Assembly: GCA_025330725.1 (NCBI GenBank)
Contig: JAIWND010000026.1
Span: 124,001-188,000, forward strand
Source: Chlamydoabsidia padenii
Lineage: Eukaryota > Mucoromycota > Mucoromycetes > Mucorales > Cunninghamellaceae
Length of the DNA: 64,000 nucleotides
Direction of reading: 5' to 3'
Of this stretch, positions 1 through 64,000 are shown in pieces. Numbering within the stretch: position 1 is the first letter of the stretch; every line of letters starts with the position of its first letter. The position numbers and the translations under genes were made by a program. The notes below the pieces were generated by a model. It was not told the DNA's origin, ran no database searches, and worked only from the letters and a program-made list of their open reading frames with translations.

Positions 1-630
1 CAAGGATGATAGTATTGCAGGGTCCGACTGGCAACACATTTGATTTTAATGCAAAATGTGTGATGAGGCGGGATTTGAAAGTCAACACCAGGCTAATTCA
101 AATGTCGAATGGAAAAAAAAAAAAAAAAAAAAGTTGCCAATAGCCCCTTACTAGCCTAAAATGACATTTAATGACCCACGATATAAACTCTTGTACCATG
201 TACAGGTACTCATCTACCAAAAGATTATCATTAGTTTGTAAAAATGACCTCATAGGCGTCTATGGTATACATATCATAGTCGTTTTGAGCCAAGCCGAAA
301 TTTAAATCCCGAAAACCCTATCGTAGTCAGGCTTGAACTGACTACTGCTCACTCCATTGCCAACCGATGCTAATGATTAAAGTGGCTAATGTATTTCTCC
401 TCGGTATGTATAACCATTTTTGCTTAGGAAGTCAAGGGTCTAGATCCTTTTGTCAGTTAGGCAACGTTCAAGATGTTGCGAATTAGTGAATTCAGAAATG
501 GCTCTCACTAAAACAAGAAATGAAGCAGAAGAAATAATAATTAAACCCCCGCGCACCCGGCCTAATCGTGCATGCTACACCCTGTTTTCTACTAAACACC
601 ATGATAAAAATTTCGTACACACAACATAGA

Positions 631-668
<38 letters not shown>

Positions 669-770
669 TAAGTTTTATTAAAATAATTAGGTTGGTCTAT
701 ATTAAAGGGTAATCGCTAAACTGTAATTAAAGGAGGGGAAGGAGGGAAATACAAATACAAACTATAACCA
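1..770. other. Gene-free left flank
   Basis: No convincing coding sequence is seen. The stretch holds a GCGGGATTTGAAA element at 68-80, a second copy (TTTAAATCCCGA) at 301-312, a tRNA-like repeat copy at about 296-395 (separate entry), and a run of about 30 A at 632-661. The last part is the 3' flank of the minus-strand Sec7 gene. Confidence 0.6.
296..395 (-). repeat. tRNA-derived SINE-like repeat copy
   Basis: On the minus strand this copy shares the core TTTAATCATTAGCATC with all units of the array at 36895-37850. It can be drawn as tRNA-like: an anticodon-type loop TTGGCAA, then a perfect 8-bp stem GTAGTCAG/CTGACTAC enclosing TTCAAGC, which looks like a T-arm. It ends in CGGGATTTAAA, the same element found upstream of many genes here. 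Reading it as a tRNA-derived SINE is inference: no acceptor stem and no target-site duplication were identified. Confidence 0.5.
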
Positions 771-2697
771 TTAGTCTTGAATGCCAATACTTTTTTCCAA
801 GGCATTGCAATAGTTTTGGTACTTGATGATTTCGTGTAGCAGATATTTTGATTTTAATTCCCAATTCGACATGACTTTGGTGTGCTGAGAATGTTTTGTC
901 GGGAACCTGATCATCATCTTCTTTTTGACTTCGCGGTGTTCGTTGATATCACTGTTGAGCATGGTGAGATGTTTCTGTAACGCATTGTATTGTTCCTTTT
1001 CATCCAGAGTGCTTGCCACAGATGGAGGAGCCGGTGGTCGCCAATCATACACCATGATGTCAGAGAATGGGCTTGAGCCGTAGTCTTGTTGATAATGATG
1101 ATGGGATTGCTGATATTGACTAACACCAATTGGCTGTTCCTTTTTAAGCAGTTCATCTTCGTCCAGGTTGACAATCACATCATGTAAGCAATTTCCCCAT
1201 CCATATTCCATGTTACTGACACCACCGGGAAGAGGTTCCTTGCTTTGTCGCGCTGCCCAATAGTTACAGGTAGAAGCCCATTCGTTTACTTGAGATTGAG
1301 ATCCTGCTTGAAACAAGTAGACGCCTCCATGAGCCTGTTGTATAGCAAAGACATAAGACCGTTGTCGATTGTATCCGGGTGGTGGAAGTACGTTGGCTAA
1401 TGAGTGACCCAATGACATAGTACCAACCAATTGTGTGGATACCTATTACAAATTAGATGAGAAATAAAGAATCATGCATCCCAGATTTTTTTGCAGTACT
1501 TACTCCCCATTTATTCCCATTGAATGAATCTGTCGTGGCAGTAAATCCTATACCACTAGACCGTAGCAGACTTCGGCGATCCGTATCAGAAGAGCCAACC
1601 TTGTTGCTTGCCTGTTGATAACCGTTCGATGTCGTGCCACCACCTTGAATAGCGTACATTTTCAGTTCACCATCACCCACCACCAAGAAGCATTCCCGCC
1701 AATCTCGATGTTTTGCTTTTTGTGTCGCATTTTCAAGCAAGTGCTTTCGTACCACCAAGCCTTCTTTCGTATAAGGAAGTGCGGAAGCTGTCGAGCATAT
1801 AGAGTGTCTTGGTGATATCATTGATGATTGTGTGTTGGAATGAGGGCTGAGTAAAGACGATGGGTTTCGTAAAGATGATGCACCGGATCCTACAGACGAG
1901 AAGGAGTCTCGTTTTCGTTGCTGAGAGGTTGATAAAGGTGAAGACGGCGACCGGACAGGATTGACGATTGGCTATGTATGCATATATATAAAAAGAAGAT
2001 GAGTACAGATCAATTATCAATGCTTCAGTGGGGAAGGGGGAAGACTTACTTCAGATTCTTCCAATACAATGCTTGGTTCATGCATAGACTTTCGTATGAT
2101 GGCACCCATACTCCGCTTCATTTCCAAAACACGTCTACCACCTATAAGACTTGATCTTTTCTCCAAAGTGACACCTTCAGATCCAAAAAGTCGATCCGAC
2201 ATGGGCTGTAAGATTTGATTTTGTTTGACCGAGTTGTACAAATCCTACAGAAAAATAAAAAAGTCAAACATGAATAAGTAATCAGGGTCGACATGCTTCA
2301 TTATCATTACCTTTAGATAAGATTCCATATTGATTGCCCATGTTTTTGTAATTTTAACCGATGATTGATCGTAGATAGTGGACATGGTGTTTTTCACAAA
2401 AGCTTGTTTGGTCATTCGTGCATAATTCCCTTGGGCGACATGTAAATCGGTGTTTAAAAGTAGTAGAGAGTAGACCACAGCATAAACCACATCTATTAAT
2501 AAAACAGTCTGGTTAGTTACGCCTTCTTTTTCTTTTTCAAAGACTTACCTGAGTTTCCAAAGATACTTTGGGGATTACATTTCCAATATCGTTTCGCAAA
2601 AACATCGAGAATACGATCGATCTGTTGAGCCTCCGCCTTGAAGTAAAGTTTTCCACATAATTTCCTATGGAAATAGATTATTAGACAGATCATCATC

Positions 2698-2728
<31 letters not shown>

Positions 2729-5404
2729 TTTCTTGTGCCTTACCTAAAAGCACTATCCAGCCTGAGGGTGACAAAATCAAAGTATTCCATATAGTATATG
2801 AGAGTTTGAGAGTTCAAAGGTTTTCTAAAAGACGTAAATGTTAGATAGATCCCTTCCCTTTGTAGTCTGATTTTATTTTATTTTTTGTTCTATTTACCTG
2901 GTACCCAGCCATTCCGCCATATGATCTTTGGTGACATAGGATTCATCTTCATTCCACAAAAGTTCCGCCATTTCTTTTGCTTCCAAGTGATGGTGATTGT
3001 CAGAGAGTTGAGAGGAGCCTGCTGATCTTGTTGATTGTGTGGATGTACTTGGTGATAAAAGACCAGACCCAAAGCCATTTAAAACAAGATTAGGGTTTTC
3101 ATTCCAAAAACTTGATATTGCCAAATGAGAATCAAATACTGATGTAGTGTTGTAGTCTGGATCAAGTCCGGGTGTTGTTATCGTCGAGGCTTCACTATCT
3201 TTTCGAAGCAAGGAGGTACCACCGATCCTTGTGTCACCTGTCAATGCATCCGCTGATTCTTGTCGCAATCGTTCCTTGTCTTCTTTAGATATAATTGCTT
3301 GATCGTCATCATCATCGTGAATGCTACCCTTTGGTAACATCATCATCGGTGGTACTGTATCCTTGACAGTGGGTAAAGGTGGTGGCTGGAATAGTGATAA
3401 AGTACCTTCGTTTGAATGCTGATATTGTTGTTGATGTTGATGTTGGTGTTGATGTGACCTTGATCTTCGTTGAGCAGCTTCGATGCTGAATAGAAGTCCT
3501 CCGGCACTTCCATAATGTCCACCACTGAGTCGTTTAGATAGTCGAGTGTCGAATCGTTCACGTTCCATATCATCTTGGCTGTATTCGGTAGCATCCACAA
3601 ATATATCATCGTCGTTTTCATCGTCATCATCGTCATCTTCTTCTTCTTCATCAAAGTCATCTTCGTTAAGGTCAAGGTTATCATCATTGTTTTCATTGTA
3701 GCAATCATTATTGTTGTCGCCATTATCATCGACACCTTGAAGTTTATGCCCATAGTATGTATCCTCTGTTGTTTGTTGCAAAGAGTTGTTGTCGTGAGTA
3801 GGTTTGCTTCGAATCTGATCATCATTACAAAGTCGTTCACCATCACCGGTTTTATCCATATGCTGATTGTTATGATCTGCTATACGGGGTTGTTGCTCAT
3901 TTTCCACTTCAATGTCTGCCAAATCATCATCGAGTTCTTGTCGCTGTTGTTGTTGATCTTTTGCGGTGCTGCGGATGCCCAAGTAAGATGAAGAAGATAA
4001 CGATGTAGTTGCAGTCGTTGAATCCAGAGCTTCTTGTGATGTGAAAGAAGAATCACCACCAAATGTACTGTAAATTGAATAAGAGACGGATGATTTTCGA
4101 GTAGAGACCGACCATCGAGGAGTAGGGGTTGGGGATGATGAAGGCGTTAGAGAAGTTGATGATGAATTCGATTCTGTACGATCAATATGTCCATGATCTT
4201 TTAAAGGTTCGTGGTAGATTGATGTAGGTGATGTAAAATTCGATGTTGTGCCGTTGTTTTGTACCAAGACAGGTGTTGTGGATGTATTAATGTAACGTCT
4301 ATCAGATGGCAATGGTATTGATTGAGGTTGATTATGTTGTTGTTGAGGTAGGGTATTCAGATTGGCGCCTTGATTACTGCTGCTGCTGCTGCTGCTGTTG
4401 AGTTGTCCACCATACTCTTGAGGGACAATAGCAATTAGATCGTCAGGTTGTTTAGTTACAGGTGGTAATGGTGGTGGTGGTGGAGCTAAAGGTATGTTGT
4501 GATACGATCTTGATGATTTGACAGATACTACATTTCCAATAGTCCTTACTTGAGGTGCTTCATCATCATCCACAGACTGCTATCCAAGGAGGTAAGTCAA
4601 GGGGGAAAAGGAGGAATGAATGAGTAACTAGCATTGCAACCATTTATCTTTTTTACCATACCTTTCCAAGTTTCTTGAAGAACTTGCCAAATCCTTTTCG
4701 ACCAGTGGGTTTCTAAAGGATAAAAATATAAAAAAGGTGGTGAAGAGTGAGTGAGTGAGTGAGTGATCAATAAGCTTCATAAGACTTGAAACAAAGTCTC
4801 CTTTGCATTATCACTGTACCTTTTTTGCATCGTCAGCTGTCAGGGCGTCTGTGCTATAAGATCGATCTTGTCCCTGGAAGAATGAAGTTTCCGGGAAGGA
4901 ATCGTACCTTGGCATCCTTGTAGAAGTTGAGGATGAAAGTGGTGGTGATAGTGGAGGTGACTGTAAAGCTGGATCTCGACGTCGCGTTGATGTTGTTGGT
5001 GTCGGTGTTGACTGTGTTGGTGGTACTGGACGCTGTTGTTGCTTTTGATGTTGATGGTGATAGGAGTTGTTATTAGGGAGATGCAACTGAGCTGAATTGT
5101 TGAGATCACCCAAAGGTTTCCTTTTCACTTGTTGCTGTTGCCCAATAGGTGGTAAACCTTGATGAATTTCATCCAAAGATATAGTATTCGTAAAAAGGTA
5201 AGGTTGTTGTTGCTGTTGTTGTCGCCGTTGGATGCCTGGTGTTGTTGTTGGTGGTGGTGGCACAATACGAGACAGATATCTGGTTGATTTTACTTCTTTT
5301 AAAGAGGAATCTGGTGTATAAGGAGAGGACTTTTTGTTATGGGAATCCTTTTCATTAATGTTTGGAATAGAAGGTGGAGGTACAATACGAGAATTAGGTA
5401 CCAT
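771..5404 (-). CDS. Sec7-PH domain ARF guanine-nucleotide exchange factor (EFA6/PSD, Yel1/Syt1-like)
   Basis: Predicted ARF-family GEF acting at the plasma membrane or endosomes. About nine exons give roughly 1,340 residues. The N-terminal half is low complexity (Pro, Ser, Gln and Asp/Glu-rich) and probably disordered. The Sec7 domain is split over exons near 2.3-2.9 kb: it contains FKAEAQQIDR, keeping the catalytic Glu of the usual PGEAQ motif, and SLLLLNTDLH. A PH domain follows (1.8-0.9 kb; RKHLLENATQK, FAIQQAHGGVYLFQA, NEWASTCNYWA), with a C-terminal helical region (STLDEKEQYNALQKHL). The Sec7-PH-coiled-coil order matches EFA6/PSD and yeast Yel1/Syt1 rather than BIG/GBF GEFs. The start at 5404 is the first ATG of an open 5' exon. 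A 17-codon basic exon lies at about 4664-4714. Exon borders are by eye. Confidence 0.85.
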
Positions 5405-5725
5405 AGATGTGTGATATAGATTAATGTTAAAGAGAGAATAAGATTATGTAGAAGAAAAGAGAAAAGTAAAGTTTTTTAAAAAAAAAAAAAGTGAAAGAGA
5501 GAGAAATGGGATTTTGCAAAAATAAAATTTCGTGTAACACAGCCGAAATGAGGGTGGATCACCTAATTGGAGACTCCCTCACATGTTTCCATGCAAAAAG
5601 ATGAAGAATGAGGGGAAAACAGTAATAACAAGACATCACAACAGTATTATCATAACAAGCATCGAATTTTAAAAAAAAAGTTGGTTTTTATGTATTGTTT
5701 ATAGTAGATATATAAGATTATCTAA
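5405..5725. other. Spacer between Sec7-PH gene and NPL4
   Basis: About 320 bp holding the Sec7-gene promoter and the NPL4 3' end, both minus strand. It contains A-rich and GA-rich runs. No good copy of the GCGGGATTTGAAA element was seen. Confidence 0.5.
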
Positions 5726-8217
5726 CTAGTCGGATAAGGGTAGTCCACACATTTCACAATTGTCGTTTGTTCCTGGGTTAGTAAAGGTACAATGTTTGCA
5801 AGATATATCAGCCACTGGAGCGGGCTCAATTGGTGTGTTTGTTCCAGAGCCATTACCGGATCGGATTGAAGGTGTATTCGCTTTAGCATTTCCTTCTATA
5901 TGATATGTAAGCAATATTAGTAATGTATCCTTCATAATATAATAATTATATCATCCTCCCCCCACCCCTTAGTACACCAATTAACTTACCTGCTTCCTTC
6001 AATACCATCATCAATGTTTGCCAACCTGGTAGTTGTTCCAATTTGTCGATGGTTGTATCGGAGACCTTGGTAGCAAAATCACAGACAGTTTTGAATTCTT
6101 CTTTAGAGAGTACATCCATGGATCGTATGGCACACAGGACATGAAAGTCAGAGAGCAGTGCACGCAAGTCACCCTTGTTTTTCCCACCAAGAAGATGCTT
6201 GCCAAGAGTGCCAATGTCGGGATGTGATACTCCGTCAGCAGTAAGATCCCTGCTGTCAGTAAACAATGGAGATGGATTTTGAGGGAAACCATTGGTTACC
6301 TAAATAATAAATCAAGTTTAGTTAGATACATTAAATCCTTTTCTTTTCACTCCCCTTTTACTTACATTCACTAGTAGATATTCCACAGGGAAGGTTGGTT
6401 TAGCAGATTCTTGGACCATAACATTATATTCGTTCTTGAATTTGTAAAATACCTCAGGGACATAGCGTTGGTGAGGGATGCTTTCCTTGACACGGACCAC
6501 AGATGGATTTCGGCTTGGTTCCACGATTCCAGCATCATGCATAGCGGTCATTGTATCCGATACTTGGTAAGCCTTTACATCAATATTGCCTTCCACATCC
6601 CCAGATATCACACATGTTACGAATTTCGATCCATATTTTCCATTCACAGAGTGTCGACTAAGGTTGGGATGACGCAGTTGCATTTCAGCGGCAAAAGAGC
6701 ATTCCAAGGAAGATAAAAAGTGAGAGTCCACATGTCGTTTCGCCACCACAGTTCCTTTACCACTACCATCGTCCACCAGATCAGTAAAGACTACACCCAC
6801 CTTGGTTAAACCACACGCCTGAGCAACTTGATCAACCAATGCTTCTTCTTGCCAAGGCAGTGCTAACTTGAGTCCATCCATATGGTTTTCTTGAGGGGGT
6901 TCATAGATCGCTTCTACCACCGCCTTGATACCCAAAGGCACATCCAAATAGGGTTCATAGCGTCCATAGAGATATCCGAGGCGTTGATGGCCACTTTTTC
7001 TCCAAAAGTTTAAAAAGGTGTCGATAAGGGATGCTGAAGAGAATTCGACATGATCGACAACACGGTAAGTCTATCAAAAAAAAAAAAAAAAAAAAAAGTC
7101 AAAGTGTGTCTACTTTACACTTTTTTTATCATCCTGATTTATCCTACCTGTCGTTGTAAAGTGATAGCGCCTGGTTGACATTTCGTACAAATCCCTTCCG
7201 GCCATGCAGCATGACCACCTGTACATGGCACTTTGACTTTGTAGCTCGGTTCTTCCAATGGAGGTAGTTGTGTGAGGATAGTTGAGGATGGTGCTTTGGT
7301 TTGTTGAGCTGCATTGATATGGCGTAAAAATGCGTGGAATGACATGTGCTTGATCTTGTTTTCTTCCAGATATCCTTTGTCATATGGCTATGTAAAATCA
7401 ACAAGAGTATATGAGTTGATGGTCTTTGTTCCTTGTTTTCCTTCCAGCCCATCCTGTTTTCATTCATTACTTACTTCCAAAGGCATGCAATAGTCACACA
7501 TTGCATTATCGCCGTGACGACAACTAGAATGGTCCATAAAAGAGGTTAGTTAGTATCATGTATCATCATCATCATCACCATCACTTACAATTTAAGGTCC
7601 TTGGGACGTTTAATCAATCCACGCTGTTTTTCCAAAAAGTCATCCACAGGGTCTTGCTTGATATGAGATAATTTGTCAAAAGTGATGTTTCCTTTAGCAT
7701 CAGGGGTAGGTTGCTTAGTCGATTCTGTTTCCACCGCTGTATACGTCACGTATACAATATCGCCATGTCTATGTGTGAATATAAAAAGTGAGTAGTGACA
7801 TTTAATGAGTAGTCATCTTTTTTGGTTTATCTTACTTTAGATTTGTTGATGATAGAGTTTTAGTTTGGACTTGAGCGACAGGTGTAGCATTAGCAATGTT
7901 AGGCTGATCGCTAAAAGAGATAGTGGAAGGGTCTACTTTATGCAATTGGCCAATCTAAAATACCATGGGAGTCAAGTTAATGATACATATATAGTAGAGA
8001 CAAACCACTTTTGATTCTTGTCGAGTTTAGACAATTCATAGTATACATTACCTTTTCTGCCAAACTACCAAACGTTTCTTCAGGTTCCACCTGAACGCGG
8101 GCCATGCCTTCTTTGGAGCGGATTCGAAGAAGCTAAACAAAGACATCAAAACATTAGTACATACGATAAAGATAACCCGGGTTTTGTAATGAGTTCTCTT
8201 CGACGCTGTCTTACCAT
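5726..8217 (-). CDS. NPL4: Npl4, Cdc48/p97 cofactor
   Basis: Npl4 pairs with Ufd1 to bring ubiquitylated substrates to the Cdc48/p97 ATPase (ERAD and related extraction). The protein begins M-LLRIRSKEG, the conserved start of the Npl4 UBX-like domain. The zinc-binding and MPN-like Npl4 core follows (e.g. PLGIKAVVEAIYEPPQ, VGVVFTDLVDDG, ETEMQ-type region read here as SFAAEMQLRHPN). The C-terminus has an NZF finger, C-x2-C-x10-C-x2-C (CKHCTFTNPGTNDNCEMC). Human Npl4 has this NZF and budding-yeast Npl4 lacks it. The first exon contributes only the ATG (8215-8217): ATG is followed directly by GTAAGA, and an 82-nt intron (8133-8214) with branch-like TACTAAT ends TTTAG before CTTCTTCGA. Several further introns follow. 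Divergent from the next gene. Confidence 0.93.
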
Positions 8218-8434
8218 ATTAAAAAGAGATTATTAAGTTGTAAAAAAAGAAAAAGATGTGTAAAGGGAAAGAAAAAGAAAGGTGAAGAAAAAAGCACTTT
8301 CAAATATCATTCTTTCAAATTCAGATCCCGATCGATGATGGCCTTTTGGTTCATGTGACTGAAGATAATAAATCCCAAATTCGCTCTCTTTTGGTCTTCT
8401 CTATTTCTTCCTTCTTCTTCTCCCCCCTCAATAC
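8218..8434. promoter_or_regulatory. Bidirectional promoter, NPL4 / LRR gene
   Basis: A 217-bp spacer separates two divergent start codons. It contains TTTCAAAT runs and a split TTTCAAATTCAGATCCCG at 8313-8330, an imperfect form of the recurrent promoter element. A CT-rich tract precedes the plus-strand ATG. Confidence 0.55.
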
Positions 8435-9270
8435 ATGAATTATCTTGCTTCAGAGATATTACATGTGATAACAAGCTTACTTCAAGATGATCAACAAACT
8501 TTAGCCCAGCTTACTTTTGTATCAAGGACCCTCAATAATGTTGTCACACCCTATCTATACAAAACGCCAATGTTTCTCAACTTCCATCAGCTCTCTCTTT
8601 TTACACAGTATTTGACGGAACCCCATTTGGCCTTGATCAAGACTTTGGATCTGCAGCTTTTATCTCACCGATGGCAACAACCTATTGGATCTACTTTGGA
8701 GCCTATTCTTCCACGAGTCATCAACCTTGAACGCCTGGATCTCGGCTTTTGCCATTTGTAAGTTAACAATAACAAAAAAAGCACATTTTTGGGTACCAAT
8801 GGCACTAACAATTGTTATATCATACCTGCAGGGATCCACGAAGGATAGTAGACGCCATTTCCCGCTGTAGTATTCTGCAATACCTCTCTTTTAACGGGGT
8901 TCGCCATGTGACGGACGAGGTGATTCTGGCTTTTGTGCGGGATCATCCCAAGCTGATCGAACTGGATATCTCTTGTGCTACCATCACCGACGAATCGATC
9001 TATGCCATCTCAAATTACTGCCCATCATTGGAGGAATTGGATATCTCAGGCTGTGAACAAGTCTCGGAGGAAGGGATTCGGTTTTTGGCTCAGGAATGCA
9101 AACACTTGCGCTATATCAACATCAAGGATTGCTACAACGTTATACCCGAAGAAGGCGAATTCGATGCTCTTCCAACCACGACTGATGATATTTGGGAAAC
9201 GGATGATGATCTCTCTGATACAAATGACAATGTCGATACTCGCTCTAGCAACGATCGCAATAGTGTATAG
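8435..9270 (+). CDS. F-box-like / leucine-rich repeat protein
   Basis: 253 residues from two exons (8435-8757 and 8832-9270; the frame closes exactly). The N-terminus (MNYLASEILHVITSLL.. QLTFVSRTLNNVVTPYLY) resembles an F-box. The second exon carries AMN1/Grr1-type LRRs (VRHVTDEVILAFVRDHP, LIELDISCATITDESIYAIS, LEELDISGCEQVSEEG, LRYINIKDCYNV). The C-terminal 30 residues are acidic. Likely role: substrate adaptor of an SCF ubiquitin ligase, or an Amn1-like LRR regulator. The substrate cannot be guessed. Shares its promoter with NPL4. Confidence 0.75.
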
Positions 9271-10494
9271 TTTAAAATAGCTTATTCTAAAAAGTAGTGG
9301 TAGCATAGACATTGATGCACGAAATCTCATTCTCAATAATAATAATAAACAATCACTTTGCCAACCTTTGACTTGTCCTCTCTTCTTCTTTTTTGATAAT
9401 AGATGCTCATTGACCTAATATAAGTAGTCGGTTTCACATGCTGTTGGATCAGATTTGGGGGGGGGGTTTCAACATTATTACCTCACAGAAAGAAAACACG
9501 GTATACATTGATGTAGTTAAGTATCGCATGTTGTTTCTGGCATTTTGGTTATCACGGTGATAATGCCGGCTAATGAAATCAGGATTCATGCAAATTCCGT
9601 CTCAATTTTAAATACCGCCCTCACACTGTTTGTCATTCTTCCTATTAAAATCATCGTATGTGCCCTATTAAATTTGAAGTATGGGCTGTTTGCATGTAGC
9701 ATGGATGATTTCAGGCATGTAATGAAACGATTAAGTGAGTATTGGGAGGAAGAAGGCGTATACTGTACGACAAAGGCTTTCTAATCATCACGTCCTCAAG
9801 ATTACTTTTCCTTATGGTGCATGTCATTAGTAATGGTCACGATCAGGCCTCATTTTTTCAAGTTTACATCTTGTATTTTCAATGAAAAAAGCTTTGTCAA
9901 AGTCCCAACTCATCGCTAAAAATAGAAAAACTAGACGAACTCTTTCTCTAGACATGAAATAAAGACGGAATCACATTTATTACTTTAGTCTTCTTCTCTC
10001 TGATAACTAAAACCACTTTAATATGTCTGACCCGTATTTTTTCACATCCCGCCCGCAAGAAACGTTTGCCTAGGCCGATCCCCTGACAGGAGAAGGACAC
10101 TTTAAAGTGCTACCTGATGTATGTAGGGTTTTTGATAAGTGTAAAAAAAAGGTGACAACGAAAAAATACAATAAGAACAAGCTATGGGCCATGTTAGAAG
10201 AAGAAAAGAGGTTCATAACGGTTATAAACGATATGCACCACATCATCACCAACAGTAAACTTTTTCAAAGCCATGATACTATAACCAAGGCAGTATGACA
10301 AGGGGAGTCATCACCTGGAGTCCAAAAAAAAGGTTCCCTATATGGAAGAGGATCGATCTACGATACTTTTTCAAATCCCGCACATAAGCTCTCTCGGCCA
10401 ATAAGATGTGACGTGTCACTTGAAGTATCCCATTGACATTGATTTTTTTCTTTTTTCTTTTTTTTTTTTTTTCTTTCTTCTTCCATTTTTAACA
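9271..10494. other. Intergenic region before HAP5
   Basis: No supported gene. Short open frames at 9545-9784 and 10107-10298 have no recognisable domain, and the second starts with GTG. Contents: a G9 run near 9460, TTCACATCCCGC (10041-10052, variant of the recurrent element), a full copy at 10367-10381, and a T-rich tract just before the HAP5 ATG. Confidence 0.55.
10367..10381. promoter_or_regulatory. Promoter element copy (HAP5)
   Basis: TTTTTCAAATCCCGC, 114 bp upstream of the HAP5 ATG. One copy of the recurrent element described in the findings. Confidence 0.55.
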
Positions 10495-11691
10495 ATGGCT
10501 TCCAACAACGATTCCCACTATCATCACCAACAACCCAACAATTCTGCCCTTGCTAATGCAGCAGCGGTGGCTGTCTCGTCTAATGGAGGAACTGCTCCTG
10601 GTGGTCACCCTGTATTCGATCTTCCTAAATTCTGGCACGAACAAATGACGATCGCAGACAACAGCGAACCTGACTTTAAGAATCATCCTTTACCTTTGGC
10701 TCGTATTAAGAAAGTCATGAAGACTGATCAAGACGTCAAGGTAATAGAGTCTTGGGTTTTATGATAGGTTAGTAAATTGTTATACTGATCCATGTTTTAC
10801 TTTTTTTTACCCTTATCTAGATGATTAGCGCTGAAGTATGGAACAGTTTGAAAAGTATGACACTCTTGAATCATAATAACTAACCTTTCTGTTGTTGATT
10901 TTATATTATACGTAGGCACCAGTTCTTTTTGCCAAAGGGTGTGAAATTTTTATTACTGAACTCACTAAACGCGCTTGGTAAGTTTGGATTGACGTTGGCT
11001 GAAGCTATTCTTGTTGCGATGAAGATACAAGGATTTTGGGTATGGAAATTGATCTAATTGTTACTCAACTTTTTATTATTTACGTAGGGTGCATGCCGAA
11101 GAAAACAAACGACGAACTCTCCAACGATCTGATATTGCCACTGCCATCTCAAAAACCGACATGTGTGATTTTTTGATCGATATTGTACCTCGCGAAGAAG
11201 CATCCAAGGTAAATACATTGGCAATCCACGGTCTACATGAACTCACTAACACTTTTTTTTGGAATTATAAATTGATTCAACTCTGCACTTTTTCTAGGCA
11301 TCGAACACATCTGTATATGATCAACAACAAAACTATGCAAACTACTATCAACAACCTTCAAGTCTTTCTTCATTTGCTCCAGGACAGGTACCTCAACAAC
11401 AGCAAATGGACGCATCCTATTATCCTCCATTGTCACAGGTAAGTAAAAACAATTACATTATTGCGAAGGAGAATGTGCTCATTTTTTATTTTTTCGTTTT
11501 TGTCTTCTTCACTTTGATAGTTAACTCCGGAACAAGTACAGCAATATCAATTACAATTGCAACAGTTTGCCGCTCAACAACAACAACAACAGCAGCAACA
11601 TCCATATGCAACTCACCACTCGATTCCCGAAAACCAGACGCATAACCAACCTCCTCAATCCTCAAGGCCGGACGACATCAAGCATGAATAG
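10495..11691 (+). CDS. HAP5: CCAAT-binding factor subunit HAP5 / NF-YC
   Basis: Histone-fold subunit of the heterotrimeric CCAAT-binding complex (Hap2/3/5, NF-Y). Six exons. The histone fold begins [17 protein letters not shown] and continues [18 protein letters not shown], then [20 protein letters not shown] and [19 protein letters not shown], which is diagnostic for NF-YC. The N-terminal ~50 residues are low complexity. The C-terminus is Gln/Tyr-rich (QQQQ tracts), as in activating NF-YC proteins. Exon 2 is only 15 nt (10821-10835, encoding MISAE), flanked by introns ending CTAG and starting GTATGG. Exon 3 starts at 10916 and exon 4 at 11088. The stop is at 11689-11691. Confident. Confidence 0.95.
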
Positions 11692-12292
11692 ATCGTATAG
11701 TCAAATTATTAATTAATATAGCACCTGGTTTTTTAGTTAGCAACATTCCTTTTATTCTTGTAAAATCTTATTGTTATTCACTTTTACTTTTGTCTCTATA
11801 ATGTATCACTTATATTTTATAACATATGGTCCAAATAAATAGCACTTCTTTTAAATAAAAAAAACATTCTGCATTAATAAGGATCGGTGAGTGATAGCAT
11901 AATTCGTTGGATGGTGTTTCCCCATCAACGGAGGTAATGGAAATCGGGGTTTGGTATTATATTAAAGGGTCAAGGTTAGAATTACATAAGCACACACCAT
12001 ATCATCAATTGATGAAATTTGGTGGGGTTTAAATGTCAGTTGGATATTCCTGTCTATTTAAAAAAAAGGGGGGGGGGATCGACACCTCCATACATGAAGT
12101 CAAATTTGTTAAAAGTTGATTTTTATTATTCAGTTTGAGATCTTTATATACAGATCAATGGAATATCTAAGCTAAAGAGTGCAAAAGTAATATAAAAAAA
12201 AAAAGGGGGGGGAGGGGACGCTATAAAGATGTAATGTAATGAGAGAGAGAGAGTATTGGTTATGAAGGGATGATGTGAGTAAAGGGTCAAAT
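11692..12292. other. Convergent 3' flanks of HAP5 and DBP2
   Basis: 600 bp without a gene. It contains AATAAA-like signals for HAP5 (near 11836-11855), GGGGTTTAAATG at 12025-12036 (weak variant of the recurrent element), G-runs and A-runs, and a (GA)n run at 12241-12253. Confidence 0.5.
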
Positions 12293-15075
<2,783 letters not shown>

Positions 15076-15705
15076 AATGGTGAAGAAAAGAAAGGAGAGA
15101 AACATAAAAAAATGAAAAAATTTTCTGCTTTGAATAAAAACATGACGGCATTTGATTGGTTTATTTCAGCGGGCAATAAAATCAAGGGTGAGTGGATTCC
15201 CCTTTGAGCATCCGAAAGGGGATAGGGGGATGCCAGTATTATCATTCAAGAGAAATCAAGTGTTGACCTAGTATGTGATCTGTTATGATATTATAGACAC
15301 TTTTTAAAAATAACCAGTATTTCATTATGAAGGATCAAGAAAAGAGATCCAAAAGTGTTTTTTAAATCCCGATTTTTTCGATTGCATATCGATCCCCGTG
15401 ATCTTTTCAAACTGTATGTCATAACGAATCATGCCAGTAAAGTGAACACAAACATAAAGATACAAGATATAAACAGATTACTCTTTTTTTCCCAACAGTG
15501 AAGAATATTTCATGTAGCATCTACCCCTTGTCCCATTTTCAAACAATGAAATGAACTGAGTGGATTGTACATAAAGAAAAGGGGCATATTGATGTGACCA
15601 AAGAGTGTACAATGATGATCGTTTATTATTAAGTGTATATAAAAAAAAAAGGGAGAAGGAGGGGGATAGTAATATAAAAAAAAAAAAACTAGAGGAGTAT
15701 CTAAT
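15076..15705. other. Intergenic, DBP2 promoter and DNAJC3 3' flank
   Basis: 630 bp with no supported gene. It holds TTTAAATCCCGA (15361-15372), a copy of the recurrent promoter element 286 bp upstream of the DBP2 start, and A-rich tracts near the DNAJC3 stop. The minus-strand frame spanning 15510-15878 is the DNAJC3 C-terminus read in another frame. Confidence 0.5.
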
Positions 15706-17683
15706 CTAAAAGTGCATTTTGAATTCAAAGTTGCCATTGCCACCAGGGAAACCACCACCACCACCAAAAGGAAAGCCTTGGAAATGTGCGAAAGGATTGC
15801 CTTGTTGATGGAAGCCGCCACCACCACCACCACCACCAGATTGTTGTTCAGGATCAAAGGGATCAAAGCCATTATCATATTGTTGTCGCATTTCTATATT
15901 ATATTATTAAAACCAAAAAAAAAAGAGTTAAATCATACAACCATGAATGATCCTTTTATTTCACTTACCATCATTACTTAGGACTTCATAAGCAGCATTC
16001 ACTTCAGCCATTCGTTTTTCAGCTTCTTCTTTTTGATTAGGATCCACCCGATCAGGATGAGTTTCATATGCCATTTGTCGATAAGCCTTCTTGATCTGGC
16101 GAGTATCCGCATCACGAGAGACACCTAAAGATAATAATAAAAATAATAAAAGTAAGTAATGATGATGCAACCACTCCACCTTATTTTCAGTATTTGTACT
16201 TGCCTAGAATCTTGTAATAGTCCCTTCGTTTGCTTTGTCGTAAAAGTTGTTGAGCCTTTTGTAAAAGTTGGTTGACTTGATGGTTTTGACCTTGTGTGAT
16301 ATCATGAGCTTTTTGTAAATCCTGAGTGGCCTTTTCATATTCATGCTGATTTAAATAAACTTCACCACGATGAGTCAGAGCATCCACATGGTCATCTTGT
16401 AGTTCCAGAGTTTGTGTACACCAATCTATGATCTTGTCGTCGTCCTTGTTGAGTAGTTTTTGTAATCGGCAGGCAGTTTCGTAACATTGAAGTAATAGTC
16501 GTTGTGGGATATCTTGGTTATTTGATGAGGGTATGTATTGATCTTTGGCATGTTGGAGTTGTTCACGTACTTGATCGATAACCCCTTGTCGTGTTGCTGT
16601 TCCTATCAGTTGGTTGCTTGCTGTTGAGTATTTCTTCTTTTCCATGCTGTCCTGAATAGATTTAATCGTCTTGTTGAGTTTCTTGAGTTGACGGAAGGCT
16701 GTTTTACATTGTTTTTGTTCAGGATCATAGTGGAGACATTGTTTCAGATTGGCCAAGGCACCTTCAGGTTGGTTGAGTAGGTAAAAGTTGATGTTGGCCA
16801 ATTCAATCAAGAGTACTGGGTCCGATGGAGTAATATGTGCCGCTCGTCTAGTCAATGATAAGATATATATATATATATATATAAAGAGAGAGTTGGTTCG
16901 AATGCATCACCGATTCCATTGCCCTTTATTTTTCACTTACGATAAATCCCCTGCGGCAGCATCAATATCATGTTTCCCATAATGACATTTGGCACTTAAC
17001 CGACGTAGACGACCCATGTTTGGTGCGGTCCGAATGGCATTGGTGACATGTTCAATACACTGATCGTAAGATTGGTTGTCAAAGTCCAGCTGTGCTTGGT
17101 TCATATCATTTTCTGCATTCTTAATCGCATTCAACTGTAATTTTAAATAAACAATAGGTTGATTAAGTTGGGACTTGACTATTCATGTTTATAAAAGACA
17201 ACTTACAGTATCTAGAGCAGCAGTATCGTCACCATGGTTCTTGAGATAGTTTTCCAAATCCTTCTTGGCCAAATCAAATTCACCTTCTTGAGCATAAATA
17301 CGAGCACGTTGGTATAACGCCTTGTCAAAGTCGGGTTTCAAATCAAGAATCTTGGTAAAATCGTCCACGGCAGCTTGGTTTCGTCCTAAAGAGAGATAGA
17401 CTGTCGCACGTCTATAGTAAGACATGTAGTTACTAGGATCCTGTGCTAAAGAAGATATAAAAAAAAAACCAAGTGAGTTTACGCATGTCCTGAATCAGTC
17501 AGTATTGACCTTTCTTAACTTACAAATGGCAGCGTCGTAACTGATTACAGCATCGTGTAGTTTACCACTAGTCAAGAATGCATTTCCTTCAGTAAGATAT
17601 TCTTGTGTTGATTTATCGGCAAAAACAGTGGTTGGTAAAAGGAAGGGAAGTATACAAGCAATCAATAGACGATGATGTTTCAT
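15706..17683 (-). CDS. DNAJC3: DNAJC3/P58IPK-like ER co-chaperone (TPR + J domain)
   Basis: Predicted ER-lumen co-chaperone delivering unfolded clients to BiP. Order: signal peptide ([21 protein letters not shown]), an array of TPRs ([73 protein letters not shown] repeats) and a C-terminal J domain. The J domain starts RDYYKILG, is interrupted by introns and continues [19 protein letters not shown] Gly/Phe-rich tail ([27 protein letters not shown]) ends FEFKMHF. No KDEL-type tail. The TPR-then-J order distinguishes it from Scj1/Jem1. The HPD is intact. Start 17683 is the ATG before the signal peptide. Shares a 184-bp promoter with TMEM18. Confidence 0.9.
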
Positions 17684-17764
17684 TGTGGGACCAAAGATTG
17701 AGAAAGAAAAAAAGAAAGAATCCCAATTTTTTTTGTTCAATGGACCTTTTTTAAATTGTGAGGA

Positions 17765-17776
17765 CGGGATTTGAAA
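17765..17776. promoter_or_regulatory. Promoter element copy (DNAJC3/TMEM18)
   Basis: CGGGATTTGAAA lies almost centrally between two divergent start codons, 82 bp from DNAJC3 and 92 bp from TMEM18. It could serve both directions. Confidence 0.55.
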
Positions 17777-17867
17777 AAAATGTGGGCTACTGCGATTGGT
17801 CAAAACTTTTTGGTGGAGGGCAATTCAATGAATTCAATTTCCTTTTGCTTTCACTTTTTACAAACCA

Positions 17868-18595
17868 ATGGTCGCCCAAAACAATCTAGTGGACAGTGTA
17901 CTCGGTGCTATTCAACAACAGCTGTCAACTAGTCAAAATTCTGCGTCTTTTTTACAAGAACATGTTAATCATACTTTGGAATTCTTCCAAGCGGTAAGGG
18001 GAACTTGGCTTGGACCAAAGTGAATCAGTTGGGATGTCAAGGTCAACTTAACAAACCTTCTTTTATAGATTGATTGGTCCCAGAACTGGTTAAGATGTCT
18101 TATTGGCTTCCACATTGGTTGTTTTATCTTGGTCATCCTTCTTCGGAATCGACATGCGGCGTTATCTTGGTACTTTTTTGTAATGTGTAAGTCAAGTGGT
18201 GGGAATGGATGAACGAGGGTTGACAAGGTTTATGCAAAAACTCATCTATTCTTTGTATTTTGTGGTTGTTTTAGTAGGATTAGCTTTATTAACACAACCC
18301 CTGAATCAAGCAGGTGCCACCTATTGGAATCGTTTTGCCGCTGCCAATTACTTTGATGAATCCGGTCTGTTTATAGTCTCACTATATGCTTTCCCTTTGA
18401 TCTTTAATGGATTCTTCTCTTTAGTAAGTGTAGAGCAGGGGTAAGGGGGGGGCAAAGTTGCATGAATAAGAATGTTTTGCTCACCTTTTGTCAATTTAGG
18501 TCTTTATATTGAAGGCATCCTTCGGGCTTATGGTGGAAATGAAACGTCGGCAACTTCAACACAACGTCAACAAGAAGAAATCGAAAAAAGAATGA
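17868..18595 (+). CDS. TMEM18: TMEM18-like nuclear-membrane protein
   Basis: Four exons whose phases close exactly: 17868-17993, 18069-18186, 18275-18423, 18500-18595 (162 residues). Hydrophobic segments and family features match TMEM18: IDWSQNWLRCLIGFH, NQAGATYWNRFAAANYFDESG (human equivalent has NW..F..YQYFDSRG), then a basic tail ending NKKKSKKE (human tail is also Lys/Arg-rich). TMEM18 is a small multi-pass protein reported at the inner nuclear membrane; its molecular role is not settled. The frame reading through 18187-18274 looks open, but spliced alignment to the family requires removing it. The stop is TGA at 18593-18595. Confidence 0.88.
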
Positions 18596-19058
18596 CGTAC
18601 TTGATGATGAACAACACAATAGGTACCCACCTCCTTGTCTCTCTGTATTATACAAATAGTGTTTAATTTTAAATCAAATAGTTTAACTAGTCCTTACCTG
18701 CCACCTTGTTTTACCCTCTCATATGATATATTTTTAGACACCTTGTTGATCCTCCTTAATCACCATGTCTTTACCTTCTACCCACATACACATATATTAA
18801 TAAACAGTAACAGTCTTGTATATAATAAAATCTAGTTGAAACAATAAAGCTTTGATTTGTATTTTTATCTTTAGTAATATAGCTCCTACCTAACGAACAT
18901 GTCGGGATCTGATATTTCGGTCGCTTTTTTTACGATTCATGCAAAAAATTAAAATGGGGATGACAAAAACCAAAACAGATATAAAAGAAGACCCATCTTG
19001 ACTGATTCCATCTTCTTTTTCACTATTACAGACTACACTGTCAGTACAATTATTACCA
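18596..19058. other. Intergenic, TMEM18 to first CAP gene
   Basis: About 460 bp, A+T-rich. It carries the TMEM18 3' end (AATAAAG near 18842) and the promoter of the first CAP gene. No clear copy of the GCGGGATTTGAAA element and no supported ORF. Confidence 0.5.
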
Positions 19059-19773
19059 ATGCACTTTTCCTTTTTGATTACTCTTATTGGGATCACCAAA
19101 CTTGTGTGTGGTGGACTAATTACCCCTGAAAATCAGGATTCCTTTGCTGAAGGTGATCCCATATTGATGGATGAAAAACTAGTTAGCATTCTTAGCAACA
19201 GTACTCTCGGTGGTGTAGTCCCGCAAAAAGCAAATGCTATAGAAATCAATACCAACTCGTCTGAACCCATTGCATTGTCCAAACTTTCAAGCCCTGCTCA
19301 GATCCTACAAATGCATAATATTCGACGCTTTTACCATCAAGTGCCCCCCTTGAGTTGGAGCCAAGGACTTACTAATTATGCTCAAGCATGGGCCAACAAA
19401 TGTCACTATGGTCATACCAATGATGTAGGTAGCTTTTCTTATCCAGGACTCTTCTTTTTTTCATCAACTTTTTTTATTATTATTGTTCTATACCTAGCCT
19501 CGTTATGGTGAAAACATTGCCATGGGACTTCACAGTTGGGAGTCAACCATGAAGGCTTGGTCGGATGATGAAGAAGGATTATTTGATTATCGACACGGAG
19601 GGTTCAGTCAGGCCACAGGGCATTTCACTCAAATCGTCTGGAAGGATACCTCCATGGTTGGGTGTGCAGTCCAGCAATGTCCACGAGGTCTGTATTTTGT
19701 ATGTGAATACGCGAGCCCGGGTAATGTTCAACTTCAATATCAACGAAACGTGTTCCCCCGTCGCGGGGTTTAG
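19059..19773 (+). CDS. Secreted CAP/PR-1 (SCP-TAPS) domain protein, copy 1
   Basis: 213 residues from two exons (19059-19424, 19498-19773). Signal peptide (MHFSFLITLIGITKLVCGG), then a ~70-residue linker with NSS/NST glycosylation sites, then a CAP domain. CAP features: LQMHNIRRFYHQVPPLSWS, His in CHYGHTND, Glu in RYGENIAMG, Glu in HSWEST, and the CAP1 motif GHFTQIVWKDTSMVGC with CAP2 FVCEYASPGN. The putative metal-binding His/Glu tetrad is present. Fungal CAP proteins bind sterols or other lipids and are secreted (yeast Pry1-3). The intron sits just before the YGEN motif, as in the neighbouring paralogue. The gene lies in tandem with copy 2. Confidence 0.92.
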
Positions 19774-20773
19774 CTGAACTAGCCTGCGTAGTACAGCATA
19801 ACTTTTTCTGTTTTGTATTCGAATAAAGTTGGTGATTATATTTGGATTTATGAGTATTGATTTAATGCTTGTGTACCTGTCAGAAAGATCATGCATCAAC
19901 AGTTCCGTAAAAGGAAATCGATTCATGCATCCGCATCAAACTGGGTGAAAAGGGTCGGCAATGACATATACATATACATATATACTATGGAACAGTCTAA
20001 AAGAATACACGGTATTTAGATTTCAACTTTTGAATAGTTGGGATCGAGGCCCGACCCAAACCAACGGATCGTTTCTAGAAAAGTGATTCATTAGTACAAA
20101 TTCATTAATCTTACTTATTTGAAACCTATTCAATAATGCAAACTCATCTTTATTGGGTAAAAAAAAAGTCTCCTCATTGTTTTCTTTGGGTGATCATTAG
20201 ATCGAATCAAGTGGGAATTCAAATCCCGCCATATTGATTGAACTATCGATTTTTCGGCTTTACATTGATCACTTCGTCCCCTTGATGTCTATATTACTTT
20301 AATGTCACACTAAACATGTTGAAGGAGACTGTGGGAATCTTCAATGAGTTGAAGGGTCTCAGCGGGACATGGATCACTCTCAGAATCGGATATTCAACTT
20401 TATTATCTGCTATCATACTTGAATGCTTGTTTATTACACTTGTTCTTGGCGATGAAAAAGACGATGATGCATAAATTATTGTGAACATTTTTAAGTGAAG
20501 AGGGAAAGCATGGGGTAATGTATCACTAAATGGCATGAGTGTAAGATTGATTGAAAGAGCAATTATTACACTATTTACCATCCTGAGACCAGTGTAACGT
20601 GAACCTGACTGATTTCAAATCCCGGTAAATCAGGTACCGTTTTTTTTTTCTTGCTGAATCCAAAAAAAAAAAAAAAAAAAAGATCAAGCAGTATAAAAGA
20701 AACGCTCTTTTCCAATCTCAAATTGTCAAACTCTATCTTTCCTCCCCTTTCCTTTCCTTTTATCTCAAACAAG
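19774..20773. other. Intergenic between CAP paralogues
   Basis: 1 kb. It contains two copies of the recurrent element (ATTCAAATCCCGCC at 20217-20230; TTTCAAATCCCGG at 20613-20625), a TATACATATACATATATA run near 19969-19984, and T9/A19 runs. The minus-strand frame 20294-20581 has no recognisable domain and is probably spurious. Confidence 0.55.
20613..20625. promoter_or_regulatory. Promoter element copy (CAP copy 2)
   Basis: TTTCAAATCCCGG, about 150 bp upstream of the ATG at 20774. Confidence 0.5.
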
Positions 20774-21320
20774 ATGATGAGCCGATGTTTCTTGGTCGCT
20801 GTAGTTATCATGGCCATGTTGGCCCAATTGAGTCTTGCCATTTCCCAAACCAACATCAATGCAATTCTCAAAAAACATAATCAATATCGAGCCAAGCACC
20901 GTGCCCCTGCATTGAAATGGGACAAGACAGTAGCTCAATATGCACAAAAATGGACAAATAGATGTGTTTTCCAGCACAGTGGTGTAAGTTGGCGGAATTT
21001 CAAAAACGGACTTTCGAGACTCACTCATGATTACCTAATAGAGCTCTCAATATGGTGAAAACATCGCTATGGGTTACGGCTCATGGAATCAAGTGGTTGC
21101 TGGCTGGTACAATGAAGTTAAGGACTATGATTACAGCAACCCTGGATTCTCTGGCTCTACCGGGCATTTCACCCAAGTAGTTTGGAAAGGCACTACCAAA
21201 ATTGGTTGTGGTTTCAGCAACTGTGGTGGTAAAAAGATCTATTCATGCAATTACAAGAAACCTGGAAATTATCAGGGCGAATTCCCTCAGAATGTTCTCC
21301 CACCCAAGAAGTCTTCTTGA
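20774..21320 (+). CDS. Secreted CAP/PR-1 domain protein, copy 2
   Basis: 162 residues from two exons (20774-20983, 21042-21320). Signal peptide (SRCFLVAVVIMAMLAQLSLA) followed almost directly by the CAP domain, without the long linker of copy 1: INAILKKHNQYRAKHRAPAL, His in VFQHSG, YGENIAMGYGSW, GHFTQVVWKGTTKIGCG, YSCNYKKPGNYQGEFP. The intron is at the same place as in copy 1, just before (S)QYGEN, so the two are paralogues from local duplication. Expected to be a secreted lipid-binding protein. Confidence 0.93.
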
Positions 21321-21696
21321 AAGGATATACTCAGCTTTTTAGAATGATGTTGTACAAATGTATTTGACTTTTAATAAAAACTCCATTCATCTTTGTCTCC
21401 AATGTATGTACGATTGCCATGAAAGGGTTTATCTAGTGCTATTTTTGACATCCAAGTGGGGAGTTTGATTTTAATGACAGGGATTTTAAATCCCGCTTGT
21501 AGCAAAAAAAAAAAAAAAAAAAAAGCTCATCCCCTTTTTCGCTTCTCTCTCTCTCTTCTCCTTTTATTTCATCGTCTCATATTTACAATTACCCTTCCAT
21601 TCCTTTCATAACATATATATTATACCATTTGAATCTTTCATTTCTTTATAAAAACTCACTCTTTTTCAATCTTCTTCCATCTTTTATTGTTATCAT
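21321..21696. promoter_or_regulatory. KCH1 5' region
   Basis: 375 bp holding the CAP copy 2 poly-A signal (AATAAA near 21373), a copy of the recurrent element (ATTTTAAATCCCGC, 21483-21496, 200 bp before the ATG), an A20 run and CT-rich leader sequence. Confidence 0.5.
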
Positions 21697-23289
21697 TATG
21701 GTAAGTCGCTATGCGGGGCCAAAGGAACTAACTCGATTTGACTAATCTACTCTTTGTTTTTATCTATTTGATAGTGTGGCGGTGGTGGTGAAAGCAAAGG
21801 ACCCAAGTGGAAACGTGAATATGTACAAGATCATAAATTTGATTATATTGATATTGACGAATTCTATGATCCATCGTGTACAACTAGACTCGGGTACACT
21901 TCTATCTTTTTGGTGGTCTTCAAGTCATTCTTGGTGTATGTTGCGGATTTATGGTCAGGAGGTAAAACTATATAAATATATTACAAGTGTGGACACCATT
22001 TAATAAACCTCATCTCACCCTTCTTTTTACAATGAATAGTCTCTTTATTGGTGGTTGGTCAAACTGACGATAACGCTAATGCTGCTATTCCACCTAACGT
22101 ATCAAAATGGGTCTTCTTGGGTGCAATCATCTTTTCCTTTTTACTTTTATTCTGGGATATTCGAAAATCAAGAGCCATCATTGCTTCTAGGGATATTTCT
22201 TGGGCGTTTACCTCGGTTATTGCAAGTCGGTATTACAGTATCAAGGACTACAGGTACTATTGCTTGTTTTGGAAAATCAACAGCTCTAGAAAGTTTGTAG
22301 ACAGTGTGGCCTTTTTTGTTTTCTTCACATTAAAAGGTAAACTAAAAAACTTAAAAAAAAGTTGTTGACATGGATCTTGAACTATATTTTAATTTTGTAG
22401 GTTGGAAACGACTTTTATTGGCGGAAGCACCAAGACAAGTGATTAACGTGGTGACTTTGAAAGCCCTCATTCCCAAATGGCTTCAACTCCGAAATGGTAC
22501 TCTACAGGTGAACAATACGGCATTGGGGAAAACACTGATCCAACAAATCATGACGGGTACAATGGCCTTTTCGGTGGTCATGTTTGCCATCTCCTTTATT
22601 ATGGTATGTGTGGCTACATTGATGTATCTTCCATTGTTATGTCACATGCAAGGCAACTTGAAGGAATATTGTTGTCACAAGGTGGATAAAAGGTAAGTGA
22701 ATCTGATATACTCTCCCACGCTCAAAACTGACACACTTTATGTAATAAAATTAGAATTGCTTATCTACTTCAAAAGCAAGCCAAACGACGAGCGAATGGA
22801 AAACAACACAATTACAAAAAGACGAAAAAGGACGATATTGAAATGAAATCATTCCCACAACCTACTTTACCACAGATTAATATGAATAACACTATTGGCA
22901 AACAACATCCAATGACGGAAGGTGGGTATCAACATGTATATTATGGTAATGATGATCAATCAAGGTTGGGTAGTGGACGACGATATAGTGGATCCTCTTT
23001 TGCTAGCAATGATCAAGCAAGATTGACTTCTAATGCACAACCTCAAGCCTGGACCTCACAGCCTTATCACTCCAATGAAGATATACTACATCATCAGCCT
23101 CAACAGCGACATTATCAACATCGAAATCAACATCAGAATCAACATCATCAGCCACAATATGACATATCTCCTTATCAGCACCATAGTCCGCAACAATCCA
23201 ACGCCTCTATTATACCTTCTTCTCCTTATATGGGTTACCAACAGCAACAGCAACCTTCTCAACAATATCAATACCATTCTCATTACTAG
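21697..23289 (+). CDS. KCH1: Kch1-type low-affinity K+ transporter / channel
   Basis: Fungal plasma-membrane K+ transport protein of the Kch1/Prm6 family, which in yeast gives K+ influx that activates Ca2+ signalling. Exon 1 supplies only ATG (21697-21699), followed directly by GTAAGT. Exon 2 starts at 21775 (CGGGGESKGPKWKRE; phases of exons 2 and 3 close). Family features: YVQDHKFDYIDIDEFYDPSC, VVFKSFLVYVADLW, DIRKSRAIIASRDISWAFTS, FFTLKGWKRLLLAEAPRQV and hydrophobic AFSVVMFAISFIMVCVATLM. The C-terminal ~150 residues are hydrophilic and rich in Gln/His/Tyr/Ser, presumably cytoplasmic. No in-frame ATG exists near the start of exon 2, supporting the ATG-only first exon. Confidence 0.9.
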
Positions 23290-24240
23290 TTTATTAGTCT
23301 TTTAATCATCTTTATCTATTACTTCATACTACTATTACTACTCTTATAACTTGCTACTTTTGTGTTTTACAATAAAAACCGATATATCGTATCATATTTA
23401 CCTTAATGATGTGGGGGGGGTGTATTCTCTTACTTCTTATTGGTGTTTGGGTGGAGGAGTAAAGGGGTTAGAGTGGGAAAATGACGACGACGACAACGGG
23501 TTTTTACTTGCTTTGGAACGATAAGAACAAATCATGCCACTGATCGGATAGGGGAACGTGTCTTATTGGTGATATGTAACAAGTACGATGCGATCGGTTC
23601 GCACCATTTTTGGATCAAAAAAAAAAATCCAGATCAATGCGCGAAAACTCCGTCGGTTTCTTTTTTTGGATTGCCGCTCCTTCATCAAAGAGGAAAAGAA
23701 AAAGGGAGTTTGCCTAAGCCGTTTAAATAACAAAGGAAGCCTTATGTAACCCATACTGTCGTCTTTCCCAACCATCTCTTCCTCTCTTTGACATTGACAT
23801 GACTTTATGCAGGTTTTGGCTTTCTGAATCACTTTTTCGGGTAAGGTTATTGCACAAGGGCAGCCTATTCCGATCTACCATCTCGGGATAGTTGACCATT
23901 TCATCTTTTTTTTTGGGGGGGGGTTATTTGGCCACACTTGACTCTTTACCCAGGATGGCTGGCGGTCGAAAAAAAAGCTTAATTTTTTTTTTGTGTGTGT
24001 GTGTGTCCCCTGAAACGGTCGATGTTTAAAAATGAATAAAGTGAAAAGGGGTATTCCTCAAACCACGTAGATCCAAAAAAGTGCTTTGTCAATAATGATA
24101 CGTGTACTATTATGCATTGTGATACGCTACGAATTGGTTTCATTTTTGTGAGCCACATCTTCATCTTTTTTTTTTTTCAAGATGCATGTTTATTCCAAAT
24201 AAATGATGTGGCTAGAGAGGACCATCTGTCTGTTAGTGAA

Positions 24241-24271
<31 letters not shown>

Positions 24272-24654
24272 TTACGCATATAGACTGACATCTAATAAAT
24301 GATTTAAGGTTTTGATATGAAAACAATGAGAGGAAATCTATTTTTACAGTGCAAATCTTCTTTATCTAATTTGTCACGAAACGAAGATAGGCGTGGCTAG
24401 TCATCATGTGTTCTTTCTCTCTCTCTCTCTCCTCATCCTCTTATGCATAAGTGATCTTTGATGGCAAGTGAAAAGCTAAAAATAAACTCCAGTACCGACC
24501 GGGATTTGAAATGTTAATTTTATAAAAGCGGTAACTCTTTTTTTTTTTCTTTTCCCTCTTCTTTACTTTCTTCTTCCTTCATTCATCTTTTACTTTATAC
24601 ATTTATTCCTCTTTATAAATCTTCTTCTTTTTACATATCAATTTTATTATACCT
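23290..24654. other. Long upstream region of the Crz1-like gene
   Basis: 1.36 kb without a supported gene: G8-9 runs near 23412 and 23925, a (GT)n run at 23991-24006, (GA)n at 24240-24270 and (CT)n at 24417-24430, and the recurrent element CCGGGATTTGAAAT at 24499-24512, 143 bp before the next ATG. Long CT/GA tracts are usual in promoters of regulated fungal genes. Confidence 0.5.
24499..24512. promoter_or_regulatory. Promoter element copy (Crz1-like gene)
   Basis: CCGGGATTTGAAAT, about 143 bp upstream of the ATG at 24655. Confidence 0.55.
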
Positions 24655-25505
24655 ATGAATCATTTTGGAACAATGAATGCTTACCCTTCACCAACTCCTT
24701 GGGATGAAATGCTCAGCAACTCCAGTTACAGTGAATTGTTGACGGCTTCCTATTATCCCAGTCCCAATGTATCGCCATGCATGAGCGATCTTTGCTATAT
24801 ATCACCTGGTGCTTTTACTGGTGTTACTACTGCTGCTATTGATACATGCTCTCCTGAATCCTTTGGTGCTTATCCTGGAACAATGAATTTGACGCCAATG
24901 ATGATGGGGTCAACAACCAACCATGACTCGATGATGATTGCTCCTTTACAAGAAATGTCCATGACTGTGCCATCTCAAATCGACTTGCTGGACCAATTTA
25001 TTCATCAACATGAGTTGGCTCTAGCATCTTATCCTTCTTCAGGTTACTATATGTGTCCCTCCCCTTCTGTGGCCAACAGCACACCGACGATGCCTTCTTC
25101 TCCAATCATCACCAGTCCTTCTGTTAGTCCGGCATCAACCACTACCATCGAAAAGGAACCACGTATCTCACGACAAAAACGAGCACATACCAACAAGAAG
25201 AAGAAGGATACCAAAGGAATTAGTAAACCGATCCAATACAACTGCCAACATCCAGGATGCGATAAAGTCTTCAATCGACCCTACAACTTGCAATCACATA
25301 TGCGTACTCACACCACAGATCGTCCTTTTGGTTGTACTCACTGCGGTCGCCGGTTTGCTCGACAACATGATCGTAACCGACATGAAAAACTACACTGGGG
25401 AATCAAACCTTATGCCTGTACACAATGTCACAAGTCTTTTGCTCGGATGGATGCTTTAAATCGTCATCTCAAGGTCGAAAATGGATGTCCTGGTGTGGAT
25501 GGATC

Positions 25506-25549
<44 letters not shown>

Positions 25550-25572
25550 ATCACCAAGTAATGGTGATGTGA
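24655..25572 (+). CDS. C2H2 zinc-finger transcription factor, Crz1/Prz1-like
   Basis: 305 residues, one exon. The N-terminal ~170 residues are Ser/Thr/Pro/Met-rich, followed by a basic linker ([16 protein letters not shown]). Three C2H2-type fingers then follow: [38 protein letters not shown] and [18 protein letters not shown], the last ending in Cys (C2HC-like). The [18 protein letters not shown] / [11 protein letters not shown] / [10 protein letters not shown] pattern is typical of calcineurin-responsive Crz1/Prz1. No clear PxIxIT docking motif was seen, so calcineurin control is inferred only from finger similarity. A CAA repeat encodes a ~15-Gln tract near the C-terminus. The neighbouring K+ channel family can feed Ca2+ signalling, but this link is speculative. 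Confidence 0.82.
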
Positions 25573-26010
25573 TTACTGTTAGACTCTTTTTTAGGAACTT
25601 TTTATGATACTCTATGACACTTTATGATATTTTTTATTATTATACCTCTACTTTATATACTTATTCTTTTTCTTTTTTTTTTTTTTGTATTTTACTACTT
25701 TACATAGCATACCTTATCATCATATCATACTCATCTTTGTCTCCCTTTTTGTAAATAGATGTTTATAAAGCAATAAATTCCTTCTTTATTATAAATCTGA
25801 AACAATCATATGTGTGGGTGTGGGGAATATGCAGAATGAATGGTCCATTCCATTGCTTTTCTTTTTAGTCTCTTTGGTCTATCCTTTTACGACATGCCAT
25901 ATATGTGTTGATGTTTATGGACTACATAAGACTGGGTATAACAATAACACCGCGATCATGACACAAAACTACCAGCCGGAGGTTCCGCTCTTTCCATAGG
26001 ATCATCATCA

Positions 26011-26046
<36 letters not shown>

Positions 26047-26324
26047 CCTGACCATAGACAGAAGGTGGCACGAATGTCTTGTTCTAGCAAAAATAATGAT
26101 GCACCATCAGTTGATTCCTGTTCCAAACATACCTATTTCCTATTATAGCCCATCATTATTGACTTTTTTGATCCATCATCCGTTCCCCATTATTTAAATC
26201 CATCATCATCGTCATGCTTCTTTCTTTTATTAATATACAGCCTATACATGTCTACAAATGTAATATGATATACTAGTTAACTAAATGAGTGGAAGGGGGG
26301 AAGAAGGGGGGGGAATATAGAAGT
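25573..26324. other. Convergent 3' flanks, Crz1-like gene and methyltransferase
   Basis: 750 bp with AATAAA at 25773, T-runs of 14 and about 31 (26013-26043), and a small open frame 25814-25999 with no recognisable features. No supported gene. Confidence 0.5.
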
Positions 26325-27845
26325 CTAAGTGTGATGGGGGGATGGTGCAGAAGAGGGTATGGTTATCTTTTTTGCCACATAAGCATACCAGGTCAAAGTG
26401 CTATTAGCATTGACGCATTGAGCCATCACCATTTCCACCCGATGTCGATAATCGTCCAAAGATAATCCCATAGCAGGAGCCAATACATGTGCCATTTCTT
26501 CATATCGATGCAAAGCGACAGCTGTGAATGCTTCACCTAGTTTACCATTCGATGCTCCTAGAGGGAAAAAAATAAAAATAAAAAAGAAAGAGCCGGTTAG
26601 ATGACACTCATCACTTGTTGTTAATAGATCTCCTTACCATACTGTAATTGTTTGACCAGAGTTTGAATCACCTGGAAGCCAAAACTTGGAAGTTGTGCAC
26701 CTAGTTTAGTAGCTCGGTCTGTGTCCCGGTTCAAAGAGCTCATGATGCCTCGAACTAATAAAAGAGAGAGAAGAGGGTTAAGAGTCGATTATGGTGTCCA
26801 TTGGTTATTGTCTACTTACTTGTATCCGTGAATGATTCGATTAATACTGATCCAGTAGGCTGTGATAAATATATATTAGTTTACAGTCTAGAACCATTCA
26901 TTCATTCATTACCTTATGACAGTAGTCCATGATATGAATCAGTCCACCTGGTTTCAATACCCGATGTGCTTCTTCAAAAGTATTTTTCCATCCTTCATGA
27001 TCCATCAAAGCATTTTGTGCCCGTAAAGTCACCACATCAACAGATTCGTCCTTCAGAGGAATACTACCTTTTCCACCTTGAGGTACATTCGCCACCTGAA
27101 ATTGGGCATTATTAAGAAGTGGAAGTCCATCAGGCAATCTATCCAAACTTTTATCGAATCCAATAAAATGACAATCTGGGTATTGGGTGGCCATATCCTA
27201 TTATAACAGAGACAAGTTAGTTTAAATCTTTTTCTTTTTTATTTGACATACATACCAAGAGCCAAGAGCCACGATGACATCCTATTTCTATAATACAAGC
27301 ATTTCGTGTAAATCTTGGTAAAGCCTGTGATAAGACACCTCTGTTTAAATGAATTAGTCAGTTAGTATCCCCGCCCACCCGCCTATCTAAAGTTTATTTT
27401 AAATACTTACGAGCTAAAAAGTAATTTGAGAGCAAAGTGTAACTACAAAAGAAAGAGTCAGTTAGTAGTTGGCATAATATGAAAGGGAAGGTAGGTGGGT
27501 TCTACTTACACCATAATCTGCGTCTTCGGCTTGCCAGTTTTTAGGTAAAAAGAAACTATTGGATTGGATGCCAGCAAAGATAGGAGGTCGAGCGACAGTA
27601 ACGGCAGAATCCTGCTGCTGTACTTTTTGTGCTTGTTGTTTTGCTGAAGGTGATAATGTACTAGATGAAGGTCGAATAAAAGACGACTTTGGTTTGATGG
27701 TGTGAGTGGATGTCGTAGTATTGGTAGATATCGTCGTTTTTCCTGATGATAATGTTGAGGACCCAGAAGCTTTGACAGCTACCGACCGTCTATAAGAAGA
27801 GTGAATGGAAGGCTCTTTGTTGCGTTTGGATTGACTTGAGCCCAT
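26325..27845 (-). CDS. SAM-dependent methyltransferase with N-myristoylation-like start
   Basis: Class I methyltransferase of unknown substrate. Starts MGSSQSKRNK, a plausible N-myristoylation signal plus basic patch, so possibly membrane-tethered. A Ser/Thr-rich disordered region follows. The catalytic domain contains motif I as ACIIEIGCHRGSWLLDMA (usual form VLDVGCGTG.W), then CHFIGFDKS, the acidic/VD motif DESVDVVTLR and VLKPGGLIHIMDY. A helical C-terminal part follows (YEEMAHVLAPAMGLSLDDYR). The arrangement resembles the fungal LaeA/UMTA-like methyltransferase group. About seven exons. The His-Arg in place of Gly-Thr in motif I is unusual but keeps the glycine ladder. A variant promoter element lies 112 bp upstream. 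Confidence 0.8.
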
Positions 27846-27956
27846 ATGATGGAGTCTGGTTGATATTGGTGGGTGAGGATAAGGAAAGAGAAGAGAAAGG
27901 AAAATGATCCCAGCTCGTCCCCTCTTTTTTTTTTTTTCTTTTTTTTTTTGGGATCC

Positions 27957-27971
27957 ATTTCAAATTCCGCC
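27957..27971. promoter_or_regulatory. Promoter element variant (methyltransferase)
   Basis: ATTTCAAATTCCGCC, about 112 bp upstream of the minus-strand start at 27845. Confidence 0.45.
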
Positions 27972-28285
27972 ATTGGGGGTTCCACAAAGACTAAATCTAT
28001 TTTATCAAGGTACACGGATACATATTTCCGGTTTTGATCCCATACAAATCAAATCCTTGTATAAAACTTTTACTACTTTTTTATTTTTCCATGTACAGTA
28101 TTTTATAATAAACGGGAGTAACGTACAAATGGTAGTGTGATGATAAAAGGGAGAGAGAGAGAGTAAAGATGAATAAATGTAAATGTAAGGCAAATAGTCT
28201 AAAACAATGATGATGGAGTTGTAGTATAAAGTCGAATGGGGATGGAGGGGGGATATGATTGTATACCAAAGAGTGGTGAATCGTT

Positions 28286-28835
28286 TTAGATCTATTATTA
28301 TATAAAATAAAAGAATTAGTTTCATCAAAGAGAATGTGTGTGTGATGGTGAACTTACTTCGTCAATATCAAAGTCGAATTCGATTTCATCATCTTCTTCA
28401 CCACCAAAGGTTTCGTTTTCGTTGATCTTGGTAGTATCAGGTAATTCACCATAAGATTTCAGTTGACGAGCTTCTTCGGGTGTATACTTTTGAATCACAT
28501 CGGCCTTATCATCTTGATATTCACGGAGAGATAAAAGAATGATATCACCTTGGTTGATCCATACCTTCTTTCGCATTTTACCACGGATATGTGCTAATCG
28601 TTTGACACCATCAAAACATTGTGCTTCAAGACGACCGTTACCAAGCATTTTAACCACTTGAGCATATTCTATAAAAGGAATACAATTAGTATTCATCATC
28701 ACCTTTTACACTATTCTTATTCCTATTCCGTACCTTGGCCTTCTTCCTTAAAGTCAAGTTCACGCTTGTTGTCTTCGTTTTCGTTCTTTCCTCTTCTTCG
28801 GTTTTTACCACCCTATAACGTAAATTAGTTTCTTT

Positions 28836-28870
<35 letters not shown>

Positions 28871-28987
28871 GCGAACACCACCACCTGTTTCCATCTTGTT
28901 TAACATCGTTTCCGCCATTTCCTAGTAATAGTGTAGACGAATTCGACATTGTGGTTGTTAACATACCTTTCCTTTATTCTTGGGCAT
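28286..28987 (-). CDS. TIF11: Translation initiation factor eIF1A
   Basis: Scanning and start-codon selection factor of the 40S pre-initiation complex. Exon 1 codes MPKNKGK (28987-28967), exon 2 continues [21 protein letters not shown]. Exon 3 has the S1/OB fold: [58 protein letters not shown]. The acidic tail ends DFDIDE. The last exon (28286-28291) supplies only one codon plus stop, ATC TAA, giving ..DIDEI, which fits the conserved DIDDI-type C-terminus. Intron 1 contains a ~27-nt poly-T tract on this strand. Divergent from U11/U12-35K. Confidence 0.95.
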
Positions 28988-29190
28988 GATTAATTATTTG
29001 TAAAACTAAAGAAAAGAAGAAGAAAGTTTGTCCTTGTTTTTTAAAAAAGAAAAAAAAAAAAAAAAAAAAGCTGCGGCGGCAAATCAAAAATTGCCGTAGC
29101 ATATGTGGCTTGGTGCGTTAGTGTGAATTCTTCCCCCTCCCCTTTTCTCGCACCGGAGTTTCTCTTCCCTCTTTCTTCAACAAAAAAAAA
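28988..29190. promoter_or_regulatory. Bidirectional promoter, eIF1A / U11-U12-35K
   Basis: 203 bp. It contains an inverted repeat in 29070-29100 (GCTGCGGCGGCAA, spacer ATCAAAAA, TTGCCGTAGC) adjacent to an A-rich tract. No exact GCGGGATTTGAAA copy, although the repeat has the order GCGGCAAATCAAAA. Confidence 0.5.
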
Positions 29191-30261
29191 ATGTCTTATG
29201 CGAAGGTATATGATCCTCTACAAGCTGGCACCATGGATGGAAACAAAGCACCTGCTATGGCCCATGACCGTGCTATAGTAAGAGCACAAAAAGCGACTTG
29301 TAAGTAATAAAAAAAAGGGGGGGATTTGAAGAGAGGGCATCTTGACTAACTTCAATATAGTTCGACCACCGTCTAGGCATGTTACTTTGACGAATCCTCT
29401 CAAAACGCTCTTTGTTGCAAGACTCAACTTTGACACTATGGAAGGTAAATTGTTACACTTGATAAATATACATCAGGGTAACTAATTTATATTTTGATAG
29501 ACTCGGTCAAGGCATTCTTCGAGGAGTATGGAAAAGTTAACCAAGTGACTTTGATACGCAACTATGGTAAGAAATACTTTGCCAATGTAGAACAACAACC
29601 CAACCAATGTTTATATTAATAACACATCTCTGTTTTTATTTAATATATATAGTGACAGGCTTGTCGGAGGGATATGGATTCGTCACGTTTGAACGAACAT
29701 ATGCCGCTCAAGACGCGTACAAGGATGCTCATCGGCGGGTACTGGACGATCATCGAATCTTGGTAGATTATGAACATGGAAGGACTCTGGAAGGCTGGAT
29801 TCCGCGAAGATTGGGTGGTGGATATGGTGGTAAAAAGGAAAGTGGACAATTACGATTTGGTGGAAGAGACTGTCCATTTCGTACTTTCTCCAAAAGGTAA
29901 AAAAAAAAAAAAAAAAAAAAGGTTGATTAAACTAACTTGAAAAGATTATATCATAAGTATTTACTGATCCATTCATGCTCTTTTTAGTTTGTCACCACCA
30001 AGGCGGAAATATACCCATCAACACAGTTATGATCGACTCTCAAAACATGACATATCATCATCACCATCAAGACGATCTGATCACAAACGGCCATACGTTG
30101 ACACACATAGTCCATCACACTATCATGACAAGGAAGATCGCTCAAGATATCAATCATCATCCTCTGGTACCAGCAAACACTCATATTCATCATCAAGTCA
30201 TTCTCGGCATCAACATCACTCTAGTAGCAACAGGCGTCGAACACCAAGTCGTAGCCATTAA
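29191..30261 (+). CDS. SNRNP35: U11/U12 snRNP 35 kDa protein (minor spliceosome)
   Basis: U1-70K-like protein specific to the U11/U12 di-snRNP, which recognises U12-type introns. Five exons: [19 protein letters not shown], then [17 protein letters not shown]. The RRM has RNP2 TLFVARLNF and RNP1 GYGFVTFE. The family-specific block after the RRM is [19 protein letters not shown] then [19 protein letters not shown], matching human SNRNP35 ([17 protein letters not shown]) rather than U1-70K. The C-terminus is Ser/Arg/His-rich ([21 protein letters not shown]). The N-terminal YDPL.AG..DG motif is also specific to the 35K protein. The stop is at 30259-30261. Its presence implies a working minor spliceosome. 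Confidence 0.95.
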
Positions 30262-30310
30262 CAAACAACTCATGCAACGAAGATCTAGCGGTATTTAAAT
30301 ATACATGAAA

Positions 30311-30323
30311 CGGGATGTGAAAA
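30311..30323. promoter_or_regulatory. Promoter element variant (ENP1)
   Basis: CGGGATGTGAAAA, about 100 bp upstream of the ENP1 ATG. A 5'-UTR intron (GTAAAG at 30335 to TTTTAG at 30405) may lie between. Confidence 0.4.
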
Positions 30324-30418
30324 AAATTTTCCAGGTAAAGCTTTTTTTTTTTTTGTCAAACTGATAATTCATTCTATCCTCTCTTTCTGTCTTTCTCAAT
30401 TTTAGGTCACACATCACC

Positions 30419-32136
30419 ATGGGAAAAGACGCTGCAAAGACCAACAAGAGAGCCTCCCGTCATGATCCTCTCCATGCTCAACTGGCCGACAATCCTGAAC
30501 ACGGCATGCGTAAACCTACTCGACAAAAGTTCATTGATCGCAACAACAAGGAAGAAGAAGTAGAGGTAAAATACCAAAATAGATAATGTAGTTTGTCATT
30601 TGATACAAATTTGCATTCATATCTTGACAGGAATACTTGGATCCCAAATTGTCAAAGAAGATCCTCAAGATCGCTCGCCAACAACAAGAACAGATTGAAC
30701 AAAACCTAGCAGACGAAGAAGAGGCGTAAGTTATGAATAGGATACCTTAATTGACCTTATATACTAACTAGACAACTCTTTTTTTTTTTTTTTGAGGGGG
30801 AATAGACCAAAGAAAAATACTCCTGTTAACAGCAAAAAGAACGTCAACAAATCCTATCCTTTGGGCTTCAATCCTAGTGACGATGAATTAGACGAAACGG
30901 ACATGGTCGACGATTATGAAGAATTGGAAATCGACGAAGAAGACGCCAATGTGTTGGACAAGTTTTTACCTAGTGCACCAAAGGAACGACGTACTCTGGC
31001 CGATTTGATTATGGACAAGATTAACGAGAAGAATGCAGCTGATGAACGCAGGGCCGCTGGTGCTGAAGGTAAAAGACATGACGAATCACAAAAAAAAAAA
31101 AAAAACGAACAACTCACCTATGTTTTGTTTTGTTATATATATAGAAGAAGAAAACAGTCTATCACCAGCAATGAATCCCAAAGTGGTTGAAGTCTATACA
31201 AAGTAGGTGCCCTCGACAATTAACCTGATTCACCTATTTAACATCCCCTCCCTTTTTTTCTCTCTCTCTCTCTCTCTCTGTATATTGATAGGGTTGGTCA
31301 ACTATTAAGTCGGTACAAATCCGGTAAACTACCCAAGGCATTTAAGATCATTCCTTCTTTAAATAACTGGGAAGAAATCCTCTATCTGACTGATCCTGAC
31401 AACTGGTCTCCTCACGCCACATACGAAGCAACGCGAATGTTTGTGTCCAACCTTAAAGCTCAACAAGCACAAAAGTTTTTCTCACTGGTGTTATTGGATC
31501 GCGTCCGTGAAGATATTCAAGAAAACAAGAAACTACACTATCATCTCTTTTTGGCACTAAAGAAGGCTCTCTATAAACCGGCGGCATTCTTCAAAGGTAT
31601 CCTCTTCCCTCTTTGTGAATCTGGCAGCTGCACTTTGAAGGAAGCTTCTATCTTGGGCTCTGTCTTGACGCGCGTGTCCATTCCTGTACTACATTCGTCC
31701 GCAGCTCTTCTTCGTTTGGCGGATATGGATTATACCGGTCCCAATAGTCTCTTCATTCGGATCTTATTGGACAAGAAATATGCTTTACCTTACAAGGTCG
31801 TCGATGCTTTAGTCTCTCACTTTGAACGCTTCCAAAACGATCCTCGGGAAATGCCTGTGTTGTGGCACCAGTCTCTATTGGTATTTACTCAAAGGTAGGG
31901 AACAATCATTATGGATGGGATTATTTATGTATGATCAATCGTATTAACACACACTCTCTCTCTTTCTTTTGACAAGGTATAAACAAGATATGGTCCCTGA
32001 ACAAAAAGAAATATTACTTGGTGTCGTCAAGAACAAATATCATCCTGGTATTGGCCCTGAAATCCGTCGTGAAATTGTCCATTCCACAGCTCGTGATGAA
32101 TTAATGGAAGTGGACGATGTGATGATGATTGATTAG
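30419..32136 (+). CDS. ENP1: Bystin / Enp1, 40S ribosome-assembly factor
   Basis: Nuclear and cytoplasmic pre-40S maturation factor. Starts [19 protein letters not shown]. The N-terminal third is charged ([38 protein letters not shown]). The bystin domain follows: [126 protein letters not shown]. It ends DVMMID. Six or more exons; the last intron is at 31895-31977. Several introns contain long (CT)n or T tracts. Start at 30419 (acaccATGGG context). Confidence 0.95.
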
Positions 32137-34629
32137 GACAATACGCAATCCCTTCCTACCCGATGTATTCATTCTCTCCCTCTTCTTTATTACCATATAG
32201 TCATCCATTATACATATTCCTCCCCTCCACTTCCTCTTTATTATATAACATATGTCATCTCTCTTTATTTACAATTAGTCCTTATATGTTTATCTTATAT
32301 AGGTAGTGTGTATTATATACTTGATATATAGAATAAAATCTTGTTATCCATTGTTATGTTTATTCCATAAAACACATTATTGTATCGGTCAATGTACTGG
32401 TTTGTTTTTGTGATACTTCTCTTGGGAAAGGTTTATTGACTTTTGATCTTTGACATTGTTAGAGCATCTTGGCTCCATTTATGCACATTTAAACCCCCGC
32501 TTCGGTCGCTCTGTCAAATAGATGATTCCCTGTCAGGTTAGTCCATGATTATGACGGATTACATTGCTTCAACCCCATCGATTGCCTGATAATGATTTTT
32601 TTTTTTTTTTTAATTCCAAGATCCTCGTATTATTTTAATATAAAATTGTTCTAGCTTTTATTTCACAAAGTATAAATACCTATCAAGTCTATAGTCTATT
32701 GTTTCTACTGTGGGGGGAGATGGGAGTAAGGGATGTGTTGATAATATGTGCTAAAGTAAATATGTGAGTGGATAGAAGGCGAAGAGTAAAACCAAGAGAA
32801 TAGAGCCAAGTACCAGACCATTACTTTGTTCATTGTCCAATCCATACAAATAGAGAGCGCCGATATAATTATTGTGTTGATCATTGTATTGTACTAGAAG
32901 TCCGTTTCGATCTTTGTTGTTTGCTACTTGATGCCACCAGTAAATAAAGCTTCCCCGCCCTGAGATCTAGTAAAAGAGACATCTTTATCACCAACAAAAT
33001 GTATCTTGTAAATGCAAATATTACATGTATCCAGTTTACATCACTATTATCTTGTCTTCTTACCAATGCTAATTCATTTATTTCGTCGTTTTTGCCACTT
33101 TATTCCTGCCCGTTAAGCATCGATTGCTGCTGCCTTTCCATTCAACATCAAAAGTGCCATTGTGTACCAGCCAAAGAGTCACCCAAGTGAAGGCCAAGAT
33201 ATCAAAAGTGTTGACCTACAATGTTGCTGCTTTACTGATCCACCATCACCAACCTACCCGACTGAAGAGAGGCTTTACCACTGCCGATTTATTCACCATT
33301 GGAGAGCATACCATTAAAAGGATAAAGAGTTATCGTGATCAAGTAGGCAAGAGGAAAAATATTAAGCTCTAGGAGATGTAAGAGTGTGCATATAAAGATA
33401 TTATATGTTTAATTGAGAAGGAAGAAGAAAAGTAAGAAGAGAAAAAAAAAAAAAAGGTCGCCCTCAAACTCCCAACTCACGGCATGACCGTTAGTGGAAA
33501 TAAATTGATTTCATTGGATAATATAAGCGGCATTTAAAACGAGCTGCTCTCTCTTCCTTTTTTTTTCCACTCTTTCTTTTGTCTTTGTCATGAATTTCAA
33601 CTTTCCTGCCAAGTCAGAACTAAACAAAGTTGAATAACTTGGAACGAAGGTAAGCTTAACATATTGTCCTCTTTTATGTATATATAGATAGTTTACTGGA
33701 GAACGTGAATGGATGGATTGATACCATTTTCCTTTTGGTGTTTGACTTGACAGGGTGGGACTAATGTAAATACAACTGTCAGGTAACAAAAAGACCCAAC
33801 CTTTGTTTATAAGGTCAAGGACGGATACACACTCATCCTCCTTTTCCCTTTGGTTTTCCAGTGAACATGTGTACTAGGCACGCTATACAACGACTGATAC
33901 TGACGCACCAGGACATGTACTCGAAATGGACAAGGCAATGGGACTCAGGGGGGGGGATACTCATCAATGTCTACGCCACAACGATCAGCACTTGGACAAC
34001 ATTGGATTCATTATCTCTCTAACGAATGGGATGATCTTTTTTAGATATAGTTAATCATCATCCTCTTTAACACTTGGATTATCTAGAATAGATTGATGTA
34101 TTATAGTAATAAAAACAGGTATTTTGTAAACTCTTTTATAAATGGTTAGAATGAAACGCATTGATCATGAATCATTGTTTGTTTGTTTCGACCCATAGTG
34201 TCGTATGTTTTTTTTTTATGCTACTTACCCTTGTTGTCAAATACAAAAAAAAAAAAGTGAAATCCCTTGTTTTATGCATCTCTGGGAGAGGAAGGAAAAA
34301 AAAAAAAAAAAAGAAGGTTATGTGTACTGGATGATATTCGGTGCAAGTCTCCCTTTTTGCCATGCCTAATTTCTATTTGCCTTTTCTCGGAAAAAAAGGG
34401 GGTATGCATAGGGATGATCACTATTTCATTTCATGAGATAAAAACAAACGCCACAAACAACATTTTTCCAAAGAGACAATATCATCAAGATATAAACAAA
34501 TTGTAGTTCTTTATTAAAGAGATACTTTAATTCATAAAAGGGGTTATCAGTAAAATGGACTATATGTACTATAAGGAGAGACAATGTATAAAAAGGTAGG
34601 CATATAAGATAATAAATGGTCTAATATCA
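32137..34629. other. Gene-poor region with unresolved exons
   Basis: 2.5 kb apart from the tentative exons described separately. It contains the ENP1 3' flank (AATAAAAT near 32331), element variants ATTTAAACCCCCGC (32487-32500) and GCGGCATTTAAAAC (33527-33540), T17 at 32598-32614, and a plus-strand open frame 33124-33372 without recognised domain. After 33590 a start ATGAATTTCAAC and several good splice signals (GTAAGC 33650; TTTCCAG 33861) suggest a small spliced gene ending near 34045, but no frame could be closed with confidence. Confidence 0.4.
32751..33064 (-). CDS. 3' exons of an unrecognised gene with hydrophobic C-terminus (partial model)
   Basis: The last exon 32751-32966 is a multiple of three and open. 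It reads ISGRGSFIYWWHQVANNKD, then RNGLLVQYNDQHNNYIGALY, then NEQSNGLVLGSILLVLLF.. to a TAG. Upstream, GCATTG is followed by GTAAGA (donor at 33063) and the acceptor is TTTTACTAG, giving NDEINELAL-ISGRG in phase 0. The C-terminal hydrophobic stretch after a small-residue site (SNG) looks like a GPI-anchor signal or tail anchor. I could not close the 5' part: candidate exons up to about 33400 change frame. Family not recognised; a decayed gene is possible. Confidence 0.35.
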
Positions 34630-34766
34630 TCAGTGACCATGTAACATAAAGTTAGGAGTTGAATCATGCGAGGGTTGTTGATAGATCAGACCACCAGCAG
34701 ATGATGCATCCAAGTCAGAGAAATGATCGCCGTTCAAATGAGATTGATGTTCACCACGCGATAAGA

Positions 34767-34798
<32 letters not shown>

Positions 34799-35724
34799 TC
34801 AACATGGACACGGATATGGCGCCGCATATTTGATTGTACACTAAATCGACGTCCGCATTCAAAGTAAGGACATATATGTGGTTTTTCGCCAGTATGAGAA
34901 TAAATATGGATACGTAGAGATGATGGTCGAGAGAAGGTCTTTGGACAATGCTGGCAATGATACCGATGGCGTTGTTGTTGCTGATGATTCTGTACTGGAG
35001 AACTGGATTGCCGTTCTTCGTAATGTCGAGGTGTTGGCTTGATGACTGATGTATCCATTGATGAAGATGATGTTGTACTTGGTGATAAAGAGAAGGAGGG
35101 GGGTGGTGATGCCATGTTGTTTACTGGTAGATAACCTGATGTTGTATGGGCGCGGGCTCTTCCTCGGTGTCGTACCCCTGGATGTGTTGCTGCTATTGTT
35201 GTTGACCATATTCTTTTGGGTGCTTCAGGTTGATGTAAGGGATGTGTTGCCATATAGGGTGCTTGCATATAAGAAGTAGATGCCGAATGAGCACGTCGAT
35301 GAGAAGGACGATGTGGATGATGACTTGGATTCATATCGAGAGGAGGATAAATGTGATGCTGTGTATGGTATTTCGGTGATTGATACATCGGTGTTTGGTG
35401 TTCATACTTGTTGACAGGTGGAGGTGTTGGTATCGTTATAACTCGATTCATCATATTCGTAGCACATTGACAATTAGCTGTTGGTAAGTATTCGTGCCAG
35501 GAGTCAAATGTATAAGCATCACTGTGGTTGGTGTATGTCACTGGTGAATTAATTTGTTGTCTAGTCGGCTGGTATACTGGATATCTATGCATAGGTGATT
35601 CTGTCAAAAGAAAAAGGATCAGTATTGCTATTCCAAGCATCTTTTTTATCATCTTACCTTTTATGACTGATACATCATCAAGCATCTGCTTGATAGGAGG
35701 TAAGGATATTTTTGAAGTGGTCAT
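34630..35724 (-). CDS. C2H2 zinc-finger transcription factor with two fingers
   Basis: Starts MTTSKISLPPIKQMLDDVSV. A 57-nt intron (about 35602-35658) separates exon 1 from the rest. The middle is Pro/Ser/His-rich. There are two adjacent C2H2 fingers: CQHCPKTFSRPSSLRIHIYSH and CPYFECGRRFSVQSNMRRH, joined by a TGEKPHI linker. An Asn tract (about 10 N) follows and the protein ends TPNFMLHGH. Two-finger proteins of this kind are common fungal regulators; the target is unknown. The intron is divisible by three and has no stop, so its retention would insert 19 residues including a hydrophobic run. A promoter element variant lies 120 bp upstream. Confidence 0.82.
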
Positions 35725-36811
35725 ATTCAAGTAAAAGGCAAAAGGTTCCAAAATACAATTAGGGGGAGGGAATAAAAAGTGATGACAAAGTGAAAGAAAA
35801 GAGAAAGAACAGAAATTCGGGCCAAGAAATTTAAATAAATACATTTTCAAAACCCGCTCCAACAGTAAGCCCCTTTTATCGGCAAAACATCAAAGATATA
35901 TTTTGATAGTCTGCTTGCATTGTAAATCAATACTATTCTAGTCAAGTGATGCTAGATGATTAAACTTTGATGGAACATGTTTACTATAATCAATATTAAT
36001 TCCTTGTTTTCACTTTTTTTTTTTTCGATCAACACATCTTTGATGCAAACACATAACGAGGCCATAACTTTTATGCCCCTTAATAGAAAGCTACTCTACT
36101 CGGACGATGCATGCTTTCTTTAATCCAAACGATTACATAACAGTAGCGAACAAGCAACATCTCAATCCCTATTTGGGGTAGCACAATCTCAATTTTCAAA
36201 CGCCGCGATTGATGCCGATCTTTTTGTTTCCAAATGCGTTGAAAGCAATCCCCAAGCCATGTAATGGACATTTCATTTTCCTGCAGGGATACAATAGTCT
36301 GACATGAGTCTAATTGTTACAATTTTGCATCTGTCAGTTATCAGGAAATGTATTTAGAGCGTGCTTTTCTTTATGCCCACTTTCCACATTGGCGGGAATT
36401 GAATTTACCCCATGAGAGAACGCAAGTCGCTGGTAACTTTTTATTCATACCATCATAGCTCATCCATCACTGAGAGTTGTACTTTTATTTCTTTTTGTAT
36501 CATAAAAAATTGAAGTTCCAACCTATCAAAAAGGTGTGTAATCTGGAGAATACCATACTTCCATTAATGCAATCAGACCCCATCTCTTTTCTTTTGTTTT
36601 CCTTCACTATAATTAGCATCATGCGACATCCATCGATTTTTTTTTTTTGTTCTGTTTGTTATACTAAATTTCTAAAGGTAATAGCTTTTGAAAGATATAT
36701 CTCTTATAGAAAATGATAGAACTATATCAAACTCAACGAGCCTTTCCCTTCCTCCAGAAATCACATAGTTTGAACACCAGCCAGGCTTGGAAATGATTAC
36801 CGTTAAATCGC

Positions 36812-36813
<2 letters not shown>
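35725..36813. other. Upstream region and spacer
   Basis: About 1.1 kb. Contains TTTTCAAAACCCGC (35844-35857) and GGCGGGAATTGAATTT (36391-36406), both variants of the recurrent element. An ATG at about 36411 lies shortly after the second copy and is followed by CTGGTAAC, but no gene could be assembled. Confidence 0.4.
35844..35857. promoter_or_regulatory. Promoter element variant (two-finger factor)
   Basis: TTTTCAAAACCCGC, 120 bp upstream of the minus-strand start at 35724. Confidence 0.4.

Positions 36814-36855
<42 letters not shown>
36814..36855 (+). repeat. Poly-A tract, about 42 A
   Basis: Longest homopolymer in the window, about 40 bp upstream of the diverged tandem array. It could be a retroposon tail or simple slippage. 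Confidence 0.9.
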
Positions 36856-36857
<2 letters not shown>

Positions 36858-36894
36858 TGCACTCCCCAACATGCACCCCTACCCTCTTTAAAAG

Positions 36895-37850
36895 CAAAAG
36901 TCAGGTTAAAACGATCTTGAGGCTAAATTGCGCGATACAGTGGACTTGATACAATGGCCATTATGTAAAGTCTGTTGTAAATAGGCTGAGGAATGCTCAT
37001 GGTTACTTTTGTCATTAGCATCACTTGTCCATTAAGGCAGGTGAGGGTAAGCGGGTTTTGAACTAAGTTTTGTCTTGAGTGTCAATTTTTCATTCTGCAA
37101 CTTTTTTTTTTTTTACAAAAGTCAGGGTAAAACAATCTTGAGGCTATACTGCTCCATACAGTGGACTTGGTATATTGGCCATTATGTAAAGTTTGTTGGA
37201 AATAGGCCAAGGAATGCACATGGTCACTTTTGTCATTAGCATCGCTTGTCCATTAAGGTAGTAGAGCTCTCTTAAGATTCCAGGCGAGAGTAAGCGGGTT
37301 TTGAACTAAGTTTTGTCTTGTGTGTCAATTTTTCAATCTGCAACTTTTTGAGACTATACTGCTCCATACAAGGCACTTGGTACAACGGCCATTATGTAAA
37401 CTTTGTTGAAAGTAGGCTATAATGTCCACATGGTCGCTTTAATCATTAGCATCCGTTGACAATGGAGCGGTAAAGCTCCTTCCAACTCTGACTAGGGCTG
37501 GCGGGTTTTGAAAATGATTTTTGCTACTGTCTGTAAAAAAGTCTTCGTCCTTTTTTCTTGCAAACGACAGGTAAGACTCGTTACAAGCTTGGACAGACAA
37601 ACACAAGGGTCCTGGTGCTTGACTTTTGCGGTAAAGTATATTGGAAATGGGTTATAGTATTCACATCACCACTTTAATCATTAGCATCCTTTAACAATGG
37701 AGCGAGGAGAACCCATCCAAAATCTTAGTAAGAAATCAAGGTAAAGCGGGGTTCGAACACGAAGTGGGTTTCATGACAGGTAAAAGTCATCGCAAGTTCG
37801 GATAGATTGACACAGGGGATTTGGTGCTTGGCTTTTAACCTAAATACCAT
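36895..37850 (+). repeat. Diverged tandem array of a tRNA-like repeat, four units plus a partial
   Basis: Units of about 220-240 bp begin at 36895, 37116, about 37350 and about 37590, with part of a fifth from about 37776. Units 1 and 2 are closest (shared: AATCTTGAGGCTA, TTGTCATTAGCATC, CTTGTCCATTAAGG, GCGGGTTTTGAACTAAG). Units 3 and 4 share TTTAATCATTAGCATCC and CAATGGAGCG. Each contains an element-like sequence: GCGGGTTTTGAA at 37051, 37294 and 37501, and GCGGGGTTCGAA at 37746, the last being a good tRNA B-box. The loop TTGACAA in unit 3 resembles an anticodon loop. The same family occurs at 296-395. Confidence 0.8.
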
Positions 37851-38472
37851 AACCATTTGACGTCTAATAAAGACCCCATCTTTTTGTATTACTTATTTTT
37901 TATTGATTTGATTGACTACATCTAGACATAATCCTAAAAATCATACGATTTCCCCAGCACTGACCACCTCCTATCTCTGAGACATTTTTATTCACTGTGT
38001 GAATGATTGGTTCACCATCAATTATCACACGCTATCATTTCCCCAACACTGATCGCCAACTTTTTTTTCCTTCATCCTTTATGTCTTCTTTCTGCCCTCC
38101 TTCCTCCACCCCAGTATGGTTGGATGAACAATTCATGTAGTAATGCTGGCCACTTGGTATGAATCCACTCTTTCTATGCCCATTCCACTCTTTTTTCTAT
38201 GCCCCGTCCATTCCTTTTCCTATGCCCATATGCCCAGTCTACTCCTTACATATGCTTAATCTTTTACGTGGAGTTATCGCAACCCACACACACTGCTCTT
38301 CGGTGGCAAGTTTTATCATTTTCCATCCCTGCTCTCGATTTCCCAACCGAAAAAATAGCGGTAGTTGAATTTGTAATCCCGATAGCATCATGCATAAAGT
38401 GGGTTTAAACTACAATTTATTGTATAGAAGGTCCAATAATCAAGATATATATAATTTACAGTGTGCTGTTTA
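37851..38472. other. Spacer with short repeats
   Basis: 620 bp. Contains a near-duplicate TTTCCCCAGCACTGACC / TTTCCCCAACACTGATC (about 37950 and 38038), a CTATGCCC minisatellite (separate entry) and GTGGGTTTAAAC (38399-38410). Two overlapping frames at 38159-38408 only reflect the minisatellite; no gene is supported. Confidence 0.45.
38170..38252 (+). repeat. CTATGCCC minisatellite, three imperfect copies
   Basis: Three copies of roughly 25-30 bp each start with CTATGCCC and continue into a C/T-rich stretch (..CATTCCACTC, ..CGTCCATTCC, ..ATATGCCCAG). Confidence 0.65.
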
Positions 38473-39645
38473 CTATGATAATACATTAGATTTACGTTGT
38501 GGGTGGTAAATGTAAAACTGGAAGAAGATCTACAAGATAAATAAAAGTGAGCCGCTGAACTACATTGATTGCTCTTGGCTGAAACTTACCGTAAAGTCAA
38601 AGAATAAGGTACCACCACTGCCAACCAGCCATGGAAAGTTAATAAGTAGATATGTTCGATTAGTAGATTTCAAAAAGATGGACTAGCAAAAAAAAAAAAA
38701 AAAAAAAAAAAAGTGATGGAATGTGAGTTATATGTATCCTTTTTATTTACAAACCACTTACCGCACAGTATGTCAAGTTTCCAACTACGCTAAAGACAAA
38801 CATAGGCAAACTGAGTCCCTCCACACTTTCATTTTTAAAGTTCTGCATAATTTGAGGAATGCCTAGCCAATAGTGTCGAGTTAGATCTCAGTTTCAACAC
38901 CGGATCCATTTCCACTTACGACTACAGCAATAGAGAATGGCGCTTGACCAGCCAAGAGATTGAGAGAGTAGATGCCATTGATTAAGATCAACCTTGTCTT
39001 TTGCCCATGGCCAAAAAAAGAAGCATGCAGACCCAAGTATGAGGACCAGCCAAAACATCACACTGAGAGCAAGGAAGAGTCGTATGATCCACCTTGTATG
39101 ATCCGATTGTTTATGATCCAAGTCGATATGTGATTGATTTATCAGTGGTGTAGATTCGTCTTGTTCAGCTGCAGTACCTGATTCATTGTCGCATACCAAT
39201 AAACCAAACATCCCCCGAGTTTTATCATATGCATACCGATAGTATAAAACCTGACCTAGTAATGAGGAATCTGCAATAAGATAGTAAACAGCCAAAAGTA
39301 TCTAAAAGAGATAAGAAGGGGGAGGAAAAGAAGGTTAAGGTTTCAATCCGCTTGTGATCTGTATTTGTTATCTTTTTACCACAGTCAGCATCAGATTTTC
39401 AAGGACCGCACCCAGTAGACTGAATAGATCACCCAGGATCCATAGCAGTAGGAAAGTCGCCGATACACCTTCAGTGTTTTTTCGTTTGTAGTTTTCATAG
39501 AATTGACTAAAAAAGAAAAAAGGAAAGGTCGAATTAGTGGTTACCCCTTTTTCCTTGACCCTTTGACCTACGGGGAAAAAACAACTATCCAACAGGCAAT
39601 GCTTGCGTAACCAATCATTTCAGCCAATTCTTCATGACCATCCAT
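38473..39645 (-). CDS. PQ-loop vacuolar/lysosomal amino-acid transporter (Ypq/PQLC2-like)
   Basis: Multi-pass membrane protein, predicted to export cationic amino acids from the vacuole. PQ-loop 1: WIVVFSP-QFYENYKRKNTEGVS, with an intron between P and Q, then LLLWILGDLFSLLGAVLENL. The middle segment is YYRYAYDKTRG. An acidic loop with TPLI follows (AEQDESTPLINQS), then TM helices and PQ-loop 2: YCCSR-IPQIMQNFKNESVEGLS, LPMFVFSVVGNLTY. The end is NFPWLVGSGGTLFFDFT-IFFQFYIYHP..VLS with TAG at 38473-38475. Both PQ motifs are intact. The start is ambiguous: MDGHEELAEMIG (39645) or an in-frame ATG at 39666. An upstream exon cannot be excluded. Confidence 0.85.
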
Positions 39646-39666
39646 AGCATGCACACCCATCTGCAT

Positions 39667-40232
39667 TGGCAAAGTATAAATTATAACGAAGAAGAAAGAA
39701 AGAAAAGAAGAGAGAAAGGGGGGGGGAAAGGGAAAAACAAAGTTTTATATAGAATGTCGGTATTTGAAATCCATATTGGGTATGTGAGAATTTGGGGGGG
39801 GATGCATAAATCATACTTGAGGTACGGCCTGAGTTCTGACTTGCCAATAATGTGTAGGTGAACTTTTCCAAGTAGCTGTATTATTAAGATCAGTTAGCTA
39901 CTTGGGATCCATATAGTTTACAATCGTACACGCATTTTTTGTCCCTGAGCTTTACCTTTGATTTTTCAAACCCACCCCTTCTTTCCGTGCTGATTTCTCT
40001 TAAAGTTGTCTTTTTAACTCTTTATGTAAACAGCATAAATACAACCACAATCCATAACTATAATGATAAAGCTGTTTCGACTAGGTCAAACGATCATTAT
40101 AGCAATTAGGGTCATGAAAGACAGGGTCCAACTTACGAAGGATGTCGGGTTTTGAATTTGAAATAAAATGTCTGCGCATTCTTTTTTTTTTCTCTTCTTC
40201 TTTCTTCTTCCTCACTTTTAATTGATTACCCA
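39667..40232. other. Divergent intergenic region, PQ-loop gene / CDK
   Basis: 566 bp. Contains G-runs near 39718 and 39794 and the element variant TCGGGTTTTGAATTTGAAA (40145-40163), about 70-90 bp upstream of the CDK ATG. No additional gene recognised. Confidence 0.5.
40145..40163. promoter_or_regulatory. Promoter element variant (CDK gene)
   Basis: TCGGGTTTTGAATTTGAAA ends 69 bp upstream of the ATG at 40233. It has two overlapping TTTGAA units. Confidence 0.45.
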
Positions 40233-41992
40233 ATGGATAAATACCAGGCAAGTTCTTCAAATGTCTCGATTACAAGAACTTGGAATACAATAACAACTAA
40301 TCATCTTTATACATCTGTCTTTATAGAAAATCGAAAAACTGGGCGAAGGTCATTTGATAAAAAAACAATAATTACAAATCTGGTTTGACTTTACTGATAT
40401 GAATTTAATATAGGTGCTTACGGCATCGTCTACAAGGCTCAAAATCGGGAAACGAATGAAGTGGTTGCTTTAAAACGGATCCGCTTGGACAATGAAGAGG
40501 AGGGCGTAAGTAGGAAAATACAAGGATGAAGCAAAAATAAAAATAAAAGAAAAGACTGATGTATTATTATCTTTATAGGTTCCTTGTACAGCCATCCGGG
40601 AAATATCCTTACTGAAGGAACTCAAGGATCAAAACATTGTCAGGCAAGTACACAAAAAAACGTGGTTACGAATGATATACTAACTTGATATCTTGTATGT
40701 TTGTTAATCTTGCTTGATATTGATGAAGGCTATATGATGTATTACACAAGGAAAGAAAACTTATCTTGGTCTTTGAATACCTGGACTCTGATCTCAAAAA
40801 GTTTTTGGACTCGAATGGTGGTGACCTCGACGAACTCACAATCAAGGTAAAGTAATAGTAGTAGTAGTAGTAGGGGGGGTTATCACTGTATGAATGAACT
40901 AGCTAACTTTTTTTTGTTTATCTTTCGTAGCAAATGATGTATCAACTACTCAAAGGAATAGCGTTTTGTCACGAACACCGGGTCCTTCATCGGGTAATGT
41001 CAATGAACAATAAAGGAGCAATGTGGTTATTTGTAACTAAAGCGATCGACGATTATCTTATTAGGACTTGAAACCTCAGAACTTACTGATCAACAAGGTA
41101 AATTGACAATGATATGTGACAAAATGATACTTACTCGAGCTTTTTTTTTAATGGTCATTGTAGAAAGGGGAATTGAAACTTGGTGATTTTGGTCTAGCTC
41201 GAGCATTTGGGATTCCAGTACGAAGTTACTCTAGGGATGTGGTGACACTTTGGTATCGGGCTCCTGATGTATTGATGGGATCAAAACAGTATTCCACTTC
41301 AATTGATTTATGGTCGGCTGGTTGTATTTTTGCAGGTAAAGATGCCTTTTATACTGACTATTGTAATACTAACCTCCTTTTCCATAATGCTTATCATATA
41401 GAAATGGCCTCTGGTAGCCCTTTGTTTCCTGGTAGCTCTGTATCTGATCAATTACAATGCATATTCAAATATCCTTTTTTATATATAATGATCAAAACTT
41501 ATTAACACGATATCATACTGTATATTTTACCCCTTAACTTCTTTGCACAGTTTTAGGTACCCCTACAGAAGAAACATGGCCAAAAGTATCACAGGTCCCT
41601 GAATATAAAGTAAGTAGTTTGGGGGCATCACTTGAATAGAAAACTAACTGTCTTATTTATATTTAGCGCGACTTTGAACTATTTGCACCAATACCATTAG
41701 AGTCAATGCTACCAAAACTGGATCCTCTTGGCATTGATTTATTAAAGGTAAGGATGGGAAGGATGATGGTAAAAGGAAATGTGTGTATTGATTCCCATAT
41801 GATTTACCTCAATAGAAACTACTGGAATACCCTCCTGATAAACGCATCACTGCCAGTAATGCTATAAAACGTAAGTAACAATTAAATCCATTCGTGCCAA
41901 TGAAACTCACCTGCGTTATTGTTTTAACAGATCCTTACTTTGACGATTTACGGAAAAAGGAACAAGGCACAGAAAACATATCAACCAAATGA
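40233..41992 (+). CDS. PHO85: Cyclin-dependent kinase, Pho85/CDK5 type, with PCTAIRE helix
   Basis: Ser/Thr kinase, at least ten exons. [22 protein letters not shown] gives the N-lobe start; VALKRIRLD holds the catalytic Lys. The cyclin-binding helix reads [27 protein letters not shown] and [20 protein letters not shown] contain the HRD and [23 protein letters not shown] and [14 protein letters not shown] follow, and the end is NAIKHPYFDDL. The activation segment (FGIPVR, Ser in place of the phospho-Thr, WYRAPDVL) is Pho85/CDK5-like. The helix is PCTAIRE, as in CDK16/17, not PSTAIRE (Pho85) or PSSALRE (CDK5). Intron 1 has a GC donor (CAG|GCAAGT). The intron at 41469-41548 is AT-AC (separate entry). 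Stop at 41990-41992. Confidence 0.92.
41469..41548 (+). other. U12-type AT-AC intron in the CDK gene
   Basis: 80-nt intron. The 5' end is ATATCCTTT, an exact match to the U12 donor consensus RTATCCTT. A branch-like CCCCTTAAC at about 41530-41538 (consensus TTCCTTAAC) puts the branch A about 11 nt from the 3' end, which is GCAC. Splicing ..TTC AA to AG TTT TAG.. gives [15 protein letters not shown], matching the kinase family exactly (CDK5 RLLGTPTEE). Ending one dinucleotide later, at AG, would shift the frame. No GT-AG alternative restores the frame. Confidence 0.9.
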
Positions 41993-42783
41993 TCCAGGCT
42001 CATTTTACTTTATTTAGTTTACTCTTTTGTAATAAATCATTATAACTTTATTGTCCCCATACATTACCTCTTGATTTGGTTTGGTTTTTTACATTATAAT
42101 ACAAGTGCTATAAACTTCTGGTCTTCTTTTTTTTTTTTTTTTTTTTTGTCTCGATCGTGTTATATCTTGCTAATCTAGACTTCTATTAGCACTTGCATGT
42201 CTTATTCGAACAAACACACAAAGTGGGAAGTAATCCTGGTCAACAGATTGTAACAGTCTATGTGTATCAGTGACTTTAAATGCAGCTAGGTACTGTGTAA
42301 CTATCAAGACAAAATATTGAATGACCGCCCAGAGTAGGATCAACACGGTATTATGAAACAAGGTGTACCTTTTTATCAAGTTCCTTTTTAATCATCCTCG
42401 TTAGTCATTACTGGGATGAAAGTGTTAATACATATTGTCGTTGTCATAGTTATCCATCATTTTATTAAGGTATTGTTTATCGTCCTACAGAGATAAAGAG
42501 CTATAACTATGGGAGAGGGGGAATTTCTATGTGTAAAACATAAATGGGGATTCGGCTAATAGTAGGGTATAAAGAGTTTCTATTGCTAAAGAGACAGAAT
42601 ACAGACCAGCTTTGCAAGGATGTTTAGCATTACCTACAAAAATCCTTTAAAAGAAGAAGCAAGATGAGAGGTCTAGTATGATTCTATATGCATTCCGCCC
42701 ACTTTTATTTACATCAATTTACCTTTTTACTTGAATATGGCAGAAAGTTTCAGTGGTAGCAATTGAATCATCATGACAAAAAG

Positions 42784-42815
<32 letters not shown>

Positions 42816-42842
42816 AGAGGGAAAGAAAGACGAAAAAGAATA
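41993..42842. other. Intergenic after CDK
   Basis: About 850 bp. T18-type and A-rich tracts. A minus-strand open frame (42170-42379) has one hydrophobic stretch (TVLILLWAVIQYFVLIV) but no family signal, so no gene is called. Confidence 0.45.
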
Positions 42843-43350
42843 GCGGGATTTTAAATACCGTACGAAACATATTTTTCTTCCCTGCCTTTTTCTCCCCTCC
42901 CCTTCTCTTTCACTTTCTTTTAACTTCCAATATAGCTTTGGAATGCTACTGTAAGTACTGATTCCCCCCTTCATACACACACAAAAATAACAATACTCTT
43001 ATGACCTTGCTTGTACTAACTCACTCTAAGTAATGTTTAGTCTATCTTAGGGTCTCACTCCTTTTGGTCAACAAGATCTTTATCAACCTTCCCTTGACTT
43101 TGTGAACTGAACCCTGGTAAGAAGTTACTCTCCAGACTACTTGATTGTATTCTACTTTTAGTATATAGGTTGCTGCTCACTGATGTTGATACTTTGGATT
43201 AAAGGTAGGTTGGGGAAGAAAAAAAAAAAAGAAGAACAACGTTTGTGCCATCGCGTATACTAATTGACCTACCTTTTCTAATAGTTTCCACTGGCTTCTT
43301 CTAACTGCTACCAATGTAAATAAAACTAATGGAACAATATACAAGGCATG
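42843..43350 (+). other. Possible small spliced transcript of unknown coding status
   Basis: A promoter-element copy (GCGGGATTTTAAAT, 42843-42856) is followed about 90 bp later by an ATG (42943). Well-formed splice pairs come next: ATGCTACT|GTAAGT (42951) to CTATCTTAG (43050); CCCTG|GTAAGA (about 43116) to TATATAG (about 43168); TTAAAG|GTAGGT (about 43204) to CTAATAG (about 43284). The spliced ATG frame is only about 20 residues. A different frame of exon 2 reads GLTPFGQQDLYQPSLDFVN then stop, which looks protein-like but has no start. It could be a non-coding RNA, a tiny peptide gene or a gene with a missed 5' exon. Confidence 0.35.
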
Positions 43351-43703
43351 TTAACGTTATAGTTATTCGGTTGCCCTCTCCTCTGTCCTCTGAAGGAAAA
43401 AAAAAATAACACTGCCACGGTCATGATAAAAGGTGATCTCTTGAATCATTCGATACTCTCATAACATACTCATTTATCCTTTTGCATTCGTTAGGATTTT
43501 TTTCAATACGATAGTGGTCTTTAGTTAAAATTAGTGTAGTTATTTTTTATAAACCATTTAATAAAGAAACATATTAAAACCGATTATTTACTATACGGGG
43601 TAACATGTGGGAGATGTATGGAAAGATTTAGAACTTGTATACAGATAACACGGGTAGAAACAAATGCAGTACCTACATGTCACACTTACTAGAAAAGGTA
43701 TCC

Positions 43704-43726
43704 CACGTGGCTTTCAAAGTCACGTG
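43704..43726. promoter_or_regulatory. Twin CACGTG E-boxes in an imperfect palindrome
   Basis: CACGTG at 43704-43709 and 43721-43726 form the ends of a 23-bp dyad in which 10 of 11 arm positions pair. It lies about 45 bp upstream of the tRNA-Leu gene. CACGTG is the usual site of Pho4/Cbf1/USF-type bHLH factors. Confidence 0.6.
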
Positions 43727-43771
43727 ACTTAGTGGTTTAACATTAACATTGAATAAAAATTTCAAGCGGAG

Positions 43772-43866
43772 TCCTGGATGGCCGAGTGGTTAAGGCGACA
43801 GTCTTAAGTCCTTTACGGAAGACAACTGTTGTGGAAACACGCGAGGGTTCGAACCCCTCTCCAGGA
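43772..43866 (+). tRNA. tRNA-Leu (UAA) with a short intron
   Basis: 95-nt gene. Acceptor stem TCCTGGA/TCCAGGA is a perfect 7 bp. D-arm and A-box: TGGCCGAGTGGTTAAGGC. Anticodon stem ACAGT/ACTGT with loop CTTAAG then an interrupting ~15-nt intron (TCCTTTACGGAAGAC) after position 37. Long variable arm TGTGGAAACAC, as expected for Leu. T-arm GAGGG TTCGAAC CCCTC. Anticodon TAA. CCA is not encoded. Confidence 0.95.
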
Positions 43867-43867
43867 A

Positions 43868-43874
43868 TTTTTTT
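43868..43874 (+). terminator. Pol III terminator
   Basis: T7 immediately after the tRNA-Leu acceptor stem. Confidence 0.9.
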
Positions 43875-44882
43875 CTTATCGGCGACAAATTGAAGTGCCG
43901 ATTAAAATAATCTGCCTTTTCCGATCAGGCACATTGTTAAGGCTACCTTTTGTTTGTAATAAGTGTTCTTGTCTCATTCATTCTTTTTATTTATTTTATA
44001 ATTCTTACTCTATACAGATCTTTGGAAAAGGAATTAGGGTTGATAAGGCTACATCTGGTAGATGTTAGAGTATCTAAGGTTCAGATAGTTAGAATATTTT
44101 TGGTTTATATTCAACCTTTTGATCCCAATATGGACTTCGGGTTTTTAAATTAAAATAAAATTAGATCTTGTACCAAAGTAAGATCAATAAAGACAATAGT
44201 TACGCTTGTAAGGTAACTGTAAGTAAGTCAGATGGCAATAGTAAAGCCAATAAAAAGAGGATCTTAAACCAAAGAAAAGCACAAAAGACAAAGTTACACT
44301 TGTTTAAGTAACTTGATAGACAAGGTATTGTATGGGGTGCCCATTATACCAAGGAGGGGTTGGCTTTGGAAAAAAAAAAAAAAAAGACAATAGCATAAAC
44401 ACATAAACCATAACTTTACTTGTTGGATGAACTTGGTCACTGTGTTATTTGTATGTTTATTTGGTGAAGAAAAGTGAGGTAGAGGGGGAAAAAAGACGGG
44501 ATTTAAATTTTTGCATGAATTGCGGGATTTAAATATCAAAGGAGAGTAGTTAATCAAAAAAACAGTGTAGTGCTCGACATTAAAACAAGAAAAGACACAT
44601 GAATCATCTAATGGTTTTTTGAGTGAAGACAAAGTGATAGAGACAGTTGGATAGGTAGTTGTATGATTTTATTACAAGATACTATTTGATTGATTAATTA
44701 ATTAAAAGTAGCGGCCTTTTCGGGTCAATACTATTGAAAAAGGCTACAGAAATCATTACTTGTTAATAAAAAAGGAGAGGTGGTATAATATAAAATAAGA
44801 CAAACTATAGTATAAATAATAATGACAGCATAATAAAAAAAGTAAAAGATAAGTAATAAAGTGTAAAGTTGTGCAAGTCAAA
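43875..44882. other. Intergenic, tRNA-Leu to PLD1 3' end
   Basis: About 1 kb, A+T-rich. Contains two adjacent element copies, ACGGGATTTAAAT (44496-44508) and TGCGGGATTTAAAT (44521-44534), with no obvious gene beside them. It also has GTTAC..GTAAC inverted repeats near 44200-44220 and 44294-44314. A minus-strand frame 44294-44632 reads through the poly-A tract and is not convincing. Confidence 0.45.
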
Positions 44883-47800
44883 TCAAGTAAAGATAATCAT
44901 AGGAGTCACTGTTTCACGAATCAAAGATCCAAGCATGTTTTCATTCTTGAGATAATCCGTAGGGAATTCGACGAGATGACCTTGTACCTTGGCGAGTTTG
45001 TCCAGAATTTCCTCCTCCGACAATGAGGGATCAGCAACATGACCATGAGGGACATTGCTTGGTAAAAATTGTCGATGTTCAGCAAAAGTTGTCACCGTAT
45101 CGTCTGGAACACACCGGAAAAGATCCCGGTACACCAGTGTATTCGTATTTGCCGTTCGTCGCCACACATTGTAGTAGAATTGGTCAGATAAGGGGTCCAT
45201 CGCACGTTTTTCGTCAGAGATGGTCGTGTTGTCTTTTTCGGCATTGTCTGATTGGTTGATTCCGTTGCGTGTTTTTTCTGTCGATTCACCATCCAGTACT
45301 TGATCGGGTCGTGCTTGTTCGTATACCTTGATTTCTTCTTCAGTGGCTGTTTTCGGTCGGATCGGTCGTGTTGCTGGTGCTTGGTTGGCGGGGTGGTATT
45401 GGTTGTCTTGCAAGAATTTGTCCCAGTCGTCGAATTCCAATAAACCCAAGTGCTCTTTCATCAGTTGTAGTCGTAAAGAGAGGGCAAACTTGGAGGCATT
45501 GTACTAGGTTACAAAAAAAAAAAAAAAAAAAAGTAGGGGTGACATTTATGTCAATCACAGCAACCTATACAAAGTATTTATATAGTATTACCTTTTTACC
45601 ATCCATGTAAGTTTCTACAAGATCAGTATCTTCAATGATCATGGCGATTTCAGAATCACGATTTCCAAGTTGAGAGCGATCGTTTATGTTTGCTATAGAT
45701 GAAAAAAGGGTATTGTAAATAATCAATGCCTCCCCACCCCACATCTTTTTCTGTTGTGTCTTGTCTTACCAGATCCAACCAGTACGATTCGATCATCCAC
45801 AATAAGAAGCTTGTCATGTATGTAGATCAGTTCACTGACATAATGTTTCCGGTCATCACTTGATGTATCGTTAGCAGCCTCGAGATACGCGGAGTTTTGG
45901 ATAGGATCGTTCACCACCGTATCAGTTGCCATAAGAGGAGTCCTTCTCGAAGGGAGGCCATTAGGTTGAGATAATTTGCTTGAAGAAGAAGAAGGTTGTG
46001 AAGATCGATTCGATTTTGAAGTGTCATGTATTATTCCATCTTGGTGCTCGACACCAGTTCCACTGTCTGTCCGTTTATCAGTGTCGTCGAAAGCCTCCGC
46101 TGTCGGTTTGTTTTTAGCCCAATTGCGTAAACAGTACCATCCAATGTATTCTGTTCCATCAATACCAGCTTCTTTGAGTTTTTCCATAATAGAATTGCCA
46201 CCACGAGAGATAGAGACATATTGGAAATGCATCACCGTTCTAAAAAAGTAAAAGAATGTCAAATCATTTGGTTACATGGGAAGTCCTATCTCTTACCTTG
46301 CCGAGGAAGCATCAGCAGAAGCGAGATCACCTTCGAATGCTGGAATAAGTCTATTTTAGATAAAATTTAAAGTAAATACAGCCATTTTGTAGATAATCCT
46401 TCTTTTTCTGTTGCTTTACTTACGGAATCAGAATGAATATCTTGAACTTTTCACCTTTTGCATGCGCCTTCTTGATCCGTTCCACTATAGCTTGACCGAT
46501 CTTGTTCCTGAGGATTCTGTCGTATGTTGTTGAGCTTACTAAAAAGCCAAGTGTCATCAAGTAAGTACAATCATCATCATATTCTTCGTTATTGCTTACC
46601 AAAAAACTGGTTTTCCATGTAGACATAGTGTTTGGCTTTGCTGATACATTCCATGTAGGCATTGTAAATCGAGTGCTAAGTTTAAAAAGAAGAAGACAAG
46701 AGTTAGCATCATAATCCATCAATATCATCCCGACCCCCATACAACTTTTTTTTTTTTTATACCTCTCGATCAATACCCGAGCTCCATTCCGCCGAGCTTC
46801 GTAGAACCTGTGTCCTGCATGTACCCTTGAATTTGGATTCGTCTCTTGCTGCCACGTATTCACCTTTTGGCATCAAGAAGGGCACGGATGATCGATGCAT
46901 ACCTTTGCTTGCTTTCAAAAAGTTCCATCGTTGGACAAAGTGACGAGCAACGTCTCGTGCTGCTGGGCCAACCTAAAAATAGAATAGATCAGTTAGATTT
47001 GTGTGACATGATCTGTCTGCATAATATCTTTTCAATTCCAGCTTACCACACCAATTGTCATATCGTGCCAAGGCATTCGGGCCGTGATCTTTTTGTCTAC
47101 CAAGGTCAGATTGTAATCAGCCACTAAAGGATGATTCAAATTGTATATTAGTATGCGCGATGTTCTTTTTGCTTTTTCTTTTTCTAACCATTAGCAAAGT
47201 CCTTCACACGGGGATTCGAATAGTCTTGACCAGGGAACATTTCATGTTCTATACCTTCAGCAGGTGCATCAATTATAGTATGGTCATGTGCATCGTATCG
47301 ACTATTTGAAAGAGGCAAATCAATGTTAGTTAATAGTACTTTTTTTCCCTCTTCCTCACTTACCCATAGCATAAATCAAGACCACCAACAAACGCCAAGC
47401 GATTATCCACAATAACTATTTTCTATTTTGTATCAAATGGAAGAATGTGAGTTATGTTGCATTATTGATACATTATATTTTGAACTTACTTCATGATGTG
47501 ACCAAAAGAGAACGTTGTTTTCGATGGAGCGATGATCAGGATGTCGTTGTACTATATATTATATGTAAAAGGTGTTATAAAATGATCAGTTACGAATGAT
47601 GAGACATGTAATAGGAGTTTACCTATAATGTTGGGATGACAGTTTTGCAACCAAAGCTTTGTATGAGCCGAATTGATTGGGAGAGCCAAAGACATTTCCT
47701 TGTAGATGACAATGTAGATCATCACACCTTCACGAGCCTTGCGTTGCAGCAGTCGATCTATCCGGAATTCTTGATTTTTTGCAGGAGGGCGTCGTAAGTA

Positions 47801-50022
47801 CTACATGAAAAACAACAATAAAAGTGAGTAAAAATGAATGCCCATCCTAAATAAAGTACAACACTTACCAATTCTGGAGATAGCCACCAATCACAAATGT
47901 AAATTTCAGTTCTTGCAGATAAGATTGCTTCGGCTACAGCATTATAGTGATCTAAACCATAAGAATAAAAATGACGTTAAAGGGGATCCAATGACAAAAA
48001 AAAAAAAAAAAAAAAAAAAAAAGACATCATACCTCATATACTTACTTTCAGCATCCACAAACCATTTGACTTTTGAATTGTATCGAATAGGTGCAAAGGA
48101 GCCAAACCGATGATTCTTGACCCAAGGACTTTCTTCTTGTACTTTTGTGATCCCGTTCAGCCATTCATCCATTTGTCGTTTACTGCCCTTGATTTCGATA
48201 CGCCGGAAGCTGTTGGATAAAGTGATATGGTGATGGTAACGGCTAAAAATTCCAGGATACTTGGTGGTGATACGGAAACTTTTGTCTAATACCAAGACAT
48301 CTGTTGGTGAGGTTGATCCAATATCATTACAAAAGGCAATGAATCTATAATATAAAAGAGAGAAGAATGTATTAATAAATGGTCTTACATAGTCATTGAA
48401 TGTTATAGTTACTTACGAGTCCCGGAGAATCACCCATTCTTTTTGCCAGAGATGTGGTCTGACAAATTGACAAAACCGAGGAGTCACAAAGTTGACACGA
48501 TTTTCCATATAACCTTCTTTACCCTTCCAGCCCATGTCTTGTACAATGCTGATAGCTGATATTTCCAAGAATTCACAAATGTCATAGCTAACCAAGATGT
48601 GTGCCCGATTCAATAGTTTTTGTAGGTATTTGGTGAGTTCGCGCCGCCGATTAAGAGCAATTTCGGTATTTTCCTTGCCACCACCACTACCATCAACGTC
48701 TTCACGATTTCCATTATCATCCCGCCATAATGTTTCTCTTGCCGAATTGATCCATGATTGCAATTGGTTAGGAAAATTGGGAGGAGCAGCCACATTGTCC
48801 GAGAGATTAGCCTTGATCTTGAGTGTATAATGTAGGGAGACAAAGTCAGTGATAGTCCTGTGAATGACCCACTTTACATCACCATATTGTAATTCGACCC
48901 GAAACACCCATTGGTTTATGCCTTGAGTATCCAATCTAGAGTCCGTAATGTTCAACTATTAATAGGCGCATACAAACAAATAAGACCCAAAACAAATAAT
49001 CAACAAACTGGGGTTGTCTATCATGTCCTTGTAATTTACTTACGTGAAGGAATTGAAGAAGAATGGGAGGCTATTAATAAGCAAATACAAACCGAGTTAG
49101 AACAGAATTTTTTCATGTTTTATTTCTTGATACTTACAGGTCTTCTTCCATGACCGTCTTTTGACAACGCCACAAAAGGAGGATCAAACAGAGCTGAGCA
49201 ATAAGGAGCCAGAGAAGTAGAAGCATCGGTATCAGGGTAATGATCAACAGCGACATGAGGTTTTTGTAGATGAGCAATGAGTCTGACCTTGTCAAAAGTT
49301 TTCCCCCAATGATGTTTGGCTTGTTTATCCGTATCAGTAGAGTCGTTGTGAAGGTCCGATCCAGAGTCTGAGCCATTGTGGTCTTCTTGTTCAGTTCGTT
49401 CGAGCGTATCAGAGTGCCCATGATCAGTAGTAGTATTCACAGGCCGAGAAGATGATGATGGTACTTTATCAGGTGAGAATGGCTGGGCAAAATAGTTATT
49501 GTGGTCCATTTTAGTATTAGTAGCAGCATCCTCCACTTCTTGAGGTGTGGGCAAAGTAGCATCTTGGTCATGGTGTTGATATCTTGATGGTTTTCCAAAA
49601 CGAGATTCCATCATTGATAATTCCACATGTTCTCCATTGCCAGAGTTGTTGTCACTGTCAGTCCTGTCGCCATTGTCTTGACCGTCTTTGTTACCATCCA
49701 TAGCGTCACCTTTGTGTTTGTGTTGGAAGGAGGAATGTACGCGTGAGCGGTATGAGCCAGATCCTTGTGAGCCATTAAAAGATATTTTTTGTAACATTCG
49801 TTGCCATTGAGCCCTGGGATCAAAGTTGGAGTCTTGTTGTTGTTGTTGTTTGTCGTTGGGTTTCCGTCGAGAGTCAGGAGAAGCAGGTGATGATAAAGGA
49901 TCATTGGTGGGCTGGGTAGGTGAATGTTGAAGGTTTGCCAGACCAAGTGTTGTATCTCGCCCATGCTTTTGTCCCTGTCTCTTTGCAAAGTAACCCGCCG
50001 GTTCGCCAATAGGATTAGACAT
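44883..50022 (-). CDS. PLD1: Phospholipase D1 (PX-PH-type, Spo14/PLD1)
   Basis: Hydrolyses phosphatidylcholine to phosphatidic acid and choline. Long disordered N-terminus ([20 protein letters not shown]). The PX domain follows ([40 protein letters not shown]), then a PH-like region ([20 protein letters not shown]). First [25 protein letters not shown] with an intron inside HxK. Second [26 protein letters not shown]. Between them: [39 protein letters not shown]. The catalytic His/Lys/Asp are intact in both motifs. About 15 exons. A Ser-rich insert lies before the second HKD, as in other fungal PLD1. It ends TVTPMIIFT, matching the hydrophobic C-terminus needed for PLD1 activity in other species. 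Element variants lie 70-100 bp upstream. Confidence 0.95.
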
Positions 50023-50092
50023 TGAGTAAAGAGAAAGAAGAAGAGAGAAGAAAACAGAAAAACGGTAAAACGGGGCTCGCTTTTATGATATC

Positions 50093-50124
50093 ATTTCATA
50101 TTCCGCTTGCCCCGCTTTAAATTT
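50093..50124. promoter_or_regulatory. Two promoter element variants (PLD1)
   Basis: ATTTCATATTCCGC (50093-50106) and CCCCGCTTTAAATTT (50110-50124), adjacent, about 70-100 bp upstream of the PLD1 start at 50022. Confidence 0.45.
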
Positions 50125-50242
50125 ATCACTCCAGTAGCATTAATTTTCCACTGGTCGATCAGATGGTTCGATTGGCACTAAAACATACGACATTGGGATA
50201 TATAAAAAAAAAAAGATAGTTTACTGTGTATCACTTTATTGA

Positions 50243-51295
50243 TTAATTAAAAAAAGTAGTATTAGCAATAAAAGGGAAAGATGGGGAAGAAGGGGAAGAT
50301 ATAAAAGGGTTACTATTGCTACGTGAAGAAGGGGTAGATTGATTGACAACAAAAGGGTTCTTTGTAGATGCACAAGTAGGGGTTGAAGTGTAGAATGGGT
50401 TGTAGGAAGAAGGGGGTTGTATAATATAAGTAGTGTCAACATTGAATGGATTGTTGCTGTTGCTGTTGTTGTTGTTTTTAGTTGATGATACCACTTCTTC
50501 TTGATGGATTTGACCAGCAAATTCATTCACAGATGTGTTGGTAGAAGAGAGTGATTGTAGACTTGGTAAGGTTTCAAAGGATTGACTGATCGGTAAATGA
50601 TGTTGTTGGTGTTTTGTATGATCAGACTAGGACAAAGATGGAAGAGATTGACGTTTAGTCAAGTTAGAATTCGATTTCATCAAGACTAGTCTTCTTCTTA
50701 CCTTCTCGAATGCCCTTTGTTCCCATTTTTGTCGAATATAGTGTTCCAGCTGACTATATAAAAAAAAAAAAAAAAAAGAGTGAGTTAATAAGTATGTTAC
50801 AAATGATCTACTGGGCTTACAATTCATCGTCTTCTACCATTAAAGGAAGAGGATGCTTTTCAGGACATGGGTTGATTCGGTTATTCACTTTGTCATTTCC
50901 ACCAGTTTGACGTAAAGTCTATATATAATACCACAGGTTGATTTGTTTTTTTTTTCCCAAACGAGTACAAGATAATCCAACTTACCTCTATTTGTTCAGC
51001 AGACCAATTATCCATACTAAGTGACTTGACTTTTGATACATGTGTTCCCATTTTTCGATGAAGACTGGCACACCGAATACATAAAAACACACCCAAAGAG
51101 TATGAGGACCATCTTGGATCTAGTATTATCGTCAATGTTTAAACAGGTAAGATAAGTTATCATAATAATTCTAAAACAAGTATACTTACTTTTTGCTTTA
51201 CAATCTGCACATTTATCGTTCCCAGGAAGCTTTAGCAATTCGTTAAGCTTTCTTTCATGACGATTCTGAGTTGCTTGTGTCTGTGGTTTCGGCAT
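50243..51295 (-). CDS. ArfGAP (SMAP/Age2-like)
   Basis: GTPase-activating protein for ARF. Starts MPKPQTQATQNRHERKLNEL. The zinc finger and catalytic Arg are KCADCKAK-NPRWSSYSLGVFLC then IRCASLHRKMGTHVSKVKSL, the usual CxxC-x16-CxxC-x4-R spacing. SMDNWSAEQIE and TLRQTGGNDKVN follow, then LEHYIRQKWEQRAFEK. A 75-nt intron (50627-50701; GTAAGA to CCTAG) leads into a Ser/Asn/Pro-rich tail with NPF repeats (NPFNVD, NPFYTS, NPFVVN, NPFISS), which suggest binding to EH-domain endocytic proteins. If that intron is retained, the protein ends at the in-frame TAG overlapping the acceptor. Stop of the spliced form at 50243. Confidence 0.9.
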
Positions 51296-52201
51296 CCAAT
51301 GGTGGGGTATGTTCGATTAACTAAAAAGATGATTGGGAAAGCGAAAGAAAAAAGGGTTAAATTGGCCCACCCTGATTGCTGGTTTTACACTCACCTTATC
51401 GGGAGTTAAAATTACAAACACCGAACCTGAAAAAAAAAAGAGGGCATTGATAGACTTGAAAGGATAGGTTTTATGATCTACGCATGAATCCACCCCACCA
51501 AGATGAAAAGAGAGGCAAGTCGACTTGTCGATGGAAATGACTGAAAAAAGACTAACAAAAAATTAACCCTTATAGATATGTATAAAGTGCTAACTGACAA
51601 CTAAAGCCCTGATCGACGTCTAATCAAAAAAAACAACAACAACAAACAAGCCAGTATTTGTATCGAAATTGATGTTCACTTGGAAGATTAGAATTCGACG
51701 GAATTTTGATCCGGTTAAAGTCTCCACTGTTGGTCTTAACAAGTCAGTACTAGATCCCAACATCTTGGTGTTTTATAAGAATTGTACTTGGTTTATATCG
51801 ATCATCCTTTTGTCAAACCATGATTTATGGAATATTCACCCGTCCTCCCTTCATTTACCCTGTTTATTGTTTGTTCTTTTTTTTTTCTTGGCATTCGGGT
51901 TTGCTGCGAGCGATCCTTTTTTGTTCAATGGTACGACCTGATGTGAATCGGAATTTGAACATCAACGTGGTCAATTTTACTTTGCGTGGCTTTTGGGGGG
52001 AGTAGAGTTTTGATTTATTTTTTACCCATTTCCCACCACTCTTCCTTTCTTTCCGCTTACATCTCTTTCATCCGTTTTACACAACTCTTTACTACACTTT
52101 CCTTTTTATACAAACTACAAAACTTTAACGACTTGACATTACTCTATCATTCACATTCCCTTTCAGTACTCTTTAATCCTTTTTTATCTCGCTTTTTGCT
52201 T

Positions 52202-52239
<38 letters not shown>

Positions 52240-52274
52240 ATAATCACTTTACGAACCACACACCAACCTTTATC
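51296..52274. other. Divergent intergenic, ArfGAP / ORMDL
   Basis: 980 bp. Includes CGGAATTTGAAC (51949-51960, weak element variant), a T-rich leader with T26 at 52207-52232, and open frames around 51669-52005 without family features. No gene called. Confidence 0.45.
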
Positions 52275-52968
52275 ATGTCTTCTACAAAAGATAAGAAGGC
52301 TTTTATGACACTCGATCAAAGCTCTATGCCAAACTTTAACTCCTCATGGGTTAACTATAAAGGTAAGATAAAAGTAATATTTGACTAAGCGAATCTAACT
52401 TTTATTTCTGTATTCACTAGGTGCTTGGTCAACTACTATATTTGTTGTCTTTGCTCTCAAAACATTATTTACGGTTATACCCTTCATTAGCCCTGAAGCT
52501 AGTTGGACCTTGACTAATCTCTCCTTCAACCTTGTAAGTATGGTCTCTTTTTATCATATAGTTAGTTACATATATACTAACCAAATGTTATCTATTTTAG
52601 GGACACTATATTATGTTTCATTGGGTACAAGGAATTCCATTCGAAAACAATCAAGGTGCTTACGATGGATTGACTTTATGGGAACAAATCGATGGTGGTG
52701 TACAATTTACTGCAACTAGGAAATTTTTAACAGCTGTCCCTATTGCTTTGTAAGTGTATAAAATGGGAGTTAGGTTATATAATATAGATCTTATTGACTG
52801 ATTTTCTTTTTATATAGATTCCTACTCAGTACACATTATACACATTACGACGTCTTCTTATTTGGAATCAACTTTACAGCATTACTTGTGGTCTTGGTGG
52901 CAAAATTACCTATTATGCATCGTGTACGAGTATTTGGTATCGGTAAAGTGGACTACGACATAGAATAG
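52275..52968 (+). CDS. ORM1: ORMDL/Orm, regulator of serine palmitoyltransferase
   Basis: ER membrane protein that inhibits serine palmitoyltransferase and so controls sphingolipid synthesis. Four exons: [20 protein letters not shown], then [20 protein letters not shown] (NxNWVN..G.W is the family hallmark). Next come [75 protein letters not shown] and [13 protein letters not shown]. The N-terminus is shorter than in yeast Orm1/2 and lacks a clear Ypk1-type Ser cluster. The stop is at 52966-52968. Confidence 0.95.
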
Positions 52969-53982
52969 AATAATAGTGATAGTCTTCCCTCCCCCTCTTT
53001 CACACATTTTATCTTATTACTATCTATCTATCTATCCCATCTCCTGACCTTCTCTCTCCTCTTTTTATGTCATTCTATTTTTACATATACTTGTTTTACC
53101 GGATTGTGTATTCCCTTTTTACTTTTTTTATTTTATTTTATTTTATCAATTTCCCATACAAACATTATATTGTCCCACTCTCATCTTCATTCCTTATATA
53201 TACGATCTCTTTATGTGATCTGATGTTGTTTTGTAAATACAAGCCTTTTTTATCGAAATAAATAAAAATAATCACGCGCAGTATCTTTAACGTCTTTCTT
53301 CTATTTTTATAAATAATCATGGTTTGATGATGTTTTAAGGCCCAGCTATTAAACCACACTCTCTTCATCTAAAAAAGGTTATGACCCTTTACCATTCTTT
53401 TATATCTAACTTATCAACTAATGCACGCTACGTCCTTCTCGATCATTGATCGATCTACTCTTGCATGAATATGGAGTGACCAATGACATCTGTCCATTAT
53501 TTTAAAACCCGACAACAACAACCCTCTTTGGGGCATGCGTTTAGTGGGGTACCACTGTGTTTTTTTTTCAAGAAAAAAAAATGACTTGCTACAGATCAAA
53601 CAGTAAAAAGCAGTAGAGCCATCTCATCATAGTACTTGACCCACGAGGAACACTGTAAAGCAAAGGTATACGGCTAAATCGTTCTCCGAGAATAAAAGCG
53701 GCGTTTTAAGGTTCTATCTTACTATACCCCGAATCAACATAGTGAAGAGTAATGTTTGGCTCCTTTTATTTTTGCCATGTATATCATATTGTACCATGGT
53801 AATCATGACAAGTAAAAATGGCATCAAAGTAATGCACAACCTATTTGATAGATCAAACCAAAACGCCTATCGGGGTTTCAATCGAGAAGGACCCATTTTT
53901 TTTTTTTTCATCTTTTTCCTTTTTCCTTTTTCCTATTCCTTTCTTCTCTCTCTCACTCTCTCACTCTCTCTCTTTTGTAATT
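52969..53982. other. Intergenic, ORMDL 3' flank and L2HGDH promoter
   Basis: About 1 kb. T/C-rich 3' flank with AATAAATAAAAATAAT at about 53259, ATTTTAAAACCCGA (53499-53512) and GCGGCGTTTTAAGG (53698-53711) as weak element variants, and a long C/T tract before the next ATG. A frame open from 53742 is upstream untranslated sequence. Confidence 0.45.
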
Positions 53983-55295
53983 ATGCTGTTGCAGAAATGC
54001 TTCATCTTCTCAAAAACTTGTTGTTACCGTGCCTTCTCTACAAAACGAACACCTGATGTCGAAATTGATAACGTTGTTATTGGTGGTGGAGTTGTTGGCT
54101 TAGCTATTGCTGACATGCTAACTCGGGAACGACCTTTGGAATCCACTCTGCTCATTGAAAAGAACAAACGACTTGGGGAAGAAACAAGGTAACCTCACAT
54201 TGGTCATTCCATTCACTCTGACCTTTTAACTGTATACACTCTTTATAGCTCTCGTAATAGTGAGGTCATCCATGCCGGTATCTATTATCCAAAAGATAGT
54301 TTGAAAACCCAACTTTGTATACAAGGCAATCGACTTTTATACACCTTACTCGAGAAAACCAATATTCCCTACAACCGAATCGGCAAATGGGTAGTAGCAC
54401 AGTCATTAGAACAACATCGATACTTGGAACAACTCTCGGCAAAGGCAACAACATTAGGAGTGGAAACCTACTTTATGGATGGTGAAAAGGCAATGTCACT
54501 GGAACCTGAACTCAAGGCTTACTCGGTCTTAGTATCACCAACCACCGGCATCATTGACTCTCATGCTTATATGGACCATCTGGAACAAAAAATCGTGGAA
54601 CAAGGTGGTGATATTGGGTTAAACACAGAAATCCGACATATTGAACGCGCCAATGATGGACCATATCTTTTACAAGCAGTGGATGGGGCAAGTCAGATGC
54701 TCATTATGGCCAAGCAACGAGTGTTTAATGCCGGTGGACTTTATGCTGATCGTATTAGCAATCTACTCATGCCGGGGAAATACAAGTTACATTATGCTCG
54801 GGGTCATTATTATGCTTACAACGCACCACACTTGTCCATTCGACACTTGATCTATCCTTGTCCTGAAAAGAATCTCGCTGGTTTGGGCACTCACTTGACT
54901 CTGGATTTGGCGGGGAAAATCAAATTTGGCCCTGATGTACTGTATATTGACAATCCTCACGATTATAGTCTTCCTGACGATCATGATCAGAAAATGGCTT
55001 TTGGTAAAGCTATACAATCTTATTTGCCTTTTATCAACATTGACAAACTTCAGCCGGATTATGCTGGTATCAGGTATGTGGGGGGGTTTTTTTTTTCTTA
55101 CCTACATTTTATTTTACTCATGTTTTACTCTTTACTAGACCTAAATTGGCGGGACCTGGTGAACCTTTTCAAGACTTTATCATCAAGGAAGAAAAGGACG
55201 ATGGATATGACGGATTCTACTCTTTGGTGGGTATTGAAAGCCCGGGTCTCACATCATCTCTGGCAATCGCAGATTATATCCGCAAATCACTGTAG
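53983..55295 (+). CDS. L2HGDH: L-2-hydroxyglutarate dehydrogenase, mitochondrial
   Basis: FAD-dependent oxidation of L-2-hydroxyglutarate to 2-oxoglutarate, a metabolite-repair step. Three exons close exactly (53983-54188, 54249-55073, 55139-55295; 395 residues). Arg/Ser/Phe-rich mitochondrial presequence (MLLQKCFIFSKTCCYRAFST), FAD motif DNVVIGGGVVGLAIADML, then EETSSRNSEVIHAGIYYP, the conserved block following the first intron. YARGHYYAYNAP and HLIYPCPEKNLAGLGTHLT bind substrate in the family. C-terminus DGFYSLVGIESPGLTSSLAI. Start at 53983 chosen for the presequence. Confidence 0.94.
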
Positions 55296-55438
55296 CATTA
55301 TTTATAATTATCATTAATTGTAGTTGTAGTTGTAATCTTATTTATATAATAAACTCGTTTTATATACCTCTAACTGTCTCCAGTTTTAGACATCACTTGT
55401 TGTCGATCATGCATTTCGGTGCTGAAATTATAAAGCCA

Positions 55439-55453
55439 CCGGGGTTTGAAATC
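55439..55453. promoter_or_regulatory. Promoter element copy (SVIP-like gene)
   Basis: CCGGGGTTTGAAATC, about 146 bp upstream of the ATG at 55599. Confidence 0.5.
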
Positions 55454-55598
55454 ATCCAACTCATTTTTAAAGACCAGACTTTTTTTTTTTTTGTCTTTCT
55501 TCCTTTTCTTTTTTCATTCGTTTCAAGTGAAAAACCTCAGCCCTCTTGGCTTCTACCAAATAACACTCTAACGAAAGAACAAATTGCTACTTTGGAAA

Positions 55599-56132
55599 AT
55601 GGTAATGGTTCTATCAAAGGCATTGAGCAAAAAAGAAGCCATCTCTCATGCAACCTTCTTATTGTATTAAACCATAGGGAAATTGTTGCAGCACTCGAAA
55701 TCACGATAAAGGCCAACGACTAGGCTCGACTAATGAAAGTGGGGTTGGACAAACATTATCACAAGGTCAAGTTGTAGGTAGTCAATCTAACGGAAAAGAA
55801 GCCATGTTAGCTGCTGCCGAACAACGTCGATTAAAGGTAAACTATACAGTACCCACTTGATATCAACTAATTTGGTCCTCATGTGTTTCCCTCCGATGGG
55901 CTAGGCGGAATCTCGGGGTGTGCAAAACGGTGGTGGTGCTCTCAACAAGAAACTGAATGAAGAACGTGGTAAAAAACCTGCACCTGAACAACGATCTAAT
56001 GAACCTGATTTAGTCGTAAGTGAGGAAATAATAAAGGGGTATGGGTATCGTACCATGTTGATGTATACTAACCAATATGCTGGGGAAATACCTTTTTTTT
56101 TTTTTTTTGTTTGGTTAATATAGTGGGATTAG
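55599..56132 (+). CDS. Small SVIP-like, N-myristoylated VCP/Cdc48-interacting protein
   Basis: 93 residues from four exons with closed phases: ATG alone (55599-55601), 55678-55836, 55905-56015, and 56124-56132 (TGG GAT TAG). Spliced start MGNCCSTRNH is a strong N-myristoylation plus palmitoylation signal. The centre, GKEAMLAAAEQRRLKAESRG, resembles human SVIP (KLAEAAERRQKEAASRGI), whose VCP-interacting motif is a helix with AA..R spacing. The tail is basic and ends DLVWD. SVIP anchors p97 to ER membranes and restrains ERAD; that role here is inferred from the motif and acylation site. Without the ATG-only exon no sensible start exists: the upstream ATG frame meets a stop. Confidence 0.78.
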
Positions 56133-56392
56133 CCAAAACATATCCGTATACCATCGCATTTATATTTACCCATCCACCGCCTCTCTTTTTATTGTTTAGC
56201 AGGCGCTATTGACCATAGTATAGTTTTATAACCATAGTGTGTGTGTTTTTTTATTCGTTTTTATTGTCAAAGTTTAATAAACAGATAATACAGATCATTG
56301 GTATAAATATTGGACTATGATATATATATGAATGGTGGATAATGTATATATTGGGAAGAGGAGACAGGGGGCAACAAATAAAAGTATACTAA
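56133..56392. other. Convergent 3' flanks, SVIP-like and FUSC genes
   Basis: 260 bp, A+T-rich, with AATAAAC near 56276 as a likely polyadenylation signal. No further features. Confidence 0.5.
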
Positions 56393-58004
56393 CTAGCACA
56401 ATTTTTGACTAACACTAGTGATTGATAATCCGTTTTTTCTAGACATGCCTTGTTCGATCAATGGCCAGTCTTCAAATAAGTGCCGCCATTGTTCTTCAGG
56501 TACCAAAGTACCAAATAGGAGGGTCATGTTTTCACCAAGCTATGCATAAAAAAAAAAGAATTCAGACCACAAATTCATAACATTCCATTATTATTATTAT
56601 TATTGTTTACCTTGTCAAGTTCACGAATAATATCTTCCATCATAATGACATATGCAAAGTAAATCATGTATACTTGATCCTTGTCGCATGATGTTGTTGG
56701 AGCACCATTGTTAGTTGTGATTGTTGTGGTTTTGGAGAGAGAAGATGCATCTTGTCGTAATCGTTGAATGAGAGATTGCCACGCTGTCCGAGCAGGAGGT
56801 AGATAAGGAGGTAGAGGTGTTTTGAGACGAAGTGCTGATGCAAGCAAGTAAAAATATAACAGCACATTGCCCACCATTTCACGCCGTTCACGATTAGCCG
56901 GTAGCACAAACGTTTGTTGTACATCAGCCATCCAAACTTCCTTGAGCATCACCGTTCGGATTGACATGAATTTATCAACAATGTTTTGACAGGAGGCCAG
57001 GATATCACGATATGTCGCCACGGGAAATGCACCTTTCAGTCGAGGTTCATTCGGTGTTTGTGCTAATAGTTCATGCAGTTCGATCAATGTTCGCTGCAGT
57101 CCTAGTTCAAGTTCCATAAATCCATAAGCCCATGTCGATCGTTCTTGTAGTCCGTCCACATTCACCATCAAAGATTGATTTTTTTCAACAGGCGAAGATG
57201 AGTAGAGCGACACTAGTTTTTGATAAAGCCAAGACAGACGAAGTAAAAAGTCCGATAATCCTTTTCGCAATTCCACCCGGGCTTCATATGGCCACACATA
57301 AGCGGTTGCAATCAGTCCAACAACAACACCGACAAGAATCGCCATACACCTTTGAATCGCCAAGAGCCATACTTCCACATTATTTGTTTCCCGATCGTTG
57401 TATTTGTTGAGCATCACCAAATTGTAAGCCAGTAGTGTGAATTGTCCAAACTTGCCATGTTTATGATGTAGGATAAGCCAAAAGTTAGGAATAGAGAATA
57501 ACCAAGTTAAAGCAGCCAAGGCGTACATGTTCGCAGGAAACAACATGTAAAAAAACATGGCCGAGAAGCAACCAAGCATTGTCGAGAATATACGGTAAAT
57601 CGCCACCAAGTTGGTACCACCTACTGTCGGAGTCATCACTACCATGAGCTACAGAAAAAAAAAGTCTAGTTAGTTTCATAGTATATCAAGCATAAAGAAT
57701 GAGTAGATGTGATCCTTACCGTAATAAGAGCCCATTCCATGCGCCATTCACGGAAGAAGTGAGATGTAGAAGAGACAAATGCAGGAGTGGCCAATAGAAT
57801 GGCAGCAATTGAGGCCTTGATAGCATACCGCATTTTTTGAAGTTTGAATAGTGAGAAGAGTAGCCAAATACGAATAAAGAATCTCCTCCAGCGAGTAGTA
57901 GCAAGAGGTGTATGGAGAGTGTTGACAGTGTTCCTTTCGTTGGGTGTAAACGCCTGAAAGGAAGGAGTTTTATCAACTTTCTTTTCACCTAGATGTTCCC
58001 ACCC

Positions 58005-58036
<32 letters not shown>

Positions 58037-60809
58037 AAGCCTCGTCAGTCTTTCATTTTCATGCATATTTATGTAGGGAGAATGTATGTCATTTTCTTTC
58101 CAACTTACTCGGTTTGATCCAGTTTCCAAAGCAGTATTGCCACCATGTAGTTTTCTTGTTTCGAGCCAATGTCAATTGCTGTACAGCTTCCACCAAAGTA
58201 ATCATTTCTTGAGCAAATTCGATCATGTTGAAGACGAAAAAGTACACCAAGAATATGTCTTCACCTGGCATTGTCGACAAATGGCACCCGTGATCGTCAT
58301 TTGAAGTTGATCTGTCTGTCCTATGCTGTTGGTATTGTTGTTGTTGAGGCTGTAGTCTGTGTATGGCATGACGCTGTGAAGTTTCAAATAGATTTATTGC
58401 CATGGCAAGATTGGCCTTGAGTAGATTGAGATCGGGCGACATGTTTTTCATCCGAGGACTGTGTGCAGCAGGATTGGAAGAGAATTGTAGTTGTAGATGG
58501 AAGATGGTGCGTTTGCAAGTATAAGCCAAGGATTTCAAAGGTTGTCGAATGGTCTGAATATAGTTGATCAAAGATACATCGTTAGCTGTTTCGTCCCTGA
58601 GTGGTGTGCTGTTATCATTGTTGATGGCATGGCTCCTCATCGAGAGTTGATCCAACATGGGTGAAGCCGCTTCGGATACCAAAGAGTCAAAATGAGGTTC
58701 TGATATAGGGTCTGCTTCAATGTTAGGACTACCGATCCGGCTACTGTTGTCGATTGATTCCTTGTCCATGCTGAAGGGTGCCGTCACATAAGAAGCAGCC
58801 AAAGCCGCTGATCGCTGTCTTTTCATTTCAGATTCAAGTTGTCGTCGTCGATAACCAGGCCGAATACTCCAAGCATCACTGGAAGCTACAGGTGACTGGG
58901 CCCTACTAGGTTGCTGTTGATGGCGTTGACCATTTGTTGCCGGTAGTGTTATTGGGTGTTGGTCATGGTGATCCGAAGAATGTTGTGTATAAACTTGTGG
59001 GTCCTTGTTGTTGATGTAGTTAAATTGAATGCCACAACTGCTACGTAATCCACCCACATGTTGAGAGAGTCGTTGCATGCTTTTTACAATCTGATCATAT
59101 TCTTTGGTGCATCCTCGTATTTGTCGATTCCATAGGCGTTCCAATTTCGCTTCCTTGAGTGATTTCTGTAGTGAGGTAAAGCTAGAGCGATGAGATTCAA
59201 TAGCAGTCTGTAGGATCCGATTAGCTTTAAATTCAGGGAGGTCATCATCCAGTAAGAAGGTCTTGGTAAGCAGTTTCAGTAGGACTTTGTAGGATGTCAT
59301 TGTTGTTTCCAAATCATTCCTATAATTTCAACATGCATGTTAGTTCATTGTTGTAGGTAAATGTTTCCTAATTGCTTACTGTAGTTTTTTTGTAGCAGAG
59401 GTGGGCCAGAATACAATACATGATGTGATGGTGATTAGCGTACCAGTAGCGACAGCTGATGTGATTTGTTGAATTCTTGTTGTATCAAAGTCTCCTCGAT
59501 TTGCAGATCCTTCCCGGACAACTACAATGAAGATGATGATGAAGCAAAGACTTGAGGCTAAAACAAAACAAAGCAAATAATAAACAAACAAATACACAAA
59601 AAAAGTTAGAGTAAGATGGCATCATTAACACAAAGTTTTTTTTTTTTTTTTTTTTTTTTCTGTCTTACCAGTGGCAACCGGGGGTTTATTCCAGTGAGCC
59701 TTCAAAAAAGAGACAATGAAGGTCGCACCAGCCAGCCAAAATAAAAGAGATAATAAATGAGCGACCAACATGAGCTGTTGATCAATAAAGTAATCAGTCG
59801 TAGCCATGGATCCCAAACAGACAGAGAGAGCAAACAAAGTATATCCCCAACCATAAGCAGATGCTTCCACCATTCCACCGAGAGTTTTCGCAGGATTGAA
59901 GAATACTGTTGCAGTGGCCACCAAATGACTTGAGACACGATTGTTTCCAATAAACCCATTCAGAGCAGGTACAAATGTAAATAGAGATCCGACAAAATAG
60001 GCAAAGCTACATTTAAGGACAGAGCGTTGTTGGGGCGTCAGTGTCATCCATTTACTTGTACGATGAATCAAATCTGGCACCTTCGTTTTCCAGAAAGATG
60101 TTTCATAGTCGTCCACAATGTTATAGATGCTGCTAGTCTTGGTTTTGCGCTTGTAACGGCCACGATATTGTTGAGCCGAAGAATCACCTCCATTGTCACC
60201 GTCATTATCCGGGGTAAATACATCATCAGAGTCGCTGTCGTCCAAGCAGTCGTCATCTTGTCTGAATCCAGGAAGATTATTGGCAAGTTGTTGATGTTGG
60301 TTTATACTGTTGTAGTTAGTTTTATGATGGTGACCAGATAAAAGGGGTTGTTCACTATAACAATGGAATATCAAAAAGGTTAGTTTTTTCTTTTCGTGTT
60401 TCAAAACATTACCATCACACTTTTTTTTTTTCTTTTCGTTTTGATGTTACCTTTCAGGCATAACAATTTTGGAAGGTCGTACATTATCATTGTAATCTTG
60501 ATGCTGATACAATCGATCGTATTGTTTATCCAGTGGTTCTTGTAGAGTATCGTTGATGTCATGGAATCTTGAATCAAAGGTTGTCGACAGAGAGACGGTG
60601 CGTCGTTGAAGGGTGCCATCATCCAAGACAACTTCAATTTCACTGTAGCCAGAAGGTGATACAGGCCGCATTTCTGGTTGTTGACCATGACCATATGAGT
60701 AGTTGGCGTCGCTGTAGTATGAAGATCGAGGATGCTGTCGGGAGGTAGTCGGTAAAGGTATAGGTGCTGCATTTCGAGGCCGCCTTCCTTGGTCTTGAGG
60801 GCTATTCAT
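56393..60809 (-). CDS. FUSC/ArAE-family multi-pass membrane protein (Bre4/brefeldin A-sensitivity type)
   Basis: Large transporter-like protein with two hydrophobic blocks, as in the fungal ArAE_2 (DUF2421) family related to aromatic-acid exporters. The N-terminus is hydrophilic (MNSPQDQGRRPRNAAPIPLP), then an acidic stretch (DDDCLDDSDSDDVFTPDNDG). Membrane block 1: FAYFVGSLFTFVPALNGFIG, NRVSSHLVATATVFFNPAKT, LGGMVEASAYGWGYTLFALS and a further TM exon (SLCFIIIFIVVVREGSANRG). A long cytoplasmic loop follows. Block 2: RYAIKASIAAILLATPAFV, MVVMTPTVGGTNLVAIYRIF, GCFSAMFFYMLFPANMYALA, VVVGLIATAYVWPYEAR (conserved W/YP.EAR). The C-terminus ends SQKLC. Substrate unknown; some relatives affect drug sensitivity. 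Start 60809. An additional upstream exon is possible. Confidence 0.85.
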
Positions 60810-61387
60810 ATAAAATGAGAGAGAGAGGGAGGGACAGAATGTGGGTTCAGATTGATAAGAGATAAGAAGAAGAAGAAGAAGAAGAAGGGGGTAATAAAAT
60901 GTATAAAATGTGGATTAAATAGGTGAAGTGGGGAATATGTGGGAACCATCCATACATGGTACCAGTCCATTTTGTGTTTGATGGTACCTGCCAATTTGTT
61001 CAAATACCGATTCAAGCAGTACGTACCACCACAAATAAGGAGTTTGTGCAAGCCCTGCCATGTTGTTTCAAAGAGATAATCGATTAGTTGTAATCTTAAA
61101 AGATTCATTTTGTATAATGTATCAGATTCCTTACCAAAGTGCTTCTTTCAATATATTTCATCAAGTTCAAAGTGGATCCCATTTGTTACCTTAACTTGAT
61201 TTCCAAAAGATGGGACGGAGTTACAAACATGCAAGACCTGCATATGCAGCCCCACCTATAGTAACGAGAGGAGGCAGGCCCAATGTTAGTTAGTCTTTTA
61301 ACATGAAGAGAAAGTCAATGTTTTTCATTACCTGTCAGTTTTAATTGTCACCCGTTGACATTGATTCCTCTTGTGTGTATTGTCATT
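60810..61387. promoter_or_regulatory. FUSC gene 5' region
   Basis: About 580 bp with a (GAA)n run at 60867-60887. The minus-strand frame 60806-61108 (NLLRLQLIDYLFETTWQGL..) has no family signal and runs directly into the leader of the FUSC gene; not called. Confidence 0.4.
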
Positions 61388-61777
61388 TTAGTTTGTTGCG
61401 TTTGACATTCCAACTGTGAGGCGAATAACTTTAACTGTTGCAAGTTGAGATGTATCGAATCCACCATATAGAGTTTTATCTTGCGGGTTCAGAGAAGCAA
61501 TGGAAGGGTCGAGATTACTCTAGTGAAAAAGGCATGCTGACTATTCCACCTAGATCCATAAAGAATGTTAAATATAGTACTTGAGTTTTTTAGTGACCTT
61601 TTGAATTACCTTGATTGTTTTGACCCTAGATAGTTTGCCCACAAGATAAAAAGTTGAGATACGAGTGAGTTGTTCTTCTTGGGTGGCGCCAATAGGAATC
61701 CCGGTATTGCCACAATGTTTGGAGGTGTTTTGCCAAAGGTATAATGGTGAGTTTTTGCAAGTTAATGACCAAGCCAT
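61388..61777 (-). CDS. Small unknown protein (two-exon model)
   Basis: Exon 1 (61777-61610, 56 codons, ends ATCAAG|GTAATT) and exon 2 (61519-61388, acceptor TTCACTAG, 43 codons plus TAA) both have complete phase. The result reads MAWSLTCKNSPLYLWQNTSK, HCGNTGIPIGATQEEQLTRI, STFYLVGKLSRVKTIK, then SNLDPSIASLNPQDKTLYGG and FDTSQLATVKVIRLTVG to ATN. A longer in-frame start at 61864 would add a hydrophobic leader whose core is a poly-Phe run encoded by the poly-T tract, resembling a signal peptide. Element copy ATTTAAACCCCGC lies at 61882-61894, just upstream. Family not recognised. Confidence 0.5.
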
Positions 61778-61880
61778 CAATATGCATATTGTAATAATAA
61801 CAAAAAAAAAAAAAAAAAAAAAAAAAAGACAAAGAAGAGAAGAGTCCAACCAAATCCAAATCATATTTTATTCAAACGAG

Positions 61881-61894
61881 CATTTAAACCCCGC
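61881..61894. promoter_or_regulatory. Promoter element copy (small unknown gene)
   Basis: CATTTAAACCCCGC, 104 bp upstream of the proposed ATG at 61777. It lies immediately beside the stop codon of the SCCPDH-like gene. Confidence 0.45.
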
Positions 61895-61899
61895 TACCC

Positions 61900-63698
61900 C
61901 TAGGAGCTACTTGAGATATCTGATACTTCAAATACCATTCCACCTTCATGAGTCAAACGATCAATCAAGACTTGTCCAAAAGCAGAAGCAGGTGTTAGTA
62001 TACCGCCTTGCTTACCAGGTAAGGAATCATGGTTTTTGACAATGCTTAACGCGGATTCGGCCACCATCCGACAAGTGTCACCATAGCCAGGATCTCGGAA
62101 ACCTAAAAAACAACAACGAATAAATGCTTAAATGAACCCGATATTTATGCCGATACAATATCCCCTTACCTTTGACAATACCACGGACACGCACTGTAGG
62201 ATCATATGGTTCGGTTTCCCCTGTAGCCACCAACTGGAATTCAAAATGTCCTTTTGCCCGTTGTTCACGATCAGGTCCAGTACCACCAGAAGGAAGCAAT
62301 TTTTCAGCCAATCGACGAATAGGAGCAAACTTGAATAAGACAGAGACCACCGGCATCATTGTTAATAAAATAGATGTCAAGAAGAAGGCGGGAATAAAAG
62401 GCATGGTCATGCTATTACAAATAAAAAAAAAAAAAAAAAGAGAGTTAGTGTCCAGTATATACATTTGCATTCCATTTACCTTTCTCTGTATTTGAATAGT
62501 TTTCCATAAGTTTGACCCCTGTCAGCATATAAACTCCATGATCTACGGACCACCTTTTCATTCACTACAGACATGATAAAAAAGGATTGCCATTTGCCAC
62601 CGAAATCATAATCTTTGCTGATCCACGGGATATATGGCTTGTCTTGCCCTTTTTGAGTGGCCAAGAGGTAAGGATCAAAGTTTGCAGTAGAAGAGAGAGA
62701 CTTGTCACCGAGAGATTGGACCAAAGTTTGAATGGTGCCACCAGAGGGACGTCCTTGGACTTTGACCAAAGAGAGTTTAACATCGGCAGTATCCAAATTG
62801 TGTTGACGGCGAAGATAATCAGTAACCCTACCATCGTATCAAGTCAAAACTGGTATTTAGTCTTTTCTTCTTTTGGCCCAACCATATGTTCAACTTACAT
62901 AAATGTACCAAGATCGCTTGGTACTGAATCAAATCCGCAAGCAGGCACAATCATGACACCATCGTTTTGAGCTTGTTCATGATACTTGTCAATCAGAATC
63001 TTGATCCAGTTATATTCACCCGTAATATCAACATAATGTGTCTTTTGTCGTAAGCATGCTTCAACTAAAGGAGTACCATGATGAATAAATGGACCTACCA
63101 AAGACAGTAAAAGAAAAAGTTAGTTTTGAAAGTAGATTGTCACCCAAATATACGTACCAACTGTGCTAATAACAACCTTTGTATCACAAAGAAAGGCATC
63201 CAATGATTCAGGATTGCTGGAATCAGCAACAATAAGGTCAATGTCCTAAATATGAAAGAAAGGTAAGGTATAAAGCGTCATTCAAGTTAGCAAGTTATCC
63301 CCCTTTCCCTTTTTCGTACATGCATACACCTTCTTCCAGTTTACCTTTATAGATTCATCAATCTTGACTAAGCGTTCCTTGACCTTTTCCAACTTGGCAA
63401 GACTGCGACCGGCGAGTGCCCATTTCAAGTCCTACAAGTGTTAGTATGGTTTCAACAGGTTAGTTAGTAACAGTGACGAGACTCCAAACAAAAAAAAAGC
63501 AACCCCAAGATCATAACGTACCTTGTCTTTTTGTTCGATAATGTATTCACAGGTAAGCTCGCCAGTGAATCCAGATGCGCCGTAAACAACTACAGAATAG
63601 CAAGAGTGAAGAATTAGTAAGTAGCAAGTATACATATCAGTTCGAAACATTGATCGGACCAAGACCAACTTACCAAGATCGTATTTTCGAGAAGCCAT
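61900..63698 (-). CDS. SCCPDH: Saccharopine dehydrogenase-like oxidoreductase (SCCPDH)
   Basis: NAD(P)-binding protein of the SCCPDH / trans-acting enoyl reductase group, not true Lys9. MASRKYDL-VVYGASGFTGELTCEY is the Rossmann motif (GASGFTG), with an intron after YDL. DLKWALAGRSLAKLEKVKER, DSSNPESLDAFLCDTKVVIS and the conserved TVG-PFIHHGTPLVEAC follow. YVDITGEYNWI and IVPACGFDSVPSDLGTFM are the family signature. The C-terminal part includes VQGRPSGGTIQT, a hydrophobic region (FIPAFFLTSILLTMMPVV), DPGYGDTCRMVAESAL and ends EVSDISSSS. Members locate to lipid droplets in animals; the reaction is not established. Promoter element ATTTCAAATCCCGCC lies 143 bp upstream. Confidence 0.92.
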
Positions 63699-63840
63699 CA
63701 ATTTAGTTGTTTATAATGTTTTTACAAATTTGATAATGTTTACAAAGAAGAAGTAGCTTTATATTCTTTTTGTAATAAGAATGAGTAAGTGCAAAAAGAA
63801 TCAAAAAGCAAAGAACGCGTTTTTAACCTCAAACGGATAA

Positions 63841-63855
63841 ATTTCAAATCCCGCC
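63841..63855. promoter_or_regulatory. Promoter element copy (SCCPDH-like gene)
   Basis: ATTTCAAATCCCGCC, 143 bp upstream of the minus-strand start at 63698. The rest of 63699-64000 shows no gene. Confidence 0.55.
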
Positions 63856-64000
63856 AGCTCCCATGTGAAGGTATTCCGTGATAGTCAATCATATCGAGTT
63901 TCAATGAAGTTTCTTTGACAACCCCCTTTTAAAACATCGCTTTCTTTTTGACCACCGATGTGCTGATAGTAATAAAAACGGAATGGAGTGCCACCGCAAA

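Follow-up and report, generated by a model that had tools for sequence, protein, structure and literature searches.

Minor introns of fungi have been catalogued in a survey by Larue and Roy, 2023. In that survey (PMC10639083), minor introns are described from several early-branching fungi, with 205 in Rhizophagus and cited counts of about 4 in Rhizopus and 20 in Phycomyces, no convincing minor introns are reported for Ascomycota or Basidiomycota, and the AT-AC share of minor introns is put at 77% in Blastocystis and about 26% in human. For Phycomyces, a 2010 article (PMC2846911) gives 9 AT-AC and 8 GT-AG U12 introns by one rule. Four of the five AT-AC splicing RNAs are described from Lichtheimia corymbifera in PMC4133162, with U4atac undetected, the second half of U6atac divergent and U12 reduced. 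On the animal side, a mouse assay named Cdk5_U12_intron has been published, and that paper (PMC12332006) states that retention of the intron was raised after Rnpc3 disruption. Among the papers searched we found none naming this intron in fungal CDK5, nor one mentioning Chlamydoabsidia together with an intron; the search covered main texts, and supplementary tables may list it. Both Mucoromycota and the animal CDK5 gene had previously been known to contain minor introns, and what is added here is a shared position, scars in database gene models, and an AT bias in a set of candidates found by pattern.

The host of the intron described here, Chlamydoabsidia padenii, belongs to the Cunninghamellaceae within the Mucorales. 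In the window, by which we mean the whole 64 kb stretch of DNA analysed, a CDK5-type kinase gene runs from ATG to stop on the forward strand (40233..41992) with 13 exons and 12 introns, of which 9 are GT-AG, 2 GC-AG and 1 AT-AC. The initial annotation had counted a single GC-AG intron and otherwise GT-AG introns around the AT-AC one; within the kinase gene this count has to be raised, as two introns on the forward strand (40248-40326 and 40644-40728) have the donor CAG/GCAAGT, with the slash marking the splice site. The spliced product is identical in 301/301 residues to the public C. padenii protein P0001, which follows the AT-AC join, suggesting that the public protein came from transcript-guided annotation. 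The product matched the Pkinase profile of Pfam with 251.5 bits. Among the 60 PDB matches listed, the best was CDK5 (417 bits), with 416.4 bits for a CDC2 homologue entry that is presumably of Plasmodium type, and PHO85 was not found among those 60. Several fungal homologues in the protein search bear the name cyclin-dependent kinase 5. Judged by these matches, the product is a full-length CDK and CDK5-like, with CDK5 leading narrowly by PDB score, in agreement with the CDK5/Pho85-type assignment made in the initial annotation. Downstream of the gene, long T and A runs occur at 42127-42147 and 42784-42812 of the window. A tRNA match of 50.9 bits lies at 43772-43867; its 96 bases exceed the 71-position model, so this tRNA perhaps carries an intron.

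The AT-AC intron is the ninth of the 12 and covers 41469..41548 of the forward strand (80 nt, phase 2). It splits a Lys codon after the second base, exon 9 (41402..41468) ending in QCIF plus the AA of that codon and exon 10 (41549..41609) starting with its last A. The 5' splice site, ATATCCTTT at 41469..41477, corresponds to the U12-type donor RTATCCTT, and the element CCCCTTAAC at 41530..41538 corresponds to a U12-type branch site near TTCCTTAAC lying about 10-16 nt from the 3' end. The predicted branch A (41536 or 41537) sits 11-12 nt from the intron end, and the terminal dinucleotide AC is at 41547..41548, giving AT-AC termini, one of the two pairs (AT-AC or GT-AG) expected of U12-type introns, with the frame correct in phase 2. 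We scanned AC and AG acceptors 6-23 nt past the branch A in combination with the ATATCC donor, and only the AC at 41547-41548 gave intact KVLGTPTEE; a later AC 12 nt further (distance 22) kept the frame and lost KVLGT, and the AG acceptors all shifted the frame. Retention of the 80 nt reads 14 residues and then a stop. The joint pattern ATATCCTT-N40..70-CTTAAC-N6..14-AC matched once on both strands of the 64 kb, as against a mean of 0.02 in 100 shuffles, 1 of which had a match. The initial annotation had placed the intron, its donor, its branch-like motif and its terminal AC at these positions and had held that the exact in-frame join arises only with an AT start and an AC end; the former were recovered on re-reading the sequence, where the pattern is unique in the window, and the latter held among the acceptors scanned.

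It is very probable, in our view, that an authentic U12-type AT-AC intron occupies 41469-41548 and is cut out by the minor spliceosome of the fungus, and that it lies at the same codon and phase as an apparently AT-AC intron of vertebrate CDK5, most likely through inheritance from the fungus-animal ancestor. The sequence elements, the frame, the U11 and U6atac genes, a U12 gene scoring under its family cut-off and the paralogue's intron at the same position are shown directly, and from these we infer the removal of the intron and its common descent with the animal one. U11 and then U6atac would pair with ATATCCTT, U12 would pair with CCTTAAC leaving the branch adenosine bulged, and 3' cleavage at the AC, 11-12 nt downstream of that adenosine, would restore the kinase frame. 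The U12-type identity proposed in the initial annotation draws its support from the sequence elements, the minor snRNA genes, the intron of a paralogue, the other AT-type candidates in the genome, and homologue models from Mucoromycota and a vertebrate.

The paralogue is a second, 94% identical copy of the kinase on contig C6 (public protein P0005). Its junction reads AA/ATATCCTTTT...TTCCTTAAC...AAC/AGTTTTAGG, matching intron 9 in codon and in phase, and its AT-AC U12-type intron can also be written AA/ATATCCTTTTAC...TTCCTTAACCACTTTGAAC/AGTTTTAGG. In a comparison of four intron pairs between the copies (8 to 11 of 12), intron 9 was the best conserved, with a score of 58 versus 3.1 (sd 7.1) for shuffles, and introns 8, 10 and 11 scored 15, 15 and 11. 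Intron 10 of the paralogue starts GCAAGT where the window copy has GTAAGT. The paralogue also bears on the question of which spliceosome would act here. AT-AC introns spliced by the major (U2) spliceosome were reportedly described by Wu and Krainer in 1997, and intron 9 might belong to that divergent AT-AC subclass; however, its donor equals the U12 consensus, a branch element of U12 type is found at the appropriate spacing, and the paralogue has both the U12-type donor and the branch element, so that splicing of these AT-AC ends by the major spliceosome seems to us scarcely credible.

An AT-AC intron should defeat gene-prediction programs built around GT or GC donors, and apparent traces of this were seen in models from other fungi. 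In the first homologue search, 8000 candidates were scored and 120 were listed, P0001 among them. An internal deletion of at least 10 residues relative to P0001 was seen in 6 of the 119 other proteins among the matches listed, and five of the six deletions (P0030, P0058, P0065, P0089 and P0093) end where exon 10 begins, at residues 216-218, in models from Absidia glauca, Apophysomyces, Phycomyces, Rhizophagus clarus and Gigaspora rosea; in the sixth model, P0060, exon 7 is missing. The Umbelopsis vinacea model P0026 contains IFK-YPF, the translation of AA plus ATATCCTTT, and the window read through the intron 9 donor likewise gives IFK-YPF. A second search used a query from which exon 9 had been skipped, a deliberate bias, and gave a list of 43 additional proteins. 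In 19 of these a deletion ended at the exon 9/10 junction, starting from the end of exon 8 in 14 and inside exon 9 in 5, and the deleted models include Rhizopus delemar, Pilaira, Spinellus, Funneliformis, Paraglomus, Acaulospora, Ambispora and the chytrid Dinochytrium. Of the 120 models listed, 100 (P0001 and P0005 included) contain a strict motif spanning the junction, which is silent on intron presence.

Some of these models could also be taken to reflect an ordinary GT-AG intron, running in the window from the donor CCTG/GTAGCT at 41432 to CACAG ending at 41550, which would make the kinase 13 residues shorter. Both sites are present and in frame, the frame having been followed by hand, and similar joins occur in P0124 (GSPLFP joined to VLGTP) and in P0065, P0144 and P0147 (RPLFPG joined to VLGTP or ILGTP). 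Such joins nevertheless look like the output to be expected of software that accepts GT or GC donors only. The stretch matching the 13 dropped residues is kept in those 100 of the 120 listed models by the motif and in 15 of the 20 others by eye, and it is likewise present in the public C. padenii proteins P0001 and P0005, which makes a GT-AG intron at this place highly improbable.

The top match of the second search was P0121, a jumbled CDK5 model of the sturgeon Acipenser sinensis that is labelled UNVERIFIED_CONTAM. Its stretch 166-248, up to IFR, aligns with the CDK5 chain 9q3n_B to residue 220, after which the chain continues LLGTPTEE and P0121 continues YPLKTMK, the reading expected from a phase-2 RTATCCTT donor whose first base, by the codon, may be A or G. 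Elsewhere P0121 reads CIFA-AT-LLGTPTEE, where the T codon ACN, decoded by hand, puts AC just before the base that would complete the arginine codon. From the YPL read-through and the ACN codon, the sturgeon CDK5 intron seems to share its codon and phase with fungal intron 9 and to end in AC, IFR-YPL in this one protein model corresponding to IFK-YPF in the window. The vertebrate CDK5 U12 intron of PMC12332006 is in the same kinase family and downstream of CIFAELA, whereas the present host is a fungus and the mouse boundary is bracketed by primers: the mouse forward primer, translated by hand, falls in CIFAELA and brackets the position only. The exact boundary of the mouse or human CDK5 U12 intron was not found in the literature, PMC12332006 being the sole relevant paper among the matches; of the others, two concerned CDK5RAP2 and one combined a cdk5 reference with unrelated 'minor intron retention'.

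The comparison across Mucoromycota and animals that the initial annotation had proposed gave signs of the same intron in Mucoromycota models and in one vertebrate protein model. Because intron 9 lies at apparently the same spot as in vertebrate CDK5, it was probably inherited from the fungus-animal ancestor. As the comparison consists of presence and position, with the animal side read from protein, the positional match could instead stem from parallel gain, which we regard as unlikely given that the sturgeon model shows the same codon, the same phase and an implied AC end, and that models break at the junction in Mucorales, Glomeromycotina and one chytrid and are read through in Umbelopsis.

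Components of the minor spliceosome were searched for in the same genome. U6atac matched with 54.9 bits (Rfam cut-off 33) and carries AAGGAGAGAAC, and U11 matched with 64.2 bits, over its cut-off of 39. U12 gave a full-length match of 35.7 bits, below the Rfam cut-off of 53 (L001 1501-1672, minus strand), and this gene keeps the branch-pairing AUGAGUAAGGA and the Sm-like AAUUUUUG intact. A second U6atac match (L003, 27.9 bits) turned out to be an ordinary U6 (71.8 bits). With its predicted U12-type introns and minor snRNA genes, C. padenii resembles the other Mucoromycota Rhizopus, Phycomyces and Rhizophagus, as described in PMC2846911 and PMC10639083. The statement in the initial annotation that U12-type introns are lost from most fungi stands for Ascomycota and Basidiomycota, according to the latter survey, but it needs qualifying for Mucoromycota, where both sources show that minor introns were already known.

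No Rfam match to U4atac was obtained in the genome at E 1e-3 or E 10, the search at E 10 giving matches in 11 of 14 control genomes and matches over the cut-off in 0. A pattern made from the U6atac complement occurred at 9 places versus 7 when read backwards, and therefore without excess. Among the 9 places, 1 corresponds to U6atac read on its opposite strand, 5 repeat a single 18-letter motif, and the remaining 3 (L106-L108) had no AATTTTTG-like Sm site by eye. U4atac was not found by these searches, which does not establish its absence from the genome; it was likewise not detected in Lichtheimia corymbifera, a different genus, where the relevant passages of PMC4133162 do not describe introns. 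The protein search covered PF05253 and PF14968. Neither the U11-48K zinc finger (PF05253), whose control matched only in Sulfolobus, nor CENATAC (PF14968), whose control matched nowhere, had a Pfam match in the genome.

Other candidate minor introns were collected with the pattern TATCCTTT...CTTAAC, which occurred at 49 genome places versus 40 when read backwards, so that the raw count barely exceeds the control. What stands out are the 36 of the 49 places that have CCTTAAC, and their first base: the base before TATCCTTT was A in 30, G in 2, C in 2 and T in 2. In swapped-order control loci, the base before the donor was A in 8 of 30 (from 83 places), compared to 30 of 36 (Fisher p 4e-6). Among the purine-donor candidates obtained by this one pattern, 30/32 were thus ATATCC and 2/32 GTATCC; these 32 are a pattern-found set, neither full nor a count of proven introns, since several had no open-frame acceptor in a short scan. 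Phycomyces, with 9 AT-AC and 8 GT-AG introns by the rule of its source, differs from the 30 ATATCC and 2 GTATCC of C. padenii, the latter for the pattern set only. We joined ten candidates besides CDK5, choosing the best-looking acceptors and frames, and scanned eight of them with Pfam. Matches over the cut-off crossed the junction in three of the eight (NF-YB, VPS11 and Brr6-like) and matches below the cut-off in two (zf-TFIIIC and DNA-PKcs CC3), with one match beside the junction (IPK) and none in the remaining two. CCTTGAC was tried as a branch variant and rejected. TATCCTT..CCTTRAC occurred at 125 places versus 83 in swapped order and 53 read backwards. CCTTAAC endings, counted by eye, made up at least 38 of 100 forward rows among the matches listed (of 125) versus 11 of 83 swapped. 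Outside TATCCTTT+CCTTAAC, the base before TATCCTT was near random (A 4, G 8, C 4, T 7, in 23 of 30 forward loci).

The consensus 5' of CCTTAAC in the candidates was TTAT (T 20, T 19, A 17 and T 25 of 32), and the branch sites of this pattern-found set lean to TTATCCTTAAC. The U12 of this genome departs from the Rfam consensus, with GUAAGGAUAA in place of GUaAGGAAAA, so that the A of TTAT would pair with the changed U. At this U12-pairing position A outnumbers T by 17 to 9 of 32, a ratio that includes paralogous pairs and is suggestive only. We put forward tentatively, as a possibility that we would not favour at present, that the minor spliceosome of C. padenii has become almost specialised for AT-type introns and that its branch sites have moved towards TTATCCTTAAC in parallel with an A-to-U substitution within the branch-pairing stretch of U12, possibly together with a too divergent U4atac.

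About 25 kinase models, among those listed, are broken or read through at the intron 9 junction, which matters for annotation. If the AT bias and the match between U12 and the branch site hold when the pattern filter is removed, the drift of minor splice signals would be testable in a culturable fungus. Should intron 9 be shared with vertebrate CDK5, an AT-AC intron would have persisted at a single codon ever since fungi and animals had a common ancestor, and this in a phylum related to Ascomycota and Basidiomycota, for which no convincing minor introns are reported (PMC10639083).
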